From NCBI RefSeq assembly GCF_014306625.1, contig NZ_JACRYL010000005.1, positions 1 through 64,000 of the forward strand: a stretch of 64,000 bases of DNA. The letters are read 5' to 3'. A program made the translations under genes and the position numbers. Shown piece after piece: positions 1 through 64,000 of the stretch. Positions within the stretch are counted from its first letter, which is position 1. Each line of letters starts with the position of its first letter. Source of the stretch: Pedobacter fastidiosus (lineage in GTDB: Bacteria > Bacteroidota > Bacteroidia > Sphingobacteriales > Sphingobacteriaceae). The notes under the pieces were generated by a model. It did not search any database and was not told the DNA's origin. It saw only the letters and a program-made list of their open reading frames with translations.

Positions 1-33
1 CCTTATCAAATTAACTCGGCTAAGGGGAACTTT

Positions 34-3027
34 TTAGATTGGCGAAGAGGGGTCAATTTGAAGCGGTTTATCCACTAAACCACCAGCTTTAACATATGGC
101 GAGTACAGAATAAAAGGGTTTTGAGCTGTTACATAAATTTTTACTTTTTGAGCACCTAATTTATTTGCGAGTTTATTGCTTAATGAGTAACCGAAGTTTA
201 TACTTCTCATTTTAATAAAACTGGCATCGTAATAACCCAAAGTACTTCCTGCATCACTGGTTAAGGCTGATGTAATTTGTCCGCCAGAAACGTTTGGTGA
301 TGGGAATACATTTGTAGGGTTAGTTGGGGTCCAATAATCTACAGCCAATTGGTTTCTACGTCCATCATTAATGGTTAAATAACCTGCAAGTGGCTGATGA
401 ATTTGACTAATTAATGTGCCACCGAAACGTGCATAAAGTACAAACGAGAAATCGAATCCTTTATAATTAAAACGGTTGGTAATACCGCCTTGAAGTTTGG
501 CTTGTGCATTACCGATTACATATTTATCATCAACAGTTAATTTTCCATCACCATTGTGATCTTCCAACTTAAGCTGACCAGGAACAAATCCATATTTCGC
601 TGCCTCAGCCGCTTCGTTAGTTTGCCAGATGCCAATTTTATTGTAATCAAAAATTGCCGTTAACGGTTGGCCCACAAATAACTGTGCGTTCGTAACCTGT
701 GTAACGCTGCCATTTAAGGCCACTAATTTATTTCTATTGAAGTAAAAGTTTAAATCAGTTCCCCAAGAAAAACCACTTTCGGTTTTAATATTCTGACTTG
801 AGATTGCTACTTCTAAACCTTTGTTGGTTACGTTTCCAATGTTGGTTAGGTATGGCTCAGAAATTCCAGAAGTTGGAGGCAAAGGAACACCATATAAAAG
901 TTTATCCGTTTTTGCCGTATAATAATCTACACTACCTGTAATGCGGTTATCTAAAACTCCAAAATCTAAACCGATGTTTGTTGTACGTGTATATTCCCAA
1001 TCTAATTTCGGATCAACAATTTTAGTTACATAATATCCAATTTGTGATGATGGTCCATAATTGTATCGAACATTATTGGATGCAACACCGCCCAAAGTAC
1101 TGTAAGCGGGCACAGCCTGATTTGAGGTAATTCCGAAACCTGCACGAAGTTTTAAATTAGAAATAACCTTTAAGTTTTTCATAAACTCTTCGTTTGTGAT
1201 GCTCCAACCTGCAGAAACTGCAGGATATTCTTTCCATTTATTTCCTGCTCCTAAACGTGAAGATCCATCTCTACGACCAGTTAAAGTAATCATGTATCGA
1301 TCGTTGTACACATAATTTGCTCTTAACATCATCGAAATTAGCGTAGCTGATGATTCACTTCCGCCCAAGATGGCAACTGGCCCAACTGAAGATTGACCTA
1401 GATTGTAAAACTGAACGAAATCCGCAGTGATGGAATCTTTGCTAACTGAAGTATTGTGATATTGCTCACGTTCGAAACCAAATAATGCGGTAACCGAAAC
1501 GCGATGTTTTTGGGCAAAGGTTTTATCGTAAGTAACTAAATTATCTAACGAATATTTTGTTCCTGTTCCGTTGTTAACAGATGCTGTGTTTCCTAATCCT
1601 GGTCTGAAATAACTGTTTGCACCTCTAAATTGATCACCCTCCTCTTGGTTAAAATCTAACCCTGCATTTAAACGATATTTCAATCCATCGATGATTTGAA
1701 CTTCACCATAAAGACTGTTAAATGTACGGAAACGACGAACTCGATCTACCCATTGATTTTCATTTGTAAGAAGCATCAATGGATTGTAGGTTGTATTTAA
1801 ATCGTCTAAATTTCCTGAGGGTTTAAGGTTTACACTTCCATCAGCATTATAAGGAGAGGTAAGTGGACTCAATGATAACAAGGGAAATACATTCAACCCA
1901 AATTGAGAACCATTGGTAATGCTAAAATTGGTTAAGTTATTAAAACCAATTTTTACACGTTTACCAACCTTAAAATCGCCCGTTGCTTTCATAGAAGCAC
2001 GGGTAAAATCCTGACTAGGCAAAGCTGAAGTTTGTTTGAAATAACCTCCTCCTACTGAGAATTGACTTTGCTCACTTCCACCAGAAATGCTTAGGTTATT
2101 ATCGGTCATGAAACCATCCTTATACAACAAATCTTGCCAATCTGTATTTCTACCACTTGCAATACCTGCTTTTTCGTCGGCCAAATAATCTTGAGTAAAA
2201 ATGGAATAATCCCGTAATGCTCTGTATTGGTCAGCATCGTAAACATTGTATTTATTGGTAATTTTACTTACACCATAATAAGTATTAAATGAAACGCGGG
2301 TATCGCCAGCGATTCCTCTCTTGGTTGTAATTAAAACTACACCATTTGCACCACGAGATCCATAAATTGCAGTTGCTGATGCATCTTTCAATACGTCTAA
2401 ACTTGCAATATCATCAGGATTAATGTCGTTCAATGTTCCGCTGTAAGGAATTCCATCAACCACAAAAAGTGGGTCGTTTGAGGCATTGATAGATCTTTCT
2501 CCACGAATTCGAATTTGTGCACCAGCACCGGGCCTTGTACCTACCGCTTGAACTTCTACCCCAGCCATTCTTCCTTGCAATGCCTGTTGAATGTTCGCAA
2601 CAGGAACTTCTTTAATGGCGGCGCCACTCAAAGAAACTACCGAACCGGTTACGTCTCTACGCTTTTGTGTACCATAACCAATTACGACAACCTCATTAAG
2701 ATTCTTCGAATCTGGCGTGAGGGTTACATTGTAAGTAGTTACACCATTTTTAATATCGATTTCTTGGGCCGGATAACCAATAAATGATACGATAATTGTT
2801 TTTTCATTTTCTGGAGCGCTGATGGTAAAAGTTCCATCATCTCCAGTAACTGTAGCTTTTCCAGAAAGCTTAAGTTTAATACCTGCACCGGGCAAGGGCA
2901 GATTTTTTTCATCTAATACTTTTCCCTTTAAAATTTTTTGAGCGAAAAGCAGGGATGGCGTCAGACCTAATAATAGGATTAGCAACACCACACACTTTAG
3001 AAAAGTTTTTTGTCTAGGTTTTCTCAT
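34..3027 (-). CDS. SusC/RagA-family TonB-linked outer membrane protein, C-terminus aberrant
   Basis: This is a TonB-dependent porin that would import glycan fragments together with a SusD lipoprotein, presumably encoded beyond the left edge. A signal peptide ends near FAQ (residue 30). It is followed by a carboxypeptidase-regulatory-like domain (about 31-117), the VVVIGYGTQKRRDVTGSV region typical of SusC, a plug with DGIPYSG and IYGSRGANGVVLITTK, and a long beta-barrel. No N-terminal STN signalling domain is present, which fits control by LacI rather than by sigma/FecR. At 997 residues it is slightly short. It stops just after LYSPYVKAGGLVDKP, whereas SusC proteins normally run on about 25-40 residues to a final strand ending in an aromatic or hydrophobic residue, as the second SusC here does. 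The last few residues may therefore be foreign or frameshifted. Confidence 0.93.
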   Translation of the reverse strand: MRKPRQKTFLKCVVLLILLLGLTPSLLFAQKILKGKVLDEKNLPLPGAGIKLKLSGKATVTGDDGTFTISAPENEKTIIVSFIGYPAQEIDIKNGVTTYNVTLTPDSKNLNEVVVIGYGTQKRRDVTGSVVSLSGAAIKEVPVANIQQALQGRMAGVEVQAVGTRPGAGAQIRIRGERSINASNDPLFVVDGIPYSGTLNDINPDDIASLDVLKDASATAIYGSRGANGVVLITTKRGIAGDTRVSFNTYYGVSKITNKYNVYDADQYRALRDYSIFTQDYLADEKAGIASGRNTDWQDLLYKDGFMTDNNLSISGGSEQSQFSVGGGYFKQTSALPSQDFTRASMKATGDFKVGKRVKIGFNNLTNFSITNGSQFGLNVFPLLSLSPLTSPYNADGSVNLKPSGNLDDLNTTYNPLMLLTNENQWVDRVRRFRTFNSLYGEVQIIDGLKYRLNAGLDFNQEEGDQFRGANSYFRPGLGNTASVNNGTGTKYSLDNLVTYDKTFAQKHRVSVTALFGFEREQYHNTSVSKDSITADFVQFYNLGQSSVGPVAILGGSESSATLISMMLRANYVYNDRYMITLTGRRDGSSRLGAGNKWKEYPAVSAGWSITNEEFMKNLKVISNLKLRAGFGITSNQAVPAYSTLGGVASNNVRYNYGPSSQIGYYVTKIVDPKLDWEYTRTTNIGLDFGVLDNRITGSVDYYTAKTDKLLYGVPLPPTSGISEPYLTNIGNVTNKGLEVAISSQNIKTESGFSWGTDLNFYFNRNKLVALNGSVTQVTNAQLFVGQPLTAIFDYNKIGIWQTNEAAEAAKYGFVPGQLKLEDHNGDGKLTVDDKYVIGNAQAKLQGGITNRFNYKGFDFSFVLYARFGGTLISQIHQPLAGYLTINDGRRNQLAVDYWTPTNPTNVFPSPNVSGGQITSALTSDAGSTLGYYDASFIKMRSINFGYSLSNKLANKLGAQKVKIYVTAQNPFILYSPYVKAGGLVDKPLQIDPSSPI

Positions 3028-3135
3028 AAAAGGTTCATTTTAATTTGCAGTTTTTGGCCTGCCATTTAAATAACCTTAAGGTTCTATTCGCCTGGTTAGA
3101 AGTGGAGAACGGAGCTTAAGTATATTTGGTTAGGT

Positions 3136-3167
3136 TAAAAGTAGAAATTAAAAAATTAATTTGCAAC
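3136..3167 (-). promoter_or_regulatory. Probable susC promoter overlapping a LacI operator
   Basis: Read on the minus strand, GTTG (3164-3167) is followed after 20 bp by TACTTTTA (3136-3143), one base from the Bacteroidota TAnnTTTG -7 box. The -33 element lies inside the palindromic operator at 3161-3176, so a bound repressor would block the polymerase. Transcription would start about 100 bases before the susC ATG. The assignment is by motif only. Confidence 0.55.
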
Positions 3168-3176
3168 CGATTGCAT
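3161..3176. promoter_or_regulatory. LacI-family operator O1
   Basis: TTGCAACCGATTGCAT is a near-perfect palindrome (arms TTGCAA and TTGCAT around a central CG). This is the usual form of LacI/GalR operators. It lies in the divergent susC/uxuA region, with a lacI-type gene 1.3 kb away, and is repeated in part at 3238-3251 and 5484-5497. Confidence 0.65.
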
Positions 3177-3237
3177 AAAATATTTTTATTTTTTATTTTT
3201 TTGCGCCACAGATAGATAAAAATGGTGTATTTTTATA

Positions 3238-3251
3238 CTGTACCGATTGCA
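3238..3251. promoter_or_regulatory. LacI-family operator O2, one strong half
   Basis: CTGTACCGATTGCA shares the ten bases ACCGATTGCA with O1 but has a degenerate left arm. It lies 26 bp before the uxuA start and just after a TATTTTTA sequence (3228-3235) that could be a weak -7 box. Repression here would act as a roadblock near the start of transcription. The centre-to-centre distance from O1 is 76 bp, close to seven helical turns, which would permit looping. Confidence 0.5.
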
Positions 3252-3276
3252 TTAATAATTTAAACTAACAAAAAAT

Positions 3277-4446
3277 ATGAATATGATACAAACCATGCGG
3301 TGGTATGGGCCAGATGATATTGTAAGCCTTACAGACATTAAACAGGCTGGATGTAGCGGTGTGGTAACAGCCTTACATCACATCGCAGTTGGCGAAATTT
3401 GGACTACAGAAGAAATTCAAAAAAGAAAGGTAGAAATAGAGAAATTTAACCTGATTTGGAGTGTTGTTGAGAGCTTACCCGTACACGAAGACATTAAAAA
3501 AAGAGCAGGAAACTACAAAACCTATATCGAAAATTATAAAATCAGTCTAGAAAATCTTGCTTCTTGTGAGATAAAAATCATCACATATAACTTTATGCCC
3601 GTACTAGATTGGATGCGAACCAATTTAAAATACAAAACCATCACGGGCGCTTTGGCCTTAAGATTTGAAAAAACAGCCTTTATTGCCTTTGATTTATTCT
3701 TGCTTAAAAGGCCAAATGCCAAAGATGACTATTCGGGGGAAGAAATAAATAAGGCCACAACTTACTTTGAACAGCTAAATGATGAAGCCAGAACTGAATT
3801 AATGGGTAATTGCTTACAGGGTCTGCCAGGAAGTAAAGACCATTTTACCCCTGAACAAGTTTTAGCACTATTAGATGGTTTTAAAGGAATTACAGCAGAT
3901 ATTTTAAGAGAAAACTTAACTACTTTCCTGTCGGAAATTACACCAACTGCCGATCAGCATGAAATGCAAATGGCCATCCATCCAGATGATCCACCTTATC
4001 CAATATTAGGTTTGCCAAGAATTATGAGTACCGAAGCAGATGCGCAATACATTTTAAATAAAGTGCCTGCAAAATCAAACGGTTTATGTTTTTGCAGTGG
4101 TTCTTTTGGCGCAAGGCCAGATAATGATTTACCCGGAATGCTTGAACGACTGGGCTCTAGAATTTATTTTCTGCACCTGAGAAGTACCGAAAGAGACGAT
4201 GAAGGAAACTTTTTTGAAGCCAACCACTTAGAGGGTAATGCCAATATGTTTGCTTTGGTTAAAGAGGCGGTAAAATTAATGCAAAAAGAAAATCGATCTA
4301 TCCCAATGCGACCGGATCATGGGCACCAAATGATGGATGATCTTGCTAAAAATCCTTACCCCGGTTATTCGGCTATTGGTCGTTTAAAGGGTTTGGCAGA
4401 AATCCGCGGATTGGAAATGGGGATCAGAAAAAGTTTGTTCGAATAA
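3277..4446 (+). CDS. uxuA: Mannonate dehydratase UxuA
   Basis: UxuA dehydrates D-mannonate to 2-keto-3-deoxygluconate (EC 4.2.1.8) in the cytoplasmic catabolism of D-glucuronate. The 389-residue length is normal for the family. Family signatures are present: MRWYGPDD at the N-terminus, [14 protein letters not shown] (from about residue 271), HLRSTERD (about 300) and MRPDHGHQ (about 344-351). The Cys and His residues in these blocks belong to the metal and substrate site. The gene is divergent from susC, shares an operator region with it, and converges on the lacI gene with only 2 bp between stop codons. The context suggests that the imported glycan contains glucuronic acid. No uxaC, uxuB or kdgK is in view. 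Confidence 0.95.
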
Positions 4447-4448
4447 AT

Positions 4449-5471
4449 TTAGGAAGGCAATTTAGTAGTAGATTGCCTTTCTACAACTGTTGGGTTAAGC
4501 ACTACGTGATCTATATTTTGATAAGGATTTTGCTGAGCAATCATTTTTAAAAACATTTTTGCACATTCACTTCCCATTTGGTTGGCATGCTGATCTATGG
4601 TAGAAAGGTTTGGCGTAATGTATGCCGAAAAAGCCTCATTCGCGAAGCCAATAACACCTATTTCTGGTGGTGTTTCATCAACTTCCTTCAGTTTTTTAAT
4701 CACGCCCAAAGCAGTAAAGTCATCTCCAGCGATAATTGCATCAGGCTTATCCGCTCCACGTAATAATTTTCCTGCACCAAATCTACCATCCTTAATAGAT
4801 AAGCCTCCATAAACAATATTTTCCTCAAGCACCGGCAAATTATTTGCTTCGAGCGCCGCTTTATAACCTTTTAATCTATCGTTAAAAATTTTAATTTGAT
4901 GGATGGTTGTAATGAAAGCAATTTTCTTATAACCTTGATCTATTAAATGCTGAGTAGCTAGATATCCGGCGCCAAAATCATCAAGCGTAACAGTTGGCAC
5001 CTTTAAAGCCGGGTTTACTCGATCAAAAAGCACCAGTGGTTTATTTTGTTTTACAATTTCTGCGAAGTGAGAAACATCCTGAGTTTCTAAGGAGAGAGAA
5101 GCCATAATCCCATCTACTTGTGCCTCTAAAAGTGTTCTAACCCCATTAATTTCGTTCTCGACAGATTCGTTAGATTGATACAGAATTATTCGGTAACCGC
5201 TATCTTTCAAGCCTTCCTCTATGCTGTGAATTATTGATGCAAAAAAATGTGCCTGAACGCTTGGAACAATTACCCCAATAATATGCGTTTTACCAGATTT
5301 TAATGCTGATGCTAATCTATTTGGGCTATAATTTAGTTTTTTTGCCGTTTCAATTACCGCTTTCTTTGTGGCGTCGCTTATGGCAGGAAATCCGCTGAGG
5401 GCTCTAGATACAGTTGAAACTGTGATATTTAGCTCCTTGGCAATATCATATATGGTAGTTTTCTTTTTCAA
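4449..5471 (-). CDS. LacI-family transcriptional regulator
   Basis: This is a 340-residue LacI/GalR-type repressor. The N-terminal helix-turn-helix (TTIYDIAKELNITVSTVSRA, residues 5-24) and hinge (NRLASALKSGKTHIIGVIVP) are followed by a periplasmic-binding-protein-like effector domain running to the end. By position it most likely controls susC, uxuA and itself, with a sugar acid as effector; that is inference. A near-palindrome matching the operators at susC/uxuA sits 13 bp before its ATG (5484-5497), suggesting autoregulation. It lies downstream of the DUF5009-type gene on the same strand with a 42 bp gap, so some transcripts may cover both. Confidence 0.92.
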   Translation of the reverse strand: MKKKTTIYDIAKELNITVSTVSRALSGFPAISDATKKAVIETAKKLNYSPNRLASALKSGKTHIIGVIVPSVQAHFFASIIHSIEEGLKDSGYRIILYQSNESVENEINGVRTLLEAQVDGIMASLSLETQDVSHFAEIVKQNKPLVLFDRVNPALKVPTVTLDDFGAGYLATQHLIDQGYKKIAFITTIHQIKIFNDRLKGYKAALEANNLPVLEENIVYGGLSIKDGRFGAGKLLRGADKPDAIIAGDDFTALGVIKKLKEVDETPPEIGVIGFANEAFSAYITPNLSTIDQHANQMGSECAKMFLKMIAQQNPYQNIDHVVLNPTVVERQSTTKLPS

Positions 5472-5483
5472 TCTTCAGCTTAA

Positions 5484-5497
5484 TTCAATCGGTTGCT
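5484..5497. promoter_or_regulatory. LacI-family operator O3 upstream of lacI
   Basis: TTCAATCGGTTGCT is the reverse-complement orientation of O1: its complement AGCAACCGATTGAA shares GCAACCGATTG with it. It lies in the 42 bp gap between the DUF5009-type gene and the lacI start. The finding rests on sequence similarity alone. Confidence 0.5.
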
Positions 5498-5513
5498 TTG
5501 GCCAATTTAGTAA

Positions 5514-6674
5514 TTATACTTTAATTATGATGTTCTTTTTATACATAATCCAAAGGAGCACATAAAACCCAAGAACGTACGTAATTGCCCAAACTAATGA
5601 TGCATTTATTGGGGAGAAAAAGGGTTGATAACAGGTGGCATAAAAATGAACCAGCAATGGTGTTTTAGTTCCATCTGCCTGGGTAACGGTAATCATATTT
5701 AATACTCGGGGCATTAAGCCTGCGAGGAAAAAAACCGTTATTGCATTTACCCCATAAACCACAAAAGGTATGGTAAATTTTTTATATCCCTGCACATCAA
5801 TAAGCCAATAGCAAAGGGCTAAACCAATGGATGCAAGGCCTCCTGCATATAAAACGTAGGAGCTTGTCCACAATGCTTTGTTTATTGGAAACTGTAAATC
5901 CCATAATAAACCGGCAATAACGGATAGAAGCCCAACGGTGAAGAGCCAAGAAACTTTGGTTGCCTGATCCACATCTTTCCTGCGCATCCAAACCCCAACG
6001 AGTATCCCAAACAGGCAGGTTCCGATGGCGGGTAAAGTACTTAGAACACCTTCAGGATCCCAGGTTTTTGAAGACGCCCAAGTATGTGCTTCGGTTAGAA
6101 TACCACGATCAATCCATGCCGCCAAATTAGTCTCTTTTTCCAAATTTGCGTAACCCACTCCAGGAACGGGAACAAACGTCATTAAAGCCCAATACACTGC
6201 AAGAATTACAATTAAGGTTTTGAAAATTGCTTTTTCTGATGCTTTAATAAAAATGATGCTGCTGATGATAAAAACAATTCCAATTCTTTGTAATACTCCG
6301 AGGATTCTTACCGTTTCAAAAGCCTCCCAAATGGATCTATGATCAATTATTGCATTTATAATTTTAGAGAAGATAGCTAGGAAAAAACCTAAAAAATAAA
6401 GTGTTAAGCCTCTTTTAACTGCTCTGAAAATTGTTTTATTGTGCGTTGATGGATCGGCTTTACTACTGCTCATGGCAAAGGCAATGGAAACCCCAACGAT
6501 CCATAAGAAAAAAGGGAAAATTAAATCTGTTGGTGTACAACCATTCCATTCTGCATGTTCTAGAGGGGCGTAAATATGACCCCAACTTCCAGGATTGTTT
6601 ACTAAAATCATGGCGGCTACGGTTAAGCCTCTAAAAAAATCTAAAGAGAGCAGGCGTTGTTTGGGTTCGGTCAT
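5514..6674 (-). CDS. DUF5009 / heparan-alpha-glucosaminide N-acetyltransferase-like membrane protein
   Basis: This is a polytopic inner membrane protein of 386 residues with about ten hydrophobic segments. The N-terminus, RLLSLDFFRGLTVAAMILVN followed by PLEHAEWNGCTPTDLIFPFF, is the signature of the family related to lysosomal heparan-alpha-glucosaminide acetyltransferase and bacterial NagX/YeiB-type proteins. Such proteins often sit in Bacteroidota glycan-utilisation loci, possibly acetylating or moving amino sugars; the true substrate is unknown. It precedes lacI on the same strand, placing it with the susC/uxuA locus. A possible partial LacI site lies further upstream (6929-6942). Confidence 0.85.
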   Translation of the reverse strand: MTEPKQRLLSLDFFRGLTVAAMILVNNPGSWGHIYAPLEHAEWNGCTPTDLIFPFFLWIVGVSIAFAMSSSKADPSTHNKTIFRAVKRGLTLYFLGFFLAIFSKIINAIIDHRSIWEAFETVRILGVLQRIGIVFIISSIIFIKASEKAIFKTLIVILAVYWALMTFVPVPGVGYANLEKETNLAAWIDRGILTEAHTWASSKTWDPEGVLSTLPAIGTCLFGILVGVWMRRKDVDQATKVSWLFTVGLLSVIAGLLWDLQFPINKALWTSSYVLYAGGLASIGLALCYWLIDVQGYKKFTIPFVVYGVNAITVFFLAGLMPRVLNMITVTQADGTKTPLLVHFYATCYQPFFSPINASLVWAITYVLGFYVLLWIMYKKNIIIKV

Positions 6675-6770
6675 GATTTGGGCTTGGTTAAGAAAACTAA
6701 TTTAGAGCTTTGTTTTTATAATGAGAAATAAATCGTTGAATCGACTTACTAAGTTTAGGGTTGTCACGAC

Positions 6771-6803
6771 AAACCTCGCAGGTTTTGAAAAACTACGAGG
6801 TTT
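6771..6803. repeat. Intergenic inverted repeat
   Basis: AAACCTCG (6771-6778) and CGAGGTTT (6796-6803) form an 8 bp stem. Pairing continues inward through CAGGTTTT against AAAACTA with mismatches. No T-run follows on either strand, so it looks like a dispersed palindromic element rather than a terminator. Confidence 0.6.
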
Positions 6804-6928
6804 AAATTCTTAAGAAATTTTAATTTAAACTCACTAGAAAACCAGACTTATTTGCAAAGGCCCGAGTTATCTAAACCCGATTTAACGGATGCCGATTTTT
6901 TCTTCGGCAGAAGAGAGGGCGGGACTAT

Positions 6929-6942
6929 CGCAACCGATTTAC
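6929..6942. promoter_or_regulatory. Possible partial LacI half-site
   Basis: CGCAACCGATTTAC carries a perfect left arm, GCAACCGATT, but a degenerate right arm. It lies about 255 bp upstream of the DUF5009-type gene, on the far side of the hairpin. It may be chance or part of a dispersed repeat. Confidence 0.2.
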
Positions 6943-6991
6943 ACCGAACATTGCTTTCCAAATCCTTTAACATATCGAGTTTTAACTCCGG

Positions 6992-7023
6992 TTTGCTATT
7001 CGCCGTATTTTAAGGTACTTTTG
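6992..7023 (+). promoter_or_regulatory. Bacteroidota-type promoter of the DEAD-box helicase
   Basis: TTTG (6992-6995), exactly 20 bp, then TACTTTTG (7016-7023) gives a full match to the Bacteroidota primary sigma consensus TTTG-N19-21-TAnnTTTG. Transcription should begin near 7030, some 17 bases before the TTG start. Confidence 0.7.
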
Positions 7024-7046
7024 CTAAAATAAATAAACACAACAGA

Positions 7047-8267
7047 TTGAATTTTAACGACTTTAATTTTAACCCCGACTTATACGAAGGCCTGATGGCG
7101 ATGGGGTATAAAAGCGCTACTCCGATACAAGAACAAGCCATTCCCGTAATTTTAGATAATCACGACCTTATTGCCTGCGCCCAAACAGGGACTGGAAAAA
7201 CAGCCAGTTATTTACTTCCGGTGATGGATAAAATAATGAGGGCGAAAGATAGGCACAACAATACTTTAATTTTAGCGCCAACGCGTGAGCTTGCTCAACA
7301 GATTGATTTACAGGTTGAAGCGCTTGCGTATTTCACCAACATCAGCTCGCTTGCTGTTTATGGCGGTGGTGATGGCATTGCTTACGAACAACAAAAACGC
7401 TCGATGCGTGATGGTGTTGATGTAATTATTGCAACCCCTGGTCGCTTGATGGCGCACCTTTCTTCTGGTGTTTTAAAATTGGAACATTTGCAGCATTTAA
7501 TTTTAGATGAGGCCGATAGAATGCTGGACATGGGTTTCTATGACGATATTATTCGCATCATCAGTTACTTGCCAGAAAAACGCCAGACACTCTTGTTCTC
7601 GGCTACAATGGCGCCAAAAATTAGGGCAATGGCGGGCAAGATTTTGCACGAACCACAACAAATTACCATCTCGATTGCTAAACCTGCTGAGGGAATTAAC
7701 CAACAGGCATACCTTATACATGACCAGCAAAAACAGGCTTTATTGACTGATATTTTTAAGGATGGTACTTATAAAAGCAGTATCATTTTTGTTTCTACAA
7801 AGGATAAAGTTAAAGCACTGTACAAAACTTTTAAAAGTTTAGGAATTAAAGCGGAGGCTTTCCATTCAGATTTAGGGCAGAAAGAACGCGAAGATATTTT
7901 ACTTGCTTTTAAAAATAGAAGATTGCCAATTTTAATTGGAACGGATGTTTTATCTCGCGGTATTGATGTAGAGGGAATCGATTTGGTGATCAATTACGAT
8001 GTTCCGGGCGACCCTGCAGATTATGTGCATAGAATTGGAAGAACGGCCAGAGCTTCGACAAAAGGAACTGCAATTACTTTAGTTAACGGTAAGGATAAGC
8101 GCAAGTTTGATAATATTGAGAAATTGATTGAAAAGGAAGTTCCGAAAATGACTTTGCCTGAGCATATTTCAGCAATGGAAATTACCCATGTTGAGGAGAA
8201 AAGACCGCATCAAAATAATGGCAAGAAAAAGGTTTGGCACAAGAAAAAGCCGAAACCAACCAGCTAA
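7047..8267 (+). CDS. DEAD-box ATP-dependent RNA helicase, RhlE-like
   Basis: This 406-residue RNA helicase unwinds short duplexes in ribosome assembly or RNA decay. All core motifs are visible: Q motif (TPIQEQAIP, about 25-33), AQTGTGKT (45-52), PTRELA, TPGR, DEAD (154-157), SAT, GTDVLSRGID and HRIGRTAR. A lysine-rich tail (KKKVWHKKKPKPTS) ends the protein. The start codon is TTG; no in-frame ATG lies upstream, and the next ATG (codon 17) would remove the aromatic residues that precede the Q motif. The full promoter at 6992-7023 supports the TTG start. The RhlE subfamily is likely but not certain. Confidence 0.93.
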   Translation: MNFNDFNFNPDLYEGLMAMGYKSATPIQEQAIPVILDNHDLIACAQTGTGKTASYLLPVMDKIMRAKDRHNNTLILAPTRELAQQIDLQVEALAYFTNISSLAVYGGGDGIAYEQQKRSMRDGVDVIIATPGRLMAHLSSGVLKLEHLQHLILDEADRMLDMGFYDDIIRIISYLPEKRQTLLFSATMAPKIRAMAGKILHEPQQITISIAKPAEGINQQAYLIHDQQKQALLTDIFKDGTYKSSIIFVSTKDKVKALYKTFKSLGIKAEAFHSDLGQKEREDILLAFKNRRLPILIGTDVLSRGIDVEGIDLVINYDVPGDPADYVHRIGRTARASTKGTAITLVNGKDKRKFDNIEKLIEKEVPKMTLPEHISAMEITHVEEKRPHQNNGKKKVWHKKKPKPTS

Positions 8268-8349
8268 ATTATTTAACAAAAGCATGATATTAACTTTCTT
8301 GTTTTAAAACTATTAAGAGTAAATTTAATTTATCAAAATAGAAAAAATC

Positions 8350-8820
8350 ATGAAAACAAATATTGGAATATCGCCCGAAAACAGACAAGCAGTTTCAGAA
8401 CAATTGGCTAAATTATTAGCCGATGAATATGTTTTATATACCAAAACCCGTAACGCTCATTGGAATGTTGAAGGCGCTGATTTCTTATCAAAGCACAAAT
8501 TTTTTGAGGAACAATACGGTTTATTAGAGGGGTTTATCGATAGCGTTGCAGAGCGAATCCGTAAGATTGGACATTATGCTCCTGCTACCCTTAAAAACTT
8601 TTTAGCGCTAACGCATTTAACAGAATACAGCGAAAGAAAAAATGATAGCCTTGGCTACATTAAGGATTTATTAGCTGACCACGAAACCATTATTGAATTC
8701 ATAAGAGGAAATATTAATCCAATTGCTGATGAGTATGGCGATGCCGGAACCAGCGATTATTTGACTGGTTTAATGGAAGAGCATGAAGAAATGGCCTGGA
8801 TTTTAAGAGCGCATTTATAA
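8350..8820 (+). CDS. dps: Dps family DNA-binding ferritin-like protein
   Basis: Dps forms a dodecamer that oxidises and stores iron with hydrogen peroxide and protects DNA in stress. The 156-residue protein has the inter-subunit ferroxidase residues at the expected spacing: His37 (in NAHWNVEG), His49, Asp64 and Glu68 (in GFIDSVAERIR). The short N-terminus has few basic residues, so DNA binding may be weak. It is monocistronic: 82 bp from the helicase gene and followed by a strong terminator at 8838-8875. Confidence 0.95.
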   Translation: MKTNIGISPENRQAVSEQLAKLLADEYVLYTKTRNAHWNVEGADFLSKHKFFEEQYGLLEGFIDSVAERIRKIGHYAPATLKNFLALTHLTEYSERKNDSLGYIKDLLADHETIIEFIRGNINPIADEYGDAGTSDYLTGLMEEHEEMAWILRAHL

Positions 8821-8837
8821 AATAATTTTCTTTTCGA

Positions 8838-8875
8838 AACGCCAATAGGATTAATTCTTATTGGCGTTTTTCTTT
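8838..8875 (+). terminator. Rho-independent terminator after dps
   Basis: AACGCCAATA (8838-8847) pairs with TATTGGCGTT (8859-8868), an 11 nt loop between them, followed directly by a T-rich run. Confidence 0.85.
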
Positions 8876-8881
8876 TATCGC

Positions 8882-8889
8882 TATCTTTG
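8882..8889 (+). promoter_or_regulatory. -7 box just before the AEC transporter gene
   Basis: TATCTTTG matches TAnnTTTG exactly but has no clear -33 box at the usual spacing. It ends 9 bases before the ATG at 8899, so the transcript would have almost no leader. It also argues against the TTG at 8887, which lies inside the box. Confidence 0.4.
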
Positions 8890-8898
8890 CCGTATTCA

Positions 8899-9810
8899 AT
8901 GGCAAATTTCATTTTAATCGGACTATGTATCCTCGCGGGAATTCTTTTCCGCAAAAGTAAAACCTTACCAAAAGACGCTCATAAGGGCATTAATGCTTGG
9001 ATAATTTACATCGCTCTTCCTGCGGTTTCATTTAAATATCTCCCGCATATTACCTGGACAAAAGACTTATTATTTCCTGCTTTGGCCCCGATTTGTATCT
9101 GGATGTTGGGTTGGTTATTCATCACCATTTATTCGAAGTTTACAAAAATTAGCAGGGCCACTTCTGGTGGATTGAAACTGGTGAGTTCGTTGAGCAATAC
9201 TTCGTTTATTGGTTTTCCGTTAATTATCGCCTATTTCAGCGAAAAGGAATTGGCTATTGCCATAATCTGCGACCAGGTTACTTTTACGTTATTATCTACC
9301 ATTGGTATTATTGTTGCAATTCGTTCTTCGCAACAGCAGAAATTAAGTGCTAAACTTGTACTTAAAAAAGTGCTTACTTTTCCCCCATTGATTGGTTGCG
9401 TTTTGGCCTTGATTTTACCTCGATATTTAAACTTATCTTCTTTGGATATTCTCTTTGATAAACTGGCCGGAACTGTTGGTCCGCTGGCCTTATTTTCTAT
9501 TGGATTACAATTGAAATTTGGAGGATGGTTTAGTGAAATCAAACACATCAGCTTTGCTTTATTATACAAATTGATTTTGGCACCACTTTCAATTTTGGTT
9601 ATCGCTTTGCTTTTAGGGATGAACGGCATGATTACCAAAATCACGATTTTCGAAATGGCAATGCCGACATTGTTAACCGCTGGCGTTGTTGCCGACCAAT
9701 ATAATTTAAATCCAAAGGTTTCTAATCTGGTGGTTGGGATAGGGATTTTGTTATCGTTTATTACAACGGGGCTTTGGTGGTTGGTGTTGAATTATTCGGG
9801 TTTGTTTTAG
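8899..9810 (+). CDS. AEC family (auxin efflux carrier-type) transporter
   Basis: This inner membrane permease of about 303 residues has some ten hydrophobic segments covering nearly the whole chain, as in the Mem_trans/AEC family, which includes malonate and other organic-acid carriers. Recognisable features are the N-terminal MANFILIGLCILAGILFRKS, the SNTSFIGFPLI segment and the EMAMPTLLTAGVVADQYNL segment near the end. The substrate cannot be read from sequence. I chose the ATG at 8899 over an in-frame TTG at 8887 because the TTG falls in the probable -7 box. The gene converges on the serine dehydratase gene across a repeat-filled gap. Confidence 0.88.
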   Translation: MANFILIGLCILAGILFRKSKTLPKDAHKGINAWIIYIALPAVSFKYLPHITWTKDLLFPALAPICIWMLGWLFITIYSKFTKISRATSGGLKLVSSLSNTSFIGFPLIIAYFSEKELAIAIICDQVTFTLLSTIGIIVAIRSSQQQKLSAKLVLKKVLTFPPLIGCVLALILPRYLNLSSLDILFDKLAGTVGPLALFSIGLQLKFGGWFSEIKHISFALLYKLILAPLSILVIALLLGMNGMITKITIFEMAMPTLLTAGVVADQYNLNPKVSNLVVGIGILLSFITTGLWWLVLNYSGLF

Positions 9811-9882
9811 GTTTACCGGCAAAAGGGTTTTACGATATAAGGCATTTAAGAAAATATAAGTTGGATGCAGAGATTTTAGCCA

Positions 9883-10397
9883 AAAAGGCACAAAAGAACA
9901 CAAAGGCTTAAAGAGAATTTAACCACAGATAAGAAAAGATGAACACAGATATTGATAACTTGGTTTAAATTCTGTCCTTGAAATCCCTCTCTTCCGGAGA
10001 GGGACAGCACAAACCCACCCAATCCACTACCTTTAAATAGGGTGAGGCCTTTTAACCACAAAGGCACAAAAGAACACAAAGACTTAAAGAGAATTTAACC
10101 ACTAGGTTTAACTTCTTGCCCTCTAAATCCTTGATACCTTGGTTTAAATTGCTACACTTCAAATCCTTCTCCTTCGGAGAGGGACAGCACAAACCCACCC
10201 AATCCACTAGCTTTAAATAGGGTGAGGCCTTTTAACCACAAAAGAACACAAAACTTAAAGAGAATTTAACCACAGATAAGAAAAGATGAACACAGATATT
10301 GATAACTTGGTTTAAATTCTGTCCTTGAAATCCCTCTCTTCCGGAGAGGGACAGCACAAACCCACCCAAACCATTACCTTTAAATAGGTGAGGCCTT
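9883..10397. repeat. Threefold intergenic tandem repeat (about 175 bp units)
   Basis: Three imperfect direct copies start at AAGAGAATTT at 9911, 10087 and 10258, and a partial unit at 9883-9910 precedes them. Each contains a TTAACCAC block, TTGGTTTAAATT, a CCCTCTC/GAGAGGG-type hairpin, GGACAGCACAAACCCACCCA and GGTGAGGCCTTTTAAC. Copies 1 and 3 are nearly identical; copy 2 diverges in its first third. The third copy ends in the stop codon of the serine dehydratase gene. Open frames in this region (9876-10079 and 10232-10468, minus) are repeat-derived and not believable as genes. Confidence 0.85.
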
Positions 10398-11825
10398 TTA
10401 ACACTCAGGCAAACTAATCGGGATATTCGTAGCCAAACCACCATCAGAAGTCTCTTTATATTTAGCATTCATATCTAAGGCTGTTTCCCACATCGTATTC
10501 ACTACCGCATCTAAACTTACCTTTGCTTTATCAGGATTACTTTGTAAAGCCAACTGACTTGCGGTAATCGCCTTTATTGCCCCCATGGTATTTCTTTCGA
10601 TGCAAGGAATTTGAACTAGTCCACCGATTGGGTCACAGGTTAAACCTAAGTGATGCTCCATAGCGATTTCCGCAGCCATTAAAACCTGTCTTTGAGAACC
10701 GCCTAAACATTCGGTTAATGCTGCAGCAGCCATTGCAGAAGAAACTCCAATTTCTGCCTGACAACCACCCATCGCAGCTGAGATGGTTGCTCCTTTTTTG
10801 AAGATGCTTCCAACCTCTGATGCACAAGCAATAAACTGAATGATTTTCTCATCAGAATAACCATCACAGAAAGCGATATAATATTGTAAAACAGCTGGAA
10901 TTACACCTGCTGCACCATTTGTTGGCGCTGTAACTACTCGTCCGAATGAAGCATTTTCTTCGTTAACAGCAAGTGCAAAGCAACTTACCCAATCTAATAT
11001 ATAATTGAAGCCATTTCCACCGTTTCTGATCGCGGTTAACCAGCTATCATAATCGTGGTATTCACTCTTGCCAATCAACCTTTTATTTAATGGAAACGCT
11101 CTTCTGGCAACATCCAATCCACCCGGTAAAAAACCTGTAGTGTGGCAACCTCGGTAAGTGCAATCTCGCATTACGGCGAAATGTTGAAGTATGCCCGCTT
11201 TGGTAACCGATTCTGGTCGCCAGGCAGTTTCATTTTCCATTACTATTTCGCTCACTTTTAATCCTGTAGATAAACACCAATGCAAGAGTTCTTTTGCTTT
11301 TTCAACCGGAAAGGGCAAATCAACCTGCACCTTTTGGCTATTATCTTCCCCCTCTTTAACTACAAAGCCACCACCTATGGAATAATAAGTTTCAGAAAAA
11401 GCCTTACCACTTTTTAAAAAGGCTTGAAAAGTAACCGCGTTCGGATGAAACGGGAGACTTTCGGCAAAAAGGAAAAGTAAATCGTTATTGTAATCGAAAT
11501 TAATAATTAACTGCCCTGCTAAATTTAGTTTTTTACTGGTTTGAATTCCTTCAAAAGTTGGTGTAACTGCATCAACATCAAAAGTTACAGGATCTGCTCC
11601 AGTTAAGCCCAAAAGAATAGCAACATCTGTTCCATGGCCTTTACCTGTTTTAGCAAGTGAGCCGTAAAGCAATATTTTAACCATCTCCACATCCTCTAGA
11701 AGATTTTTTTCTTTAAGTGATGCGGTGAATTGTTGGGCAGCTCGCCACGGACCAAGCGTGTGAGAACTTGATGGGCCAATGCCTATTTTAAAAATATCGA
11801 AAACCGAAATCTGTTCTTTAATCAT
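10398..11825 (-). CDS. sdaA: L-serine ammonia-lyase (iron-sulfur type, single chain)
   Basis: The enzyme deaminates L-serine to pyruvate and ammonia using a 4Fe-4S cluster. The 475-residue chain fuses the beta-like domain ([20 protein letters not shown] at the N-terminus) and the alpha domain. The three probable cluster cysteines are Cys355 (GGCQAEIG), Cys397 (LTCDPIGG) and Cys408 (IPCIERN). A -7 box, TAGCTTTG on the minus strand (11843-11850), lies just upstream. Its stop codon abuts the tandem repeat array. The gene diverges from the TonB-domain protein gene. Confidence 0.95.
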
Positions 11826-11842
11826 GAAGCTAGTTAGTTGTA

Positions 11843-11850
11843 CAAAGCTA
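11843..11850 (-). promoter_or_regulatory. -7 box of the serine dehydratase gene
   Basis: Minus strand TAGCTTTG matches TAnnTTTG exactly, 17 bases before the ATG. No convincing -33 box was found at 19-21 bp. Confidence 0.4.
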
Positions 11851-11951
11851 AGATTTGTTTTAATAAAATTATCTTCTGAATATAATGTCTTCTTTACAAG
11901 AATTTAATTTAATCCGTTTTAATATTTATCAATTCTAATTAGATTTACCAA

Positions 11952-12953
11952 ATGAAATTACGCTTCCTCACCACCGTATTATTTGCATTATGTTTATCTG
12001 TTCAGGCACAGAAAAAACAAAATATTTATTATCTAAAGGATAATGGAAAAGAGGTTTTAGACCAAAAAGAAGCCGATCTTATAAGGGTTATTCAAGAACC
12101 GGATTCTGGAGATACCCGTTTCAAATTAATAGAATTTTTTAAAAATGGAAAAAAGAAATCTCAGGGGTATGTAAGTGCTTTCGAGCCCAGATTAATTTTT
12201 GAGGGGCCTGTTTTAAGTTTTGATAGTACAGGTAGAAGAACTCAAATTATGAATTATGATAAAGGTGTTCTCTCTGGAACCTCCATATTTTATCACAGCA
12301 ATGGCAAAGAGAAACGAAGAGCAGAGTACATTAAGAATACACCCATAGATAACCAAATGATTGGAATTAGTTCATCATTAAACGAATTCATATTCAATAC
12401 AAATTCCAAAATTATTTACGATGCAGATTCTAATGGTGTGGCTAATATTGTGGATGGAAACGGCCATTTAAAAGAAATTACGAAATACAAAGATGACGAG
12501 CTTGTAGAGGAAGGCGATTATGTTAACGGATTTAAGCAAGGCATCTGGACCGGAAAGTTTTCTAAAAATACAGATACCTATAAAGAAACCTACGATGCTA
12601 ATAAATTGATCTCAGGAGAAAGTACTAAAGAAGGCAAAACTTACTCTTATACTACAAACATGGAGGCTCCCGAATTTCCGGGAGGACAAAAAGCATGGAA
12701 TAACTATTTAGGCTCAGCGACCAAATACCCTGCTGATGCGCAAAAAGCGGGTGTTAGAGGAAAAGTTATGGCAATCTTTGTGGTTGATCAAAAGGGAAAT
12801 CTTGTCGATATTAAGATAATCTCATCCGTTTACCCCTCTATAGATGAAGAAGCACGACGGGTATTAAGTTCGGCTCCACGTTGGAAACCAGCTAAACAAA
12901 AAGGAATTCCCGTTAGAGTGAAATATAATCAGAATATTAATTTCAACTTTTAG
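11952..12953 (+). CDS. TonB C-terminal domain protein with MORN-like repeats
   Basis: This is a 333-residue exported protein. A signal peptide (MKLRFLTTVLFALCLSVQAQ) is followed by a region with toxin-antitoxin-like MORN repeats (for example EGDYVNGFKQGIWTGKF around 190-210). The C-terminal TonB domain (about 235-333) shows EFPGGQKAWNNYL, YPADAQKAGVRGKV and APRWKPAKQKGIPVRVKYN. Such proteins are annotated as energy-transducer TonB in Bacteroidota, but this one has a cleavable signal and no proline-rich spacer, so energising a transporter is doubtful. It is a single gene, divergent from sdaA and convergent with mgtC. Confidence 0.85.
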   Translation: MKLRFLTTVLFALCLSVQAQKKQNIYYLKDNGKEVLDQKEADLIRVIQEPDSGDTRFKLIEFFKNGKKKSQGYVSAFEPRLIFEGPVLSFDSTGRRTQIMNYDKGVLSGTSIFYHSNGKEKRRAEYIKNTPIDNQMIGISSSLNEFIFNTNSKIIYDADSNGVANIVDGNGHLKEITKYKDDELVEEGDYVNGFKQGIWTGKFSKNTDTYKETYDANKLISGESTKEGKTYSYTTNMEAPEFPGGQKAWNNYLGSATKYPADAQKAGVRGKVMAIFVVDQKGNLVDIKIISSVYPSIDEEARRVLSSAPRWKPAKQKGIPVRVKYNQNINFNF

Positions 12954-12960
12954 TTAGCCT

Positions 12961-13620
12961 TTAAAAATCAAACTCTATAATTTCATTATCCTTTAACATT
13001 TTTTCAACGAATTTTTGATGGTTCTTCGGTGTTCCCGTAGCTACCCAATTTCCTGTAATAATGTTATTTACCAGTTGATGCTTTCCGCGTTGGGGCTTAA
13101 GTTTGTTCTCTCTAAAAACTTCTTCATAGCTTTCCAAATCGCCGTGGGCATGTTGTTTTTTAACGATTCGATAAATACGTTTTGTAAAACGGCGATCGCC
13201 AATTTCTTCTAGGAAAGGAAAGATAATTAGCGCCAAAAGCACAACGATGGTAACGCCGATTGCCTGTTCATAATAGCCCGAACCTATTGCCATGCCGATG
13301 GCTGCAACAATCCAGATGATGCAAGCGGTTGTTAAACCTTTAACTCTGTTTTCCTCTTTAAAAATTACTCCCGCTCCTAAAAATCCTATTCCGGTTACAA
13401 TATTTGAGGCAATTCTATCTTGACTTGTGGCGCCTATTTTTATAGAAAGAATTGTAAATAATGTGGCGCCCAAGCCGATCATCATCATGGTTTTTAGCCC
13501 GGCTGATTTACTTCGATATTCGCGTTCAGCGCCAATTAAGCCACAAAGGAGTGTAGCTAAAAGAAATTTATTGACTTCGCTTTGCGTTATAAAATGGTTG
13601 CTATCTAGTAGATCGTTCAT
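12961..13620 (-). CDS. MgtC/SapB family membrane protein
   Basis: This 219-residue protein has four or five N-terminal transmembrane segments with the MgtC core (LCGLIGAEREYRSKSAGLKT, GIGFLGAGVIFKE, VKGLTTACIIWIVAAIGMA) and a cytoplasmic C-terminal part (about 145-219). The family is linked to magnesium limitation and, in pathogens, to inhibition of ATP synthase; the role here is unknown. It lies 26 bp after the PorP/SprF gene on the same strand. A hairpin with 8 bp arms (13621-13646) fills that gap and may reduce read-through. Confidence 0.88.
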   Translation of the reverse strand: MNDLLDSNHFITQSEVNKFLLATLLCGLIGAEREYRSKSAGLKTMMMIGLGATLFTILSIKIGATSQDRIASNIVTGIGFLGAGVIFKEENRVKGLTTACIIWIVAAIGMAIGSGYYEQAIGVTIVVLLALIIFPFLEEIGDRRFTKRIYRIVKKQHAHGDLESYEEVFRENKLKPQRGKHQLVNNIITGNWVATGTPKNHQKFVEKMLKDNEIIEFDF

Positions 13621-13646
13621 TTTGGCTTCAATTTAACAAAGCCAAA
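13621..13646. repeat. Short inverted repeat between porP-like and mgtC-like genes
   Basis: TTTGGCTT (13621-13628) pairs with AAGCCAAA (13639-13646). It fills the whole gap between the two minus-strand genes. No T-run follows, so it is at best an attenuating structure. Confidence 0.4.
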
Positions 13647-14669
13647 TTAATAAAAATCGTAACATCTTAAGCCATTTGCTCTACCACCATTAGAACTATT
13701 TGGAAAATATTTTTCATAGCCAACTCCAATTTCTGTAGATCCGCTGGTATTGGTATAGTTAAGTTTCGAGGTTGTAGCGTCGTGACTAATTCCTAATCTA
13801 AATTTCTCTCCATTGGTTCTACGATTAAAAATATCGAAGATTACCGAAAATACAATTGCATCGTTGCCGTTAGAATTTCCATCATTACGATACCAAATGC
13901 CTGCATTAATACCTGCGTATTTAAACTGAGTACCAAAACTGTACGACATCACATTCTGCTGTTTATAAACCACCACAGAGGGAATTAGATAGGTTCCATC
14001 TCGATCATATTGATCCGGAATCAAAGAAAGTTTATAACTCAAGTTTCCAGAAATACGGATCGGGAGCTTAGATTGAAAACCACTTAAAGATTCGTCTGGG
14101 CGATTGAGGTGATGCATTCCTGCTCCCAGCATAAATTTTCCATATACCAAATTGGCGCCGGCATTTGCATCGAAGTAAAAGCGACTATCTACACTCGGCC
14201 TTTCTGCACCAGACACACTGCCCGGAATGTAACCCTGACTCAAATCTACCTGATCGCCAAAAACAAGCTTACTCCAATCTAACTTTTGATTGGTGATACC
14301 GCCTTGCAAACCAAAAGACAGCGTAAAATCATCGCCTCCAATAATATAAGAATAACTTAGGGCTACATTATTTTTGACTAAATAAGCTGTTCCCTCACTA
14401 CTTCGGTTAAAAATTATGCCTAAGCCACTGTTAATCTTCTGCAGGTTTAAATCTGCCGATGCGCTCATGTACGAAAAATCGCTGGCTAAGCCTGTCCATT
14501 GATTTCTATACAAAGCATTAAACCGAATATCGCCCTCGAACTGTCCTGTTAGTGCCGGATTTAAGTAAATCGGTGCATTATAAAATTGCGAGAATATATG
14601 ATCTTGCCCAAAAGAAATTAAAGGCAAGCTCAGCACAAGCATAAAAAACATCATCCTCCTCATCATCAT
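13647..14669 (-). CDS. PorP/SprF family type IX secretion partner
   Basis: This 340-residue outer membrane beta-barrel protein of the PorP/SprF family has a signal peptide ending at FGQ and the family hallmark HIFSQFYNAPIYLNPALTG, followed by alternating barrel strands. Family members support secretion or surface attachment of T9SS cargo with type B sorting domains and are often encoded next to that cargo. Here the start codon overlaps the last 4 bases of the giant PKD protein gene, which has such a domain. Translational coupling and a dedicated partner role are strongly suggested. Confidence 0.92.
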   Translation of the reverse strand: MMMRRMMFFMLVLSLPLISFGQDHIFSQFYNAPIYLNPALTGQFEGDIRFNALYRNQWTGLASDFSYMSASADLNLQKINSGLGIIFNRSSEGTAYLVKNNVALSYSYIIGGDDFTLSFGLQGGITNQKLDWSKLVFGDQVDLSQGYIPGSVSGAERPSVDSRFYFDANAGANLVYGKFMLGAGMHHLNRPDESLSGFQSKLPIRISGNLSYKLSLIPDQYDRDGTYLIPSVVVYKQQNVMSYSFGTQFKYAGINAGIWYRNDGNSNGNDAIVFSVIFDIFNRRTNGEKFRLGISHDATTSKLNYTNTSGSTEIGVGYEKYFPNSSNGGRANGLRCYDFY

Positions 14670-17600
14670 CTTATTAAATATATTAAGCCTGTTTTTCTCG
14701 GTGGAGAAGAATCATATGTCATTCCTTTCCAATCGCTTCCATTAATAAATTTTACTTCTATGCGCCAATAATAAACGCCTTGTTGTTGTGGTTGTCCATT
14801 GTAAGTTCCATCCCAGCCCTCCATTGGTGCATTATCATCAAGTTTTGTGGTTTCCCAAAGCATTTGCCCCCACTTATTAAAGATCATCATGTGCCAATCC
14901 TGAATTCCTCTCCCCTTTGCCTTAAAAATTCGAAGTTCGTTTTTAGCACTTGCGGGCATAAATGAATTAGGCAGATTTAAAAAGCCTGGTACACCAATAA
15001 TCCGCACCGATTGGAAAGTATTTGAAGAGCAACCTTCTTTACTTAAAATTTTGAGCGTTACATTATAAACGCCTTCTTCAGCATAGGTATGAATTGGGTT
15101 TTGAAGCGTAGAAACAGAGCCATCTCCAAAACTCCACTCCCAGCTTACGGCACCTAAACTGGTATCTTTAAAACTAAAAGTATAATTAGGAATCGATGTT
15201 TCATTACCGGGACTTATTGTAAAAAATGCTTGTGGTGGCGCAACTATACTGATGTAATTTTGTACCGTTACAGTATTTTTACAGCCCAAAAGATTAGTTG
15301 AAGTTAAGGTAACTGTATAATTTACACCCGAACCTTTGTAAGTATGCTGAGGTTCAAATTCTGCTGACGTGGTTCCATCTCCAAAATCCCATAGGTAACC
15401 AATCGCATTTTTACTGCTGTTTTTAAATTTCACCAAAGTTCCATCACAACCTATCGTTCTATCTGATGTAAAGCCAACTGTTGGCTGATCCAAGACCGTT
15501 ATCGTTTCTGTTGTTTGTGCATTCGAGCAATTGTTCGAGGCATATAACGTAACCGTATATACACCAGCTTTTGTAAATACATGCTGAACAACTTCTGGTG
15601 CAGAATTGGTAACTTGTGTCCCACTTCCATCACCAAAATCATAAACAAAACGATTAGCACCTTTGGTGTTGTTGAAAAAATTAACGGTTAATGGTGCGCA
15701 ACCCTGCAACTCGCCAGCATTTACTACCATTTCTGGCGTAATATTATTTGGGGAAACCCGAAGGGTGTAATTCGAAGTGCTTTTACCACAGGCATTTTCG
15801 GCCGTCATGGTAATTACATAATCGCGAACGACCAAAGTGGTAAATAAATGGCTAACCGTACTTCTATCCGTCGTGGTTACAAGTGGAGAACCATCATTAA
15901 AATCGAAGGTATATGTTGTTCCAGAACTCTCCGGAGATGTATTACTAAAATTAACCGTCAAAGGCGAACAGCCTGCGGTTTTATCAGGACTAAAAATTGA
16001 AACGGCTTTTCCTTGAACAAATACCGTTGAGGTTTGAGTTGTTGTTCCGCAAGGGGTAACTGCACTTAGAATTACGGTGTAGGTAACGTCTTTTCCTGTC
16101 GGGTCTGCCTGATAAATTACAGCTGGTGGTTGAGCCAGGTTTGATGTAGTTCCATTACCAAAATCCCATTTAAAGGCAGAAGCAGTTAGAGAGTTTGAGG
16201 TATTGGTAAAATTAACCGATAATGGCCCGCAACCTTGGGTTGCAGATTGTGTATAACTCGCCGTTACACTTTGCTGGGTTGAAAATGTGTGTGAAGTTTC
16301 TGCACCAATACAGCCCAAACTACTGGTAACAACAAGTTTGATAATAACACTTTTATTATCGCCAACAATGGTAAAACCAGGGAAAGTAATTCCTGTTCCA
16401 ATTTGAACATTATCTGCAAACCAAGTATAAGTATTGTTTCTATCGGGGTATGGCGTTGCCTTAACATTGGTAGGGGTTAAAACAAATGGCGGACAGCCCG
16501 TATCAGAAGTATAAGTAATTTCTGCTCTAGCCGGAGGATTTAAAGTGATTTTAACTTGATTGCTTAAATTACCAGAACAAGCTCCACTGGAAACCGATCG
16601 CCTATATAAAACAGTTGCTGTTGGTGCTGGAGGTGTAAAGTTAATTCCGGTAGCGCCATTAACATCAACCCAAGTTACACCATTATCTAAACTAGATTGC
16701 CATTGATAAAGGTAAGTCCCACTTCCACCAGTTGGTGTAGAACCCGTAATTTGATTCGCAACACCGCCAACACAAATACTTTGATCGGCAGAAATTGTAT
16801 TGTTTCCCAAACCCGGCAAGGTCTGAATTTGAATTGAATTGCTGTTTGAGGTACACGTATTACTGTTTACAATCCTTCTATAAAAAGTGGAAGCCGTAAT
16901 GGGTATTGTTAGATCTTTTCCTGTTTGTCCATTAACATTAGCCCAGGTTGCCCCATCAGGACTACTTTGCCATTGGAAAGTATAAGTGCCACTTCCGCCG
17001 GTTGGCGTATTGCCAATAATGGAGATATTAGATCCAGAACAAACCGTTGTAAAGGTAGAGGTTATGGTATTTATTAAACTTGGATAATAAGTAACCATTG
17101 TCTCAGAAAAAGTGGTGGGGCAGGTTGCGAAACCAGTTATTGTCCATCTAAAAGTGTAATTCTCTCCGGGAATCAAGCCTGTTACCGTTGTGTTATATAA
17201 AGTTGGATCTGTAATGGTAACGCCAGTTTGAGCAGAAACTAAAGTCCATGTTCCCGTATATGGCGCAGGATTATTTCCATTTAACGTGGCTTGATTTCCA
17301 CTACATAAACTTTGATTGGCTCCAGCATTAGAAGCCGTTGTACCTGCATTAACGGTTATGGTGCTTACTGTAGAACTAGCCTCCGCACATACTCCATTAG
17401 ATACAATTGCCCTAAATTTGGTTGTCACCGTTAAGTTTGAGAAAACATAAGGATTTGCTGTCGATACAATCGGAATCCAGCTCACCCCGTTATCAACCGA
17501 TCTTTCCCAGCGAATGATATTTCCAATTTGACCTACTAAGCCAATATTGCCACCATTTGTTCCACTACAAACTGCTACATCTCCACTTGTTGTTCCGCCA

Positions 17601-20053
17601 GAGCTTTGCGCTCTAACGGTTACAATCAGTGTAAAAGGAACACCGTCACAGTTATTTAATCGAGGCGTAATTAGGTAAGTTACTGTAGCATCGGCTGATA
17701 AATCGCTATTGGTTATTAAATCATTTATGGGTCCTGAGCCAGAGGCCGTAAAACCAGAGGCCGTGGTAGAGCCTGTTGCTGTCCAAGTAAATGTTGCGCC
17801 AGCAGGGCTACTTATCGGTGTGTAGTTAACGTTTGTTTCTGTACAAATTGTTTTTGTTGCTGGGCTGGTGATGGTGAGATTTGGTTCAATTTTTAAAACA
17901 ACTTCATCATCAACCTGCGCACATGGCCCAGTTAAACCTGTAATTGCTCTTAAAATTAAATTAACACTTCCTGCTGTTTTTTCGGCTGCTGTTGGTGTGT
18001 AAGTTGCAGTTAATGTATTTCGATCTGGCAAAAAGGTTCCTAACCCACCTATCCAACTTTGGCTCGTAGTGGTTCCGGTTATTACTCCATTTAAAGTAAA
18101 GCTTGCCCCAATAAAACAGGTTGTTTGGTCTGGTCCGGCATTTACAACAGGTGCTGTAATAAAAGTTAGTTTTTGTGATGCGGTAGCCGTTCCACAATTG
18201 TTGGTGTGGGTCACGGTTACTGTATATTCTACATAATCATTAAATTTTATGGATGGATATTGTGAGGTTGCGCTTGTTCCGCCCGTAAAAGTGAAACTTC
18301 CACCGGTAACGGTCCACAAATATGGCGTTACGGCTCCTGGAGCACTTCCTGTTAGAGTAGTTTTTGTAGGACCAGTTGTGGTTGGATTAAAATCGTAAGT
18401 AGCTAAATTACATAGAACAATATCTGGAGATAAAACAGCAGTAGGACTTGCGTTTACAACAACAGTTTGTGGCGCTGAAACGATATTTCCACAAGAGGCT
18501 GATGAAATGCTTAGCGTAATCACATAGTTTCCAGGAACAGTAAAATTAAACTCAGGCTCTTTACTCGTTGCTGTTGTTCCGTTCGCAAAAGTAACGGCAG
18601 GAGTAACGGTCCACGAGTAATTATTTGTTGCGCTACAAATTGGATCTATAATCGAAATATCTGTCGCCTTAAGCGTGCTTGGCGCACATACAGTATGTGA
18701 AGGAAGTGTAAACGCCGGCTTCGGAGGATCTTGAATACAGATGGGCATTTCAACAGGATCTGCATTACATGCTCCATTACTGTTAGATTCTAGCCGAATA
18801 ACATGAGGGCCGTGTGTTGCGAAGATTTTAACTAAACTAAATGATCTAGGTTGGTTGGCTTTTTCGAGCACACCATCCACAAACCAATTATAGGTTACAT
18901 TATTTGGCGTACAACCCGGTGTATTCGTGTTGGGGTTTTCTCCAACAATTGATGTATTTACAAATGTGATATTGGTTGCGGTACAGCCTGGCGTACTAAA
19001 AGCGAAAGAGTTTACGGGCTTAACTACAACTTTTGCCGTTGTAGAAACCGCGGTTCCAACATCACCACAAAAACTGTTATTTACGCTTACTACAACATCA
19101 AAAACATTATAAATTGTTCCGCTACTTCCTGTTGAGTTTATTCCACATGATGATTTGGTGTAGAGATGCCTAACCTTATCCGAATTGGTTAAAATATCGC
19201 ATAAAGTATAGGTCGAAGTGGTGTTATCTCCCCAATTAATTTTATAAATATCTCCCGGAAAGTTATTTTGGATTCCGCCCGTACCAGAAGTTGTAACCGT
19301 GAATTCTAAAAACCCCGCTGGTAAACAAACAATATTATTCCCGCTAGTTGCAAAAGCAGTTACCACAGTATTGTTCACAATTAAATAAGCTTTTGTACCA
19401 ACAGTTCCATTTGGCATTACGGCTTTGGCAAAAACTGTATAATGTGCCAGTTGAGCTTTGAACGTAGGCACGCCCGAAGTAAAATTTAAATTTGCTGGTG
19501 CTCCGCCATTAATTTCATCGGTAACGGTTGCTGTAACGGTACTTCCAACTGTAGATAAATCATTAAAAAAGAAATCCTTATTGGCCGATGGGATACAGGT
19601 TCCAAATGTTTCCTGATTTGAGGCATTCAATAAGGGAGCTGAAGAAATTTTTGCGGAAACCGTAGGACCAGCCTTAACCTCAAAAGGACCAGAAATTGAA
19701 CTGATCATTGCTGGCGTGGTCGATTTTATTCTAACCCGATAACCTGTTCCTGCAGGTGTGCCAATTGGAATAACTCCATTAACATAGGTACTGTAAAAAC
19801 TATTATAGGTGCCGATTAACGTTTCTGTAGCAAAATTACCACTCGCATCTGATAGATATAATTGAAATGTATTTCCTGGAGTGATGCAGGTTGCAGGATC
19901 GATATCAAATGCAGCTGCAATTGTACTCCCTGGAGTATATGGACCCGCATCAACAGTTGTGATGGTTAATTGAGCGAAACAAGATGAGGTAAAAAACAAT
20001 ACCCCAAAAAATAGGGCAACATAAGGCCACTTCCTTCTACAACTGGTCTTCAT
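14666..20053 (-). CDS. Giant PKD/Ig-like surface protein with T9SS type B sorting domain
   Basis: This is a 1795-residue secreted protein. A signal peptide (cleavage after about Ala27) is followed by many immunoglobulin-like and PKD modules. Two adjacent modules near residues 1050-1200 repeat the pattern TPTGGSGTY..QWQSS as in SprB-type adhesins. Five later modules carry PKD cores such as YLWDFGDGTTS, FVYDFGDGSG and WEWSFGDGS. The last hundred residues (PNSFMPASAKNELRIFKAKG, IFNKWGQMLWET, WDGTYNGQPQQQGVYYWRIE) are a type B (gliding-motility-associated) C-terminal signal. It is likely a cell-surface adhesin or motility-related protein; no enzymatic domain is seen. It overlaps the downstream porP/sprF gene. 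Confidence 0.93.
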   Translation of the reverse strand: MKTSCRRKWPYVALFFGVLFFTSSCFAQLTITTVDAGPYTPGSTIAAAFDIDPATCITPGNTFQLYLSDASGNFATETLIGTYNSFYSTYVNGVIPIGTPAGTGYRVRIKSTTPAMISSISGPFEVKAGPTVSAKISSAPLLNASNQETFGTCIPSANKDFFFNDLSTVGSTVTATVTDEINGGAPANLNFTSGVPTFKAQLAHYTVFAKAVMPNGTVGTKAYLIVNNTVVTAFATSGNNIVCLPAGFLEFTVTTSGTGGIQNNFPGDIYKINWGDNTTSTYTLCDILTNSDKVRHLYTKSSCGINSTGSSGTIYNVFDVVVSVNNSFCGDVGTAVSTTAKVVVKPVNSFAFSTPGCTATNITFVNTSIVGENPNTNTPGCTPNNVTYNWFVDGVLEKANQPRSFSLVKIFATHGPHVIRLESNSNGACNADPVEMPICIQDPPKPAFTLPSHTVCAPSTLKATDISIIDPICSATNNYSWTVTPAVTFANGTTATSKEPEFNFTVPGNYVITLSISSASCGNIVSAPQTVVVNASPTAVLSPDIVLCNLATYDFNPTTTGPTKTTLTGSAPGAVTPYLWTVTGGSFTFTGGTSATSQYPSIKFNDYVEYTVTVTHTNNCGTATASQKLTFITAPVVNAGPDQTTCFIGASFTLNGVITGTTTSQSWIGGLGTFLPDRNTLTATYTPTAAEKTAGSVNLILRAITGLTGPCAQVDDEVVLKIEPNLTITSPATKTICTETNVNYTPISSPAGATFTWTATGSTTASGFTASGSGPINDLITNSDLSADATVTYLITPRLNNCDGVPFTLIVTVRAQSSGGTTSGDVAVCSGTNGGNIGLVGQIGNIIRWERSVDNGVSWIPIVSTANPYVFSNLTVTTKFRAIVSNGVCAEASSTVSTITVNAGTTASNAGANQSLCSGNQATLNGNNPAPYTGTWTLVSAQTGVTITDPTLYNTTVTGLIPGENYTFRWTITGFATCPTTFSETMVTYYPSLINTITSTFTTVCSGSNISIIGNTPTGGSGTYTFQWQSSPDGATWANVNGQTGKDLTIPITASTFYRRIVNSNTCTSNSNSIQIQTLPGLGNNTISADQSICVGGVANQITGSTPTGGSGTYLYQWQSSLDNGVTWVDVNGATGINFTPPAPTATVLYRRSVSSGACSGNLSNQVKITLNPPARAEITYTSDTGCPPFVLTPTNVKATPYPDRNNTYTWFADNVQIGTGITFPGFTIVGDNKSVIIKLVVTSSLGCIGAETSHTFSTQQSVTASYTQSATQGCGPLSVNFTNTSNSLTASAFKWDFGNGTTSNLAQPPAVIYQADPTGKDVTYTVILSAVTPCGTTTQTSTVFVQGKAVSIFSPDKTAGCSPLTVNFSNTSPESSGTTYTFDFNDGSPLVTTTDRSTVSHLFTTLVVRDYVITMTAENACGKSTSNYTLRVSPNNITPEMVVNAGELQGCAPLTVNFFNNTKGANRFVYDFGDGSGTQVTNSAPEVVQHVFTKAGVYTVTLYASNNCSNAQTTETITVLDQPTVGFTSDRTIGCDGTLVKFKNSSKNAIGYLWDFGDGTTSAEFEPQHTYKGSGVNYTVTLTSTNLLGCKNTVTVQNYISIVAPPQAFFTISPGNETSIPNYTFSFKDTSLGAVSWEWSFGDGSVSTLQNPIHTYAEEGVYNVTLKILSKEGCSSNTFQSVRIIGVPGFLNLPNSFMPASAKNELRIFKAKGRGIQDWHMMIFNKWGQMLWETTKLDDNAPMEGWDGTYNGQPQQQGVYYWRIEVKFINGSDWKGMTYDSSPPRKTGLIYLIR

Positions 20054-20380
20054 AAATCTCTAACACTAAGGGAATCATTTAAAGAGCGCACCTTTTAAGA
20101 ATCAGAAGCTGTTTGGTGTGCTCTTCTGAGAGAGTAACTTAAAAGGGGATGTTGGATAAAAATATCTTCTATATTTATTCTTTAAATAATCTGTTTCAAA
20201 GAACGTAATTTTTTGCTTACAATATCAAATATTTACACGAATCGAGGGAGGTAAAAAGCCCTCAAACATCCACAAAACCCATATTGAAGCCTATTTGGGC
20301 ATAAAAAAACCCCCAAGCTTTTTAAGCTCGGGGGAATAATATTACACGAAAGTATTTCGCAATAGACAGTTAGGCGTTGA
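20054..20380. other. Intergenic region between groEL and the PKD gene
   Basis: This 327 bp gap holds the groEL terminator (20302-20335) and must hold the promoter of the PKD/porP pair. I could not find a clear TAnnTTTG box on the minus strand. No coding frame is evident. Confidence 0.5.
20302..20335 (-). terminator. Rho-independent terminator after groEL
   Basis: On the minus strand CCCCCGAGCTT pairs with AAGCTTGGGGG, followed by a run of seven T. It closes the groESL operon. Confidence 0.9.
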
Positions 20381-22018
20381 TTACATCATACCACCCATGC
20401 CACCGCCACCCATTGGAGGATGAGCGCCAGCACCACCTTCTTCAGGTTCGTCTGCTAATACAACTTCTGTGGTTAATAACATCGCTGCGATTGATGCTGC
20501 ATTTTCTAATGCTACACGACTTACTTTAGTTGGATCGATAACACCAGCACCAATTAAGTTTTCGTAAACATCAGTACGTGCATTATAACCGAAATCGCCT
20601 GTTCCTTCTTTTACTTTTTGAACTACAATAGAACCTTCAATACCTGCGTTTTCGCAAATTTGACGTAATGGCTCTTCAATAGCACGACGAATGATCTGGA
20701 TTCCAGTATTTTCATCTTCGTTAGCACCTTTCAAATCAGCTAAAGCTTCAACTGCACGAATGAAAGCAACACCACCACCAGCAACAATACCTTCTTCTAC
20801 AGCTGCACGAGTTGCGTGTAAAGCATCATCAACACGGTCTTTTTTCTCTTTCATTTCAACTTCACTCGCTGCACCTACATAAAGAACTGCAACACCGCCG
20901 GCTAATTTAGCCAAACGCTCTTGTAATTTTTCTTTATCGTAATCAGATGTAGTCGTTTCAATTTGAGCTTTAATTTGGCTAACACGAGATTTAATATCAT
21001 CAGAGTTACCAGCACCGTTAATTACAGTTGTATTGTCTTTATCAACAACAACCTTCTCAGCAGAACCTAAATAAGTTAAATCAGCATTTTCTAATTTATA
21101 ACCTCTTTCTTCTGATACAACAATACCACCAGTTAAAATTGCGATGTCTTCTAACATTGCTTTTCTTCTATCGCCAAAACCTGGAGCTTTAACAGCAACA
21201 ACTTTCAGTGATCCACGGATTTTGTTTACCACTAAAGTAGCCAAAGCTTCACCATCTAAATCTTCAGAAATAATTACTAAAGGCTTACCAGTTTGAACAG
21301 TTTTCTCTAAAACTGGCAACAATTCTTTCATGTTGCTAATTTTTTTGTCGTAGATTAAAATGTAAGGATTTTCTAATTCAGCTTCCATTTTATCTGCATT
21401 GGTAACAAAATATGGAGATAAATAACCTCTATCAAATTGCATACCTTCTACTGTTTTAACTTCAGTTTCAGTACCTTTTGCTTCTTCAACAGTAATTACA
21501 CCATCTTTACCAACTTTGCTCATTGCTTCAGCAATTAACGAACCGATTTTCTCGTCGTTGTTAGCCGAGATAGATGCAACTTGTTTAATTTTATTATTAT
21601 CATCACCAACAGCTTGAGATTGTGCTTTTAAATTAGCAACAACCGCTATAACCGCTTTATCGATCCCACGTTTCAAATCCATTGGATTTGCACCTGCAGC
21701 AACGTTTTTAATACCAGTAGTAATAATAGCTTGAGCTAAAACCGTAGCAGTTGTTGTTCCATCACCAGCAATATCTGCTGTTTTTGAAGCCACTTCTTTA
21801 ACCATTTGAGCGCCCATGTTTTCAACCGCATCTTTCAATTCGATTTCTTTAGCAACCGTTACACCATCTTTAGTAATTGCTGGTGAACCGAATTTTTTAT
21901 CGATAATAACATTACGACCTTTTGGGCCTAAAGTTACTTTTACTGCATTTGCAAGAATATCAACACCGCGTTTCAGGGCGTCGCGTGCTTCTACGTTATA
22001 TTTTACTTGTTTTGACAT
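20381..22018 (-). CDS. groEL: Chaperonin GroEL (60 kDa)
   Basis: GroEL forms the double-ring ATP-driven folding chamber. The 545-residue length is standard. Signatures include [35 protein letters not shown] (ATP-binding), [18 protein letters not shown] and the GGM-rich tail ([10 protein letters not shown]). It lies 73 bp downstream of groES and ends at a strong terminator. No CIRCE element was seen, so HrcA-type control is not supported here. Confidence 0.99.
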
Positions 22019-22091
22019 TTTTTTAAAATTTGATAATATGATGATTTGATGATTAGCTAATTAACTAATTATCGCATCTGCTAATTTTTAT

Positions 22092-22382
22092 TTATCCAAC
22101 AACAGCGTAGATATCAGTTTCACGCATAATTAAGTAATCTTTACCCTCGTAAGGGAATTCGGTACCACCGTATTTACCATAAATAACAACATCACCAACT
22201 TTTACAGTAGCTTTTTTACCTTCAGAATCTTCTTCAGAAACAGAAACTACAGTTCCTTTGGATGGTTTTTCTTTAGCAGTATCAGGGATATACAAACCCG
22301 ATGCAGTTTTTTCTTCTGCCGCAGCCGGTTCAACGATTACTCTGTTCGAACTGCCAGCAATTGGTTTAAGGTTTAACGCCAT
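22092..22382 (-). CDS. groES: Co-chaperonin GroES (10 kDa)
   Basis: GroES is the heptameric lid of GroEL. The 96 residues start MALNLKPIAGSSNRVIVEPA and include the mobile loop (AAEEKTASGLYIPDTAKEKP) and GDVVIYGKYGGTE. It is first in the groESL operon, with a promoter about 80-115 bp upstream. Confidence 0.98.
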   Translation of the reverse strand: MALNLKPIAGSSNRVIVEPAAAEEKTASGLYIPDTAKEKPSKGTVVSVSEEDSEGKKATVKVGDVVIYGKYGGTEFPYEGKDYLIMRETDIYAVVG

Positions 22383-22467
22383 AACTTTTATTATTTTTTT
22401 ATTTTGATTTTAAGTTTTTTAACTACGCATACAATTAACATTTTTTATGCCAATAGCTTTCTAGGGA

Positions 22468-22499
22468 CAAATTTACACCCGTACTGTCAATTTTTTAAA
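22468..22499 (-). promoter_or_regulatory. Probable groESL promoter
   Basis: Minus strand TAAATTTG (22468-22475) matches TAnnTTTG exactly, with TTTA (22496-22499) 20 bp upstream as an imperfect -33 box. The leader to groES would be about 80 nt. TTGACAG lies in the spacer. No heat-shock-specific element was recognised. Confidence 0.55.
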
Positions 22500-22712
22500 C
22501 ATTTAAAGAATATTGCAAAATTTTAAGTGTCAGCTTGGCAGGAGATATTTTTCGCAATTGCCAATAATTGAGATTTAAAAGAATCTTCTTCTGGGTTAAC
22601 ACAGCCTTTTTTAACTTTTGCGGAAAAACTGCAAACATTTCGTGATTGCGAGATACGAAGTAATCTTAACAAGATCTATAAATTGAAGCTATCTTTCACA
22701 ATCTCCAAAACC

Positions 22713-22744
22713 TAAAAAAAGCTTTCCCTTTTGAGGAAAGCTTT
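22713..22744 (-). terminator. Rho-independent terminator after secG
   Basis: Minus strand AAAGCTTTCC pairs with GGAAAGCTTT (arms at 22718-22727 and 22735-22744) and is followed by seven T. Confidence 0.88.
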
Positions 22745-22766
22745 CGAAATGCTAATGATTATTAAT

Positions 22767-23129
22767 TTATTTCTTTGTAGTATCTGTTGTAGTTGCTGGT
22801 TTTGCAGGTGCTGCATTGTTTAAACCGCCACCAATTGGAGATGGAGAAGGTGTTTTATCTAATCGCTCTTGTATAGTTGATGTTCCGCCAACAGCAGTTG
22901 CGCCACCGCTAGTTTTAGCAATTGTAGTAATTGATAAGGTTAAAACAACAATCGCAGCCAATAAAACCCACGATCCTTTTTCTAAAACATCGCCTGTACG
23001 TTGTACACCAAACATATTGCTACCGCCACCGCCTGCAGCTAAACCACCACCTTTAGGATTTTGGATCAAAACAAATAAACCTAAAGCTACACACACAACA
23101 ATTAACAAAATGATTAAAAACGTTATCAT
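22767..23129 (-). CDS. secG: Preprotein translocase subunit SecG
   Basis: SecG is the small subunit of the SecYEG channel. The 120 residues include a first transmembrane helix (ITFLIILLIVVCVALGLFVL), the conserved loop NPKGGGLAAGGGGSNMFGVQ and RTGDVLEKGSW, and a second helix (VLLAAIVVLTLSITTIA). A low-complexity Pro/Thr-rich tail (from about residue 85) follows. It is 14 bp downstream of the acidic repeat protein and ends its operon at a terminator. Confidence 0.93.
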   Translation of the reverse strand: MITFLIILLIVVCVALGLFVLIQNPKGGGLAAGGGGSNMFGVQRTGDVLEKGSWVLLAAIVVLTLSITTIAKTSGGATAVGGTSTIQERLDKTPSPSPIGGGLNNAAPAKPATTTDTTKK

Positions 23130-23143
23130 GATAATATTATATT

Positions 23144-24607
23144 TTAAAATTTCTTTTCTATAGATTGGATAAGGTCGGCAAAGTAACGGCTTTTTTCCGG
23201 ATATTTCAAACTTAATTTTTTATAAGTATCTATGGCTTTGTGATAAAGCATTTGCTCGATATAAATTTTCGCCAAAGTTTCCGAAACAAGGTCGTAATGA
23301 TCTTCAGCGCTCTTTTTCGCCTTATTCTCATTATCAATCTGCTCTGGCTTTGGTGGTTTTATTGTCGGGTCTTCCTTTAAAAACTTTTCTATAATCTCTG
23401 CACCCTTTGCATCCTTAATCTCTGTTGATGGATATTCTGCTAAATGATCAGCGACTTCGAAAGGCGTTTGAATGTGGAAAATGTGCTCAACATACTGTTG
23501 CTGAAACTCTGCTCTTTCTTGGTTTTGTTTCTGCTGTTGCTGTTGTTTTGCTACTCCAGGTTTTGGCTGTGCATAAGGCTGAAAAATCTGCTCGTGCTCT
23601 TTACGGGTTTTGGCCAGCCACCACAAAAAAGTATAAGGCAATTGGTCATCATCGTATTTAGATACAAAGTTTACCTCTGGTTCATCTGGAGTTACCGTTT
23701 CTATGTGAGGTGCTTCAGATATAACATCGGTACTCAGCTTCTGCTCAAAAGCAAAAAAATCGGTGTGCTCTACCCGCTCAATAAACGAATCGGCATCGGC
23801 AGGCAAATCCATTAAATGACGATCTATCCCCGGCAGGTTATTTGGCGTTTCAATATTTACTTGTTGTGTAATTTGAGGTGCTGGATTTTCATCAGGCTCA
23901 CCAATTTCATCAAAAATATCTTGTTCATCTTGAGTACTTTCTGCATCAACTTTAGCGAAACTTTCAGATACAGCCTGCTCAGTTTCTTCGGAATTAGTTT
24001 CAACTTCAGTCTCCACCGGCTCTTCAACTTCATCAAAAATATCTTGCTCATCTTGAGTACTTTCTGCATCAACTTCAGCGAAACTTTCAGATTCAGCCTG
24101 CTCAGTTTCTTCTGAATTAGTTTCAACTTCAGTCTCCACCGGCTCTTCAACTTCATCAAAAATATCTTGCTCATCTTGAGTGGTTTCTGCATCAACTTCA
24201 GCCAAACTTACAGATCCAGTTTGCTCAGTTTCTTCTGAATTAGCTTCAACTTCAGTCTCTACCGGCTCACCAATTTCATCAAAAATATCTTGCTCATCTT
24301 GAGTGGTTTCTGCATCGACTTCAGCGAAACTTTCAGATCCGGTTTGCTCAGTTTCTTCTGAACTAGCTTCAACTTCAGTCTCAATCAACTCTTCAGCCTT
24401 TACAGATTGAAGAATATTATACAGCACATTTCCATTGCTATAAAGTGATGCTTTTGGCACAAACTGCGAATCGGCTTTTGCCAAAAGTAAATGAATGGGT
24501 TGTGCGTATGGATATTCTTTAAGCATTTCCTGCAACATGGGAACGTGCTCTGACCCAACCTTTCCGGGTTGTGCAAGTAAATCTGCCAGTAGCTTTTTGT
24601 TATCCAT
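23144..24607 (-). CDS. Acidic repeat protein with C-terminal TPR-like region
   Basis: I do not recognise a named family for this 487-residue protein. The N-terminal 70 residues look globular (PMLQEMLKEYPYAQPIHLLL). Residues 79-242 are four tandem copies of a 41-residue, highly acidic unit (for example ETNSEETEQ, AEVDAESTQDEQDIFDEV). The C-terminus (about 420-487), YDLVSETLAKIYIEQMLYHK and KAIDTYKKLSLKYPEKSRYF, resembles a tetratricopeptide pair. A Gln-rich stretch (KQQQQQKQNQ) lies between. No signal peptide or membrane helix is present, so it is likely cytoplasmic. It sits between lptE (91 bp upstream) and secG, suggesting an envelope-biogenesis or scaffold role; that is guesswork. Confidence 0.85.
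   Translation of the reverse strand: MDNKKLLADLLAQPGKVGSEHVPMLQEMLKEYPYAQPIHLLLAKADSQFVPKASLYSNGNVLYNILQSVKAEELIETEVEASSEETEQTGSESFAEVDAETTQDEQDIFDEIGEPVETEVEANSEETEQTGSVSLAEVDAETTQDEQDIFDEVEEPVETEVETNSEETEQAESESFAEVDAESTQDEQDIFDEVEEPVETEVETNSEETEQAVSESFAKVDAESTQDEQDIFDEIGEPDENPAPQITQQVNIETPNNLPGIDRHLMDLPADADSFIERVEHTDFFAFEQKLSTDVISEAPHIETVTPDEPEVNFVSKYDDDQLPYTFLWWLAKTRKEHEQIFQPYAQPKPGVAKQQQQQKQNQERAEFQQQYVEHIFHIQTPFEVADHLAEYPSTEIKDAKGAEIIEKFLKEDPTIKPPKPEQIDNENKAKKSAEDHYDLVSETLAKIYIEQMLYHKAIDTYKKLSLKYPEKSRYFADLIQSIEKKF
23882..24373 (-). repeat. Four in-frame 123 bp tandem repeats
   Basis: The repeats code for the four 41-residue acidic units. Copies are so alike at the DNA level that expansion looks recent. 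The length is a multiple of three, so copy number can vary without breaking the frame. Confidence 0.85.
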
Positions 24608-24698
24608 TATTGAGGTTTGCTGCTAAGTTAAAAATGTTTCGGCTTTTTTAAAGGCTCAATTGGTCTTTAGTTTTGGAAATTTTAAATCAGAAACAGAA

Positions 24699-25196
24699 TT
24701 ACCATTGCGCAAAAGCTCTGTTAAAAACATCTTCAGTTAACTGCTTATTGATGTTTTCTATCGCTCCAGGCAAAAGAGACTGGATAGAACCTCCATTTAA
24801 AGGGAAATCAAAATATCTTGTAAAACTTTCTTCAAAGCTATCTTTAGCCCTTACTGTATTGGTAAATTTTACAGCAACCGTAATGGTTAAACGGTTGGCA
24901 CCAGCCGTTGGCGTAGCGCTAGATTGTAAAGCAACGGGTTTAATGTCATAGCCTGTAATACGGCCTTCAAAAATTGCCTGACCATCGTTCGCGGTAATGC
25001 TTAAGCTAGTTTGATTACGAATTCTCGTTTTTACAGCTTCCGTAAATTGATTGCTCAACGTTGGTATAACAAGTGGTGCATTGTTTTCAAAAACCCTAAC
25101 GGTTACTGTTTTTAATCCTACGGTAGATGCTCCACCGAAAGAGTATGCGCAAGAACTTAATACTGCAACGAGTAGAAATCCGAATAATTTCCTCAT
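24699..25196 (-). CDS. lptE: LptE-like LPS-assembly lipoprotein
   Basis: This 165-residue lipoprotein has a signal ending in the lipobox LSSC (Cys16). LptE plugs LptD at the outer membrane and helps insert lipopolysaccharide. Family-like features are YSFGGASTVGLKTVTVRVF near the start, a central FTEAVKTRIRNQTSL segment and RLTITVAVKFTNT. Bacteroidota LptE proteins are divergent, so the name rests on this pattern and on the gene's place beside secG and a sigma-54 activator. Its start overlaps the end of the activator gene by 4 bp. Confidence 0.83.
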   Translation of the reverse strand: MRKLFGFLLVAVLSSCAYSFGGASTVGLKTVTVRVFENNAPLVIPTLSNQFTEAVKTRIRNQTSLSITANDGQAIFEGRITGYDIKPVALQSSATPTAGANRLTITVAVKFTNTVRAKDSFEESFTRYFDFPLNGGSIQSLLPGAIENINKQLTEDVFNRAFAQW

Positions 25197-26443
25197 AAAT
25201 TTAATTCTTTAATTTTTCTGTAAAGTGTCCGTTCAGAGATTCCCAATTCTTGAGCTGCAAATTTACGCTTCCCTTTATGCTTTTTCAGTGCCTTTTTTAT
25301 CAAATCTGATTCCTTATCAACCAACGATAAGGATTCTTCTACTTCTTCTGCATCATGTGCAAAATAATCAGAATTGTTGTTCCCATTAATGTTGTTGTTA
25401 TTATTTGGGGTAGGTTGCTGAATGGTAAAAGCATGCTCCTGCCCTGCTGGCAATTCTACATCTCTATAAAGTTGATTAATGTATTGAGGATTATCAGCCA
25501 AAACTGTTGCCGTATTGCCACCATGCTGAATAATTTCTGCAACAAGTTTTTTAAGCTCTACCATATCCTTCTTCATATCGAAAAGCACCTTGTACAAAAT
25601 ATCTCTTTCTGTAAAATCTTCTTTCGAGTTGGAGTTAATCGTCATTGGTAAATTACTGCCTGCTTCGTTCGGAATGTAATTTAAAATTGCCGGACCAGTT
25701 ACATTGCGCTCTTTCTCCAAAACGCAAATCTGTTCAGCAATATTTTTTAACTGACGTACATTTCCTGGCCAACTGTAATTGGTTAAAATCTGCACGGCTT
25801 CTGGTTCTAAATGCAAAGCCGGACTTCGGTATTTATCACTAAAATCTGCAGAGAATTTTCTAAACAGAAGGTAAATATCCTCTTTACGTTCATGCAAGGC
25901 AGGAATTCGTAATGGAACTGTATTTAATCTATAATATAAATCCTCACGGAATTTTCCATTTTTTACGCGGTTGTACACATCCACATTGGTCGCTGCGATA
26001 ATCCTTACATCTGTTTTCTGAACCTTAGATGAACCTACACGCAAATATTCTCCACTTTCTAAAATCCTAAGTAAGCGAGCTTGTGTTCCTAATGGAAGCT
26101 CTGCAACTTCATCTAAAAAAATTGTTCCGCCATTGGCTACTTCGAAATAGCCTTTTCGGGCTTCGTGGGCGCCGGTGAACGAACCTTTCTCATGACCGAA
26201 TAATTCTGAATCTATAGTTCCCTCAGGAATTGCACCACAGTTTACAGCGATAAATGCGCCGTGTTTACGAGCACTCATTTGATGGATAATTTGAGAAAAA
26301 ACCTCCTTACCACTTCCGCTTTCGCCAGTAATTAAAACCGACATATCCGTTGGGGCAACTTGGCTAGCAATATCTATGGCACGATTAAGCAAAGGCGAAT
26401 TGCCAATAATCCCGAACCGCTGTTTTATATTTTGTGTATCCAT
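25193..26443 (-). CDS. Sigma-54-dependent Fis-family transcriptional activator without sensor domain
   Basis: This 416-residue AAA+ enhancer-binding protein drives RpoN polymerase. The ATPase begins almost at the N-terminus: Walker A GESGSGKE (40-47), the sigma-54 contact loop as GSFTGA in place of the usual GAFTGA, and Walker B GGTIFLDEV. An Asn-rich linker (about 345-360) precedes a Fis-type helix-turn-helix (AAQELGISERTLYRKIKELN at the end). There is no receiver, GAF or PAS domain, so activity must be controlled by level or by a partner. It is coupled by a 4 bp overlap to lptE. Confidence 0.93.
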   Translation of the reverse strand: MDTQNIKQRFGIIGNSPLLNRAIDIASQVAPTDMSVLITGESGSGKEVFSQIIHQMSARKHGAFIAVNCGAIPEGTIDSELFGHEKGSFTGAHEARKGYFEVANGGTIFLDEVAELPLGTQARLLRILESGEYLRVGSSKVQKTDVRIIAATNVDVYNRVKNGKFREDLYYRLNTVPLRIPALHERKEDIYLLFRKFSADFSDKYRSPALHLEPEAVQILTNYSWPGNVRQLKNIAEQICVLEKERNVTGPAILNYIPNEAGSNLPMTINSNSKEDFTERDILYKVLFDMKKDMVELKKLVAEIIQHGGNTATVLADNPQYINQLYRDVELPAGQEHAFTIQQPTPNNNNNINGNNNSDYFAHDAEEVEESLSLVDKESDLIKKALKKHKGKRKFAAQELGISERTLYRKIKELNL

Positions 26444-26510
26444 TTATTAATATCAAGTATTTAGTATTAGGTATCAAGACTGGGTGTTGTTAACTCAATC
26501 TAACCAGCTC

Positions 26511-26589
26511 CGTCATTGCTAGGAACGAAGCAATCTCCCTTTTGAGTTATAGCAAACGCATTAGGATTGCTTCGTGCCTCGCAATGAAG
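26511..26589. repeat. REP-like inverted repeat between miaB and the sigma-54 activator gene
   Basis: Arms at 26511-26535 (starts CGTCATTGCTAGGAACGAAG) and 26565-26589 match in 22 of 25 positions as inverted copies, with a 29 bp loop. The CGTCATTGC..GGAACGAAGCAATC word is of a type found dispersed in intergenic spaces of this phylum, as I recall. No terminator T-run is present. Confidence 0.75.
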
Positions 26590-26594
26590 AAACC

Positions 26595-28010
26595 CTAAAC
26601 TATTTTTCCAATCAGCGTAGCCGATGTACATTTCTCGATCAATACATTTGCGTATTGACCAGGCTTAACCCCATCAATTGCAGGGAAAATTGCCATTGCA
26701 CCACTATCTCCTCTTCCGCAATAATCTTGATCTGATTTTTTTGATGTGCCCTCAATTAAAACTCTAACTGTTTTACCAACCCATTCCTGTAAACGCAATA
26801 AAGAATGTGCCTGTTGTTTAGCTAAAATTTCTGCAAGTCTACGTTTTTTAACCTCTTCTGGAATATCATCTGCCAGTTTACGAGCCGCCAAAGTTCCCGG
26901 TCTTTCTGAGTAAGTGAAATTATAAGCAAAATCGTATTTCACGTAATCCAACATGCTCAAAGTATCCTGATGTTCTTCTTCTGTTTCGGTGCAGAAGCCT
27001 GCGATGATATCCGTAGAAATTGCACAACCAGGAATAATATTTTTAATTGCATCGATACGGTTAATGTACCATTCACGAGTATAAGTTCTGTTCATTAAAT
27101 CTAAGATACGCGTATTTCCAGATTGAACAGGCAAGTGAATGTAATTACAAATATTATCGTATTTAGCGATGGTATATAAAACTTCATCGGTAATATCCTT
27201 CGGATGAGATGTTGAAAAACGAACCCTTAAATCTGGATTAATCAATGCTACCATTTCTAAAAGTTGGGCAAAGTTCACGGTCTCCGTTCCACCTTCTGAT
27301 GTCCAAGTGTAAGAATCCACGTTTTGGCCCAAAAGAGTTACCTCACGATAACCTGCTTCGAACAAGCTTTGTGCTTCGGCAACAATAGAATGTGCATCTC
27401 TACTACGCTCGCGACCACGAGTAAATGGAACCACACAGAATGAACACATATTATTACAACCACGCGTAATGGAGATAAATGCTGTAATTCCATTGCTGTT
27501 TAAACGAACAGGACTAATATCTGCATAAGTTTCCTCACGAGATAAAAGCACATTAACTGCTTTATGTCCACTTTCTACCTGCTCAATTAAATTGGGTAAA
27601 TCGCGATAAGCATCTGGACCAACAACCACATCAACCAAACGTTCTTCTTCTAAAAATTTAGATTTTAAACGCTCTGCCATACAGCCCAAAACCCCAACAA
27701 TTAACTTCGGATTACGGCGTTTTTCTACACCAAATTGCGATAAGCGATTTCTTACTCTAGTTTCTGCATTCTCGCGGATAGAGCAAGTATTAATGAAAAT
27801 CACATCGGCTTGATGATAATCTCCAGTGGTTTCAAAACCGGTTTCTGAAAGGATTGAAGCTACAATTTCGCTATCTGCAAAATTCATGGCGCAACCATAA
27901 CTTTCAATATATAATTTGCGAGCGTCGGCCTTTATGGGTTTGTCCAAAATTACGGCTTCACCTTGCCTAGCTTCATCATGCGTCTTATCCTGTACTTGTA
28001 AATCAATCAT
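26595..28010 (-). CDS. miaB: tRNA-2-methylthio-N6-dimethylallyladenosine synthase MiaB
   Basis: MiaB is a radical SAM methylthiotransferase that modifies A37 of tRNAs. With the ATG at 28010 the protein has 471 residues. N-terminal UPF0004 cysteines lie in YGCAMN, NTCSIRE and LGCMAER. The radical SAM motif is CNNMCSFC, and the TRAM domain (about 405-471) ends the chain. A longer frame starting with TTG at 28037 is rejected because that TTG lies in the -7 box (28035-28042). It heads the minus-strand run toward the sigma-54 activator, lptE and secG, but a 150 bp gap with an inverted repeat separates it from the next gene. Confidence 0.96.
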
Positions 28011-28034
28011 TATTAAAAAAAGATTTTGGGAGAG

Positions 28035-28067
28035 CAAAAATACATAAATTAAATTAAAAATGACAAT
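28035..28067 (-). promoter_or_regulatory. miaB promoter
   Basis: Minus strand ATTG (28064-28067), 21 bp, TATTTTTG (28035-28042) fits the Bacteroidota consensus. The start of transcription would be about 18 bases before the ATG at 28010. Confidence 0.55.
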
Positions 28068-28386
28068 TTGACAGGTTTAGTTAGAATGTTTACAAAGCGA
28101 TTATTTATAATCACTGGCAAATTATCCGTCAGCTGAAGCAGACGGCAATGAATAGCAGATTGTACTAAGAGCAAGCGAAAGGACTCCGTCTTATTTAGCT
28201 AGCGCATTTCATCGTTTATGTGGATTTCAAATGCACAGTTCAAAAAGGACAGGATCGCTCCACAGGAGTTCCTTTGGAACAAATTTTAACCCATAAAATC
28301 CGTCAGCTGAACAGACGACAATGAATAGCAACTCCCAGAACAAACCTTTTGGCTAGCAATATGTTCTACTCTGGTAAGGAAAAATT
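28068..28386. other. Intergenic region with direct repeats
   Basis: The gap holds two near-identical 33-34 bp repeats (28124-28157 and 28298-28330) and about 140 bp of sequence between them, with no coding frame. It must also contain the promoter for the AsmA-like pair, which I could not place. Confidence 0.55.
28124..28330. repeat. Direct repeat pair with internal hairpin
   Basis: ATCCGTCAGCTGA, then CAGACG and CAATGAATAGCA, occur at 28124-28157 and 28298-28330 with one indel and one substitution. Within copy 1, CCGTC and GACGG can pair. Confidence 0.7.
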
Positions 28387-30180
28387 ATGGTCGCTCAAAA
28401 AAGTAAAAAAGTTTGGATTTGGATTGGTAGCATTTTCGGTACTCTAATTTTAATTTTGGCCTTTGGTGCTATGTTTTTAAGCGCCAGATGGAAACCGCTT
28501 TTAACCGAAAAAATTAAAGAAGGAGTTTATAATGGCTCACATCATTTATATAAGATAGATTTTAAAAGCATTAATTTAAACCTAGTTACTGGAAGTTTAG
28601 CGCTTCGCGACGTAACCTTAACGCCAGATACACTTGTTTTTGATTCTTTAAAGGCAAAACGACTTGCTCCCGCACATACCTTTGAAATCAAGCTAAAAAA
28701 ACTCCAAGTTACCGGGGTTGGAATTTTGACAGCCTACTTTAAAAAGCGGGCGGAAGTAAATGCAATCCTATTAGATAAACCTTCTATCAACATGGTTTTT
28801 AATAAGGTTCCAAAAACTATAGATACTGTTAAAGAAGAAAAAACCTTATATCAACAAATTTCGAATACTTTTAAATCACTACACATTAAATCGATAAAAA
28901 TTGTTGATGCCGATTTCGATTACATCAACAGAAGCTTGGCAAAAAAAACCAAAAAATCAATCAAGCATCTCGATATTAATGTGAACGATTTCCTGTTAGA
29001 TTCTCTTTCGCAAAACGATACCAGTCGCTTTTATTATACCAAAGACATTTCTTTTCAGGTTGCTGGTTATAAAGCCCTAACGAAAGATAAAATGTACACC
29101 ATGAAGGTGGATACCATTAACGGATCACTAGCCTCAAAAAAAATAACCATAAAGGGATTTAACCTCATTCCGATGTATCCCGAATTAACTTTCGCTAGAA
29201 AATACAACGTTCAAAAAGACAGATATAATTTGAGCTTTGAAAAAGTAGAATTTAACGGCGTTGATTTTATGGCATTAAATACCGACCAAAAATTACACGC
29301 AAAATCATTGAGGATTGGCCCTGCTAAAGTGGAGGTTTTTATGAGTAGAGAATCGCTTCCACCCCCAGGTTTGGACAAAGCCAGGAATTTCCCTCATTTA
29401 GCTCTAAAAAGACTGGATTTCCCTATAGCTATTGATACCGTAAAAATTAGAAACATCAATTTAAAATATTCAGAATACAATCCAGCAAGTAAAAAAATTG
29501 GTTCTGTTGATTTTAAATCGCTAACCGGAAATATCCTAAATGTAACAAACGACAGTTTAAAACTGGCTAAAAACAATCATGCGCTTGCAAATTTTAATAC
29601 GTTATTGATGGGCTCAGGGAAACTAAATTTGAAGATAGATTTTAACTTAACAGATAAAAATGGTGCTTTCAGTTATAGTGGAAACATGGGCAATTTCGAT
29701 TTCACCAAGCTCAATCCCTTATCCACAGCCCTAGGATTAGTGGAGATTGAAAGCGGAAACGTGCAGAAGATAGATTTTAAAGCAACAGGAAATACGAGAA
29801 CGGCCACAGGCTCTATGAATATGCTTTATACCAATTTAAAAGTTAAACTGCTGTCTGATAATATTGATGGAGAAGGCACAAAGGAAAAAGGACTTTTATC
29901 ATTTTTAGCCAATACCATTTTGGTAAAAGACGAAAACCCTAAAAAGGGTGAAGCACCAAGAACCGCCACCATGACGAATACTCGAATTAATTCGGCCTCC
30001 TTTTTTAATCTAATGTGGAAAACGGTTTTTGTCGGTATAAAGGATATTGTTGGCGTGGGCGTTGTTCCAGAAAAAGACCCAATAAAGCAACAGAAGAATG
30101 TGGCAAAAAAAATCCGCCAGCAAAAAAGAGAAGACCGAAAAGAAGCTAGGAAAGCAAGGCAAGAGCAGAATAAGCGCTAG
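28387..30180 (+). CDS. AsmA-like membrane-anchored protein, first paralogue
   Basis: This 597-residue protein has one N-terminal transmembrane helix (IWIGSIFGTLILILAFGAMF, about 11-31) and a long beta-rich periplasmic part. The early block WKPLLTEKIKEGVYNGSHHL, then LNLVTGSLALRDVTLTPDT, and the late block KGLLSFLANTILVKDENP with SFFNLMWKTVFVGIKDIVG, are shared with the next gene. The pattern is like AsmA/DUF748 lipid-transport or envelope-assembly proteins, but I give this only as a resemblance. A strongly basic tail (KKIRQQKREDRKEARKARQE) ends it. It is followed after 102 bp by its paralogue. Confidence 0.7.
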   Translation: MVAQKSKKVWIWIGSIFGTLILILAFGAMFLSARWKPLLTEKIKEGVYNGSHHLYKIDFKSINLNLVTGSLALRDVTLTPDTLVFDSLKAKRLAPAHTFEIKLKKLQVTGVGILTAYFKKRAEVNAILLDKPSINMVFNKVPKTIDTVKEEKTLYQQISNTFKSLHIKSIKIVDADFDYINRSLAKKTKKSIKHLDINVNDFLLDSLSQNDTSRFYYTKDISFQVAGYKALTKDKMYTMKVDTINGSLASKKITIKGFNLIPMYPELTFARKYNVQKDRYNLSFEKVEFNGVDFMALNTDQKLHAKSLRIGPAKVEVFMSRESLPPPGLDKARNFPHLALKRLDFPIAIDTVKIRNINLKYSEYNPASKKIGSVDFKSLTGNILNVTNDSLKLAKNNHALANFNTLLMGSGKLNLKIDFNLTDKNGAFSYSGNMGNFDFTKLNPLSTALGLVEIESGNVQKIDFKATGNTRTATGSMNMLYTNLKVKLLSDNIDGEGTKEKGLLSFLANTILVKDENPKKGEAPRTATMTNTRINSASFFNLMWKTVFVGIKDIVGVGVVPEKDPIKQQKNVAKKIRQQKREDRKEARKARQEQNKR

Positions 30181-30282
30181 CCAAAACCAGAAATAATACG
30201 GTTTTACAGCAAAATTGAGACTGATTTTTTTTCAAATAGGTTTATAAGCGTATATTGCTAATGAAAACCAGCCCTTTCATTA

Positions 30283-32100
30283 ATGCCAGATACAAAAAGA
30301 CATCGTTATAGATTTTTAAAATGGGTTGCCAGCGTAGTTTTTATTGTTTTTATTTTACTGGCAGGGATCGCTTGGTTCTTGAATGTAAAATCAAGGCCAA
30401 TGCTTACCGATAGAATTAAAACATTGCTCTATAAATCTACCGATAGCTTATACACAATCAGTTTTACCAAAGTTTCTACCAACATTTTAACAGGCAATGC
30501 CACGCTACAAAACGTGGTGATTAAACCAGATACGAATCGATACAAACAATTAATTCTATTAAAAAGAGCACCAAATAATCTCTATCAGGTTTCATTAAAA
30601 AAATTAGTAGTAAAACATTTTCATCCGCTGATTCTTTACCGAGAGCATAAGTTGGAAATTGAAGAGGTGTTGTTTGATAAGCCTGAGGTGTTAATGACGA
30701 ATAAACAATTTGTTTTTAACGAAAATCGACCTCCAAGACCTATTAAATCTCCCTATGATATTATCTCAAAAAACCTAACCTCTTTTAATATTCAATCTAT
30801 TTTATTTAGAGATGCAAGCTTTAAATACATTAATAAAAATGTGGCCAAGCCAGAAGTTTTTTCTATTGATGATTTAAATATTGGCCTAACGGATTTGCTT
30901 GTAGATTCGACTTCTGCAGAAGACCCTACTCGGTTTTATTTGTTAAAAGATGTAGTCATTAACTTAAAGAATTACTCGTATCCAACCCCAGATAAACTTT
31001 ATAACATTAATTTAAATCAGCTCGATTTTAGAGCTTCTACGGGCAAATTAAGAGTTAAAAAATTCGCTCTAGAGCCATTGTATGATGAAATGAAATTCGG
31101 TCGTGTTGCAGGTTATGCAAAAGATCGTTTCGACATTCAAATGAGCGATATTTCTTTAAATGGAATAGATCTCCCGCTTTACATCAGCAAGCAGGAATTG
31201 TGGGCCAAAGAAATGGCTGTTGCAAATGGCTATGTTTCGGTATTTAACAATAATGAATTGCCTCAGCGAGAACAAGAAAGCAAAGTTGGCAAGTTTCCAC
31301 ACCAACTGTTGCAATTGTTGGGTGTGCCCATACTCATTCAAAAAATCAAGCTTAAGGATATAAATATTGTTTATTCCCTGTTTGATAAAGAAAGTAAACA
31401 GCGGGGACGGTTATCTTTCGAAAACACATCTGGAACCATTAGTAATGCTACGAACGTAGAAAAAATTAAGGCTATTAATCCCTTTATGAATGCCAATTTA
31501 ACAACCTATTTAATGGGCCAGGGCAAGCTTGATTTAGATTTTAATTTTAATCTAACTGCAAAAGATGGCGCATTTTCTTACAAAGGTGAGTTGCAAAATT
31601 TTAATGCAAGGGTGTTAAATCAAATTACAAAACCTTTGGGCATGGTTCGAATTAACCGAGGAAACGTAGATAAGCTCTCCTTTAATTTTAAGGCAAATGA
31701 TGTTGGCGCAAAGGGAAAGGTAGATTTTGCTTATTTTGATTTATCGGTTGCGTTAATGAAAAACGATCCAGAAAAAGATCATCTTGTAAAACGTGGCCTG
31801 CTTTCATTTTTGGCAAATGCCTTGATTATTAAATCTGAAAACCCAGGGCCAGATGGAAAATTAGTTTCTGCAAATGTAAGCTATGATAGACCAGCAAATA
31901 CCTCTTTCTTTAATTTAATATGGAAAAGTCTCTTTGTTGGCATAAAATATAGTATTGGCATTACGGAAGAAAAACAGAGCGAAATGCGGGATCATATTGC
32001 CAAGTTTAAAGCAATGAGAGAAAGTCATCGGTTACGCAAATTGAAAAGATTGGAACGTCGTCATCAAAAAGAGGAACGAGAACAAAATGAAAAGCGCTAA
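30283..32100 (+). CDS. AsmA-like membrane-anchored protein, second paralogue
   Basis: This 605-residue paralogue of the preceding gene shares an N-terminal helix (ASVVFIVFILLAGIAWFLN), RPMLTDRIKTLLYKSTDSLY, a middle block GKLDLDFNFNLTAKDGAFSY (first copy GKLNLKIDFNLTDKNGAFSY), KRGLLSFLANALIIKSENPG, and a basic tail (RKLKRLERRHQKEEREQNEK). Tandem duplication followed by divergence is clear. Both probably act at the envelope as AsmA-like proteins. The lemA gene follows within 50 bp, so the three may be co-transcribed. Confidence 0.7.
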   Translation: MPDTKRHRYRFLKWVASVVFIVFILLAGIAWFLNVKSRPMLTDRIKTLLYKSTDSLYTISFTKVSTNILTGNATLQNVVIKPDTNRYKQLILLKRAPNNLYQVSLKKLVVKHFHPLILYREHKLEIEEVLFDKPEVLMTNKQFVFNENRPPRPIKSPYDIISKNLTSFNIQSILFRDASFKYINKNVAKPEVFSIDDLNIGLTDLLVDSTSAEDPTRFYLLKDVVINLKNYSYPTPDKLYNINLNQLDFRASTGKLRVKKFALEPLYDEMKFGRVAGYAKDRFDIQMSDISLNGIDLPLYISKQELWAKEMAVANGYVSVFNNNELPQREQESKVGKFPHQLLQLLGVPILIQKIKLKDINIVYSLFDKESKQRGRLSFENTSGTISNATNVEKIKAINPFMNANLTTYLMGQGKLDLDFNFNLTAKDGAFSYKGELQNFNARVLNQITKPLGMVRINRGNVDKLSFNFKANDVGAKGKVDFAYFDLSVALMKNDPEKDHLVKRGLLSFLANALIIKSENPGPDGKLVSANVSYDRPANTSFFNLIWKSLFVGIKYSIGITEEKQSEMRDHIAKFKAMRESHRLRKLKRLERRHQKEEREQNEKR

Positions 32101-32149
32101 AACTTGTAACGTTTTTCTATATTTATTCTCTAAACCAAAACCTACAACT

Positions 32150-32707
32150 ATGATTATTGCCCTCGTTATTATCGCGTTCCTATTCATCATCGGAATTTTC
32201 TTTTACAATTCGCTTATCGGAAAGAAGAATCAAGTTACCAATGCGTTTTCTGCCATTGATGTAATGCTGAAAAAACGTTTCGATTTAATTCCGAACCTCG
32301 TTGAGGTTGTAAAACAATATACTACTTACGAATCGAGCACATTATCGAAAATTGTTGAGCTTAGATCTAAAGCCACTTCAGGCAATGTTAGCGATGCCGA
32401 AAAAGCTTCGTTAGACGCTCAATTAAGCACAAGCGTAAAAGGCTTAATGGTTAACGTAGAAAATTATCCTGATTTAAAAGCAAATACCAACTTCATTAAT
32501 CTGCAAACCACTTGGACAGAAAGTGAAGAGCAAATTGCCGCAGCAAGACGAACCTATAATTCTTCTGTAACCGAATATAACAATGCAATTATGATGTTCC
32601 CAGGCAGCATGTTTGCGGGTATGTTGGGATATCAACAAATTTCTGTTTTAGCCACAGCCGAAGAAGAACGCAAAAACGTAAGTGCCAAAGATCTTTTTAA
32701 TAGTTAA
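32150..32707 (+). CDS. LemA family protein
   Basis: This 185-residue membrane-anchored helical protein has an N-terminal transmembrane segment (MIIALVIIAFLFIIGIFFYN) followed by the conserved LemA stretch KKNQVTNAFSAIDVMLKKRF, DLIPNLVEVVKQYTTYE and the late MFPGSMFAGMLGYQ. The function of LemA proteins is not settled. I chose the ATG at 32150. An in-frame ATG at 32087 overlaps the previous gene and would bury the transmembrane segment behind 21 unlikely residues. The following DUF3137 gene starts at the last base of the stop codon, as lemA/DUF3137 pairs often do. Confidence 0.93.
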   Translation: MIIALVIIAFLFIIGIFFYNSLIGKKNQVTNAFSAIDVMLKKRFDLIPNLVEVVKQYTTYESSTLSKIVELRSKATSGNVSDAEKASLDAQLSTSVKGLMVNVENYPDLKANTNFINLQTTWTESEEQIAAARRTYNSSVTEYNNAIMMFPGSMFAGMLGYQQISVLATAEEERKNVSAKDLFNS

Positions 32708-33663
32708 TGGGTTTGGAGATTGATGGTAATGTTGCTTTGCAAAGTGTGCTGGCAACATTAGAAATTGAGCGTAAAAAAATTGCATCCACACAAACCAAAG
32801 GCTATCTCTTTATTGGTGGCGGTATTTTATTGGGGATTTTGGGCTCAGTTCTTGGTTTTCCAATCCCCTCAATCCTAGCTGGTTTAGTTCCTATAATTTT
32901 TGGCGGGGTTACCCTTTACCGCATCAGTGATGAATTGAATGCTTATAAAGATTCTTTTAAACGAGATGTGATTGGTTCTGCCCTAAAAAACTTAGATCAA
33001 AGCTTAACGATTGATCCATATAAAGGAATTTATGAACAAGAATTTATCGACGCTCAACTTTTTAAAACAGATCCAGATCGTTATAAAACCGAAGATTTAG
33101 TTTGTGGAACAGCTGGCAAAACAGGCTTCTATTTCGCAGAGGTACATGCAGAATACAAAACAGAAGTACAAACCAAAAATGGAACCCGTACCGAGTGGCA
33201 TGATATTTTTAAAGGAATTATTTTTGTCGCCGATTTTAACAAAAACTTTAATGGCATAACCATAGTTAGACCCAAAGATATCGGCAGTTCCATTGGCGCA
33301 TGGTTCTCTAAAAATTTATTTTCCTTTGGAGATAATGATGTGGTACAGCTTGAAAACCCAACATTTTGCAAAGAATTTATAACTTATGCAAATGACCAAG
33401 TTGAGGCCAGATATATTCTAACACCTGCTATGATGGAAAGGATTTTGGAATTAAACAGACGGGCAAAATATACCGTTACACTGTCTTTTATAAGCTCAAA
33501 AATGTACATTGGTTTCCCCCTGGATAGAAATTATTTTGAAGCACCTATATTTAAAACCTTGTTAAATCCAGAATTACTAGATGAAGATATCTCCACAATT
33601 AATTTCATGTATGATATTATTAAAGAACTGGATTTAAATACCAGAATTTGGGGCAAAAACTAA
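32707..33663 (+). CDS. DUF3137 domain-containing membrane protein
   Basis: This 318-residue protein has two close transmembrane segments (YLFIGGGILLGILGSVLGF and PSILAGLVPIIFGGVTLY, about 32-72) and a long cytoplasmic domain typical of DUF3137. That domain includes the WHDIFKGIIFVADFNKNF block, often written GI(I/F)xxADFNK in the family. Function is unknown. It overlaps lemA by one base, so translation is probably coupled, and converges with the response regulator gene, overlapping its end by 4 bp. Confidence 0.88.
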   Translation: MGLEIDGNVALQSVLATLEIERKKIASTQTKGYLFIGGGILLGILGSVLGFPIPSILAGLVPIIFGGVTLYRISDELNAYKDSFKRDVIGSALKNLDQSLTIDPYKGIYEQEFIDAQLFKTDPDRYKTEDLVCGTAGKTGFYFAEVHAEYKTEVQTKNGTRTEWHDIFKGIIFVADFNKNFNGITIVRPKDIGSSIGAWFSKNLFSFGDNDVVQLENPTFCKEFITYANDQVEARYILTPAMMERILELNRRAKYTVTLSFISSKMYIGFPLDRNYFEAPIFKTLLNPELLDEDISTINFMYDIIKELDLNTRIWGKN

Positions 33664-34025
33664 CTTAAATGCTTTCTAACAATTTCTTCTAAAGCAGCAA
33701 TATCAAAAGGTTTTGATAAATAACTATCTGCACCAGCTTCGTTGGCCAAGGCTGAGATATCGTTATTTGCTGAAAAATAAATAACCGGAATATGTTTCAA
33801 ATCTGGGTGATTTTTCAAAGCTTTAGTAGCTTGAATTCCGCCCAAATCTGGCAACCAGTTGTCCATAAAAATTAAATCAGGCATATAAGCCGCAACCTGT
33901 TCCTCAATATTATTTGCGTTTTCGGATGTTTTAATTTGATAACCTGCATCTTCCAAAATGAAAGTGCAAAGATCCAGAATATCCCTATTATCATCAAAAA
34001 CAAATACTTTCTTTGTAACCATCAT
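33660..34025 (-). CDS. Single-domain response regulator
   Basis: This is a 121-residue receiver domain with no output domain. The acidic pair is Asp11/Asp12, the phosphoacceptor Asp55 (FMDNWLPD), and the conserved Lys105 lies in LSKPFD. It is the last gene of the minus-strand signalling cluster, 24 bp after cheB. It is likely a phosphate sink or shuttle for the hybrid kinases. Confidence 0.93.
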   Translation of the reverse strand: MMVTKKVFVFDDNRDILDLCTFILEDAGYQIKTSENANNIEEQVAAYMPDLIFMDNWLPDLGGIQATKALKNHPDLKHIPVIYFSANNDISALANEAGADSYLSKPFDIAALEEIVRKHLS

Positions 34026-34049
34026 AATCTATCTCCAGAAAGGCAATCT

Positions 34050-34634
34050 TTATCGTTTAATTAAATTGTTAATATATTCCGCCATTTCATTACCATGTAA
34101 AACCTGATCTGTATGTACATTATTAATGGCTTGTTGAGGCATGTACGGCATAATTGCTGTACTTGGATTCTGTATAACCACCCTACCCCCGTAATTGTTT
34201 ACAATTTTCAGGCCATTTACTCCATCGGCGTTAGAGCCAGAGAGCAAAATACACACTAAACTCTCTTTATATACCTCTGCTGCCGATTGATAGGTAACAT
34301 CGATTGAAGGTCTGGAATAATTTACTTTTTCAGAGTAATCCAATGAAATTGTTTTATCTTCTTCTATCAACAAATGATAATCTGCTGGCGCAATGTATAT
34401 ATTACCAGCCACTAAAGCCTTTTTTTCTTCTGCCTCGTTCACTTTTAAACTTGTTCTTGCCTGCAAAAGATCGGTTAGCAAACTTTCGTTATTCGCTTTG
34501 CGATGAATAACCAAAACAATTGGAAAATCAATTTCACTTCTTAATGCTGGAAATATTTCTAAAAGTACATCTAAACTTCCGGCAGAGCCTCCAATAATTA
34601 ATGCATTACAAGAGAAGGTTAAAGTTTCCGCCAT
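34050..34634 (-). CDS. CheB-type protein-glutamate methylesterase, catalytic domain only
   Basis: This 194-residue CheB catalytic domain lacks the usual N-terminal receiver. The catalytic triad is visible: Ser17 (GGSAGS), His43 (LVIHRK) and Asp136 (GSNADGVNG). CheB removes methyl groups from, or deamidates, chemoreceptors. No receptor gene is in the window, so the target is unclear; a methylated partner elsewhere is possible. Its start overlaps the end of cheR by 16 bp. Confidence 0.92.
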   Translation of the reverse strand: MAETLTFSCNALIIGGSAGSLDVLLEIFPALRSEIDFPIVLVIHRKANNESLLTDLLQARTSLKVNEAEEKKALVAGNIYIAPADYHLLIEEDKTISLDYSEKVNYSRPSIDVTYQSAAEVYKESLVCILLSGSNADGVNGLKIVNNYGGRVVIQNPSTAIMPYMPQQAINNVHTDQVLHGNEMAEYINNLIKR

Positions 34635-35437
34635 ATTTTTTCGGTTTTAACTCTTTTATACTCTTTCGCTTTTGGCCAAAACTCCAAACTTTCCTTACTA
34701 CCCAATGCAATATAACCCAGTTTTTCTATGCTGCTATCAAACAAGTTGAATACTTTATGCTGAAGATCCTTATCAAAATAAATCAACACATTTCTACATA
34801 AGATTAGCTGAAACTCGTTAAAAGAATGATCAGAAACTAAATTGTGAGTAGAAAAAATCATCTTTGACCCCAAAGTTTCATCAAATTTTGCCAACGAATA
34901 ATTGGCCGTGTAATAACTCGAAAAATCTTTAATCCCGCCAGAGTTTACATAATTTTCAGAGTATTGCTTTAAATAATTTAACGGGAACATTCCTTTCTTA
35001 GCTTTTTCCAAAACTGAAGGATTTATATCAGTTGCATAAATTAGTGCCTTATTTAAAAGGTTAAGTTCTTTTAAAACTATCGCAAGTGAATAAGCCTCTT
35101 CTCCGGTTGAACAGCCTGCAACCCAAATTCTTATAAACGGATAAGTTCCCAATACTGGTAAAACATCATTTCTAAGGGCCTTATAGAAAGATGGATCGCG
35201 AAACATCTCCGTAACATTAACCGTAATTTCTTCTAAAAACCGCTTAAAATATTGTTTATCGCTTTTAACGGTGTACCTAAACTCAGCAAAACTTACAAAG
35301 TTATCTATGGCATACAAACGCGTAATTCTTCGTTTTATAGATGCATGAGAATATTCCAGAAAGTCGTATCCATGAGCTTCTAAAACATCGTTTAATAGAA
35401 TCTCTACCTGTTCATTATCTATCGCATCACTTATCAC
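34619..35437 (-). CDS. CheR-type protein-glutamate O-methyltransferase
   Basis: This 272-residue SAM-dependent methyltransferase has an N-terminal CheR helical domain (KRRITRLYAIDNFVSFAEFR), the TEMFRDPSFYKALR segment, and the SAM-binding motif WVAGCSTGEEAYSLAI (about 105-120). The C-terminal ICRNVLIYFD-like motif appears as LILCRNVLIYFDKDLQ. It methylates receptor glutamates in the classical system. Here it sits between cheB and a response regulator with a giant hybrid kinase upstream, so it probably serves a kinase-based adaptation system. Confidence 0.94.
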   Translation of the reverse strand: MISDAIDNEQVEILLNDVLEAHGYDFLEYSHASIKRRITRLYAIDNFVSFAEFRYTVKSDKQYFKRFLEEITVNVTEMFRDPSFYKALRNDVLPVLGTYPFIRIWVAGCSTGEEAYSLAIVLKELNLLNKALIYATDINPSVLEKAKKGMFPLNYLKQYSENYVNSGGIKDFSSYYTANYSLAKFDETLGSKMIFSTHNLVSDHSFNEFQLILCRNVLIYFDKDLQHKVFNLFDSSIEKLGYIALGSKESLEFWPKAKEYKRVKTEKIWRKL

Positions 35438-35440
35438 CAG

Positions 35441-35812
35441 CTATTTTGTAAAGTTATCTATCTGTATTAATAATTCATCTACATTTATGGGTTTAGAGAT
35501 GTATCCGGAAGCCCCTGCAGATAAACAGCGCTCCTTATCTCCAACCATGGCTTGAGCCGTTACAGCCAAAACTGGCGTATTCTGCATCTTCGCCGATTTC
35601 TTCATCACCGAAATGGCTTGATATCCATCCAAATCCGGCATCATCATATCCATTAATACGATTGCTATATTTTCGTTTTCTTCCATGATGGAAAAACCTT
35701 CTTTAGCACTCGTAGCAGATACACAATCGAAACCTTTGGCTTTTAAAACAGCTTTTAATGCGAAAATGTTTCGGTTGTCATCATCAATTATGAGGATTAA
35801 TTTTTTAGGCAT
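35441..35812 (-). CDS. Single-domain response regulator
   Basis: This is a 123-residue receiver starting MPKKLILIIDDDNRN, with phosphoacceptor Asp55 (LMDMMMPDLDG) and Lys in YISKPINVDE. It closely resembles the third receiver of the hybrid kinase just upstream (both have LMDMMMP, DGY and LAVTA.AM.GD..C..AGAS.YISKP), so it probably arose from it. The ATG at 35812 is preferred. A longer in-frame start at 35878 would overlap the kinase gene. Confidence 0.92.
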   Translation of the reverse strand: MPKKLILIIDDDNRNIFALKAVLKAKGFDCVSATSAKEGFSIMEENENIAIVLMDMMMPDLDGYQAISVMKKSAKMQNTPVLAVTAQAMVGDKERCLSAGASGYISKPINVDELLIQIDNFTK

Positions 35813-35828
35813 AATTTTAAAAAAGAGG

Positions 35829-38800
35829 TTAAGAGTTATGATGATTTTCGTAAAGCCATACCCGTAAAAGAGAAACAAGCTGATCCATATCTACCGGTTT
35901 GCTAATATAATCTGATGCGCCTGCTGCGATGCATTTTTCCCGATCGCCCATCATCGCTTTTGCGGTAACGGCTAAAATTGGTAAGTTTCTGTATTTAAAA
36001 TCCTGTCTAATGGCTGTAGTTGTTTCATAACCATCTAGCTCAGGCATCATCATATCCATTAAAACCACATCTACTTCGGCATTTTCGGCCAATAATTTTA
36101 GGGCTTCTTTACCATCTGTAGCAGTAAGTACTTTCATTTGGTGCTGTTCCAACACTTTGGTCAACGAAAAAATATTCCGTACATCATCATCTGCCACCAA
36201 TACCGTTTTTCCTTTTAAAACATCCTGCAATTCAGAGAATTTTTTAGGCGCTTTTATGGTGTCTTTACTTTTTTCTTCTACAAGGTGAAGGAACAAGCCA
36301 GCCTCATCCAAAATGCGCTGGTAAGAATGAGCGGTTTTTACAACGATAGAATCTGCGTACTGTTTAATTCTATTTTCTTCTCCTTTGGATAAACTTTTAC
36401 CAGTGAAAATTATAATGGGCAAGTTCTCCAAACCTGGGGTTTTCTTAACCACTTCCAGAGTTTCGTAAGCGTGTTTATCCGGAATACCCATGTCTAAAAT
36501 TACGCAATTGATTTCTGGTTTATTGAGTGCAGAAACCCCTTCATTAACTTGATTTACGACTTCCGTTTGAATATTAAAATTGCTTAAGAAATAACTTAAA
36601 GCTTTTGCATGCTGTTCATTTTCCTCAACAATAAGAACCTTTTTAGGGTGGCGACTTAACGCATGCTCCAGTTTTTGGAAAATCTCTTGCATGTGCTCGA
36701 AAGCAAAAGGTTTATTGATAAAATCTACCGCTCCTTTTAGCAAGCTTTCCTTTTTTACCTGCAATGAAGACATAATGTGAACCGGAATTGGCCGAGTATC
36801 GGGATTCGATTTTAACTCTTCCATTACCTGCCAGCCATCTTTAATCGGCAATTGAATATCCAATAAAATTGCAACAGGTTTGTAAGCCTTAGCCATTTCA
36901 ATCCCAACATCACCACGTACGGCTACAAGCCCTTTGTAGTTCCTTTTACGTGTAAAATCAAGCAGGGTTTTAGCGAAAGGCGTATCATCTTCTACAATTA
37001 AAATCACCTTATCATCTGGCTGAATATTATCGCGGTCATCTTCAATTTCTTTCGGAATATTGGCTACCGTTAAGTTATTTGTCTTTTTAACTGATACCTC
37101 TGGCACCACAACTTCCATTTGTTTTTCCCAAGGATTAGAGACGCCTTCAAAGCCTTTGTTCTTATCAATCGGCAATGTTAAAGTAAAGGTACTTCCTGCT
37201 CCTTCGGTGCTTTTTAAATCTATATACCCCCCTAAAAGCTTGGCCAATTCTCTACTAATAGATAAGCCCAAACCGGTACCACCGAACTTACGTCTGGTAG
37301 ATCCATCGGCCTGCTGGAAAGCTTCAAAAACCATAGCCTGCTTCTCTGGTGCAATGCCAACGCCAGTATCGGTAACTTTAAAAATTAAAGCGTTTAACTT
37401 TTCGTTTTTATTGATGTTTAGTGTTACCGAACCTTGAGTTGTAAACTTGATTGCATTGGATAAAAGGTTTTTCAGAATCTGTTCTAGCCTCATTTTATCC
37501 GTATGGAAAAACTCTGGAACCTCTTCTGTTTTTTCGAGAACAAGCTTTAGATTTTTATCTTTTGCTACTGGGTTAAACAGCGAACGCATGTTCCCTATAA
37601 CCTCATCTATTTTAATATTTGCCCGATCAAGCTCCATTTTACCGGCCTCAATTTTCGAAAGATCTAGTATTTCATCAATTAAACTTAGCAGACCTTGACC
37701 AGAGCTTTGAATAACTTCTGCATATTCCTGATGTTCTTTCTCTATCTCTTCATTTTCGGCCATTAATCTTGATAAAAGCAAAATGGAGTTTAATGGGGTG
37801 CGCAACTCATGAGACATATTGGCTAAAAACTCCGACTTATATTTCGTGCTCAATTCCAGCGCTTCCGCTTTCTGTTGAATTTCTACATTCCGTTCTTCAA
37901 TAAGTTCATTTTTCTCTTCTAAAAGACTGCTTCTTTCTTCAAGTTCTTGGTTGCTTTGCAACAGCTCTTCTTGTTGTACACGAAGCTCTTCTTCGGATGC
38001 CTGAAGTTTTTGTGATTGTGCTTCCAACTCGGCATTCATTCCTTCGAGTTCGTTATGCTGTACCTGTAACTCCTCAGATTGAGCTTGAGTTTCCTCTAAT
38101 AACTGCTGAAGTTTCAATCTGTTTTGTGCCCCCAACAAAGCCGTACCAACATCACCTAAAACTAGGTTTAAAAAATGTAATTGCAAATCTGAAAAATGGG
38201 TAATGGTACCCAGCTCCAAACCGCCAATAGAAATTCCGTTTCTTACAATTGGCAGCACCAATAACTGAGCAGGCTTAATATTTCCAGTGGCATAACTAAT
38301 GGTAATTTCGCCCTGCGGAACATCTTCCAATAGTATAGATTTTCCAGATTTTACCACCTGACCAATTAAACCCTGTCCAAGCTCAATGGTTTGTGCTAAA
38401 TCTTGTTTGTGCAAAGCGTATTGACCCTTTAAATGCAGATATCCATCATCCTTAAATAAATAAACTGCTCCAATTTGGCTTTTTGTGTAAGAAACCAAAA
38501 ACTCTATAATATCATCCGCTAAATGGAAAACATCCTTTTCGCCAACCATTTTAACATTTAAGTTGGCTACCCCGGTTTGCAACCACTCATTTTCAGCAAG
38601 GGTATCAAAAGATTTTTTAAGTGAAAGCGACATCGTGTTTAAAGATTCAGAAAGCTCGCCAATATCATCTTTAGATTGCTCATTTAATTTAACCCCATAG
38701 TTACCGTTAGAAATTTGCTGGGCAATTTCCTTAATGGCAGCAATGCGTTTTTCCATTTCGTATTTTTTGTCCTCAATCTCCTTTTGAAGTCCAACACGCT

Positions 38801-39419
38801 CATCAAAATCTACAGACACCTTTCTATAGAAAAACAGGGTGATTAAGATTGCCAAAACCGCGGCAATTAAAATCAGCATTGGGGTGTAAGAGGTTAATTT
38901 ATTTAGCTCTATCGTTCTAACATCCAACAACCTTCTTTCTTCCTTAACCATTCTGTTAACCACGGCTCTGGCTTGATCCATATAAGTTTTTCCCTGAAAC
39001 AGAACCGTTGGATCTACCTGTCCACCTAAAGATTTAATCTCTATTGTAGATTTAATGATGTTCATCCTTTGCGTCATTATATTTCGCAATTCTGCAATAT
39101 CCTTTTGCTGAACCGGGTTATCTTTGGTTTCTACCTCAATATCGGTTAGGGTTTTTAAAGCTTTATCCGATGCGCCATTATAGGGCTCCAAAAAAATTTT
39201 GTTTCCGGTTAAAAGATATCCCCGCTGACCAGTCTCAGCATCTTTTAACGTAGAAATAACTCCCTCTACGTTTAGGATAACCTCATCACTATGCTTTACC
39301 AGTTCGGTGCTTTTAATAAGATTGCTGATGCTAACATAAGAAGCCAGCGAACTGATAAAAAGAATAATTAGCGATAAGCCCAAGCCTAAGCGTAAATTAT
39401 TTTTAAGAGTTGTTTTCAT
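35829..39419 (-). CDS. Giant hybrid sensor histidine kinase (CHASE3-HAMP-GAF-HisKA-HATPase-three receivers)
   Basis: This is a 1196-residue membrane kinase. Order: transmembrane helix 10-32; CHASE3-type periplasmic sensor (about 37-172, with DAETGQRGYLLTGN); second helix (176-196); HAMP; GAF-like domain (about 285-430); a long coiled coil (about 440-525); HisKA with His537 (NMSHELRTPLNS); HATPase (NLLSNAIKFTT, GGTGLGLSISREL); then three receivers (about 810-930, 945-1060, 1075-1190). In the third the phosphoacceptor is Asp1122 in LMDMMMPELDG. It is first-but-one in the signalling cluster. CHASE3 ligands are unknown. Multiple receivers suggest it integrates phosphate from several sources. Confidence 0.94.
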   Translation of the reverse strand: MKTTLKNNLRLGLGLSLIILFISSLASYVSISNLIKSTELVKHSDEVILNVEGVISTLKDAETGQRGYLLTGNKIFLEPYNGASDKALKTLTDIEVETKDNPVQQKDIAELRNIMTQRMNIIKSTIEIKSLGGQVDPTVLFQGKTYMDQARAVVNRMVKEERRLLDVRTIELNKLTSYTPMLILIAAVLAILITLFFYRKVSVDFDERVGLQKEIEDKKYEMEKRIAAIKEIAQQISNGNYGVKLNEQSKDDIGELSESLNTMSLSLKKSFDTLAENEWLQTGVANLNVKMVGEKDVFHLADDIIEFLVSYTKSQIGAVYLFKDDGYLHLKGQYALHKQDLAQTIELGQGLIGQVVKSGKSILLEDVPQGEITISYATGNIKPAQLLVLPIVRNGISIGGLELGTITHFSDLQLHFLNLVLGDVGTALLGAQNRLKLQQLLEETQAQSEELQVQHNELEGMNAELEAQSQKLQASEEELRVQQEELLQSNQELEERSSLLEEKNELIEERNVEIQQKAEALELSTKYKSEFLANMSHELRTPLNSILLLSRLMAENEEIEKEHQEYAEVIQSSGQGLLSLIDEILDLSKIEAGKMELDRANIKIDEVIGNMRSLFNPVAKDKNLKLVLEKTEEVPEFFHTDKMRLEQILKNLLSNAIKFTTQGSVTLNINKNEKLNALIFKVTDTGVGIAPEKQAMVFEAFQQADGSTRRKFGGTGLGLSISRELAKLLGGYIDLKSTEGAGSTFTLTLPIDKNKGFEGVSNPWEKQMEVVVPEVSVKKTNNLTVANIPKEIEDDRDNIQPDDKVILIVEDDTPFAKTLLDFTRKRNYKGLVAVRGDVGIEMAKAYKPVAILLDIQLPIKDGWQVMEELKSNPDTRPIPVHIMSSLQVKKESLLKGAVDFINKPFAFEHMQEIFQKLEHALSRHPKKVLIVEENEQHAKALSYFLSNFNIQTEVVNQVNEGVSALNKPEINCVILDMGIPDKHAYETLEVVKKTPGLENLPIIIFTGKSLSKGEENRIKQYADSIVVKTAHSYQRILDEAGLFLHLVEEKSKDTIKAPKKFSELQDVLKGKTVLVADDDVRNIFSLTKVLEQHQMKVLTATDGKEALKLLAENAEVDVVLMDMMMPELDGYETTTAIRQDFKYRNLPILAVTAKAMMGDREKCIAAGASDYISKPVDMDQLVSLLRVWLYENHHNS

Positions 39420-39462
39420 TTATTGGGAAGTATTTTTTTTGATGATTGGTAAAATTGATCGG

Positions 39463-40596
39463 TTAATCTTCTGCCTTAAGAATTTCTTCTTCGGTAATCG
39501 GGATGATGAAATAAAATTCAGATCCCTCATCTAGAACACTATTCACGCCGATTTTTCCACCATGTCTTTTTATAATTTCAGAGCAGATGTACAATCCGAT
39601 ACCTAAGCCATTAAAACGATTGCTATTTTCTTCTACGCGATAAAATTTATCGAATATTTTTTGTTGCTGCTCAGCTCCAATTCCGATGCCGAAATCCTTA
39701 ACAGCCAAATAAAGTTGACCATCCTTAATGTTTATCGTCACATTTACCTGATTGGTTCCTGGCGCATATTTAATGGCATTGGTAATAAAGTTAATCACCA
39801 CCTGTTCCAATCTAACCTCATCGCCAAAAATCATTTCTTCTGTTTTACCGAGCTTGGTAATTTTGAAATCTGAATAATTTTGTTGCAACATTTCTATGGC
39901 GTTGTTTACCATATTATCTGCACAAAATGATTGCATATTAAACTTAAGCTTTCCGCTCTCAATTTTGGAGATGTCGAGTAAATCAACAATCAAATCATTT
40001 AGTTTTTCCAGTTGGATGCTGGCCTTGTTCAAATGATTTTGAGCAGTTACTTTATCATCCTTATTAATGCTCCGCTGAAGCAACTGAATATAACCCTTTA
40101 CACTGGTTAAAGGTGTTTTTAATTCATGGCTTGCAATGCTGATAAATTCATCTTTTTTATGCTCAGCCTGCTTTCGGAATTCAATTTCTTCGAGCAGTTT
40201 TTCCTGTACTTCGTTTAGCTTACGGCTCTGTTCGTAAATGCGATAAAAGGTTTTTATTTTGAGCAGAAGCACATTAATATCAACAGGCTTGGTAATATAA
40301 TCTAACCCGCCACTTAAATAGCCTTTGGTAATAAATTTGAGCTCGGTATTTACAGCCGATAAGAAAATTATGGCTGTATCTTTTGCTTTGCTAAATCCTG
40401 AGATTGCTTCTGCAACTTCAAAGCCATCCATATCTGGCATTTGAACATCCAGAATAATTAAAACGTAATTATTTTTTAAAACTTTTTTTAACGCTTCTTC
40501 GCCGGATGATGCGGTATCAACCTCAAAATTGTGTGCTTGGAGTACTTTTGATAAAGAGATCAGGTTTTCGGGCCTGTCATCAACTATAAGGATCAT
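39463..40596 (-). CDS. Response regulator-histidine kinase fusion
   Basis: This 377-residue soluble protein has an N-terminal receiver (Asp6/Asp7, phosphoacceptor Asp50 in LIILDVQMPD, Lys in YITKPVDI), a short coiled coil, HisKA with His157 (SIASHELKTPLTS) and a HATPase (NFITNAIKYAPG, GLGIGLYICSEI). It has no membrane helix or sensor domain, so the receiver must act as input. It is the first gene of the cluster; the hybrid kinase follows after 43 bp. Confidence 0.93.
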   Translation of the reverse strand: MILIVDDRPENLISLSKVLQAHNFEVDTASSGEEALKKVLKNNYVLIILDVQMPDMDGFEVAEAISGFSKAKDTAIIFLSAVNTELKFITKGYLSGGLDYITKPVDINVLLLKIKTFYRIYEQSRKLNEVQEKLLEEIEFRKQAEHKKDEFISIASHELKTPLTSVKGYIQLLQRSINKDDKVTAQNHLNKASIQLEKLNDLIVDLLDISKIESGKLKFNMQSFCADNMVNNAIEMLQQNYSDFKITKLGKTEEMIFGDEVRLEQVVINFITNAIKYAPGTNQVNVTINIKDGQLYLAVKDFGIGIGAEQQQKIFDKFYRVEENSNRFNGLGIGLYICSEIIKRHGGKIGVNSVLDEGSEFYFIIPITEEEILKAED

Positions 40597-40700
40597 CTTT
40601 GATAAAACAAATAAGAAGCCGGGATAATTATGCTTGGTTTAGAGAAAAAATTCTCGGTAACTGTAAACAAACAGCAGTAGTTTAAAAAGGTTTTAACTTT

Positions 40701-41540
40701 TTACAAATTGTTCGAATTAAAGGTGTCGCCCTGTTTAATATCTCCTGTTTCAAAGCCCTTTTTAAACCAATACATGCGTTGTTGCGAAGTTCCGTGGGTA
40801 AAAGAATCTGGCTGTACATCTCCTGTTGCCTGTTTTTGCAATTTATCATCACCAATAGCATTAGCCGCAGTTAAAGCCTCCTCTATATCTCCTTCGTCTA
40901 GTTTAAAATCTTTTAAATTTTGGGCATTATGTGCCCAAAGGCCAGCAAAAAAATCCGCCTGAAGTTCTAGTTTTACGGATAAGCGATTGTATTCTTTTTC
41001 ACTCACTTGTCCGCGAGCTTGATCTAATTTTTCTGAAATTCCCAAAAGATTTTGTACATGATGACCAACCTCATGCGCAATTACATAGGCTTGAGCAAAA
41101 TCGCCAGCAGCGCCAAATCGGTTTTTTAATTCATCGTAGAATGATAAATCGATATACACCTTTTGATCGCCTGGACAATAAAATGGACCAACGTTGGCAC
41201 TGGCATTTCCACATGCAGTTTGTACAGCTTGTCTAAACAATCTCAATTTTGGATATTCGTATTGCTTGCCCATAGCTTTAAATTCTTGATCCCAAACCTG
41301 TTCTGTAGATTCTAAAACACCAGAAACAAACTGTGCCTGAGGATCATTTTGTGGTACACCTTGCTTAACTTCGGTATTATCAGTTGCAGGAATTTGGCTC
41401 ACCAAACCGCTTAAATCTTTACCAAAAAACAAACCTAAAACAACAATAATAATCCCTATACCTCCGCCAAGTACGGTTTTGCCTCCGCCTCCACTTCTTC
41501 CATCTTCTACATTATTACTTCCTTTACCAAACCACTGCAT
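40701..41540 (-). CDS. Neutral zinc metallopeptidase family protein (YpfJ-like)
   Basis: This 279-residue protein has a Gly-rich N-terminus, one transmembrane segment (GGGIGIIIVVLGLFFG, about 25-40) and a metallopeptidase domain with HEVGH (156-160). A following ADFFAGLWAHN block and a terminal GTSQQRMYWFKKGFETGDI complete the family pattern. Its substrate is unknown. It lies between gltX (upstream, closed by a terminator) and the signalling cluster, and is probably transcribed alone. Confidence 0.92.
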   Translation of the reverse strand: MQWFGKGSNNVEDGRSGGGGKTVLGGGIGIIIVVLGLFFGKDLSGLVSQIPATDNTEVKQGVPQNDPQAQFVSGVLESTEQVWDQEFKAMGKQYEYPKLRLFRQAVQTACGNASANVGPFYCPGDQKVYIDLSFYDELKNRFGAAGDFAQAYVIAHEVGHHVQNLLGISEKLDQARGQVSEKEYNRLSVKLELQADFFAGLWAHNAQNLKDFKLDEGDIEEALTAANAIGDDKLQKQATGDVQPDSFTHGTSQQRMYWFKKGFETGDIKQGDTFNSNNL

Positions 41541-41656
41541 GTTTATATATTTTTAGTTTTATGAATAACCTCTATTATTTGAAATTGTTATACTAAAGTA
41601 TAAATTATTTTATTTTATTAATATGATTTTATTCTTTTGAGTTGTATCCGCTTTAA

Positions 41657-41686
41657 ACAAAAAAACCCAAGCGGTTAACTTGGGCT
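41657..41686 (-). terminator. Rho-independent terminator after gltX
   Basis: Minus strand GCCCAAG and CTTGGGT form a stem around a 7 nt loop, followed by a run of seven T. Confidence 0.8.
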
Positions 41687-41707
41687 TTAACTTAAGTTTA
41701 TAAAGAG

Positions 41708-43216
41708 CTAACTGCTAAAAACAGCAATTGCCTTTTCTATTCGCATTTTGGTTTCTTCGGCGCCAAGTAAAATGGCAATATCGAATACACCAGGACCAAA
41801 CTTACCGCCAACAAGCATAATTCTGAATGGAAGCATTAATTCTCCCGGTTTAAATCCCTTTTCTTCGGCCAATGCTTTAAAAGCAGTTTCTGCAATAACG
41901 GCATCGGTTAAATTTATATTTTCTGCATAAACTTTAAAGAAATCAGCCTTTTCTGCTGTCCATTTTGGTTTTACAGATGCCAAATCATATTCAGCAGGTG
42001 CTGTAAAGAAGTAGCCACTTTGCGCAACAAAATCTGGCATTAAAGTACAGCGATCTTTAATTAAATCGATTATGATATTTAAGAAAACATCATCTTTAAT
42101 TTCAATTCCTGCGCCTTTTAATTCTTCTTTAACGCTTGGCGATAAACGCTCAGCAGTTTGTACTTTAATCCATTCGTGATTATACCACTTGGCCTTCTCA
42201 AAATCGAATTTTGCGCCTGCTTTGCTGATTCTTTCGATAGAGAATTTTTCTTCTAGTTCGGCCAAAGCAAATAATTCTTGATCAGTTCCATCATTCCAAC
42301 CCAATAAGGCTAACATATTTACAAAAGCTTCTGGCAAAAATCCCATTTCATTAAAGCCCTTAGTTATATCTCCGGTTTTTGGGTCTGTCCAGTTCATGGC
42401 ATACACCGGGAAACCTAAACGATCGCCATCGCGTTTGCTCAGTTTTCCATGACCATCGGGTTTTAAAATCAATGGCAAATGTGCCCATTGAGGCATATCG
42501 CTTTCCCAACCCAAATATTTCCAAAGTAAAATGTGGATCGGTGCAGAAGGCAACCATTCTTCACCTCTAAAAGCATGACTAATTTCCATCGCCTTATCAT
42601 CAACAACAACTGCTAAATGATAAGTTGGCATACCATCGGCTTTTAATAAAACTTTATCATCAACCTGTGCAGTTTCAAAACTTACATCGCCACGAATTAA
42701 ATCGTTAAAGTGAACAATCTCATTTTCTGGAACTTTAATGCGAATTACGTGAGGTGTTTTCGATGCCAAAAGATCTTCAACTTCGCTAACAGTAAGCGTT
42801 AAGGAATTGCGCATTTGCAATCGCGTTGCTTGCCCATATTGAAAGTTTGGAATTTCCTTTCTTTTAGCATCCAGCTCTTCAGTAGTATCGAATGCATAAT
42901 AGGCATATCCATCACTAATTAATTGCTCAGCGAACTTTCTATAACTCGGTTTACGCTCGCTTTGGCGATATGGCCCATAATTTCCGGGTTTGCTCGGGCT
43001 TTCATCTGGCGTAATGCCACACCAGTTTAAGCAATCTACAATATATTCTTCAGCACCTTCTACAAAACGGTTTTGATCGGTATCTTCAACACGTAAAACG
43101 AAAGTTCCGTTGTTTTTTTTAGCAAACAAATAATTGAACAGTGCGGTACGAACACCGCCTAAATGCAGGCCACCAGTTGGACTTGGGGCAAATCTTACTC
43201 TAACTTTTTTATCCAT
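41708..43216 (-). CDS. gltX: Glutamyl-tRNA synthetase
   Basis: GltX charges tRNA-Glu. From the ATG at 43216 it has 502 residues, starting MDKKVRVRFAPSPTGGLHLGG. The class I HIGH-type motif is GGLHLGG and the KMSKS motif is KLSKRDG. A longer frame from TTG at 43261 adds 15 residues that no homologue would be expected to have. The gene is divergent from the membrane kinase gene, has a -7 box at 43296-43303 and ends at a terminator. Confidence 0.97.
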   Translation of the reverse strand: MDKKVRVRFAPSPTGGLHLGGVRTALFNYLFAKKNNGTFVLRVEDTDQNRFVEGAEEYIVDCLNWCGITPDESPSKPGNYGPYRQSERKPSYRKFAEQLISDGYAYYAFDTTEELDAKRKEIPNFQYGQATRLQMRNSLTLTVSEVEDLLASKTPHVIRIKVPENEIVHFNDLIRGDVSFETAQVDDKVLLKADGMPTYHLAVVVDDKAMEISHAFRGEEWLPSAPIHILLWKYLGWESDMPQWAHLPLILKPDGHGKLSKRDGDRLGFPVYAMNWTDPKTGDITKGFNEMGFLPEAFVNMLALLGWNDGTDQELFALAELEEKFSIERISKAGAKFDFEKAKWYNHEWIKVQTAERLSPSVKEELKGAGIEIKDDVFLNIIIDLIKDRCTLMPDFVAQSGYFFTAPAEYDLASVKPKWTAEKADFFKVYAENINLTDAVIAETAFKALAEEKGFKPGELMLPFRIMLVGGKFGPGVFDIAILLGAEETKMRIEKAIAVFSS

Positions 43217-43295
43217 GTTTTGGCAAAGAGCAGGGAGTTTAGGGCAAAGGGTCTGGTACAATCCATGCGCCCTGCGCTAAGCACTATGCTCGGCA

Positions 43296-43303
43296 CAAAG
43301 ATA
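43296..43303 (-). promoter_or_regulatory. -7 box of gltX
   Basis: Minus strand TATCTTTG is an exact TAnnTTTG match about 80 bases before the gltX ATG. The -33 box is not evident. Confidence 0.4.
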
Positions 43304-43442
43304 TGTTTTTCATCTGTTTTTATCTTGTTCACATCAGTTATGAATCTATTGTGCTTTCAAAATTATTGCTTCATGGTTTTTGAAAAAGCATAATCGTTTT
43401 ATGTTTTTTCCGTTTTGTTATTGTATTTTGCCTATCCAAAGC

Positions 43443-44648
43443 ATGAATCCATACGAAAAGAAACGCCGCTGGAAATTTTTCCTCCTCATTTTTGCCATCT
43501 TAATTGGCATTGCCTCAGTATTTTACACCGATTCATTTGTTAAAAAAATGGAACGTGAAGAAGCGAATCAAATTCAACTTTGGGTTAAAATCCAAGAACG
43601 CTCTATGTTTTTGATGGACAATGACAATTTCACAGAAATCGTAGAAAGCGTACGAAAAAACACAAAAGCGCCTGTAGTAGTAGTAGATTCTTCTGGCCAT
43701 ATTACTACTTATTTTGGTTTGGATTCTACAAAAACAAATTACTCTACAGACAACAAATTAACCTACGATAGTCTCTACTTTGTTCATCAATTAAGCAAAA
43801 TGAAAGCGCAGCACATGCCTTTGGAAATGAACATTCTTGGAACATCATATAAAGCCTACTACAAAGATTCGTTTATTCTAACACAGTTGAGATATTTTCC
43901 ATACATCCAGATGATTGTAATCTTTCTCTTTCTACTAACGGCTTATGCAGCGTTTAGTTCTTCCAGAAGAGCAGAACAAGATCATGTTTGGGTGGGCTTG
44001 GCAAAGGAAACTGCTCACCAATTGGGCACTCCAATCTCATCACTCATGGCCTGGACGGAGTTAATGAAATCTAAGTTTGATGCTGAAGATGATCCGCTGA
44101 TTGCCGAAATGGAAAACGACATTAAGCGACTGGAAATTATTACCGATCGTTTCTCCAAAATTGGCTCAAAACCTATTTTAGAAGATCATACGGTTTACAT
44201 TGTAATCAGCAATTTTATCGATTATTTTAAAGTAAGAACATCCGATAAAGTTAAATTCAGCATCACGGGCGATGATCAAGTTAGGGCGATGTTGAATATT
44301 CCGTTGTTTGATTGGGTAATTGAAAATCTTTTAAAGAATGCGGCTAACGCCATTGAAAATGAAGGTTCAATTGCCATTAACATTATCGAGAATTTGGCAA
44401 AAGAACAGGTATTTATCGATGTAACCGATAGCGGAAAAGGAATTCCAAGATCAAAATTTGATGCCGTTTTTCAACCTGGATATACCACCAGAAAACGTGG
44501 TTGGGGCTTAGGGTTATCTTTAACCAAACGGATTGTAGAGAACTACCACAGCGGAGAAATTTTTGTTAAAGACTCCGAACTTGGCAAAGGCACAACTTTC
44601 AGAATAATATTAAAAAGCAGTTTAACATATGAACCGACCACAGCCTAA
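43443..44648 (+). CDS. Membrane sensor histidine kinase
   Basis: This 401-residue kinase (ATG at 43443) has two transmembrane helices (about 11-29 and 154-172) around a small periplasmic sensor. The phosphorylation box reads KETAHQLGTPISSLMAW with His192, a known HQLGTP variant of the HELRTP box. The HATPase has NLLKNAANAIE, DSGKGIPRSKFDAVF and RGWGLGLSLTKRI. A longer frame from TTG at 43380 is rejected, since ATG at 43443 gives a normal membrane start. No response regulator gene is adjacent. Its last 20 bases overlap the DinB-family gene. Confidence 0.93.
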   Translation: MNPYEKKRRWKFFLLIFAILIGIASVFYTDSFVKKMEREEANQIQLWVKIQERSMFLMDNDNFTEIVESVRKNTKAPVVVVDSSGHITTYFGLDSTKTNYSTDNKLTYDSLYFVHQLSKMKAQHMPLEMNILGTSYKAYYKDSFILTQLRYFPYIQMIVIFLFLLTAYAAFSSSRRAEQDHVWVGLAKETAHQLGTPISSLMAWTELMKSKFDAEDDPLIAEMENDIKRLEIITDRFSKIGSKPILEDHTVYIVISNFIDYFKVRTSDKVKFSITGDDQVRAMLNIPLFDWVIENLLKNAANAIENEGSIAINIIENLAKEQVFIDVTDSGKGIPRSKFDAVFQPGYTTRKRGWGLGLSLTKRIVENYHSGEIFVKDSELGKGTTFRIILKSSLTYEPTTA

Positions 44649-45138
44649 CGAATATCCAATTTGGGGAGAAACCTACATCAGTAAAGTTGAAGGAGATATT
44701 CTCGAAATTCTGGAAGAACAGGTTTTTAGCATTCCCGCAATGTTTGAAGCAAATAAGGAAAAAGAAAATTTCGCCTATGCGGATGGGAAATGGACGCTGA
44801 AAGAAATGCTTGGCCATATTATCGATTGTGAACGTATTTTTGTTTACCGCATGACTTGCTTTGCAAGAAATGAGCAACAACATCTCCCTGGTTTTGAAGA
44901 AGACGATTATGTTGCAAATGCCCGATTTGGTGAGCGTAATTACGAAGATATGATTGAAGAATTTGCAGCCTTACGTAAAGCCAATCTTTACTTTTTTAAA
45001 AGCCTTAACGAAGAAGAACTGAATAGAAAAGGAGTTGCTTCGACAAGAGAAATCACTGTGAAATCTATTTTATTTATCGCAGCAGGCCACATTATTCACC
45101 ATGTTTCCATTTTAAAAGAGCGCTACCATGTGGTTTAG
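44629..45138 (+). CDS. DinB family protein
   Basis: This 169-residue four-helix protein of the DinB/YfiT fold probably binds a metal through three histidines, visible as His in MLGHIIDCERIF and in AAGHIIHHVSILKERY. DinB proteins include damage-induced proteins and thiol transferases, so function cannot be named. It overlaps the kinase gene by 20 bp and the thioesterase gene by 11 bp, so the three are translationally linked. Confidence 0.88.
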   Translation: MNRPQPNEYPIWGETYISKVEGDILEILEEQVFSIPAMFEANKEKENFAYADGKWTLKEMLGHIIDCERIFVYRMTCFARNEQQHLPGFEEDDYVANARFGERNYEDMIEEFAALRKANLYFFKSLNEEELNRKGVASTREITVKSILFIAAGHIIHHVSILKERYHVV

Positions 45139-45550
45139 AAACTTCACCGTTGATGATTTAAATAACCGTCCTAAAAACCATTTGGGCGCTTTGCTTGATA
45201 TTAAATTTACTGAAATTGGCGAAGATTTTATTACCGGAACCATGCCAGTTGATGAAAGAACCCATCAACCTGCCGGAATTTTACATGGCGGTGCATCGGT
45301 TGTTTTGGCAGAAACGCTCGGGAGTATTGCCTCCTATATGTGCATCGACCCAGAAAAATATGTCGCCGTAGGTTTAGAAGTTAACGCCAACCATTTGCGT
45401 CCTGTTAAAAGCGGTTTGGTTAAAGGCATTTGTAAACCTTTACACGTTGGTGCAAAAACTCAGGTTTGGGAAATTAAAATTTACGATGAGCGTGGAAAAA
45501 TGAACTGCATCAGCAGACTTACCGTTGCAATAATTAACAAACCCCAATAA
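45128..45550 (+). CDS. Hotdog-fold thioesterase
   Basis: This 140-residue PaaI/MenI-type hotdog thioesterase has the signature HQPAGILHGGASVVLAETLG (about 46-65), with an active-site Glu in AETLGS. In Bacteroidota such proteins often hydrolyse 1,4-dihydroxy-2-naphthoyl-CoA in menaquinone synthesis. No menaquinone gene is nearby, so the substrate is open. It ends the kinase/DinB/thioesterase run. Confidence 0.88.
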   Translation: MWFRNFTVDDLNNRPKNHLGALLDIKFTEIGEDFITGTMPVDERTHQPAGILHGGASVVLAETLGSIASYMCIDPEKYVAVGLEVNANHLRPVKSGLVKGICKPLHVGAKTQVWEIKIYDERGKMNCISRLTVAIINKPQ

Positions 45551-45669
45551 GGAAAGATATATAGAAGTCATGTTGGCCCTACAAAGGCGCATATAATTAA
45601 GGCGTTTCTACAGACTCAACGAGAATAACAGAGCCTCGGAGTATTAAATTTAAAATACTTCTTAGCCTC

Positions 45670-45777
45670 AGCCATGGTACGTGTCTCCAAATACCATTTA
45701 ACTAGTATTCTATAAAGCTCTGAAGCCATGGTACGTGTCTCCACGTACCATTGAACTAAGTCATTTTTTTAAAGCTC
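45670..45777. repeat. Tandem 54 bp repeat with hairpin
   Basis: AGCCATGGTACGTGTCTCCA begins copies at 45670 and 45724. Each continues ATACCATTTAACTA or CGTACCATTGAACTA and ends near AAAGCTC. In copy 2 TGGTACGTG (45729-45737) pairs exactly with CACGTACCA (45742-45750) around TCTC. It lies between convergent genes and could also help stop transcription, but no T-run is adjacent. Confidence 0.8.
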
Positions 45778-45778
45778 C

Positions 45779-46147
45779 TTAAATTTTATAATCCTTTTCG
45801 ATAGCCTTCTTTTCAATCAAGAATGAAGTTATTAAACCTAAGCCTCCGAAAATTCCAACGAAACCAAAGTAAATTGCAACCGCTTGTCCTTCTTCTGTTT
45901 GTGTCATGTCGCCACCAAAAACGCCTCGAACTGTAAATAAAGCGACCAATAACCCTAAACCTACGCCAACCATTAATAATCCGAATTTTAAACTCAAATA
46001 AGGTTTGGGTACCGAAGCGCGGTTAAGTCTAGGGTCGATGCCTCTTTCAATCATCGCCATTTTTTCTTTGTTCGATAAATATCTGATTCCAAATACCATC
46101 GCGAATGCTCCTAAGAACATTGATATGGGTACTAATATGCCTTCCAT
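45779..46147 (-). CDS. DUF6249 membrane protein
   Basis: This 122-residue protein has three hydrophobic segments and the common NKEKMAMIERGIDPRL motif after the first helix. The family is frequent in Bacteroidota, often next to sigma factor genes, but its function is unknown. It is divergent from the SMR gene, with which it shares a 163 bp regulatory gap. Confidence 0.82.
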   Translation of the reverse strand: MEGILVPISMFLGAFAMVFGIRYLSNKEKMAMIERGIDPRLNRASVPKPYLSLKFGLLMVGVGLGLLVALFTVRGVFGGDMTQTEEGQAVAIYFGFVGIFGGLGLITSFLIEKKAIEKDYKI

Positions 46148-46298
46148 AATTATAATTTTTATTGTTAATATTTTTGTTTCTGTGTATTGAACCGTGTTCT
46201 GAGTATTATGACGACATGGTTTTTAATCAGGTTACACCCAAGAGAGAAAATATTTAATAAATAATAATCGATTTTCAAATCGTGGTAAAAAACTTCTC

Positions 46299-46306
46299 TA
46301 ACTTTG
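46299..46306 (+). promoter_or_regulatory. -7 box of the SMR gene
   Basis: TAACTTTG is an exact TAnnTTTG match, only 4 bases before the ATG at 46311, implying a leaderless or nearly leaderless transcript. The -33 region lacks TTTG. Confidence 0.4.
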
Positions 46307-46310
46307 GAGC

Positions 46311-46631
46311 ATGAACTGGATTATATTAATTATAGCTGGCTTTTTCGAAGTTGGCTTTACAACTTGCCTAAAACTTTCAAATAATTTTACCAACGTAAAA
46401 TGGAGCATCGGCTTTTTAATTTCCATTACATTAAGCTTTATCTTACTTAATAAAGCCACCCAAACTTTACCAATGGGAACCGCTTATGCAGTTTGGACAG
46501 GCATTGGCGCCGTAGGAACCGTAATAATCGGGATTGTTTACTTTAACGAGCCGGCAACTTTCTGGCGCATCTTTTTTATCTGTACCCTTATTGGATCTAT
46601 CGCCGGACTAAAGTTTTTTGCATCGCACTAA
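46311..46631 (+). CDS. SMR family efflux transporter (SugE/Gdx-like)
   Basis: This 106-residue protein has four transmembrane helices. The essential Glu is in IIAGFFEVGFTTCLKLS (Glu13), and the TLPMGTAYAVWTGIGAVGTV block is the strongest SMR signature. The sequence is nearer SugE/Gdx (guanidinium exporters) than EmrE by its AYAVWTGIGAVG pattern, but this is not decisive. I saw no guanidine riboswitch in the short upstream region. Confidence 0.9.
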   Translation: MNWIILIIAGFFEVGFTTCLKLSNNFTNVKWSIGFLISITLSFILLNKATQTLPMGTAYAVWTGIGAVGTVIIGIVYFNEPATFWRIFFICTLIGSIAGLKFFASH

Positions 46632-47106
46632 ATCATAGAGATTAATTTTTTTGAAGCGCAAAACCTGTGTAAGCAAACAAATTTGTTCCCGTGTTTCGCT
46701 TATACGCTTCGGACATCGTACCTCTGCCCTGCAGGGTAACGCTTCACCCGGGGCTAGATGGGAAGGTCTGTAATAATCTGGAAGCATCATAAAGCATAAA
46801 ACTAGACCATTTAATGTAGTTTTGACAACTCTACTAATGTGTTAGAAAGAGAGTTGTCAAAGCTAAATGTTGTATCTTAATAGTTAGACATTTTGAAAAG
46901 CCTAACATTGTTCCTAAACCTGATGGCAATGAAAAGCCCACAGCGTAGCGAGGACTTGTAATGAACAGCGGGACTGCAGGCCTCCAAAATGTGCTGTCCT
47001 TTCGTTTTCAAAAAAATGATGTTCAAACAAAATCTTCAAAATGAAAGATGCAAATAGTTTTATTTGCCTGTAACCTGTCTATCTTTAATGTAGTCTTAGA
47101 TTTAGA
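46632..47106. other. Long intergenic region with GC-rich island and inverted repeat
   Basis: This 475 bp stretch contains a GC-rich segment (about 46690-46770, including the palindrome CCCTGCAGGG at 46727-46736), a perfect 12 bp inverted repeat (46821-46861), and a GCAATGAAAAGCCCACAGCG-type segment (about 46925-47000). I can name no gene. A minus-strand open frame of 60 codons at 46608-46790 has no recognisable features and overlaps the SMR gene end. Confidence 0.55.
46821..46861. repeat. Perfect 12 bp inverted repeat
   Basis: TTTGACAACTCT (46821-46832) and AGAGTTGTCAAA (46850-46861) pair perfectly around a 17 nt loop. It is too far from the SMR stop (190 bp) and lacks a T-run to be a clear terminator. 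It may be a regulatory or transposon-derived palindrome. Confidence 0.6.
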
Positions 47107-47688
47107 ATGGGGCAAAAACTTACAGATTTAGAGCTGATCCAAAATGTACTGAACGGCGAAACCGGACAGTACGCATTGTTGGTGAAACAGCATCAGCGAT
47201 TTGTATTTACACTTGCCCTGCGGTTTGCAAAAAATAGAGAAGATGCGGAAGAAATTGCACAAGATTGCTTTGTAAAAGCCTACAGAGCATTAGGAACCTT
47301 TAAACAAACCGCAAAGTTTAGCACTTGGCTTTATACCATTACGTACACCACAGCCATGACTTTTCTGCGAAAAAAGCGTTTAGATACATCATCCATTAAC
47401 GATGAAGAAACGCTAATTCAGCTTGAAAACCATACCTCGAGCTTTAATGCAAATGGTTATGAAAAACAGAACAGTCATGCTTTTTTAAATCAGGCCATTA
47501 CACTTTTGGCGCCTGATGATGCCACGATTATTACCATGTTTTATCAAGGCGAGCAAAGTTTAGAAGAAATTGGCGAGGCTTTACATATAGAACCAAATAC
47601 GGTGAAAGTAAAATTGCACCGAGCTAGGCAAAGACTTAAAGAAAAATTACAATATTTATTAAAAGATGAAGTAAAGGAGTTACTATGA
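47107..47688 (+). CDS. ECF-like RNA polymerase sigma factor
   Basis: This is a 193-residue sigma-70 family factor with region 2 (LALRFAKNREDAEEIAQDCF, AKFSTWLYTITYTTAMTFLR) and region 4 (SLEEIGEALHIEPNTVKVKL). It directs polymerase to alternative promoters. The downstream gene overlaps its end by 4 bp and encodes a membrane protein with an anti-sigma-like layout, so the two form a sigma/anti-sigma pair. Confidence 0.95.
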   Translation: MGQKLTDLELIQNVLNGETGQYALLVKQHQRFVFTLALRFAKNREDAEEIAQDCFVKAYRALGTFKQTAKFSTWLYTITYTTAMTFLRKKRLDTSSINDEETLIQLENHTSSFNANGYEKQNSHAFLNQAITLLAPDDATIITMFYQGEQSLEEIGEALHIEPNTVKVKLHRARQRLKEKLQYLLKDEVKELL

Positions 47689-48167
47689 ACACAATAGAAC
47701 AACAGCTTTGGGATTATATTGATGGTAATTTAGATGAAAATCATAGAAATATCATTGAAGAAAAAATTAATACAGACCCCACAATCAGGCTTCAGTATGA
47801 GGAATTATTACAGTTTAACCTCACTTTTAGCAACCTAGAATTAGAGGAACCATCCATGTCTTTCACTAGAAATGTGATGGAAGATGTAGCCTTATTACCT
47901 GCACCAATTTCGCTAAAAACCAAAGTAGACACGCGAATTATCTACGGTATTGGTGGCTTTTTTGTTTTGTCTATCTTGGCTATTTTAGGTTTTATTGCCT
48001 ATAATACTAAGTTTACGATGCCTAGTTTCAATTTTGATTTAGCTTTTGATACCAGTAAAATTATAACTCCAACAACAATCAACATTTTTTTGTTTGTAGA
48101 TTTGATTATCGGGTTGGTTTTTATCGATTATTTTTTGAGAAAGAAATCGTTGAAGAAACAATTATAA
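47685..48167 (+). CDS. Putative anti-sigma factor
   Basis: This 160-residue protein has an N-terminal helical domain (IEQQLWDYIDGNLDENHRNI, about 3-60) like anti-sigma binding domains, then two transmembrane segments (GIGGFFVLSILAILGFIAY and TTINIFLFVDLIIGLVFIDY). It lacks the FecR domain. Overlap with the sigma gene supports the pairing. Its 3' end (last 50 bp) is duplicated downstream at 48369-48425. Confidence 0.75.
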   Translation: MNTIEQQLWDYIDGNLDENHRNIIEEKINTDPTIRLQYEELLQFNLTFSNLELEEPSMSFTRNVMEDVALLPAPISLKTKVDTRIIYGIGGFFVLSILAILGFIAYNTKFTMPSFNFDLAFDTSKIITPTTINIFLFVDLIIGLVFIDYFLRKKSLKKQL

Positions 48168-48215
48168 GAGATATTTTCTCTCTGCGATTGTGGGATTGAC
48201 ATAAATATTTTTTAC

Positions 48216-48344
48216 TCTGCGAGATTAGCGAAATCTGCGGAAGCCATTAAAGCGCTGCTTTATTTCGACATAATAGGGAAAAAGGGAAATCTGATTAGAA
48301 CCAAGTTTAGGTTTTTCCCGCAGATTAAAGGGATTCACGCAGAT
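48216..48344. repeat. Inverted-repeat element inserted after the anti-sigma gene
   Basis: Imperfect inverted arms at 48216-48240 (TCTGCGAGATTAGCG) and 48317-48344 (CCCGCAGATTAAAGG, ending ACGCAGAT) enclose about 75 bp without a coding frame. Related TCTGCG words occur at 48181-48202. The design is like a small non-autonomous element. Confidence 0.6.
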
Positions 48345-48368
48345 GTTTTTTTCTTACACAAACCATCA

Positions 48369-48425
48369 ATCGGGCTGTTTTTTATCGATTATTTTTTGAG
48401 AAAGAAATCGTTGAAGAAAACATAA
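48369..48425 (+). pseudogene. Duplicated 3' fragment of the anti-sigma gene
   Basis: This 57 bp segment copies the end of the upstream gene with only a few changes and stays in frame: it encodes IGLFFIDYFLRKKSLKKT and a stop, against IGLVFIDYFLRKKSLKKQL in the intact gene. It has no start and cannot be expressed. It is separated from the gene by the inverted-repeat element. Confidence 0.85.
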
Positions 48426-48459
48426 GTTGATTTTTAGGTTGGTGATTATACCAACCTTT

Positions 48460-48987
48460 CTACTCTAAAGTTTTCAAAATTTCCAATCCCTCTTTCCATT
48501 CACCAAAACCAGAATCTGTATTAATGTGCCCAGCATTTCCGATGTTGACAAACTTGCTTCCCCAATGATCTGCAAAATATTTTGCCCGCTCTAAAGTTAC
48601 CCATTCATCGTTTTCGCTTGCCACAACTATCGTTTTAAAATCAATTTTTTCCAAAGGGACTTTATCAAAGCCTTCTGTTGAGAAAGTATATTTTGGTGCT
48701 TCTAAATCGCTTGGAGCAACCAATAAAGCACCTTTAATTCTTTTTTTATAGTGCTTTGCCCAATTTGCAATTGCAGTAACGCCTAAACTGTGGCCAATTA
48801 AAACCACTGTAGATAGATCATAACCTGACAATGCTTGATCTATATTCTCGATCCAATCTGCTGAGGCTGGAGTATCCCATTCCCTTTGTTCTATTCGCTT
48901 AAAATTTGGCTCTTGCTGTTCGAAATAAGTTTGCCAATGATTCGGGCCAGAATTACCCAAACCTGGAACAACGAAATAGTTAGTCAT
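48460..48987 (-). CDS. RBBP9/YdeN family alpha/beta hydrolase
   Basis: This is a 175-residue hydrolase with N-terminal VPGLGNSGPNHWQTYFE, nucleophile elbow GHSLG (Ser about 67), an acidic residue in ASENDEW and a final His in GNAGHINTDSGFGEW, the pattern of the RBBP9/DUF1234-type serine hydrolases. The substrate is unknown. It follows the cold-shock gene on the minus strand after a terminator. Confidence 0.9.
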   Translation of the reverse strand: MTNYFVVPGLGNSGPNHWQTYFEQQEPNFKRIEQREWDTPASADWIENIDQALSGYDLSTVVLIGHSLGVTAIANWAKHYKKRIKGALLVAPSDLEAPKYTFSTEGFDKVPLEKIDFKTIVVASENDEWVTLERAKYFADHWGSKFVNIGNAGHINTDSGFGEWKEGLEILKTLE

Positions 48988-49011
48988 AAAAGGTTTTTCA
49001 AATTTTTTTTA

Positions 49012-49048
49012 AATAAAAAGGGTTGCCATCTTGCGAGAGCAACCCTTT
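49012..49048 (-). terminator. Rho-independent terminator after the cold-shock gene
   Basis: Arms at 49017-49026 and 49039-49048 (AAAGGGTTGC and GCAACCCTTT) pair over 10 bp. On the minus strand a T-rich run follows. Confidence 0.85.
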
Positions 49049-49068
49049 CCATAAATATGATAAATAAA

Positions 49069-49260
49069 TTAAATTACTTTCACATTAACGGCGTTTAAGC
49101 CTTTTTTACCGTTAGCAACTTCGTACTGAACTTTGTCGTTTTCACGGATTTCGTCGATAAGACCTGTTGAATGAACAAAAATTTCGCTATCGCCGTTAGC
49201 TGGTACGATAAAGCCAAAACCTTTAGTTACATTGAAGAATTTTACTGTGCCTTCTTGCAT
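49069..49260 (-). CDS. Cold-shock protein (CspA family)
   Basis: This small single-stranded nucleic acid-binding protein of about 63 residues starts MQEGTVKFFNVTKGFGFIVP. The RNA-binding motifs are KGFGFI (RNP1) and IFVHST (RNP2). The ATG at 49260 is chosen because a longer frame from 49329 would add 23 hydrophobic residues not seen in the family. The short AT-rich leader (about 100 bp) may fold as in other csp mRNAs; not assessed. Confidence 0.95.
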   Translation of the reverse strand: MQEGTVKFFNVTKGFGFIVPANGDSEIFVHSTGLIDEIRENDKVQYEVANGKKGLNAVNVKVI

Positions 49261-49364
49261 TGTATTAAATATTAAAATTAAGTGTGCAAGGTAAGTTTTA
49301 ATTTTTAAAATCAAAATAAATTTTAACATTTTTTTAACGTTAAAATTTTGTAAACAGCAGATTA

Positions 49365-50288
49365 CTAAGGCTTTTTAATTGCCTTGCCAATTATACTCAA
49401 TGTAATTTCGCTGTTATGTGGTATTCCGAGGGTGGTTCCAGGTACTACTTTAAAAAGGTTTCGAAGGTAAATATCCGCCACGCCCTGGATCAATTTTTTA
49501 CGTGGCTCCATATCTTCCGGGAGCACACCATAAGCATTCTGAATTCTAATTAATCCGTTGTATCCAACCACGGCAGAACATTGGAAGGCAAAATCTTTAT
49601 AAGCCCGATCTATCACGATTTTGTATTGTGGGTACATATAATCGTAAGCTTCCGTCCTTTTAGATAGTTTATCAACTGTGCTAATTTTCTCTACCGTTAT
49701 AATTTTACTTTTCGGAATAAACTGTACCGGATTTACAGCCGCAAAGGCACTATCGCTATTCGAATTAACCTGTGCCGATCTTTTCTGAATAAATAGAGTG
49801 TCTTGTTTAGTCGTTTTCTGCAATTCCGCTGCCGAAACTTTTAATTGATTTTTAATATAGCTTTGGGCGTAAAAAGTCATGTTAACATCCGATCGGATAT
49901 CCGCAGCGATTACTTTTCCATCAACCTGAACGCGTTGAAAAACCAAACTATCTTTGCTAATGTGCTTAACCTTAAAAAATTCTTCGGCAAAGTTATACAC
50001 GTTTCCATGATCGTACTGAAGATAAAACTTTTGCATAATCTGCTTCTGCGGACTCCAAGCCATCATTGTATCTTCTGCTGCAACTTCTATTATCCACGAT
50101 GGTTTCTGCATAAAGCCATCCTTATTAAAAGATAATCCATCGCTAAAACGCCTTTTTACTTCTACATAACGAATGCCTTTTACCGGTGCAAAAGTAAAAT
50201 CTCTTAGCGTTGCATCTGTGCTTTTGGTTCTCGTACATGCAGAAAAGAGCATCACTAAAAAGAAAAGCTTTATAATATTATTGATCAT
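49365..50288 (-). CDS. Hypothetical lipoprotein
   Basis: I do not recognise a family for this 307-residue protein. The signal peptide ends in the lipobox FSAC (Cys18), so it is likely an outer or inner membrane lipoprotein. The middle is rich in beta-prone and charged sequence, without motifs. Near the end is TTLGIPHNSEITLSIIGKAI. It lies downstream of the phosphodiester glycosidase gene on the same strand with a 71 bp gap. Confidence 0.75.
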   Translation of the reverse strand: MINNIIKLFFLVMLFSACTRTKSTDATLRDFTFAPVKGIRYVEVKRRFSDGLSFNKDGFMQKPSWIIEVAAEDTMMAWSPQKQIMQKFYLQYDHGNVYNFAEEFFKVKHISKDSLVFQRVQVDGKVIAADIRSDVNMTFYAQSYIKNQLKVSAAELQKTTKQDTLFIQKRSAQVNSNSDSAFAAVNPVQFIPKSKIITVEKISTVDKLSKRTEAYDYMYPQYKIVIDRAYKDFAFQCSAVVGYNGLIRIQNAYGVLPEDMEPRKKLIQGVADIYLRNLFKVVPGTTLGIPHNSEITLSIIGKAIKKP

Positions 50289-50359
50289 TTTTAAAACTAA
50301 AATCTTCGGCTAAAATAAATAATTTAATCACACCCCAAAGATGCCTTGTACTACAATAT

Positions 50360-51229
50360 TTATTTTTTCCTTTTGATTAAAACCACGTTGGCCACTTTCC
50401 GTTGCCCTGCGTGATCCCATTTTTTGTTATCTGTAGGGTAATTGACCACTCCGCCATCAGGAAAACCACTTACCCACAATGTGGTAGAACCCCCGCCATC
50501 AAAGTTGAGTACGTTTGTGCAACCCAGCCATTTCATTAGCTTCGTTAACTCTTGTAAACTCATTCCTGCAGAGTTTTCATTTCGACCATCCACAGTTAAT
50601 AAAATTACCCTTCCATTGGGCTTAACGCCCAAACAGGTTCTTGGGTGGCGCAAATAGGTAAAACTGGTTGTATCCAACATTTCGTTTATGCCATTAAAAG
50701 TTAATAATGGTCCGTTTAACAAAACGTTTTGTTCTGGTAATTTAGTTTCCCAATCGGTGGCGCCATCCCATTTTTTTACGGCAAGCTTTCCGTTTTCGAT
50801 CACCACTGCTGCTTGCTGATGCCGAGCTCTAATTCCGTTTTTATCTAACCTCACTGTATTGATAATTTTGCCATTTACCTTCACAAAATCAACTGATCCT
50901 CCATTTTTAACATCGAAGAAATTACCATTAACGGCAGCAACAGCGGTATCTCTTAAACCAAAATTGCTCGTTGTTATTAATTCCCTTTCTTCGGCACCCA
51001 ATGCAAAAACAGCCTTTCTTCCTGTGTTTTTAATTTCTAAAAAAGAGATATTCTCATTTGCATTAAAAAGATTTTTCTGATTAAAATGATATTGAAATAA
51101 GCGCACTTGTTTGGCTATTCGCGTTTTTTGCCACTTGGTTTTAACCAATGTTATCGAATCGGTGTTTTGAGCATTGCCAGAAAACGCCCAAATACACAGT
51201 AACGTTAAGAATGATAGTCTTTTAAACAT
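50360..51229 (-). CDS. Phosphodiester glycosidase family protein (NAGPA-like)
   Basis: This is a 289-residue exported protein with a signal peptide ending at GNAQ. The family signature NFDGGGSTTLWVSG is near residue 243, with NGNFFDVKNGGSVDFVKVNG and LRHPRTCLGV earlier. Related proteins uncover mannose-6-phosphate or cleave phosphodiester-linked sugars; the substrate here is unknown. Only 87 bp separates it from the DUF5117-type gene, with a terminator between. Confidence 0.9.
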   Translation of the reverse strand: MFKRLSFLTLLCIWAFSGNAQNTDSITLVKTKWQKTRIAKQVRLFQYHFNQKNLFNANENISFLEIKNTGRKAVFALGAEERELITTSNFGLRDTAVAAVNGNFFDVKNGGSVDFVKVNGKIINTVRLDKNGIRARHQQAAVVIENGKLAVKKWDGATDWETKLPEQNVLLNGPLLTFNGINEMLDTTSFTYLRHPRTCLGVKPNGRVILLTVDGRNENSAGMSLQELTKLMKWLGCTNVLNFDGGGSTTLWVSGFPDGGVVNYPTDNKKWDHAGQRKVANVVLIKRKK

Positions 51230-51251
51230 AGGAACAGATTTGGATTAAAAT

Positions 51252-51292
51252 TAAAAAAAAACGGAGCAAACCAACTGAATGATCTGCTCCGT
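51252..51292 (-). terminator. Rho-independent terminator after the DUF5117 gene
   Basis: ACGGAGCA (51261-51268) pairs with TGCTCCGT (51285-51292), and both ends carry A or T runs. Read on the minus strand it closes the metalloprotease gene with nine T. Confidence 0.85.
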
Positions 51293-51316
51293 TTTTGTAA
51301 CAATAAGAAAACAACC

Positions 51317-53839
51317 TTATTTTTTTGGATCAAGAATATTTTTAATTCTGATACTTAAATCTTCATAATGCGCTTTCGTAATAGCATCTCCGCCAACTGA
51401 TCTTGCCTTTACAGTAGCCAACAACGATTTAAGTTCTGCTCTAACCAATGGTCTAATATCCGATAGGCTTATGTTAATCGGCGTTAAGCCATAATTTGCA
51501 GCAGCCTCAACAGGATAACCTACTGGCAATTCAGATTCAGTTGTCATTAAAGAACCTAAGCGATCTACGTATGCTCTTTGCAGATTACGTTTAAAACCAT
51601 CGGCCCTGCCGGCTACAAAAACCGAAGTTTTTAAATCTGTAAATAATTCTGGCAAAGTGTATGCCTTAGCTGCGCCATTTTTTGTTTCATTATCTAACAA
51701 CCGAGCAATTCGCGATGCAGATAAAAGGCTTACCAAAGTGTTTGACTGTACGGCTTTTATTCTGTTTAATAAAACTCCATTATCAAATTTACCCAACTGC
51801 TCATTGCTGATTAACCAAAGTGGCGTAGTAAATAACTGCTGATTAAAGAAAGTAATTGCTTCTTTCTGCTTTGCTTTTGACAAGTAAGAATAAACGGGGC
51901 CAGATTGATCGTAGGTTTTAAAGTTTTCGCTCATCCCGCCAACGTTTGTGGCAACATGACCCATATAACGATTATATTGACCAACAATTTCAGTATAAAT
52001 TTCTTTTAAATCGCTGTAGTCTTTTCCTTTTTGATAGGTCCATTTTTCTACATTTGGCAAAATGCGTTTTAGGTTTGCAATACCGTAATTACTTGCCTTC
52101 ATTGCGTTGTCACCTAAATCTTCACTTTGTAAACGAGGATCTAAAGTAGTGCCCTGACGACCATAAAAATATAATGGATTACCTGCATTTTTTAATGTCC
52201 ATTGATCTAAAACTTCTTTTTCCTGTTCTGAAGATTTATTTCCAGGGAACCAAGTATATCCCCATTTTACAGACCATTTATCGTATTCGCCAATTTGAGG
52301 ATGAAGTTTAGTAACGCCATCACCTGGTTGAGCAATGTAATTAAAACGGGCATAATCCATAATAGATGGTGCCGTTCCGTGTGCATCTGTAAAAGTTTTA
52401 GAACGTAATGAATCTACCGGATAAGCGTAGCTTGAGCCAAAGTTATGTGGCAAACCTAAAGTATGCCCAATTTCATGCGATGATACAAAACGAATTAATT
52501 CGCCCATTTGATCATCTGTAAACTGCGCTTTACGAACAGCTGGGTTAATAGCCGCCGTTTGAACGAAATACCAGTTGCGCAATAGGCTCATTACATTATG
52601 ATACCAACCGATGTGGGTTTCTAAAATCTGACCAGTTCGTGGATCACTCACATGAGGACCGTAAGCATTCGCAATATCTGAGGCAAAATATCGCACAACC
52701 GAATATCTAGAATCTTCTACACTAAACTGAGGATCTTGTTGAAGTGTCGGTGCTTCTTTTCCGATGATTGCATTTTTAAAGCCTGCGGCTTCGAAAGCGA
52801 CTTGCCAATCGTTTATGCCCTCAATTAAATAAGGAACCCATTTTTTCGGCGTTGCCGGATCAATATAAATAATAATGGGTTTTACCGGTTCTACCAATTC
52901 GCCGCGTTTGTAGGCATTGGTATCTTTCGGAACTAAATTCCACCTGTGAATATATGCTGTACGTTCTGCCTTTTGCGCATTGGTTCCATAATCAATTTGA
53001 GATTGACCAAAATAACCTACTCTGCTATCCATAATCCTTGCCTTTACAGGGATTTTTGGCAACAACAACATCGAAGTATTAAATTCGAATGTTACCGCAG
53101 CATTGCTATTATCTGTTGGAGATTCTAGTGCACGATAAGTTTTGGCGGTTTTAACCTCGATATTAATAGGGAATGTTTTTACGGTATCAATGTAAGAGCG
53201 AGTTGCATCATACATGGTAACTTTATACATTTTCCGAATTTGATCCGTAGCGCCAATTGCCATAATATCGCCGTTGTAAAAGTCGGTAACATCGATAACA
53301 ACACCTGTTGTATCTTTATTGTAAGCCTTAACGTCAAAGCTTGCCAAAATTTGATCGAGGTTTGAGTTTTTTACCGATTCGGACATATCACTTTTCGGAT
53401 CAGCTTTGGTAGCGTAACTCGGTACGCGGATAAAAATCTGCTTTCCTCTACGTTCCCATTTCCAAACTTGTTCATTTAGTTCTTCGCCTCCATATTGTTG
53501 GTTTCCAACTTTTACACCAGCTGGAACTTTTGCCAAACGGGTAACCACTAACATTTCGCGGTTAATCATCGAATCTGGTATCTCGAAATACCATCTATCA
53601 TCTACTTTATGAGTTTTGAAAAGTCCGGTTGTGGTTTTAGCTTTAGACGTAATTACCTCAGAAAAAGGCTTAATTCCTTCCTTTTTTGCTGCTGCTGGGG
53701 TTGCTGCAGACTGAACTGGGGCTGTAGTTTTTTTCGTGGTTTTTTTGTTTGGCCATTTTTGTGCGTATGCCGTATTTATACCGGCCACACCAAATGCAAC
53801 AATACCTGCAAAAGCAAGTATGCTAACTTTTTTGTTCAT
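51317..53839 (-). CDS. Zinc-dependent metalloprotease of the DUF5117/DUF4953 type
   Basis: This is an 840-residue exported protein with a signal peptide ending near TAYAQ. It has an N-terminal DUF5117-like part and the metzincin motif HEIGHTLGLPH (zinc ligands His455, His459, His465; Glu456). SLRSKTFTDAHGTAPSIMDY, with the Met-turn-like SIMDYARF, follows. The C-terminal third is helical. It is a large family in Bacteroidota of unknown substrate, perhaps acting in the periplasm or at the surface. It stands alone between two gaps. Confidence 0.93.
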   Translation of the reverse strand: MNKKVSILAFAGIVAFGVAGINTAYAQKWPNKKTTKKTTAPVQSAATPAAAKKEGIKPFSEVITSKAKTTTGLFKTHKVDDRWYFEIPDSMINREMLVVTRLAKVPAGVKVGNQQYGGEELNEQVWKWERRGKQIFIRVPSYATKADPKSDMSESVKNSNLDQILASFDVKAYNKDTTGVVIDVTDFYNGDIMAIGATDQIRKMYKVTMYDATRSYIDTVKTFPINIEVKTAKTYRALESPTDNSNAAVTFEFNTSMLLLPKIPVKARIMDSRVGYFGQSQIDYGTNAQKAERTAYIHRWNLVPKDTNAYKRGELVEPVKPIIIYIDPATPKKWVPYLIEGINDWQVAFEAAGFKNAIIGKEAPTLQQDPQFSVEDSRYSVVRYFASDIANAYGPHVSDPRTGQILETHIGWYHNVMSLLRNWYFVQTAAINPAVRKAQFTDDQMGELIRFVSSHEIGHTLGLPHNFGSSYAYPVDSLRSKTFTDAHGTAPSIMDYARFNYIAQPGDGVTKLHPQIGEYDKWSVKWGYTWFPGNKSSEQEKEVLDQWTLKNAGNPLYFYGRQGTTLDPRLQSEDLGDNAMKASNYGIANLKRILPNVEKWTYQKGKDYSDLKEIYTEIVGQYNRYMGHVATNVGGMSENFKTYDQSGPVYSYLSKAKQKEAITFFNQQLFTTPLWLISNEQLGKFDNGVLLNRIKAVQSNTLVSLLSASRIARLLDNETKNGAAKAYTLPELFTDLKTSVFVAGRADGFKRNLQRAYVDRLGSLMTTESELPVGYPVEAAANYGLTPINISLSDIRPLVRAELKSLLATVKARSVGGDAITKAHYEDLSIRIKNILDPKK

Positions 53840-53895
53840 GTGTGTTTATTGGTTTTTTATGATGATAAGAGGCCGAAGTTAAGGCCTTGTTACAG

Positions 53896-53916
53896 TATAG
53901 TTTACGTGTAACTATA
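53896..53916. repeat. Short palindrome upstream of the metalloprotease gene
   Basis: TATAGTT (53896-53902) and AACTATA (53910-53916) surround TACGTGT, 57 bp before the ATG. It could be a regulator site; there is no other evidence. Confidence 0.3.
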
Positions 53917-53932
53917 AAATTACCCATGGGCA

Positions 53933-55183
53933 TTAAATTCTTTTCTCCAACTTAACTACTACATAAAATACTTTTTGATCTCTGTAAATTTCGAAGATTA
54001 CATTTCTGGCACTTGTCGACTTGAATAATTCTGTTAAATCGTTCAGCGTATAAAAATCAACTGGCTTAAAATTTACACCAATAATTTCATCCTGCGAACA
54101 AAGACCTGCACGTTCTGCTGGAGAATTTTCATCTATTTCGCCAATCAAAAAGCGTTTGTATTCATTTTGATCGAGGTAAACCACCATTCCAACCATATCG
54201 TGTTCAAATGGTAGTCTTGAATATTTATTAGGTTTTAAATAAATAAATTGCTGTTGATAATTAAATTGAATATCGAATTTTCGAAGTAAATCTGCACCCA
54301 AATTTCCATTTCGCTGTGTTAAATCTATCTTATCTGCAATACTTTTATAATCAGGAAAACCAGCAACTACATTTGTAAAAACTTGGTCTCCTACAGAAAT
54401 TTGATGCACCCGAGCAATATAGCCTTTAATCTGTCCGCTCAAACTCATGCCCAAATTAGCTTTAATTTTTTTCTCAGGAACGGTAACCGCTCCGCCACCT
54501 ATCATCTCCATAGAAAGCGCATGACTTGCACCTGTATCCATCAAAAACTTGCCCCTAATGGCCCCGCTATCCTGAACCTGCACTTCAGCGGTTATGTAAG
54601 GTTTAAGATTTTCAATTTCGATAGGTACTTTTTTGCCTCTATATTTAATTCTCGAATAAGGATAAGAAAAGATAACTCTACTTTCACTATAGCGCACATC
54701 AACCATAAAACTATTAAAGAAATTAAAGCCGATTAATCCATAAACCTTGATCCCTAAATGCCCCGATAAGTTAAAAAGATCTTCTTTTAAAATTGCCGTT
54801 GGAATGTGCTCAATTTTTGCCCGCCCTATACTAGCATTTATATTTTGAGATACATAAGCCTCTACAGTTTCTACGCCTAAACCTGTTACTTTAATTTTAC
54901 GGAGTAGGTTAAAATCTAGAGAATCTATAATGGATGGGTCGGTCACAATCATAGGGCCAACCCCTGTATCTAAAACAAAATCGAAAGGTCCCTTTCCGTT
55001 AATAAAAACAGGGATAACGATTAAGTTTTTAATGCATTTAAAAGGCATGGATTGCTTAACCTGATTCCCAGAAAAAAAGAATTCCTGCCCAAGTGCCCAA
55101 GTAGAAAAGAACAATATTAGGCCTACACAAAATGACATTTTGCGGCAGCACAAAAGTGTTACAGGCCTATACTTGGTTAACAT
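53933..55183 (-). CDS. Retropepsin-like aspartyl protease with PDZ domain
   Basis: This 416-residue exported protein carries two DTG motifs: FVLDTGVGPMIV (about residue 72) and FLMDTGASHALSM (about 216). A C-terminal PDZ domain (from about 330) has SPAERAGLCSQDEIIGV. Both repeats resemble aspartyl-protease halves of a pepsin-like pair. A secretion signal is present; the precise start could be residue 16 (ATG at 55138), which would give a cleaner signal peptide. Divergent from the D,D-carboxypeptidase gene with a 50 bp gap. Confidence 0.88.
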   Translation of the reverse strand: MLTKYRPVTLLCCRKMSFCVGLILFFSTWALGQEFFFSGNQVKQSMPFKCIKNLIVIPVFINGKGPFDFVLDTGVGPMIVTDPSIIDSLDFNLLRKIKVTGLGVETVEAYVSQNINASIGRAKIEHIPTAILKEDLFNLSGHLGIKVYGLIGFNFFNSFMVDVRYSESRVIFSYPYSRIKYRGKKVPIEIENLKPYITAEVQVQDSGAIRGKFLMDTGASHALSMEMIGGGAVTVPEKKIKANLGMSLSGQIKGYIARVHQISVGDQVFTNVVAGFPDYKSIADKIDLTQRNGNLGADLLRKFDIQFNYQQQFIYLKPNKYSRLPFEHDMVGMVVYLDQNEYKRFLIGEIDENSPAERAGLCSQDEIIGVNFKPVDFYTLNDLTELFKSTSARNVIFEIYRDQKVFYVVVKLEKRI

Positions 55184-55233
55184 TAAATTAAATTTAATAA
55201 ATTAGTTGATATTATCACCCACAACCTCAAAAC

Positions 55234-56562
55234 ATGTTTCGTTCAATATCCCCAAAATTTTTCTTTTCGTTCATTTTAATGCTCGCTGTCTTTATTTCTG
55301 GTTGTTCCACAGATAAAATGATCTCCAAAAAAGTTGCAAAACAATTTAAAAATTCAAAAATCATTAAAGAATATATGGTTGGTTTTGCGCTTTACAATAT
55401 GGAAAGTAAAAAAATGCTCTATCAACAAGATGCCGATAAATATTTTACGCCAGCATCCAACACCAAGCTCTTTACTTTTTACACCAGCTTAAAGATGTTG
55501 CCAGAAGATATGCCTTCGCTTAAATACATAGAACGAAATGACTCCTTAATTTTTTGGGGAACAGGCGATCCATCGTTCTTACACAGTACCTTAAAAAGTA
55601 AAAACGCGTACAATTTCTTAGCTTCAAGCAGTAAAAAATTATTCTTTGCTCCTGGCCGTTACGAAGGAAATTTTTATGGCGATGGGTGGGCTTGGGATGA
55701 TTATAACGCCTACTACCAACCAGAAATAAACGAATTTCCAATTACCGATAACATGGTTGCAACGAAGTATATCGGCTCAAACAAAATTAGTATCGAACCC
55801 AAAATGTTTGCACCGCTATTTAAAACAGATTCTACAAAAACCAAAGGTGATTTTTATGTGGTCAGAGATTTTTTAACGAACAGTTTTGTAACGCCGTTAA
55901 TTAACGTAAAACCAAATTATAACCAACAGATTCCTTATAAAACGACAGCACAAACCACGGTTGATGTATTAACGGATACTTTGCATAAGCAGGTAAGCTT
56001 AGTTAAGATGAATATCCCGGCTGACGCTAAAACATTTTATGGAGCGAAACGCGATTCAGTTTTAAAGCACATGATGTTGCCAAGTGATAATTTTATTGCT
56101 GAACATTTATTACTGGTTTGTTCTAATCAATTGGGCGATACGCTTAGCACAGATAAAGCCATAAATTATTCCGTAAAAAACTATCTTTCTTTTTTACCCG
56201 ATAAGCCAAGATGGGTAGATGGATCTGGCTTATCGAGAAAAGATTTATTTACGCCGAGAGATTTGGTTTTTCTTCTGGATACCATTTATAAGCAAGTAAA
56301 TAATAGAGAAAAATTATTTGATATGTTGCCTGCCGGTGGGAAAAGTGGTACTTTGAGAAATGCCTACCCAAAAACGGATACGCCATTTGTTTACGGAAAA
56401 ACCGGTTCTTTAAGTGGAGTTCACAATCAAAGTGGTTATGTACTCACTAAAAAGGGAAAAATTTATATCTATTCTTTTATGAATAATAATTTTGTTAGAC
56501 CAACAGCAGATATTAGAAATGAAATGGTCAGAATTGTGACTTATATTCACGATAATTTTTAA
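55234..56562 (+). CDS. D-alanyl-D-alanine carboxypeptidase/endopeptidase lipoprotein (PBP4-like, peptidase S13)
   Basis: This 442-residue penicillin-binding protein trims peptidoglycan. A lipobox ISGC (Cys24) anchors it. The active-site motifs are Ser75-Asn-Thr-Lys78, Ser284-Asp-Asn286 and Lys389-Thr-Gly391. The low-molecular-mass class C length fits. It heads a three-gene plus-strand run: the esterase follows after 12 bp. Confidence 0.93.
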   Translation: MFRSISPKFFFSFILMLAVFISGCSTDKMISKKVAKQFKNSKIIKEYMVGFALYNMESKKMLYQQDADKYFTPASNTKLFTFYTSLKMLPEDMPSLKYIERNDSLIFWGTGDPSFLHSTLKSKNAYNFLASSSKKLFFAPGRYEGNFYGDGWAWDDYNAYYQPEINEFPITDNMVATKYIGSNKISIEPKMFAPLFKTDSTKTKGDFYVVRDFLTNSFVTPLINVKPNYNQQIPYKTTAQTTVDVLTDTLHKQVSLVKMNIPADAKTFYGAKRDSVLKHMMLPSDNFIAEHLLLVCSNQLGDTLSTDKAINYSVKNYLSFLPDKPRWVDGSGLSRKDLFTPRDLVFLLDTIYKQVNNREKLFDMLPAGGKSGTLRNAYPKTDTPFVYGKTGSLSGVHNQSGYVLTKKGKIYIYSFMNNNFVRPTADIRNEMVRIVTYIHDNF

Positions 56563-56574
56563 CTCTTTTTAAGC

Positions 56575-57366
56575 ATGAAACTCTTTTTAATTTCCGTAGT
56601 TATATTTTTCTGCTTTTCAGCTTCTGCACAAAAACAAATTGTTTTTAATTCGAAAAACCTACCTCAAGCAGATACTGTTTGGGTATTTACGCCAAAGAAA
56701 ATAAGCAAGAAAGCAAAGTTACCTGCGGTTATTTTACTTCATGGTTTTAGTGGCAATTACAAACAATGGAACAATATTATGGATGCTCAAAAATATGCAG
56801 ATGCGTATGGTTACATTTTGATTTGTCCCGACGGTTTGTACAAAAGCTGGTATATGAATAGTCCGGCAAAGCCAGATTGGCAATATGAAAGTTTCTTTTT
56901 TGATGAGCTATTGCCAAAAATGAAAACCGATTTCCCTATAGATCCTTCAAAAATTTGCATAACGGGCTTAAGTATGGGCGGGCATGGTGCTTTAAGTTTA
57001 TTTTTAAAACACCCAGAATTATTTTTAAGCGCCGGTAGTACCAGTGGAGGTGTTAATCTTCGCGATGCGATTGGAAAATTTGGCGTGCCCGAATTGTTAG
57101 GAAACCCAGATAAAGACAGTGATATTTGGCTAAAATATTCGGTAATTACCAATATTGAAAACCTTGCTGGAAATAAAAAACCAATTATTTTCGATTGTGG
57201 ATCAGATGATTTCTTTTACGTTTCGAACAATGCCTTGAAGAAAAAATGCGATAGCTTAAAAATTAACGCGACTTACATTTCTCAACCCGGCAGCCACAAT
57301 TCTAACTATTGGAAAAAATCTATTCAGCAACAGTTTGATTTCTTTCAAAAACAAATTCTTAATTAA
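56575..57366 (+). CDS. Secreted alpha/beta hydrolase (esterase family)
   Basis: This is a 263-residue protein with a signal peptide ending at SAQ. The nucleophile elbow is GLSMGGHGAL (Ser133), with VILLHGFSGNYKQW earlier and a late Asp in FDCGSDDFF and His in QPGSHN. Related to the esterase D/feruloyl-esterase group, so it could remove acyl groups from glycans. Its stop overlaps the start of the next gene by one base. Confidence 0.9.
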   Translation: MKLFLISVVIFFCFSASAQKQIVFNSKNLPQADTVWVFTPKKISKKAKLPAVILLHGFSGNYKQWNNIMDAQKYADAYGYILICPDGLYKSWYMNSPAKPDWQYESFFFDELLPKMKTDFPIDPSKICITGLSMGGHGALSLFLKHPELFLSAGSTSGGVNLRDAIGKFGVPELLGNPDKDSDIWLKYSVITNIENLAGNKKPIIFDCGSDDFFYVSNNALKKKCDSLKINATYISQPGSHNSNYWKKSIQQQFDFFQKQILN

Positions 57367-58406
57367 TGTCTCCAGATTTTACTTCGATTGATCAACCTTT
57401 TTCTAATCAGATTAGTATTGATGGTAAAACCTATTTGTATTTTGGAGGCACCGCCTATTTGGGCATTCCGCAAAACCGCGAATTTTTAGAATTGTATCTC
57501 AAAGGCATTAAAAAATACGGCTTAAATAATGGCACAAGCCGAAGCAATAATATTCAACTTGGCATTTATAATGATGCGGAACAGGTTGCCGCCGGAAGAT
57601 TTAAATCGGAATCGGCTTTGATTATATCCAGTGGTTACTTAGCTGCACAACTTGCGGTAAAAACCTTGAGCCAAAAAGGAAAAGTACTTTATGCACCTGC
57701 AACCCACCCCGCTCTGTGGCTTAAAAATCAAGAATCAGATTCCCGTTCCTTTACAGCTTGGGCGCTACAAACTCTTCAGCTTATTAATACTTCCGACGAA
57801 AAAAACTGGGTATTGATTAGCAATTCTATGAACAATCTATTCCCAGAGATTTATGATTTTGGCTTTTTAAAACAGATTGATCAAGACAAAAAATTAACTT
57901 TAATTGTCGATGATTCGCACGGCATTGGCGTGAACAATTTTGGCAGGAGCGCTTATGATCTTCTACCTCAGCAAGAAAATATAGAACGAATCGTAGTTGC
58001 CTCTATGGCTAAAGCGCTCGGTGTTGATGCAGGTTTAATCCTAGCATCAAAAGAAATGATCAATAAACTTAAAAACACAAACGAATTTAACGGGGCATCG
58101 CCATCCGCAGCTGCCGGGGCTTACGCTTTTATCCATGCAGCAGAAATTTACCAAAAAGAATGGGAAAAGCTTCAGCAGAATATTTCTTTTCTGGTTGATC
58201 ATTTAGATTCGAGATGGAATTTTGCACCCAATTTTCCAGCATTTTTAATCCATGATTCTGAAATTGATCAAAAGCTTTTAAAACAGAACATTCTCATTTC
58301 TTCTTTCCCCTATCCCACTCAAAATAGTAAGCCAATAAACAGAATCGTATTAAGCAGCTGGCATCAAGAAGCTGATATTCTGAAACTTGCATCGGCCATT
58401 GCCTAA
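57366..58406 (+). CDS. PLP-dependent aminotransferase-fold enzyme, BioF/KBL-like
   Basis: This is a 346-residue alpha-oxoamine synthase-type protein. The PLP-binding Lys216 lies in ASMAKALGVDAGL, the aspartate in LIVDDSHGIGVNNFG, and the N-terminal YFGGTAYLGIP and GTSRSNNIQLGIY match the 8-amino-7-oxononanoate synthase/2-amino-3-ketobutyrate ligase family. It is short for BioF, and no biotin gene is near. Coupled to the esterase gene by one base, so a role in envelope or secondary metabolism is possible. Confidence 0.85.
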   Translation: MSPDFTSIDQPFSNQISIDGKTYLYFGGTAYLGIPQNREFLELYLKGIKKYGLNNGTSRSNNIQLGIYNDAEQVAAGRFKSESALIISSGYLAAQLAVKTLSQKGKVLYAPATHPALWLKNQESDSRSFTAWALQTLQLINTSDEKNWVLISNSMNNLFPEIYDFGFLKQIDQDKKLTLIVDDSHGIGVNNFGRSAYDLLPQQENIERIVVASMAKALGVDAGLILASKEMINKLKNTNEFNGASPSAAAGAYAFIHAAEIYQKEWEKLQQNISFLVDHLDSRWNFAPNFPAFLIHDSEIDQKLLKQNILISSFPYPTQNSKPINRIVLSSWHQEADILKLASAIA

Positions 58407-58501
58407 AAATATTTTTATTCCTTATAATTTATTATTGAACAAATGCTAAAAATAACGCTATATTTATTTACAGCTTACATTAACCAAGTATTTTTTAGCC
58501 A

Positions 58502-59056
58502 TTGTCAGACTATATCCAAAATATACGGCAGGGAAACCATAAATCATTTGAAATAGTTTTTAAACTATGGCATAAGAAAGTGTATGGCTATTTTTTTAAG
58601 AAAACTGCGTCAGATGATATTGCCGAAGAGCTAACTCAAATGGCTTTTGTAAAGCTTTGGCGATTTAAACATACACTTACAGAAGATTATCCTTTGGATG
58701 TGCAATTATTTAAAATTGCCAAGACTACGCTTCTTGATTATTTCAAAAAACAGGCAAACGACGAGCGTAATCTTAACCTTTATTACGAAGAGATCTCTAA
58801 TAAAGCAACCGAACAAAGTCTTCAGTTTGATATAAATAAACAGCTTGAAGTTGTTTTAAATTGCTTACCTCCAACCCGAAAACAGGTTTTCGTTTTAAAC
58901 CGGCTTCAAGGCTATTCTTATAAAGAAATTGCCGAACAACTTTCAATATCGCCCAGAACGGTAGAAAAACACATTTCTCTTGCCATAAAACAACTTAATG
59001 GCTATGCCTACTTACCCACCTTTATCGTCCTGATAAATTTATTTCATTCCCATTAA
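58502..59056 (+). CDS. ECF RNA polymerase sigma factor
   Basis: This is a 184-residue sigma-70 family factor starting from TTG (an in-frame TAG lies two codons upstream). Region 2 is AEELTQMAFVKLWRFKHTL and region 4 is YSYKEIAEQLSISPRTVEKH. It sits 33 bp before a FecR anti-sigma gene and a SusC/SusD pair, the standard transmembrane-signalled Sus arrangement. Confidence 0.94.
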   Translation: MSDYIQNIRQGNHKSFEIVFKLWHKKVYGYFFKKTASDDIAEELTQMAFVKLWRFKHTLTEDYPLDVQLFKIAKTTLLDYFKKQANDERNLNLYYEEISNKATEQSLQFDINKQLEVVLNCLPPTRKQVFVLNRLQGYSYKEIAEQLSISPRTVEKHISLAIKQLNGYAYLPTFIVLINLFHSH

Positions 59057-59089
59057 GGGTTATTGCCAAATTGAATCGTATTAGTAAAT

Positions 59090-60112
59090 ATGAGTATATC
59101 TGAGGAGCTATTAGCCAGGTATTTTAAAGGTGATTGTACCCCGGAAGAAAGGCTTTCGGTAGTGAATTATTTAAATGGAATTGATGCCTTACCAGATCAT
59201 TTACTTAGTAAAGATGATTGGGATGATGCAGAGGATGCAAAAATCTCTGATGAAAAAAGTGATGAATTATTTGCTGCAATAAAAAAGCAAACCATTTCAA
59301 AAACATTAAAATTAAAGCGCTTAAAAATAATTTCGGCCGCGGCCATTGTTTTAGTGATGTTAACCATTGGTTTGTTAATGTTAAACCAAGCCGAACCAAA
59401 TTTTAGTGTAGCAAAAGCTAAAACAAACAAGAAAGAAGATAAAGCACCAATTGTTTGGAAATCATTTGTGAATTACACCGATAATAATCAATCGCTTGAA
59501 TTGCCCGATGGTTCTGAAGTAAAAGTTTATCCGGGAGGAGAATTAAGCTATGCAATACCATTTATAAAGCAAAATCGGGAAATTTATTTAAAGGGTAAAA
59601 GTTTTTTTCAGGTTGCAAAGGATAAGAAACATCCGTTTATCGTTTATTCAAAAGGAATATCGACAACAGCATTGGGAACTTCTTTTACCATTACAGCCCC
59701 AGAAAAAAGCAAGCTCATAAAAATTGAATTGCATACCGGTAAAGTTTGGATTAAAAATATATCAGAATCAAAAAATATTTTATCATTCAGTAAAATTTTG
59801 ACACCTGGCAACGAGTTGGTTTATAATATTGTAAAACAACAGGTTAAAGTAATTGACAAAACTTTACTTGCTAAAGAGCTGGCCAAATCAAATGAGTTAA
59901 ACTTTACACAAGCATCGTTAAAAGATGTTTTTGAGAAATTGAAGACACATTATAAAATTGAAATTATTTACAGCGAAGCGGATGTGGATGAAATTTCTTT
60001 TACTGGGACCATTAACCTAAATCAAAAAGTAGAAAAAATACTTAAAGAAATAACCGAATTAAACAAACTGAACCAAACCAAAACAACTTACGGCTATATC
60101 ATAAGCAAATAA
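59090..60112 (+). CDS. FecR family anti-sigma factor
   Basis: This 340-residue membrane anti-sigma factor has an N-terminal sigma-binding part (LLARYFKGDCTPEERLSVVN), a transmembrane helix (about 81-100, KIISAAAIVLVMLTIGLLML), a FecR domain (SLELPDGSEVKVYPGGELSY and GTSFTITA), and a C-terminal DUF4974 (about 270-340) of the secretin/TonB short-domain fold. It would hold the upstream sigma factor until signalled by the outer-membrane receptor. Confidence 0.95.
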   Translation: MSISEELLARYFKGDCTPEERLSVVNYLNGIDALPDHLLSKDDWDDAEDAKISDEKSDELFAAIKKQTISKTLKLKRLKIISAAAIVLVMLTIGLLMLNQAEPNFSVAKAKTNKKEDKAPIVWKSFVNYTDNNQSLELPDGSEVKVYPGGELSYAIPFIKQNREIYLKGKSFFQVAKDKKHPFIVYSKGISTTALGTSFTITAPEKSKLIKIELHTGKVWIKNISESKNILSFSKILTPGNELVYNIVKQQVKVIDKTLLAKELAKSNELNFTQASLKDVFEKLKTHYKIEIIYSEADVDEISFTGTINLNQKVEKILKEITELNKLNQTKTTYGYIISK

Positions 60113-60201
60113 AACCACCATATATTTTTACAATCTCAACTTGCTTTAAAATAGCGAACAGGGATTTTTTTGCCCAAAAAAACAAACTAATAATTATAAC
60201 T

Positions 60202-63200
60202 ATGCTTAGAAAACTTACAAAACACTTGTTCTTTTGCGTGCTGTTAATTACAGTCGCCGCAACTGCTCGGGCTCAAACATCGGAGATTACCGGGATTGTA
60301 AAAGACGAAACAGGACAACCACTCATCGGTTCTTCCATTCTTTTACTGAACACCAAAACTCAAGAGAAAAAAGGGATTATGGTGAATGCAGATGGTAAAT
60401 TTTTAATTACCGGCTTATCTGCAAATGTTCCTTATAACATTAGTGCATCTTTTATCGGTTATACAACCAAAACAATTGAAAATTATCTGCTAAAAGCAGG
60501 TGAGCAAGCAACTTTAATGATTCAGCTTGTTCCTGCTTCATCATCTTTAACTGATGTGGTAATTGTGGGTTATGGCAGTCAGAAAAAGAAAGATGTTACA
60601 ACAGCAATAGCGAGTATAAAAGCTTCGGATTTAGAAAACCAGCCGATTAATAATGCGGCAGAAGCAATGGTTGGTAAAATGGCAGGCGTTCAGGTTTCGC
60701 AAGGATCAGGAACACCTGGCGCTGCATTATCCATTAAAGTTCGTGGCGTGGGCACCATCACTGCCGGCTCTAGCCCGCTTTATGTAATTGATGGTGTGCC
60801 GATTTCGGGAGACAATATTAATACGCTTAATACAAATGACATCGCATCGATTGAGGTTTTAAAAGATGCATCATCGGCCGCAATTTATGGGTCGAGAGGT
60901 TCAAATGGTGTTGTTTTAATTACAACAAAGCAAGGGAAAAGCGGTGCGGCAACCATCAGTGTAAATAGCTATACTGGCTGGCAAAGTTTAGCCCATAAAA
61001 TTGATATGATGGATGCGTACCAATACTCTCAAATGGTTTTAGAATCCAGAAACAATACATATTCTGATGCCATGGATGCAATTAATCGTAAAAATGCAGC
61101 AACCGGATTACCAGTTATAGCCTACAATATTAATGATAGCAATGCCCAACGTTTAGTAAATTCTGGAAACAATACGAGTGCTGTAATCCCAACGGAAGTA
61201 TTGCCATATTTACAAGGACAGCAGGGTTTAACCAATACCGATTGGCAGGATGAAATTTTCAGAACTGCAAAAATTCAAAGCCATTCGGTTTCTGCATCAG
61301 GCGGTAGCGAAACTTTGAAATATTACGGTTCCATGGAATATTTTGATCAGGATGGTGTGATTTTAAACAGCGGTTTTAAACGTTATAGTGCTAGGTTAAA
61401 TCTTGAAGGAACAAAAGGTCATTTCAGGTACGGTGTAAATTTAACTCCATCGGTTATTAAAGAAAAAAGAGTAAATGCAAATGGTGCATATACCGCATTT
61501 AATTCCGGAGGTGTTAATCAGGGTGGAATAGTTGCTTCCGCCTTACATTATGCGCCTATCTTTCCTGTTTACAACAATGATGGAAGTTACAGTTTTGCAC
61601 AAAACTCCTGGAGTCCGGGTCAGGTTACAGCACTGCCTAATGGTTCGTTAATATCAGGAAATGGCGCAACACAGGCGTGGAATCCGGTAGCGCTTGCTAT
61701 GCTTCAAAAAGATGATGTAGGCTCGAACAGGTTGACTGGTAGTGCCTTTGTAGAAGCCACTATTCTAAAAGATTTAAAATATAAAATTCAGTTAGGCATC
61801 GATTTATTTAACAGCTCGGAAGATACTTTCCGGCCTTCTGTTTTCCCTCAGTCAAATACGGCTGGCAACCCCCTAACGGATGCTTCAGGCAGTTCGAGAA
61901 CGATAAAAGAAACCAATTGGTTATTGGAGCAAACATTAAACTATACCAAAACTTTTGGTGATCATAGTTTAACGGCACTATTAGGCTGGTCTAACCAAAA
62001 AGACGATTTGAGTGGCAACTACGCAATTGCATCAAGAGGTTTTATTAGTGATCAGATTGAATATCTAAACGCAGGTATTGTTACAAGTGGCGGTTCAACC
62101 AGATCTCAATGGGCTTTAGCCTCGGGCATTGCAAGGTTGCAGTACAGCTATAAAGGCAAATATTTATTTACCGGTTCGGTAAGAGCGGATGGTTCATCTA
62201 AATTTGGCAAAAACAATAAATGGGGCTACTTCCCGTCTGCTTCTGTAGGCTGGAGATTATCTGAAGAAAATTTCCTAAAAGAAGTTAAAGCAATTTCTGA
62301 TTTAAAATTAAGAGCCAGTTATGGTTTAACAGGCAACTTTAATATTCCAACTTATGGTTCGCAAGGATCGATGACCAGTTATGGTTATGTTTTCGGGGGC
62401 GCAACGCCTTCTGTTGTTAATGGTGCGGCAACTTATGCTTCTCCAAATGATGACTTGAGATGGGAAAAAACAGCACAGTTAAACGTTGGTTTGGATGTTG
62501 CTTTTTGGAATAACCAATTAACATTATCTGTTGATGCTTACAACAGTAATACCACCGATTTATTGTTAAATGTCCCCGTGCCATTATCTACAGGTTTTGC
62601 TACAGAACTTAAAAACATAGGTAAAGTAAACAATAAAGGTATCGACATAAACTTGGGTACTACACAGCAATTTGGTGCTGTAAAATGGAGCGCAAACGCT
62701 AACTTCTCTAAAAACAAAAATAAAGTTGTAGAGTTAGGCCCTGGCAATGCAGACATTATCAGAACAGGTTCTGTGGCCAATGCATATTTCTTAACCAGAG
62801 TTGGTGAGCCAATTGGTTCTTACTACTTGCCTGTTGTTTTGGGTGTTTTCAAAAACCAGGCTGAAGTAAATGCGTACCCACATTATACTGATACACAAGG
62901 TAATTATGATTTGAATACGTCTGAACCTGGAGATTTTAAATACAAAGATGTTGATGGTGACGGTGTAATCGATTTAACAAAAGACCGTGAAATTGTGGGT
63001 AATTACCTTCCTAAATTTACCTATGGTTTTGCTACATCGGCAGAATATAAAGGCATTGATTTAAATGTTTCCATGCAAGGTGTTTATGGTAATAAAATCC
63101 TGAACCTTTCCCGCAGGTATTTCGCCAACAAAGAAGGAAACATGAACAACATGATAAGCTCTTTAGATAGATGGGTTTCTGAAAGCAATCCAGGCAGCGG

Positions 63201-63513
63201 ACAAGATGTTAGGGCAAATCGTGTAGCCAAAGGGAGCAATGGTACAACATCTACATGGCATATCGAAAATGGTTCTTATTTACGCATTCGTAATATTGCT
63301 CTGGGTTATACTCTCCCTGAAGCCATAGTTAAAAAATTAACTTTAACTAAGGTTAGGCTTTACTTTTCCATGCAAAACCCTTTCACCTTTACAAAATATA
63401 CAGGCTACAATCCTGAGGTAACAAACAGATCTGAAGCAACTACAAATGGGGAAGATTATGGCGTTTACCCTACTGCAAAAACAACATCAATCGGTATTAA
63501 CATTACTTTATAA
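60202..63513 (+). CDS. SusC/RagA-family TonB-linked outer membrane protein
   Basis: This is a 1103-residue porin with a signal peptide ending at ARAQ, a carboxypeptidase-regulatory-like domain (about 26-112), VVIVGYGSQKKKDVTTAIAS, a plug (IDGVPISGDN, IYGSRGSNGVVLITTKQG) and a complete barrel ending TTSIGINITL. No STN domain precedes the regulatory domain, although a sigma factor and FecR are encoded just upstream. The SusD gene follows after 85 bp. Confidence 0.95.
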   Translation: MLRKLTKHLFFCVLLITVAATARAQTSEITGIVKDETGQPLIGSSILLLNTKTQEKKGIMVNADGKFLITGLSANVPYNISASFIGYTTKTIENYLLKAGEQATLMIQLVPASSSLTDVVIVGYGSQKKKDVTTAIASIKASDLENQPINNAAEAMVGKMAGVQVSQGSGTPGAALSIKVRGVGTITAGSSPLYVIDGVPISGDNINTLNTNDIASIEVLKDASSAAIYGSRGSNGVVLITTKQGKSGAATISVNSYTGWQSLAHKIDMMDAYQYSQMVLESRNNTYSDAMDAINRKNAATGLPVIAYNINDSNAQRLVNSGNNTSAVIPTEVLPYLQGQQGLTNTDWQDEIFRTAKIQSHSVSASGGSETLKYYGSMEYFDQDGVILNSGFKRYSARLNLEGTKGHFRYGVNLTPSVIKEKRVNANGAYTAFNSGGVNQGGIVASALHYAPIFPVYNNDGSYSFAQNSWSPGQVTALPNGSLISGNGATQAWNPVALAMLQKDDVGSNRLTGSAFVEATILKDLKYKIQLGIDLFNSSEDTFRPSVFPQSNTAGNPLTDASGSSRTIKETNWLLEQTLNYTKTFGDHSLTALLGWSNQKDDLSGNYAIASRGFISDQIEYLNAGIVTSGGSTRSQWALASGIARLQYSYKGKYLFTGSVRADGSSKFGKNNKWGYFPSASVGWRLSEENFLKEVKAISDLKLRASYGLTGNFNIPTYGSQGSMTSYGYVFGGATPSVVNGAATYASPNDDLRWEKTAQLNVGLDVAFWNNQLTLSVDAYNSNTTDLLLNVPVPLSTGFATELKNIGKVNNKGIDINLGTTQQFGAVKWSANANFSKNKNKVVELGPGNADIIRTGSVANAYFLTRVGEPIGSYYLPVVLGVFKNQAEVNAYPHYTDTQGNYDLNTSEPGDFKYKDVDGDGVIDLTKDREIVGNYLPKFTYGFATSAEYKGIDLNVSMQGVYGNKILNLSRRYFANKEGNMNNMISSLDRWVSESNPGSGQDVRANRVAKGSNGTTSTWHIENGSYLRIRNIALGYTLPEAIVKKLTLTKVRLYFSMQNPFTFTKYTGYNPEVTNRSEATTNGEDYGVYPTAKTTSIGINITL

Positions 63514-63598
63514 TTAAGACGATGAAACCTATAAAAGCAACAACATTATATTTTAAAGCTTTTACAAGCTTCATCACCTTAAAAAAAATCATAATCAG

Positions 63599-64000
63599 AT
63601 GAAAAAATATATTATATCAATCTTAACATGTGGCCTAATTATTACGGCTACATCTTGCAAGAAGTTTTTAGATTTGAAACCCCTTGATTCGTACACAGAA
63701 AATACTTTTTATGTTGATGAAAAAGGTTTACAAGGTGGTTTAGTAAGTTGTTACGATGCTTTGCAAACCGATAGTTTGTATGGAAACAATATGCTTACTT
63801 TGGGCGAAATTCGCGGCGATAACGTTACCGATAATGATCCCGGTTCTGGTGCTGGTGTACGTAATTCTATCGAAGTATTTTCTGAAACATCTGCCAATAA
63901 CATATTATCAGGTGCATGGCAAGGGCACTATAAAGCAATTTACAGAGCCAATATTATTTTAGACCGGGCACCGGCAATCAGCATGGCCGATGCGACTAAA
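63599..64000 (+). CDS. SusD/RagB-family lipoprotein, 5' part
   Basis: The first 134 codons of a SusD-like nutrient-binding lipoprotein run to the edge of the window. The signal ends in the lipobox ATSC (Cys20), followed by KKFLDLKPLDSYTENTFYVD and LVSCYDALQTDSLYG. Later come NILSGAWQGHYKAIYRANII and LDRAP, the normal N-terminal SusD block. It acts as the lid of the preceding SusC. Truncated only by the window. Confidence 0.93.
   Translation, partial: MKKYIISILTCGLIITATSCKKFLDLKPLDSYTENTFYVDEKGLQGGLVSCYDALQTDSLYGNNMLTLGEIRGDNVTDNDPGSGAGVRNSIEVFSETSANNILSGAWQGHYKAIYRANIILDRAPAISMADATK

Follow-up and report, generated by a model that had tools for sequence, protein, structure and literature searches.

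In the FecI-FecR-FecA and PupI-PupR-PupB systems, an ECF sigma factor, a membrane-bound FecR-type regulator with an STN-like C-terminal domain and a TonB-dependent receptor are encoded in the same order as at the locus described here, and the receptor meets FecR or PupR through its own STN domain. The SusC/SusD loci of Bacteroidota that are linked to a sigma/FecR pair and carry an STN also share gene order and gene families with it; in these loci the receptor is organised as STN-NTE-plug-barrel, with the STN preceding the NTE in all 59 loci having both. According to part of the paper that solved the NTE structure (PMC7782687), the function of this domain is unknown, the SusCs controlled by sigma/anti-sigma pairs carry an STN besides the NTE, and the role of the NTE is taken to differ from that of the STN. 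A search of titles and abstracts found no description of a class of sigma/FecR-linked SusCs devoid of the STN; a review of TonB transporters of Bacteroidetes (10.1111/mmi.14683) may already mention such receptors.

The window, that is, the whole stretch of DNA analysed, comprises 64,000 nt of Pedobacter fastidiosus (NZ_JACRYL010000005.1, positions 1 to 64,000), and all counts given for the genus refer to Pedobacter. As proposed in a first-pass annotation, sigma factor, FecR and SusC are encoded adjacently and in this order at 58502-63513, with all three ORFs on the + strand. The features of the locus are the following:

58450..58469, + strand: candidate promoter element, an AT-rich box 5' of the sigma factor gene that is retained across 26 orthologous loci when their upstream regions are aligned; putative function
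58502..59056, + strand: ECF sigma factor, 184 aa, TTG start (Pfam Sigma70_r2, r4_2)
59090..60112, + strand: FecR anti-sigma/sigma regulator, 340 aa (Pfam FecR, PF04773, residues 131-219; FecR_C, PF16344, residues 270-328)
59324..59380, + strand: predicted FecR transmembrane segment, about residues 79-97, read by eye from the sequence, inside a long predicted helix (54-98)
59885..60109, + strand: FecR C-terminal STN-like domain, about residues 266-340 (Pfam FecR_C; alternating strands and helices in the model)
60202..63513, + strand: SusC-like TonB-dependent transporter without STN, 1103 aa (ORF, Pfam, home-made STN profile)
60202..60276, + strand: SusC signal peptide region, about residues 1-25 (from the sequence; the NTE profile begins at residue 26)
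60277..60567, + strand: SusC NTE (CarboxypepD_reg, long-loop type), residues 26-122, the proposed FecR-paired module (Pfam, model, association with FecR)
60349..60372, + strand: NTE loop residues 50-57, lengthened in the STN-less class (alignments)
60421..60435, + strand: NTE loop residues 74-78, with the class-typical Tyr78 (alignments)
60484..60498, + strand: NTE residues 95-99, inserted hairpin (Y-x-L-K; alignment)
60553..60576, + strand: putative TonB box region, SusC residues 118-125 (from the sequence and the location ahead of the plug)
60583..60912, + strand: SusC plug, residues 128-237 (Pfam Plug, E 7.3e-21)
60913..63510, + strand: SusC beta-barrel, residues 238-1103, the remaining ORF; relatives have it swapped with respect to FecR and NTE
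63599..64000, + strand: SusD-like lipoprotein, continuing beyond the window end to about 64969 (PF14322 and PF07980 on L032:8600-9967)

The locus therefore combines a FecIRA-type regulatory pair, with an ECF sigma factor gene beside a FecR-type gene whose product has a FecR domain, a membrane helix read by eye and an STN-like C-terminal domain, and a SusC/SusD architecture consisting of CarboxypepD_reg, plug, large barrel and then SusD. Besides SusD, the operon encodes a DUF218 protein and a histidine phosphatase downstream. Foldseek matches of the FecR model include 4m0h (BDI_1681) and 6ovk (PupR). The stretch at SusC residues 118-125 we take to be the TonB box from its usage in the SusC literature.

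Unlike FecA, PupB and the STN-bearing SusCs, the receptor of the window has no N-terminal STN, a feature that Pfam, a home-made STN profile and the predicted fold all fail to reveal. Specifically, Pfam finds CarboxypepD_reg at residues 29-109 and Plug at 128-237, with no STN match at E<=1. The home-made profile, run with filters off, matched none of the 57 receptors classed as STN-less near the N-terminus, its sole match among them being residues 441-461 of L102 (E=30). The structure prediction that the first-pass annotation had called for was run with AlphaFold2 on SusC residues 25-127 and gave seven strands, no helix of four or more residues and a fold that is not that of an STN, with block means of 90-97 up to about model residue 90 and a disordered C-terminal tail. 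The relatives of this model are the NTE of the SusC BT3090 (9hfj) and the transthyretin-like domains of carboxypeptidase D and, by profile, the NTE of Bt1763 (6ytc). A hidden STN is ruled out by these structure relatives together with the two profile searches and the fold, since neither the profiles nor the predicted NTE show one; the passage from signal peptide directly into a regulatory-like domain (CarboxypepD_reg, or NTE) had thus been read correctly.

The NTE of the window resembles the PF13715-type NTEs of Bt1763 and BT3090 in fold and in its location ahead of the TonB box, but it scores better with PF13620 (58.8 bits) than with PF13715 (35.2 bits), has longer loops and is linked to FecR. 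In particular, alignments show that loop residues 50-53 are missing from the NTEs of 28 other P. fastidiosus SusCs and residues 54-57 from the NTEs of the STN class. Tyr78 occurs in 95% of the thinned STN-less class, as opposed to 0% of the 28 SusCs of the same genome and 2% of the STN class, and hairpin residues 95-99 are found in 98-100% of 44 class members versus 0-11% of those 28. The SusC of the window has a long-loop NTE that starts directly after the signal peptide, as expected of the STN-less clade proposed here. The long loops are not unique to this class, being present in 17 of 20 other, mostly Oar-like receptors not linked to FecR, 85% of which have Tyr78, in a comparison made without requiring a plug match. 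Oar-like receptors (CarboxypepD_reg plus an OMP_b-brl barrel) share the long-loop CarboxypepD_reg type but belong to another barrel family. One of them, L033 of P. fastidiosus, also lies behind a FecR and lacks an STN, and its FecR falls outside the clade described below.

Sigma/FecR-linked SusCs had been said to carry an STN as a rule, and 123 of the 150 FecR_C matches listed for nine Pedobacter genomes do have a Pfam STN match within 2 kb downstream. The remaining 27 listed loci comprise 18 with a divergent STN, six with no such receptor adjacent and three with an STN-less receptor, an arrangement that is accordingly rare (3/150 among the matches listed). An isolated loss of the STN, or a broken gene, in P. 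fastidiosus is ruled out by 26 orthologous loci from other genomes of the genus, in each of which an STN-less SusC comes after a FecR. In addition, across 98 Pedobacter genomes, all 26 NTE matches of at least 71% identity sit in a SusC adjoining the FecR orthologue. In a FecR tree, 56 of 57 FecRs of STN-less loci group together (SH-aLRT 100) against 68 STN-linked FecRs, and in a wider tree 53 of 54 do so (SH-aLRT 98) against 68, a single-clade result favoured by the fact that the STN-less loci were chosen mostly by similarity of their FecR to that of the window. The window FecR falls inside the clade in both trees, and the clade extends to Chitinophagaceae and Cytophagales. Among the best 80 named loci, FecR is followed downstream by an STN-less SusC in 71 and by one with an STN in a single case; two cases are ambiguous, and in six no such receptor lies in reach. 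In other words, the STN-less receptor is not a local oddity, as an old clade has kept the sigma/FecR pair with an STN-less SusC. The first-pass annotation had regarded many similar loci that work without an STN as an argument against its reading: according to these counts, similar loci without an STN do exist in number, and they may be functional.

The divergence of FecR was compared with that of the individual parts of the receptor. At STN-bearing loci, of which 51 were compared, FecR distance goes with that of the STN alone (partial rho 0.53-0.57, with the permutation p at its floor of 0.002), the values being -0.18 to -0.25 for the NTE, about 0 for the plug and about 0.1 for the barrel (p 0.08-0.13). 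At 99 STN-less loci, by contrast, FecR tracks the NTE (partial 0.31, rising to 0.37 once thinning leaves 36 divergent loci; p at its floor of 0.003), with 0.01 and -0.08, respectively, for the plug and 0.12 (p=0.03) and 0.08 (p=0.15) for the barrel. Whichever of the five thinning levels is used, no part of FecR follows the NTE more closely than FecR_C. A smaller first set of STN-less loci gave a less sharp picture, in which the plug tracked FecR too (0.15, p=0.02-0.03) and thinning to 18 loci lowered the NTE signal to 0.16 (p=0.05). When the comparison is made segment by segment along the STN-less receptor, the FecR signal is near zero past about residue 116, the NTE/plug junction, apart from small bumps of 0.18 and 0.19 at residues 165-188 and 240-263. 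At the level of sequence divergence, FecR and the NTE are evolutionarily paired in the STN-less clade.

Exchanges of barrels between loci point in the same direction. Among STN-less loci, receptors with FecRs of the same cluster and different barrels have NTEs that match at 47-78% (7 cluster pairs; background 33%), while in those with different FecRs and the same barrel (12 cluster pairs) the NTEs match at 25-45% (median 34%) and the plugs at 56-87%. For STN-bearing loci one exchange was found, and its corresponding values are 20% for the STN, 60% for the NTE and 75% for the plug. The NTE stayed with FecR in the STN-less exchanges, whereas it went with the barrel in the sole comparable STN-bearing one. 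The cluster pairs are not independent of each other, and three loci (L089, L091 and L223) account for a large part of the 82 pairs in which FecR and NTE are similar and the barrels differ. The positions of the breaks come from five STN-less pairs and a single STN-bearing one.

On these grounds we lean towards the view that in this clade FecR has the NTE as its partner module on the receptor, in place of an STN. The NTE would touch FecR in the periplasm, probably at its STN-like C-terminal domain, and would report substrate binding or transport; FecR would then free the sigma factor, which may raise expression of the susC/susD operon. What we infer from comparative data is that the two proteins touch, where on each of them they do so, which way the signal travels and which promoter is regulated. 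More tentatively, and with somewhat less than even confidence, the transthyretin-like NTE may have replaced the STN as the FecR-binding domain once, in the ancestry of the old clade, giving Bacteroidota a second, independent way of receptor-to-FecR signalling. The lengthened loops, all three of which lie at the same end of the domain, would form the likely contact surface, and barrels could be traded without separating NTE from FecR. The earlier suggestion that the signal comes by another route gains support from the persistence of sigma/FecR with an STN-less SusC in an old clade and from an NTE-FecR association like that of the STN elsewhere.

The main alternative account of the same pattern is based on DNA closeness, with barrels recombining and the N-terminal segment beside fecR staying in place, so that the NTE would be a passenger sending FecR no signal. 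Because the NTE lies nearest to fecR among the receptor parts, shared inheritance yields much of the same pattern. Moreover, a correlation with the NTE is also seen for the cytosolic portion of FecR (partial 0.22-0.30), which no contact accounts for, and folding alone would favour breaks at domain joints. A passenger effect should, however, fade with distance, yet residues 77-108, at the end of the NTE away from fecR, are among the segments with the highest values (0.32-0.33). The drop also falls at the domain joint, and the signal peptide, which lies closer still, is low (0.10-0.14), although this is weak evidence because the segment is short and variable. In STN-bearing receptors, the signal drops past the STN, one domain earlier, with the NTE showing no association, and the NTE loops of the class differ from those of the 28 other SusCs of the genome. 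We regard this account as unlikely.

It had also been proposed that the sigma factor is under the control of another receptor that carries an STN. Cross-talk from such a receptor is a variant of this reading, and in either case the SusC at the locus would be just a target. Proteobacteria offer precedents for both unlinked receptors and cross-talk, and nine STN matches in the nine Pedobacter genomes had no listed FecR upstream, so that orphan STN receptors may exist in relatives. In P. fastidiosus, an STN receptor lies directly downstream in 12 of 14 FecR_C loci, and each of the 12 STN receptors found adjoins its own FecR. The search for unlinked STN-bearing receptors suggested earlier found no STN match in a receptor-sized frame away from any FecR in this genome, with the proviso that a divergent orphan could be missed, as Pfam missed the divergent STN of the C13 locus (L030). 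Nor would an unlinked receptor explain why, across families, FecR divergence follows the NTE of the SusC next to it, and such control is distinctly improbable here.

Alternatively, the NTE might be matched to another partner, for example a particular TonB, and this pairing, rather than FecR binding, would hold it at the locus. A TonB specificity of the NTE is proposed in part of Gray et al. 2021 (PMC7782687). No tonB was noticed among the ORFs listed at the locus, and in STN-bearing receptors the NTE shows no tracking of FecR, so the association is peculiar to loci that offer FecR no STN as partner; we give this possibility very little weight. That FecR works in the clade by periplasmic sensing or proteolytic release, with neighbouring SusCs as ordinary targets, is scarcely credible: the contact is admittedly something that we infer, but its absence would leave unaccounted for the association of FecR with the NTE and the lack of one with plug or barrel.

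Most SusC transporters possess an NTE, and the pairing proposed here would give this domain a specific and testable job, at least in the STN-less clade. If true, surface signalling can switch its contact domain, and the NTE would be a natural part for re-aiming receptors, with nature's own break points visible.

As for the expression signals of the locus, the sequence 5' of susC is less conserved among the 26 orthologous loci than the box 5' of the sigma factor gene, and the target promoter of the sigma factor is a candidate only. A GTG or TTG start codon is found in 11 of 26 orthologous sigma ORFs. Individual genes also show irregularities: the SusC of L066 is split into two ORFs, that of L090 has an internal deletion, and the sigma ORF of L083 is short.

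Four ORFs make up the locus:

58502-59056, + strand: ECF sigma gene
59090-60112, + strand: fecR (Pfam FecR and FecR_C, the latter being PF16344)
60202-63513, + strand: susC (Pfam CarboxypepD_reg and Plug)
from 63599, + strand: start of susD, the remainder lying past the window end

The first-pass annotation had described a SusC adjoining a sigma/FecR pair without the STN signalling domain, and this is confirmed both by Pfam, which finds no STN in the window SusC, and by the structure prediction of the SusC N-terminus that it had proposed. Specifically, the N-terminal CarboxypepD_reg domain (NTE, residues 26-122) was modelled over 103 residues (mean pLDDT 89.4) with seven strands and zero helices of four or more residues, and the nearest structures are SusC NTEs and carboxypeptidase D domains. 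The FecR model (mean pLDDT 84.7, pTM 0.48) resembles BDI_1681 (4m0h) and PupR (6ovk); its weaker matches include secretin N0 domains and the STN of PupA (2a02, E 0.07), which fits an STN-like FecR_C.

To identify the receptor part that diverges together with FecR, FecR distances were correlated with the distances of each part, controlling for the others. The STN-bearing loci (n=51) serve as a yardstick, as the known FecR partner stands out: partial rho is 0.53-0.57 for STN (p=0.002; this and the p=0.003 below are the lowest values that the permutations allow), -0.18 to -0.25 for NTE, about 0 for plug and 0.10-0.11 for barrel (p 0.08-0.13), and a separate run agreed that FecR tracks STN alone. 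In the STN-less loci it is the NTE that is associated with FecR, with values for NTE, plug and barrel of 0.36, 0.15 and 0.06 in a first set (n=54) and of 0.16 (p=0.05), 0.09 and -0.06 when thinned to 18. A wider set (n=99) gave 0.31, 0.01 and 0.12, and 0.37 (p=0.003), -0.08 and 0.08 when thinned to 36. Among the FecR parts, FecR_C shows the strongest association with the NTE (0.31-0.38) whichever of the five thinning levels is used, and the cytosolic part is associated with the NTE too (0.22-0.30). Along the STN-less receptor, sliding windows of 24 columns give 0.12-0.33 across the NTE, highest around residues 13-36 and 77-108, then approximately zero from residue 117 onward, apart from bumps of 0.18-0.19 at 165-188 and 240-263; in STN-bearing receptors the values are about 0.4-0.6 for the greater part of the STN region, and at the NTE they are zero or negative.

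Natural exchanges point in the same direction. With loci clustered at FecR identity of at least 38% and barrel identity of at least 45%, the seven cluster pairs with the same FecR and different barrels retain 47-78% identity in the NTE and 30-50% in the plug, and the 12 pairs with different FecRs and the same barrel show 25-45% (median 34%) and 56-87%, respectively, against a background of 33% and 39% in unrelated pairs; some exchange pairs have members in common and do not represent independent events. Among the 99 loci, 82 pairs, mostly from three loci, combine FecR of at least 40% and NTE of at least 45% with a barrel below 35%, and zero pairs combine FecR of at least 40% and a barrel of at least 45% with an NTE below 35%. 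In the clearest exchange (locus L089), identity to the window SusC is 64% in the signal peptide, 82% in the NTE, 50% in the plug and 30% in the barrel. A residue-by-residue comparison places the break in similarity around residues 119-150 for five STN-less pairs. The main rival explanation is that the NTE is a mere leftover when barrels recombine. Against it, association values are high toward the NTE's distal end, and the break differs in STN-bearing receptors, falling at residue 118, the STN/NTE joint, although the sole exchange there (different FecR, same barrel; STN 20%, NTE 60%, plug 75%) is thin evidence.

The locus, whose anatomy and evolutionary FecR-NTE pairing are observed, most likely works by NTE-to-FecR signalling, for which we infer the contact, its direction and the target promoter. 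Substrate binding or transport by SusC/SusD would alter the meeting of the NTE with the periplasmic part of FecR; FecR would then release the sigma factor, and operon expression would increase. Of the two interpretations offered by the first-pass annotation, a signal arriving by another route is supported by this pairing, and control by another STN-bearing receptor is disfavoured because, of the 14 FecR_C loci found in the own genome, 12 are already paired with an adjoining STN receptor. The receptor STN is a feature of the STN-type FecIRA systems; since the window SusC was tested and lacks it, the locus is not classed among them, and it probably functions as they do.

The sigma gene apparently starts with TTG at 58502, and GTG or TTG is found in 11 of 26 orthologous sigma ORFs, which would suggest deliberately weak translation. 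A box 5' of sigma (58450-58469) is conserved among 26 loci, and a G-rich block before susC is more weakly conserved. Past susD, a DUF218 protein and a histidine phosphatase (fetched locus L032:10046-11919; window coordinates about 65046-66919) hint at phosphate esters as candidate substrates.

Close matches to the NTE accompany this FecR: in 98 genus genomes, all 26 matches of at least 71% identity lie in a SusC adjoining the FecR orthologue, and a 27th, in genome G071, has 44%. Loops at residues 50-53, 76 and 95-99 are present in 44 divergent clade members and absent from 28 other SusCs of the own genome (the best 30 of 62 plug matches compared comprise these, the window SusC and one STN-bearing receptor). 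As judged from strand order, they join strands 2-3, 4-5 and 6-7, which would place them at a single end of the domain. The long loops are not unique to the clade, since 17 of 20 receptors without FecR linkage, most of them Oar-like, carry them too; residues N50, F69, Y95 and S104 are more frequent in the clade than in either comparison group.

Of 99 genus genomes, 27, the own one counted, have a FecR orthologue (at least 50% identity); the next-best matches stand at 33-35%. An STN-less SusC follows FecR in all 26 other orthologous loci and in all 14 next-nearest FecRs fetched. In genome G041 (L066:4612-7924) the orthologous SusC is broken into a pair of overlapping ORFs, by frameshift or sequencing error. 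Among the best 80 of 423 FecR relatives from a scan of named genomes, found in Pedobacter, Mucilaginibacter, Sphingobacterium, many Chitinophagaceae, Pontibacter and Rhodocytophaga, the adjacent receptor is an STN-less SusC in 71, STN-bearing in one and unclear in two, and six lack such a receptor within reach. FecR trees, built by a quick method, place 56 of 57 STN-less rows in a single clade (SH-aLRT 100), or 53 of 54 in a wider tree (SH-aLRT 98), and the STN label requires two changes vs about 40 when shuffled. Because STN-less loci were collected mostly via FecR similarity, further STN-less lineages may exist outside this clade.

The second own-genome FecR_C locus without an adjacent STN receptor, L033 (contig C17, 9800-18600), has an STN-less, FecR-linked receptor with an Oar-like barrel beside a phospholipase C-like neighbour; its FecR falls outside the clade, possibly reflecting an independent STN loss. 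In nine genus genomes, a Pfam STN match lies within 2 kb downstream of 123 of the best 150 of 197 FecR_C matches. The remaining 27, classed on fetched DNA, comprise 18 with a divergent STN, six with no such adjacent receptor and three STN-less loci (the window locus, its orthologue in genome G008, and L146). This STN-less share is a rough lower figure, as at least two further STN-less loci, L033 and L098, lie outside the best 150. Among 36 loci retrieved as STN-positive, 34 were assigned to the STN class; of the two others, one yielded no FecR row and one had a different protein as its nearest ORF.

A search of titles and abstracts, covering part of the reviews, found no description of an STN-less sigma/FecR SusC class. 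STN precedes NTE in all 59 receptors carrying both (loci within L020-L180), the reverse of the order, NTE before STN, stated in a passage of the structural paper of Gray et al. (PMC7782687). Finally, a FecR/SusC-type pair of Bacteroidota kind (L244) lies on a contig labelled Beijerinckiaceae (Alphaproteobacteria), which is probably mis-binned, and a single orthologous locus carries, 5' of sigma, an 899-aa ORF with an STN-like stretch at its start (L074:8712-11411).
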